5,270 nt of DNA from Anaerolineaceae bacterium (GTDB lineage Bacteria > Chloroflexota > Anaerolineae > Anaerolineales > Anaerolineaceae), in contig JAQTMA010000276.1 of the NCBI GenBank assembly GCA_028714615.1, positions 1 through 5,270 of the forward strand, read 5' to 3'. Position 1 is the stretch's first letter. Every line of letters starts with the position of its first letter. A program made the position numbers and the translations under genes. This document shows, piece by piece, positions 1 through 5,270 of this stretch. The notes beneath the pieces were generated by a model. It was not told the origin of the DNA, made no database searches, and was given only the letters and a program-made list of their open reading frames with translations.

Positions 1-128
1 TGGTGGTGGGCATCGACGACGCTGCCGAATCCGATCGCACTATCGATATGCTCATGGGTGAAGCCGTGCCTCCCCGGACGAAGTTCATCCAGACCCACGC
101 GAAAGATGTCCGCAATTTGGACGTGTAA
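1..128 (+). CDS. gyrB: DNA gyrase subunit B, C-terminal end (partial)
   Basis: This is the last 41 codons of a gene that enters from the left edge; the frame starts at base 3 and ends at TAA 126-128. The visible protein starts [19 protein letters not shown] and ends [14 protein letters not shown]. The pattern DAAExDR...LMG...PPR..FIQTHAK.VRNLD(V/I) is the hallmark C-terminus of GyrB, the ATPase subunit of the type II topoisomerase that introduces negative supercoils; this piece closes the Toprim/tail region that contacts GyrA and DNA. ParE is the main alternative, but the ending -VRNLDV is more typical of GyrB. GC is about 58% by hand count, higher than the neighbouring STAND gene. The gene converges on the - strand STAND gene, with 116 bases between the two stop codons. 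The ATPase domain and start lie outside the window. Confidence 0.93.
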
Positions 129-182
129 GAGTAGGCTGTCGTAAAGCTTTAGAATCCGTAAGCAATAATTGGCAAAACCTAC

Positions 183-222
183 TAAAAAGACCTCGCAGTT
201 GGCGATCAACCTGCGAGGTCTT
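183..222 (-). terminator. Intrinsic terminator between convergent genes
   Basis: Bases 187-198 (AAGACCTCGCAG) and 211-222 (CTGCGAGGTCTT) form a perfect 12-bp inverted repeat. The stem can continue by TTG/CAA (199-201 with 207-209) with C210 bulged, leaving a 5-base loop. Read on the - strand, the stem is followed by a run of five T (complement of 184-188), as in a Rho-independent terminator. It lies about 22 bases past the STAND stop codon. On the + strand the hairpin is followed only by TTGTAGAAAT, so it would stop gyrB transcripts less well, though it may serve both directions. Confidence 0.85.
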
Positions 223-244
223 GTAGAAATGCAAGAATTGAGTA

Positions 245-3200
245 CTAAAATCCTTTCCGGAAAGCAGCATGGTAGCCAAATACTTCTTCATGATGCTCCC
301 TCTCTAGGGCATTCACGAATTCTTTTTCAGCACTTTCCTTTCCGATCTTTCCAATTTCACGGATTCCTGCATCCGGATGTTGACTTAGTAGTTCAAATCT
401 GCTTACCCACTCTTGCCTTACTTTAGATTCATGACCTACCCAAGATATACATTTATATGTGTAGCCGTAAACGGCTTGAGCAATCGCCTTCGGGGAGATT
501 CCATGTTTTATTGCCAATCTTGCTTTTTCAATCCATCCTTCCTCTTCACACCAAACCAATGGCACAAGATGAAATAGACCCAATCGGTCGTTCTGTAACA
601 GACTTTGATAGAGAATGAGATCACTGCCGATCAAATATTCAATTAATTGTCCATATTCCCAAAATGAAGGAATGATATCTAGAAGCCGTAGTTTTGCTTC
701 CTGATCCACTGCAGAAACGGCGGCTTTAACAGAGACACCAGATTCGAAAAGGTCAATATCCTTTTCTTGAAGAAATTTCACCAACCATTCATAAGCCAAT
801 CCCGGATCCTTTGGTAAAATTGGGTAGATCATTTGATGATCCCTTGAGTGAATGATCGCCTTCCTCCAATCATCAATAATTGATTCACTTATCCCAATAC
901 CGTTCTTATTTGACATCCATATACCAATCGCCGCGGCACTAGCAACCCTTGGATCTGGATGTCGGAGCAATTTTTGGATAATCCTTTCTGGAATTTCATT
1001 CCGAAGACAAAGTAACCGAATTAGATGTTCATATCCTGATAGATGCTCAAATACAGCTTCAACAAGTTGATCATTGGAGAATGGATTTTGGAGAGCAATG
1101 GATATTCCCATCCCTGAATATTCTGGAGTCTTAAGGCTTTCGATAATTAGATCTTGCCATTCCCGCTCATTCAATCTCGCTGACTTTTGCAAAAAAGGAG
1201 TAACCAAATCTGCTCGGCAGCGTGCAGCCATCAATTCTTTCACCCATAGCCCAGGAGAAGACATTTGCTGGGATAATTCAAAACAGAATTGTGGTGTCAA
1301 ACGTGGCCAATTAATGTCAAATGTTTGGGCTTCATTCTCATATTGAACTATCATAGAAATAATACTATTGTGGTCTGCTTGGATCCACTTGGCAACAAGT
1401 TTTTTGATTTTCCGTAATTGTATCTCTTCCTCTTTTTGCCAATCAGTTCGGCTTTCCATGGGATATAACGTCCCAAATATTGGATCCGTTTGGATTTTTA
1501 TATCGAGTTTTGCCAACTTAGCAATTGATTTAGCCCAATGAAGCAAGCCTTTATTGTTTGGTTGCATTGAGGCCAAGTCATGAATGATCTGGGATGCAAA
1601 TCCTTTCATCTGAACTCGCGTTTGTGGGGATATTTTTAAATTGTGCAATTTTGGGAATGCCCAAGAGCTTGCCAATTCCTGTAAAGGCTTCCATTCAATA
1701 TTGACAATATATCTCAATGTTAGAAAAACATCTGGCCATTGATCCCAGAGATACTGCATCTCTCCCTGTTGGAGATAGGCTTGGCGGATCGTAATAGTGT
1801 TTCCAGAACCGGGGTCGGGCGTAAAGCTCTCGCAAGTCGGATTAAAGGCAATTCGCAAAGCTATCAAACTAGGACGTGCATCTTTTTCTTTCCTCAACCA
1901 ATTAAGCGATTCCTGGATTAATAACCTCCTTCGGATGATTACATCTTCACTTCCAGGCCATGCGTCCTTTATCCAATCTTCGATTGTTCGAAGGGGATGA
2001 TCTGGAGTTGAATGGAGTTGGCGGAGATCATCAATAGACTCTCGGAATAGCATCGGAATTACTTTTTCTGGAGCATTCATTAACGCAGGTCGAGCTAGTG
2101 GAACCGTAAATTCTGGATGGTTATCGATGACCCATGCAGCTTCTTTTTCTCCAGAAGATGCATATGCTTCCCAGGTCTCCAATGAATTGGCTTGATCTAT
2201 TAATGAGATTATCTCGGATAAGGGAATTTTTGCGCCAAGATGATACGCACCAACTACACTCCTGGCAGATTGATTGATATTCGGGCTACGTTCAATAAAG
2301 GGTTGAATTGGAAGCGAATATGCTCCATGGAAAAAAACATCTCTGATCAGTGCATACCGCAACGTGGAAGGATGGACAGATAGATTTTTATCAAGAGTCT
2401 CCCATAAAATGCCGCCCGAGCCAAGTTCAACGATAATTCTATGGATATCCACAACAGGAATCTGGAGAATTTCAGCGATAGACGATGAATCCATTCCGGC
2501 ATCACCGCCCACTGAAAAAGCGGCCAAGATATCTATTGCTCTGCTGCCAAGCCTATTCTCGAAGTATCTTCTGACCGAATTACTTAATGCTTCACCAAGA
2601 ACCACTTCTTTTACTCCACCCGCCAAACAAAGATTAGATAATACTGCGGCCAAGCCTGGCCTGCCCTCAGCTTGGTTTACGATTTCGTGAACTAATTGTG
2701 CAGATCCGCCTAATCCTGCATCATTAATTACTTCAACTATTTGGGGGCGAGTTAGAAGAGCAAGATCATAGATGGCTATATCTGCGATATGCAATGATGT
2801 TTTTACGTGGGCTTTGTCACCTACCCAGCAACTCGCCAAAATTGAATATTCTGCGTGAAGCTCCTGTCGAATTTGTATTAGGTTCACAAGAAGGTCTGGA
2901 TGGATCTGTGCATCGTCAACGATTAAGACTGAGGGTTCTTGTGATCGAATCCCATTGGCAATCTCTTCACAGTTTTCATCGACAACGAATAAGCCATTCC
3001 CTTCTTTCGCGAAACGATGCAAGAGAAAAGATTTTCCTGACCCGGGCTGACCAGCTAGCAAACGATCACCCTTTGTCTCACAAAGCCATCGAAGATCATC
3101 TTCGCGACCGATTAGGGACATATTCATTATCGGTCGATCTGTCTTAGGGAAAATCGACAGAGCCAGCGGTTTTCCTGTAAGATTTAGCAGCTCTTTACAC

Positions 3201-3613
3201 CACTCAGGCCGATGATACAGGCGGTTTGAAATATCCTCACGCGGATGAACATTGACCAACCAAAATCCCATTTCTTCAGCACGTTCATAAAGGTTCTGTA
3301 TCTTTGTTGGTGATAGTTTTTGCGAGGTTGCTAGTACGACCTTTCGCCTTTTACGACCAGATTCAAGGTAAGATGTTAGACTTTTGGTTAGATTACCAAT
3401 AACATTCTTTTGAGTCGTTGCTACTAATGAGAACGGCTCTCCTTCCCCGTCAGGAATTGCGCCATCCATCCCCGAATCTTTACCCCCTGGAATTGGGGCA
3501 AGTCCGGGATAGACTTCATTCAGGATATCCGCGACACATCTTTCGAACTCATCTGGGTCAATGGTTTTACCTAGACGCTCGATAATTTGTTGATAGAAAG
3601 GGTCGCGATTCAT
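245..3613 (-). CDS. Large STAND NTPase with N-terminal PD-(D/E)XK-like nuclease region; candidate antiviral (Avs-like) protein
   Basis: The 1122-residue product appears to have three parts. (1) Residues about 20-150 look like a restriction-endonuclease fold: helix with E24, then GGKDSGMDG (43-51, candidate metal ligand D50), a strand with VATTQK (64-69, candidate K69), and a second strand KVVLATSQK (91-99). (2) Residues about 165-430 are a STAND P-loop ATPase: IGRE entry (168-171), Walker A GQPGSGKS (188-195), Walker B VLIVDD (229-234), GRP motif (317-319), and a winged helix (about 359-428) with VHP (413-415) where NLR-type proteins carry MHD. (3) Residues 430-1122 are apparently helical with HEAT-like HPD segments (882-899, 1076-1093), the usual place of a ligand sensor. 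No signal peptide or membrane segment is seen, so it should be cytosolic. In known Avs proteins, binding of a phage protein makes the ATPase oligomerise and switches on the nuclease; that role here is inferred. ATG at 3613 is chosen because TAG lies in frame two codons upstream; the ribosome site is weak. The stop is TAG 245-247. The STAND call is strong, the nuclease call moderate, the defence role an inference. Confidence 0.85.
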   Translation of the reverse strand: MNRDPFYQQIIERLGKTIDPDEFERCVADILNEVYPGLAPIPGGKDSGMDGAIPDGEGEPFSLVATTQKNVIGNLTKSLTSYLESGRKRRKVVLATSQKLSPTKIQNLYERAEEMGFWLVNVHPREDISNRLYHRPEWCKELLNLTGKPLALSIFPKTDRPIMNMSLIGREDDLRWLCETKGDRLLAGQPGSGKSFLLHRFAKEGNGLFVVDENCEEIANGIRSQEPSVLIVDDAQIHPDLLVNLIQIRQELHAEYSILASCWVGDKAHVKTSLHIADIAIYDLALLTRPQIVEVINDAGLGGSAQLVHEIVNQAEGRPGLAAVLSNLCLAGGVKEVVLGEALSNSVRRYFENRLGSRAIDILAAFSVGGDAGMDSSSIAEILQIPVVDIHRIIVELGSGGILWETLDKNLSVHPSTLRYALIRDVFFHGAYSLPIQPFIERSPNINQSARSVVGAYHLGAKIPLSEIISLIDQANSLETWEAYASSGEKEAAWVIDNHPEFTVPLARPALMNAPEKVIPMLFRESIDDLRQLHSTPDHPLRTIEDWIKDAWPGSEDVIIRRRLLIQESLNWLRKEKDARPSLIALRIAFNPTCESFTPDPGSGNTITIRQAYLQQGEMQYLWDQWPDVFLTLRYIVNIEWKPLQELASSWAFPKLHNLKISPQTRVQMKGFASQIIHDLASMQPNNKGLLHWAKSIAKLAKLDIKIQTDPIFGTLYPMESRTDWQKEEEIQLRKIKKLVAKWIQADHNSIISMIVQYENEAQTFDINWPRLTPQFCFELSQQMSSPGLWVKELMAARCRADLVTPFLQKSARLNEREWQDLIIESLKTPEYSGMGISIALQNPFSNDQLVEAVFEHLSGYEHLIRLLCLRNEIPERIIQKLLRHPDPRVASAAAIGIWMSNKNGIGISESIIDDWRKAIIHSRDHQMIYPILPKDPGLAYEWLVKFLQEKDIDLFESGVSVKAAVSAVDQEAKLRLLDIIPSFWEYGQLIEYLIGSDLILYQSLLQNDRLGLFHLVPLVWCEEEGWIEKARLAIKHGISPKAIAQAVYGYTYKCISWVGHESKVRQEWVSRFELLSQHPDAGIREIGKIGKESAEKEFVNALEREHHEEVFGYHAAFRKGF

Positions 3614-3631
3614 AGACTAATCCAAATCCTC
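3611..3631 (-). promoter_or_regulatory. Stop-start junction and weak ribosome site of the STAND gene
   Basis: On the - strand the order is GAGGA (3631-3627), GGAT (3623-3620), TAG stop of the 48-codon ORF (3619-3617), TCT, then ATG (3613-3611). GGAT is 6 bases from the ATG and GAGGA is 13 bases away, so neither is an ideal Shine-Dalgarno site. The weak site and the 3-base gap from the upstream stop suggest start by translational coupling if the small ORF is translated. TAG and ATG share one frame, so readthrough would join the two proteins. Confidence 0.5.
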
Positions 3632-3763
3632 GGACAAAAGATGCAAAGTAGGCTCATGGGTAATTTGATCTAAATTGACGTTATCAAGTTGAATTCGATG
3701 GTCATAATGGAAATTACATTCGATTATCAGCGGATTTACAATAAAGGCAAATGAATTTGACAT
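3617..3763 (-). CDS. Putative 48-residue protein just upstream of the STAND gene
   Basis: The ORF starts at ATG 3763-3761 and ends at TAG 3619-3617, 3 bases before the STAND start and in its frame. The protein begins MSNSFAFIVNPLIIECNFHY and ends THEPTLHLLSEDLD. It has a hydrophobic first third, a middle rich in His, Asp and Asn, and an acidic tail. No signal peptide, membrane segment or known motif is evident and I do not recognise the family. A weak GTGAG lies a few bases before the ATG. The frame stays open a little further upstream, to TAA at 3787-3785, with no other ATG. Three readings are possible: a small coupled partner of the STAND protein, the original N-terminus of that protein split by a nonsense codon, or a chance ORF. 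A stop-free run of this length in AT-rich DNA with so tight a junction favours the first two, but not firmly. Confidence 0.4.
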   Translation of the reverse strand: MSNSFAFIVNPLIIECNFHYDHRIQLDNVNLDQITHEPTLHLLSEDLD

Positions 3764-3928
3764 AATCTCACGAGATGCAATAATTTAGAAAAATAATTCG
3801 AAGCAATATTTTCGTTTAACTAGTCTTCCTCCTACCCAAACAACCCTCAAACAAAAATCCTCAAAGCTAATAAACCATAGCATTCTTTATAAATATTGAC
3901 TTATTATATGATTGTCTCAAGCAGAGCT
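3764..3928. other. AT-rich intergenic region between the MutS-like gene and the STAND cassette
   Basis: These 165 bases hold no credible gene. GC is about 28-30% over 3781-3900 by hand count, the lowest in the window. The region must end the MutS-like transcript or carry it into the STAND gene, and may hold the STAND promoter. No convincing -35/-10 pair was found on the - strand: weak candidates such as TTGTTT-17-GTTAAA do not score well. No strong GC hairpin is present; CGAA...TTCG (about 3799-3814) followed on the - strand by ATTATTTTT is only a weak terminator candidate. AGGAGG (3833-3828, - strand) has no start codon at a proper distance. Confidence 0.6.
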
Positions 3929-5270
3929 TCACTCGGATATTTCTACCGGAAGGCCTTCCATCGCCATGATTTTCAAAGCGTTGGTTGTTGGGCTTGGCCC
4001 CTCTCGCAGGCGGTAATCGTATACCATCCGCTCGCCGCTGATTTCTTCCCGGAAATGATAATTGAAGACATTGCTTTCCAAATTTGATAGCTGAACAAGA
4101 TCAAGATCATGGGTTGAAACCACGCCAACGCCTTGGCTATGGCTGAGGGCGTGAATGTATGCCTGACTGCCAATACGCCGTTCTCGGTTATTGGTTCCGC
4201 GGTAAATTTCATCAATTAAGAAGAACAGAGGGTACTGAGAACTCGAATCCAATTCGACCAAGAGCTGCTTTAAGCGACGGACTTCGGCATAGAAATATGA
4301 AATGCCGTCGGCGAGCGAATCGCTCACCTGAATACAGGTAAACAGGCGGAACAAGCGTGTACTCAGCTCGGCTGCCGCAACCGGACCCCCGGCGTTAACA
4401 AGGCACAGGTTGATACCGATAGTCCTCAGGAAGGTGCTTTTTCCTGCCATATTCGAGCCGGTAACTATGGCAACCGTCTCCAGTTTTTGGATCGAATAAT
4501 CATTACTAACCCTTTTATTTTCGGGGATCAGGGGATGACCCAAACCCTGGGCTATGAAGATTTCTTGCCCAGGATCGACTTCATTGGTGAGCATTTGGGG
4601 GAAGGCATATCCGGGATTCAACCAGGAGTAATTGGCTAACGAGCAAAGCGCCTCGATCTCATACCAGGTATCGAGCCATTTCTTCAAAGAGTCGTGTAAG
4701 TCATGTTTATATCCGTTCAAGATGGAAGCAAAGATCAAGTTCCATGGGACAACCGCATTGATGATCAAGGCCAGAAAAGGGTTGTTTCCCAAACTTGCAG
4801 CAATTGTGACCCACACAAGCTTTCGCAAAAACTTCGATGGCCGTTTTGCCGGCCGGATAAATGGCTCGCACAGTTGGGCAAGATGCTTTGTGTTTGTGTA
4901 CGAAGCATTTTCCAGGAAAACCAGGACCGACCTGAATTGGTTCAGAGATTTTCCGAGCGAGTAGGTATCAGCGAACAAACCTCGAACCTGGCTGAATTTC
5001 GCCATGTAGATGAACCCGTATAATCCAAGTCCACCGACGCAATAGGCCGGTAAGATTCCAAGCATATTTAGGGTGAACAACACAATATTGGCTGCTGCCA
5101 GGATCGATAATAGTCCCAGTGTTGGCAAGAAGGAGCGCGGCGAGACACTCTCCCCGAGCCATCGTAACAGCTTATCCCCATCCCACTGGCCTTTTGTCTC
5201 TTCCTGAATCAGCATGCCGGTCGATGCCAGGCGATTGCGAAAACCGGTCAGCGGTATCAATTCCTGCAAA
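3929..5270 (-). CDS. MutS-family ATPase with predicted membrane segments (N-terminus outside window)
   Basis: About 446 codons are visible, ending at TGA 3931-3929. The C-terminal half is a clear MutS domain V ATPase: Walker A GSNMAGKST (271-279, counted from the TTG at 5269), a signature stretch DGISYFYAEVRRL (321-333), Walker B FFLIDE (349-354) followed by RGTNNRER, and the switch His in STHDLDL (385-391). The N-terminal part has two hydrophobic stretches (about 48-70 and 72-91) and a further one or two at about 151-185, which could anchor it in the membrane. The first residues QELIPLTGFRNRLA fit an internal segment seen in MutS-like proteins of about 600 residues, and the frame is open to the edge, so TTG 5269 is not taken as the start; perhaps 150 residues are missing. 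MutS ATPases couple ATP to DNA clamp movement, but the mismatch-binding domain of true MutS is not seen here, so a role in mismatch repair should not be assumed. It is co-directional with the STAND gene, 315 bases upstream of it. Confidence 0.88.
   Translation of the reverse strand, partial: LQELIPLTGFRNRLASTGMLIQEETKGQWDGDKLLRWLGESVSPRSFLPTLGLLSILAAANIVLFTLNMLGILPAYCVGGLGLYGFIYMAKFSQVRGLFADTYSLGKSLNQFRSVLVFLENASYTNTKHLAQLCEPFIRPAKRPSKFLRKLVWVTIAASLGNNPFLALIINAVVPWNLIFASILNGYKHDLHDSLKKWLDTWYEIEALCSLANYSWLNPGYAFPQMLTNEVDPGQEIFIAQGLGHPLIPENKRVSNDYSIQKLETVAIVTGSNMAGKSTFLRTIGINLCLVNAGGPVAAAELSTRLFRLFTCIQVSDSLADGISYFYAEVRRLKQLLVELDSSSQYPLFFLIDEIYRGTNNRERRIGSQAYIHALSHSQGVGVVSTHDLDLVQLSNLESNVFNYHFREEISGERMVYDYRLREGPSPTTNALKIMAMEGLPVEISE

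Follow-up and report, generated by a model that had tools for sequence, protein, structure and literature searches.

A rare family of NLR-like STAND proteins with an endonuclease-fold N-terminus lacking the catalytic lysine: candidate conflict receptors in bacteria

INTRODUCTION

STAND proteins are described in the relevant passages of PMC12931631 as joining an N-terminal effector to a central NTPase and a C-terminal sensor, with nuclease effectors in Avs1 to Avs4 and a Sir2 domain in Avs5. Here, we analyze an Anaerolineaceae gene whose product is arranged in the order known from Avs1 to Avs4 (AVAST): an endonuclease-fold N-terminus as effector, a STAND NTPase, and a large C-terminus that would act as the sensor. 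Throughout, "the window" is the whole stretch of DNA that was analyzed, 5,270 nucleotides of contig JAQTMA010000276.1. The gene (245..3613, minus strand) encodes an NLR-like STAND protein of 1122 amino acids, with 374 homologues and an AF2 model of mean pLDDT 90.5, and the family as a whole follows the effector-NTPase-sensor logic of STAND proteins. An initial reading made from the letters alone had proposed a candidate antiviral protein built like the Avs proteins, which sense phage proteins and cut DNA. We favor reading the protein as a conflict receptor of the NLR-like STAND kind that probably acts against phages, most likely with an atypical metal-dependent nuclease as its effector, and give this reading somewhat better than an even chance.

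RESULTS

The window contains three genes. The open reading frame lies on the minus strand exactly where it had been predicted, and its 1122 codons compare with a longest open run of 250 codons in 200 mononucleotide shuffles of the window. Its start methionine is common to the homologues, with M at the first alignment column in 104 of 117 rows. Both flanking genes are of housekeeping type, as anticipated: downstream lies the convergent end of gyrB (3..128, plus strand; PDB GyrB chains, best E value 3.8e-6), and upstream a gene for a MutS domain V protein that is incomplete at the contig end (3929..5269, minus strand; PF00488, E value 3.1e-24). The STAND gene is AT-richer than these neighbors, as had also been noted, with a GC content of 0.43 versus 0.49 for the mutS-like gene and 0.57 for the 128 bases of gyrB. 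Its GC3 of 0.36 falls below both the mutS-like gene (0.57) and the short gyrB tail (0.71), which hints at a foreign origin.

Between the end of gyrB and the STAND gene, 3' of the latter, a perfect 12-bp hairpin with a short run of T after it (187..222, minus strand) probably serves as a terminator; the fold of positions 176 to 228 has an energy of −25.7 kcal/mol (z score, −5.9). A terminator scan missed this hairpin because its 12-nt loop lies outside the 3- to 8-nt range of the scan. Neither an Rfam match at gathering scores nor a tRNA was detected in the window.

In the phylum of the genome that carries locus L012 (Chloroflexota, a Thermoflexia MAG), the mutS-like neighbor has full-length relatives that are 42 to 51% identical, and relatives at an E value of ≤1e-25 occur in 46 of 301 genomes; the full-length ones mostly span 600 to 680 codons. 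The 41-residue gyrB tail, a short query, was not found adjoining the mutS-like gene in ten loci, some of which end early. Of the 15 genomes in which the mutS-like gene matched best, none yielded a family member, in a search run without a positive control.

A search of 5.8 billion proteins yielded 374 homologues among 7,996 scored candidates. Among the 120 homologues listed, 117 are 1109 to 1146 residues long, cover 97 to 100% of the length and share 39 to 53% identity with the window protein; the three partial ones (P0010, P0031, and P0092) were dropped, leaving the 117 rows of alignment A1. Using three peptide patterns, we found 31 loci in 84,980 species genomes, distributed over Chloroflexi, Planctomycetota, Acidobacteriota, Thermodesulfovibrionales, Bipolaricaulota, Proteobacteria, Spirochaetia, Dojkabacteria, and others. 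Within a sample of 400 genomes from the phylum of the L012 genome, three were carriers, one being the center of the sample, which doubled as the positive control. The family is thus rare and patchy. Vertical descent appears to occur as well, since loci L006, L009, and L010 occupy one site, with cobalamin genes on one side and a holA-like gene on the other (assigned by eye). Collections of viruses, plasmids, and phages returned no relative, one of these searches being limited to the three peptide patterns. We found no description of the family in open PMC papers, which does not prove that none exists. Among the locus proteins, L016 and several others end at contig ends. At L007:7583-10917 and L030:6405-7657 the longest open reading frame is shorter than the tblastn match, and these copies look frame-broken through decay or assembly error; the pieces were used unaltered.

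The central part of the window protein is a STAND NTPase domain (about residues 160 to 340; 2594..3136, minus strand), assigned by structural matches to STAND proteins and by motifs. Its Walker A motif, GQPGSGKS (residues 188 to 195; 3029..3052), has P190, G191, G193, and K194 invariant in the 117 rows of A1, and the same holds for D233 and D234 of the Walker B region (about residues 229 to 234; 2912..2929). Upstream of the P-loop lies LIGRExD, the GRE-type motif of STAND NTPases (R170 in all 117 rows, E171 in 77 of them), and downstream GRPGLA (residues 317 to 322), their GxP motif (P319 in 116 of 117). A helical bundle and winged helix follow (about residues 341 to 430; 2324..2593, minus strand); they rest on predicted secondary structure and fall inside the structural STAND matches, which reach residues 424 to 470. 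The Pfam match to the winged-helix region is weak (RPA_C, 18.4 bits, below the cutoff of 22.6). The proposal of a STAND NTPase with a winged helix is therefore borne out by structural matches and nearly invariant motifs.

The remaining residues, about 431 to 1122 (248..2323, minus strand), agree with the roughly 690 helical residues that had been expected: the AF2 model is mostly helical here, with one beta hairpin at residues 593 to 613. This region is the probable sensor. Among the 50 matches listed for the whole model, Foldseek gave mostly helical repeat proteins, clamp-loader and RuvB ATPases, and designed proteins, with low TM scores. In the VIA comparison of the whole model, Avs5 was the only Avs protein among the 50 matches listed, which says nothing against other Avs types. 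The single window protein had no match among PDB sequences at an E value of ≤1, and the family profile matched mainly P-loop stretches (among 60 of 106 matches listed). Nothing in Pfam or NCBIfam scored above the cutoff for the window protein.

The N-terminal domain (residues 1 to 145; 3179..3613, minus strand) matches the restriction endonuclease fold, with Avs4 tied for best (VIA). We examined its site in a MAFFT alignment of 216 window-type N-termini, a redundant set. The acid at the motif II place, D50 (codon 3464..3466, minus strand), is conserved in 208 of the 210 rows that cover it; D46 is almost invariant, and each of the 205 rows covered at position 24 has E or Q there. At the place of the PD-(D/E)XK lysine stands a threonine, T66 (codon 3416..3418, minus strand), which is T in every one of the 211 covered rows. 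Since no lysine occurs at positions 65, 66, or 67 in any of the 216 rows, of which about 211 have coverage at these positions, and position 64, at the Glu/Gln place, is Val, Ile, or Leu in 210 of 210 covered rows, the textbook motif III, (D/E/Q)xK, is missing. The sequence-only reading thus held as to the nuclease fold and failed as to the motif III lysine, and its implication of DNA cutting is not supported in that form, the catalytic lysine being an invariant threonine in every covered window-type member.

The spacing from D50 to T66 is 16, as is that from the acid at the motif II place to the catalytic lysine in the Avs2 protein at locus L015, in P0127, and in P0146. The geometry of the active site is inferred from secondary structure. 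We do not claim that the window-type and P0146 N-termini are sister domains: an hhalign comparison of the N-terminal profile A2 with P0146 gave no relation, so T66 is placed by spacing and fold only. The next helix in the AF2 model (residues 71 to 84), at the motif IV place, carries N74, invariant in 211 of 211 covered rows, and position 77, where 157 of 216 rows have R or K, so that its basic residue is not invariant; farther on, T96 is T in 213 of 215 covered rows. Mrr_cat matched 14 of 26 N-termini at an E value of ≤0.5 (best, 1.1e-5), the window protein itself at 0.033, below the cutoff. In PADLOC, residues 18 to 120 weakly matched the model of an Argonaute-associated REase-TIR protein (E value, 0.0011).

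The Vsr endonuclease works without the lysine. In DUF1626, Thr frequently stands in for the motif III lysine, which is believed to have migrated into the motif IV helix, and the like has been proposed for DUF506 and DUF790 (PMC1913061). Mean conservation in A1 is about 3.1 bits for residues 1 to 150, 2.9 for 151 to 325, and 2.2 for 426 to 1122; the single best-conserved 25-residue bin, 301 to 325, lies outside the N-terminal domain, and because A1 holds the best full-length matches only, its N-terminal conservation is partly a product of selection. The high mean conservation of the domain suggests that its site is in use, and we consider a site that has changed but still works likelier than a dead one.

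An alternative that we regard as rather improbable is that the same receptor carries a non-cleaving N-terminal fold, which would bind DNA or RNA, or oligomerize or recruit, and do harm through sequestration or a partner. The absence of both the motif III lysine and its Glu/Gln in every covered row of the 216 would fit this alternative, and inactive enzyme domains are discussed as possible decoy effectors in conflict systems in a section of PMC7159879. The near-invariance of D46, D50, T66, N74, and T96, in a domain that is on average the best conserved in A1, would be needless for a mere scaffold.

The window-type N-terminus is one of several on this core. We typed a redundant set of 254 sequences, made up of 223 proteins plus the proteins of the 31 loci (L018 equals P0121): 216 were of the window type, 33 were other or truncated, and 5 without an NTPase match remained untyped. 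A SEFIR N-terminus is found in L018 (PF08357, E value 3.6e-14), an NNH1 N-terminus in P0122 (E value, 3.4e-32), and a QxK nuclease in P0146 (Mrr_cat, 24.2 bits, above the cutoff); P0127 was typed as a P0146-like nuclease by its QCK motif alone, Mrr_cat being absent from its Pfam matches at an E value of ≤0.05. Further N-termini on the same core belong to unassigned types. That some relatives bear SEFIR or a canonical QxK nuclease instead also speaks against a non-cleaving scaffold.

To follow these exchanges, we built a FastTree tree from the NTPase and the C-terminal part, with the N-terminus excluded, for 245 of the 254 sequences, 6 of them unlabeled. On this core tree, the N-terminal types require 9 changes when HTH extensions are merged with the window type, versus at least 23 in 200 shuffles (mean, 25.5), and 15 when XRE and AlpA extensions are kept separate. 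Several non-window types nest within window-type branches, and the SEFIR and NNH1 sequences are sisters with a support of 100. The tree is a quick one with some low inner supports, and its "short" and "EAD-like" labels were assigned by eye, the id range of a single search also contributing to "short." One sensor-NTPase core thus bears different N-termini.

In one group, a short N-terminus replaces the nuclease-fold domain (L026:3365-6649 on the plus strand, L031, P0184 to P0192, and P0196 to P0201), and most of these are weakly hydrophobic at the start. The best 19-residue hydropathy was 1.1 to 1.7 in the six checked, in one of them away from the start, which is no proof of a membrane helix; these members are possibly membrane directed.

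The window-type N-terminus starts late in 14 of the 216 sequences: nine have an XRE-type segment, three an AlpA-like one, and two are likely start overcalls. The XRE-type segment precedes the nuclease-fold domain in L005, L011, L014, L015, P0203, P0205, P0208, P0210, and P0212 (three scanned, five called by precomputed Pfam, and L011 by eye). The AlpA-like segment, seen by eye, occupies the same place in P0165 to P0167; Pfam found no HTH there in P0165. Such segments may perhaps serve autoregulation or DNA sensing. They also bear on a reading that we consider unlikely, in which the STAND protein would regulate host genes or mobile elements instead of acting against phages, its N-terminus being a DNA-binding domain. 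The XRE-type HTH of L005, L014, and L015 and the AlpA-like segments would suit such a regulator, and an NLR-like system controlling gene transfer agents is reported (PMC13236601). An HTH-like segment is present in just 12 of the 216 window-type sequences, however, SEFIR and nuclease N-termini are effector types and not regulators, and the family is rare and patchy; all three points argue against it.

We then considered the neighborhoods of relatives. One neighbor per locus was picked by eye at 30 of the 31 loci (L022 offered no candidate) and scanned with PADLOC at an E value of ≤1e-5; Pfam was run in addition on the neighbors of nine loci and on a second neighbor at L020, an integrase. Of the 30 loci, 16 had a PADLOC match, and 12 matches were judged specific. 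Together with L019, identified by Pfam alone (McrBC, E value 8.3e-47; no PADLOC match), this makes a defence-type neighbor at 13 of 30 loci, or 11 sites if L006, L009, and L010 are counted once. The neighbors were PDC-S20 with KAP (L005), Mrr-like at the site shared by L006, L009, and L010, PglX (L011), short pieces matching type IIG enzymes (L012 and L014), PD-Lambda-2_B (L013), Avs2 (L015; E value, 0), dCTP deaminase, with the integrase on the opposite side (L020), HmaC/DUF499 (L024), and TIR (L029). The PADLOC matches left uncounted were partial or weaker (L026 and L003) or generic (L001 and L007). At 17 of the 30 loci no specific defence-type match was found, and 13 of these had no PADLOC match at all. 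Ten mutS loci of the L012 genome's phylum served as a control, scanned with PADLOC only; one of them had a match (a methyltransferase). As picking by eye biases the count of 13 of 30 upward and the control is small, the enrichment beside defence genes over 1 of 10 is suggestive only. Universal vertical synteny free of any link to defence, which would have spoken against the proposed role, was not seen, given 3 carriers in 400 genomes and these 13 neighbors.

Two loci deserve separate mention. In an Acidobacteriota MAG, L015:3898-8022 (plus strand) encodes an Avs2 protein of 1374 residues; the family relative, of HTH-nuclease-STAND build, has this gene some 2 kb upstream, so that two NLR-like receptors lie close together. 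L029:170-3046 (plus strand), 570 bases upstream of a family member, is a 958-residue open reading frame with an N-terminal TIR domain followed by radical SAM (TIR_2, E value 4.1e-20; Radical_SAM, E value 2.4e-7; weak pVip match).

DISCUSSION

We propose that the NTPase (residues 160 to 430) would keep the resting protein inactive until the helical C-terminus (residues 431 to 1122) binds a ligand, likely an invader protein. Nucleotide exchange would then allow oligomerization through the NTPase, which would gather the N-terminal endonuclease-fold domains into a cluster. The target of this cluster would be nucleic acid, and it would most likely work as a metal-dependent nuclease of an atypical kind, with a site that may consist of the retained D50 and E24, T66 in place of the catalytic lysine, and, from the helix that follows, N74 and the basic residue 77. 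The window protein would in this way take part in defence. Against this reading count the loss of two canonical catalytic residues, the variability of the basic residue at 77, and the housekeeping-type neighbors in the window. More tentatively, as a possibility that we hold with some doubt, the lysine-free domain might represent new effector chemistry, such as lysine-free cleavage or another substrate, on NLR-like receptors for which Pfam, NCBIfam, and PADLOC have no models.

If the conflict-receptor reading is right, the family would form a branch of the NLR-like receptors of bacteria, one that has so far come to light mainly in metagenome-assembled genomes. One sensor-NTPase body would have changed its weapon several times, making effector exchange in bacterial immunity traceable. 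Its dominant weapon would be an endonuclease fold without the textbook lysine that keeps an invariant site, and would offer a clean test of cutting versus a new job.

Among described systems, the Avs proteins are some of the closest. The N-terminal fold of the window protein matches residues 2 to 174 of Avs4, and the Avs-like character that had been proposed holds for the domain order. It does not extend to membership of Avs1 to Avs5: the window protein matches no PADLOC Avs model at an E value of ≤1, in a library whose recognition of a true Avs protein was checked with the Avs2 of L015 (E value, 0), and has Thr in place of the catalytic Lys. It is also shorter, at 1122 residues, than the Avs4 chain (1534) and the L015 Avs2 (1374). 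By sequence, then, we do not classify it as an Avs1 to Avs5 protein. That it is a true Avs1 to Avs4 member diverged beyond recognition, as the shared order and the tied Avs4 nuclease match might suggest, seems to us highly improbable in view of the missing model matches and lysine and of profile A1, which aligns with the single L015 Avs2 over just 34 columns around the P-loop (probability, 14%). From Avs5 (SIR2-STAND) it differs in having an endonuclease fold, not SIR2, as effector, and the two superpose loosely (rmsd, 10.4 over 377). The archaeal STAND ATPase 2qen, CED-4, and the plant NLR resistosomes NRC4, WRR4A, and RPP1 have other effector and C-terminal parts. Finally, whereas the motif III (D/E/Q)xK of the Mrr_cat, MspJI, and AspBHI endonuclease domains is Val/Ile/Leu-x-Thr in the window family, the fold and the acid at the motif II place, D50, are shared with them.
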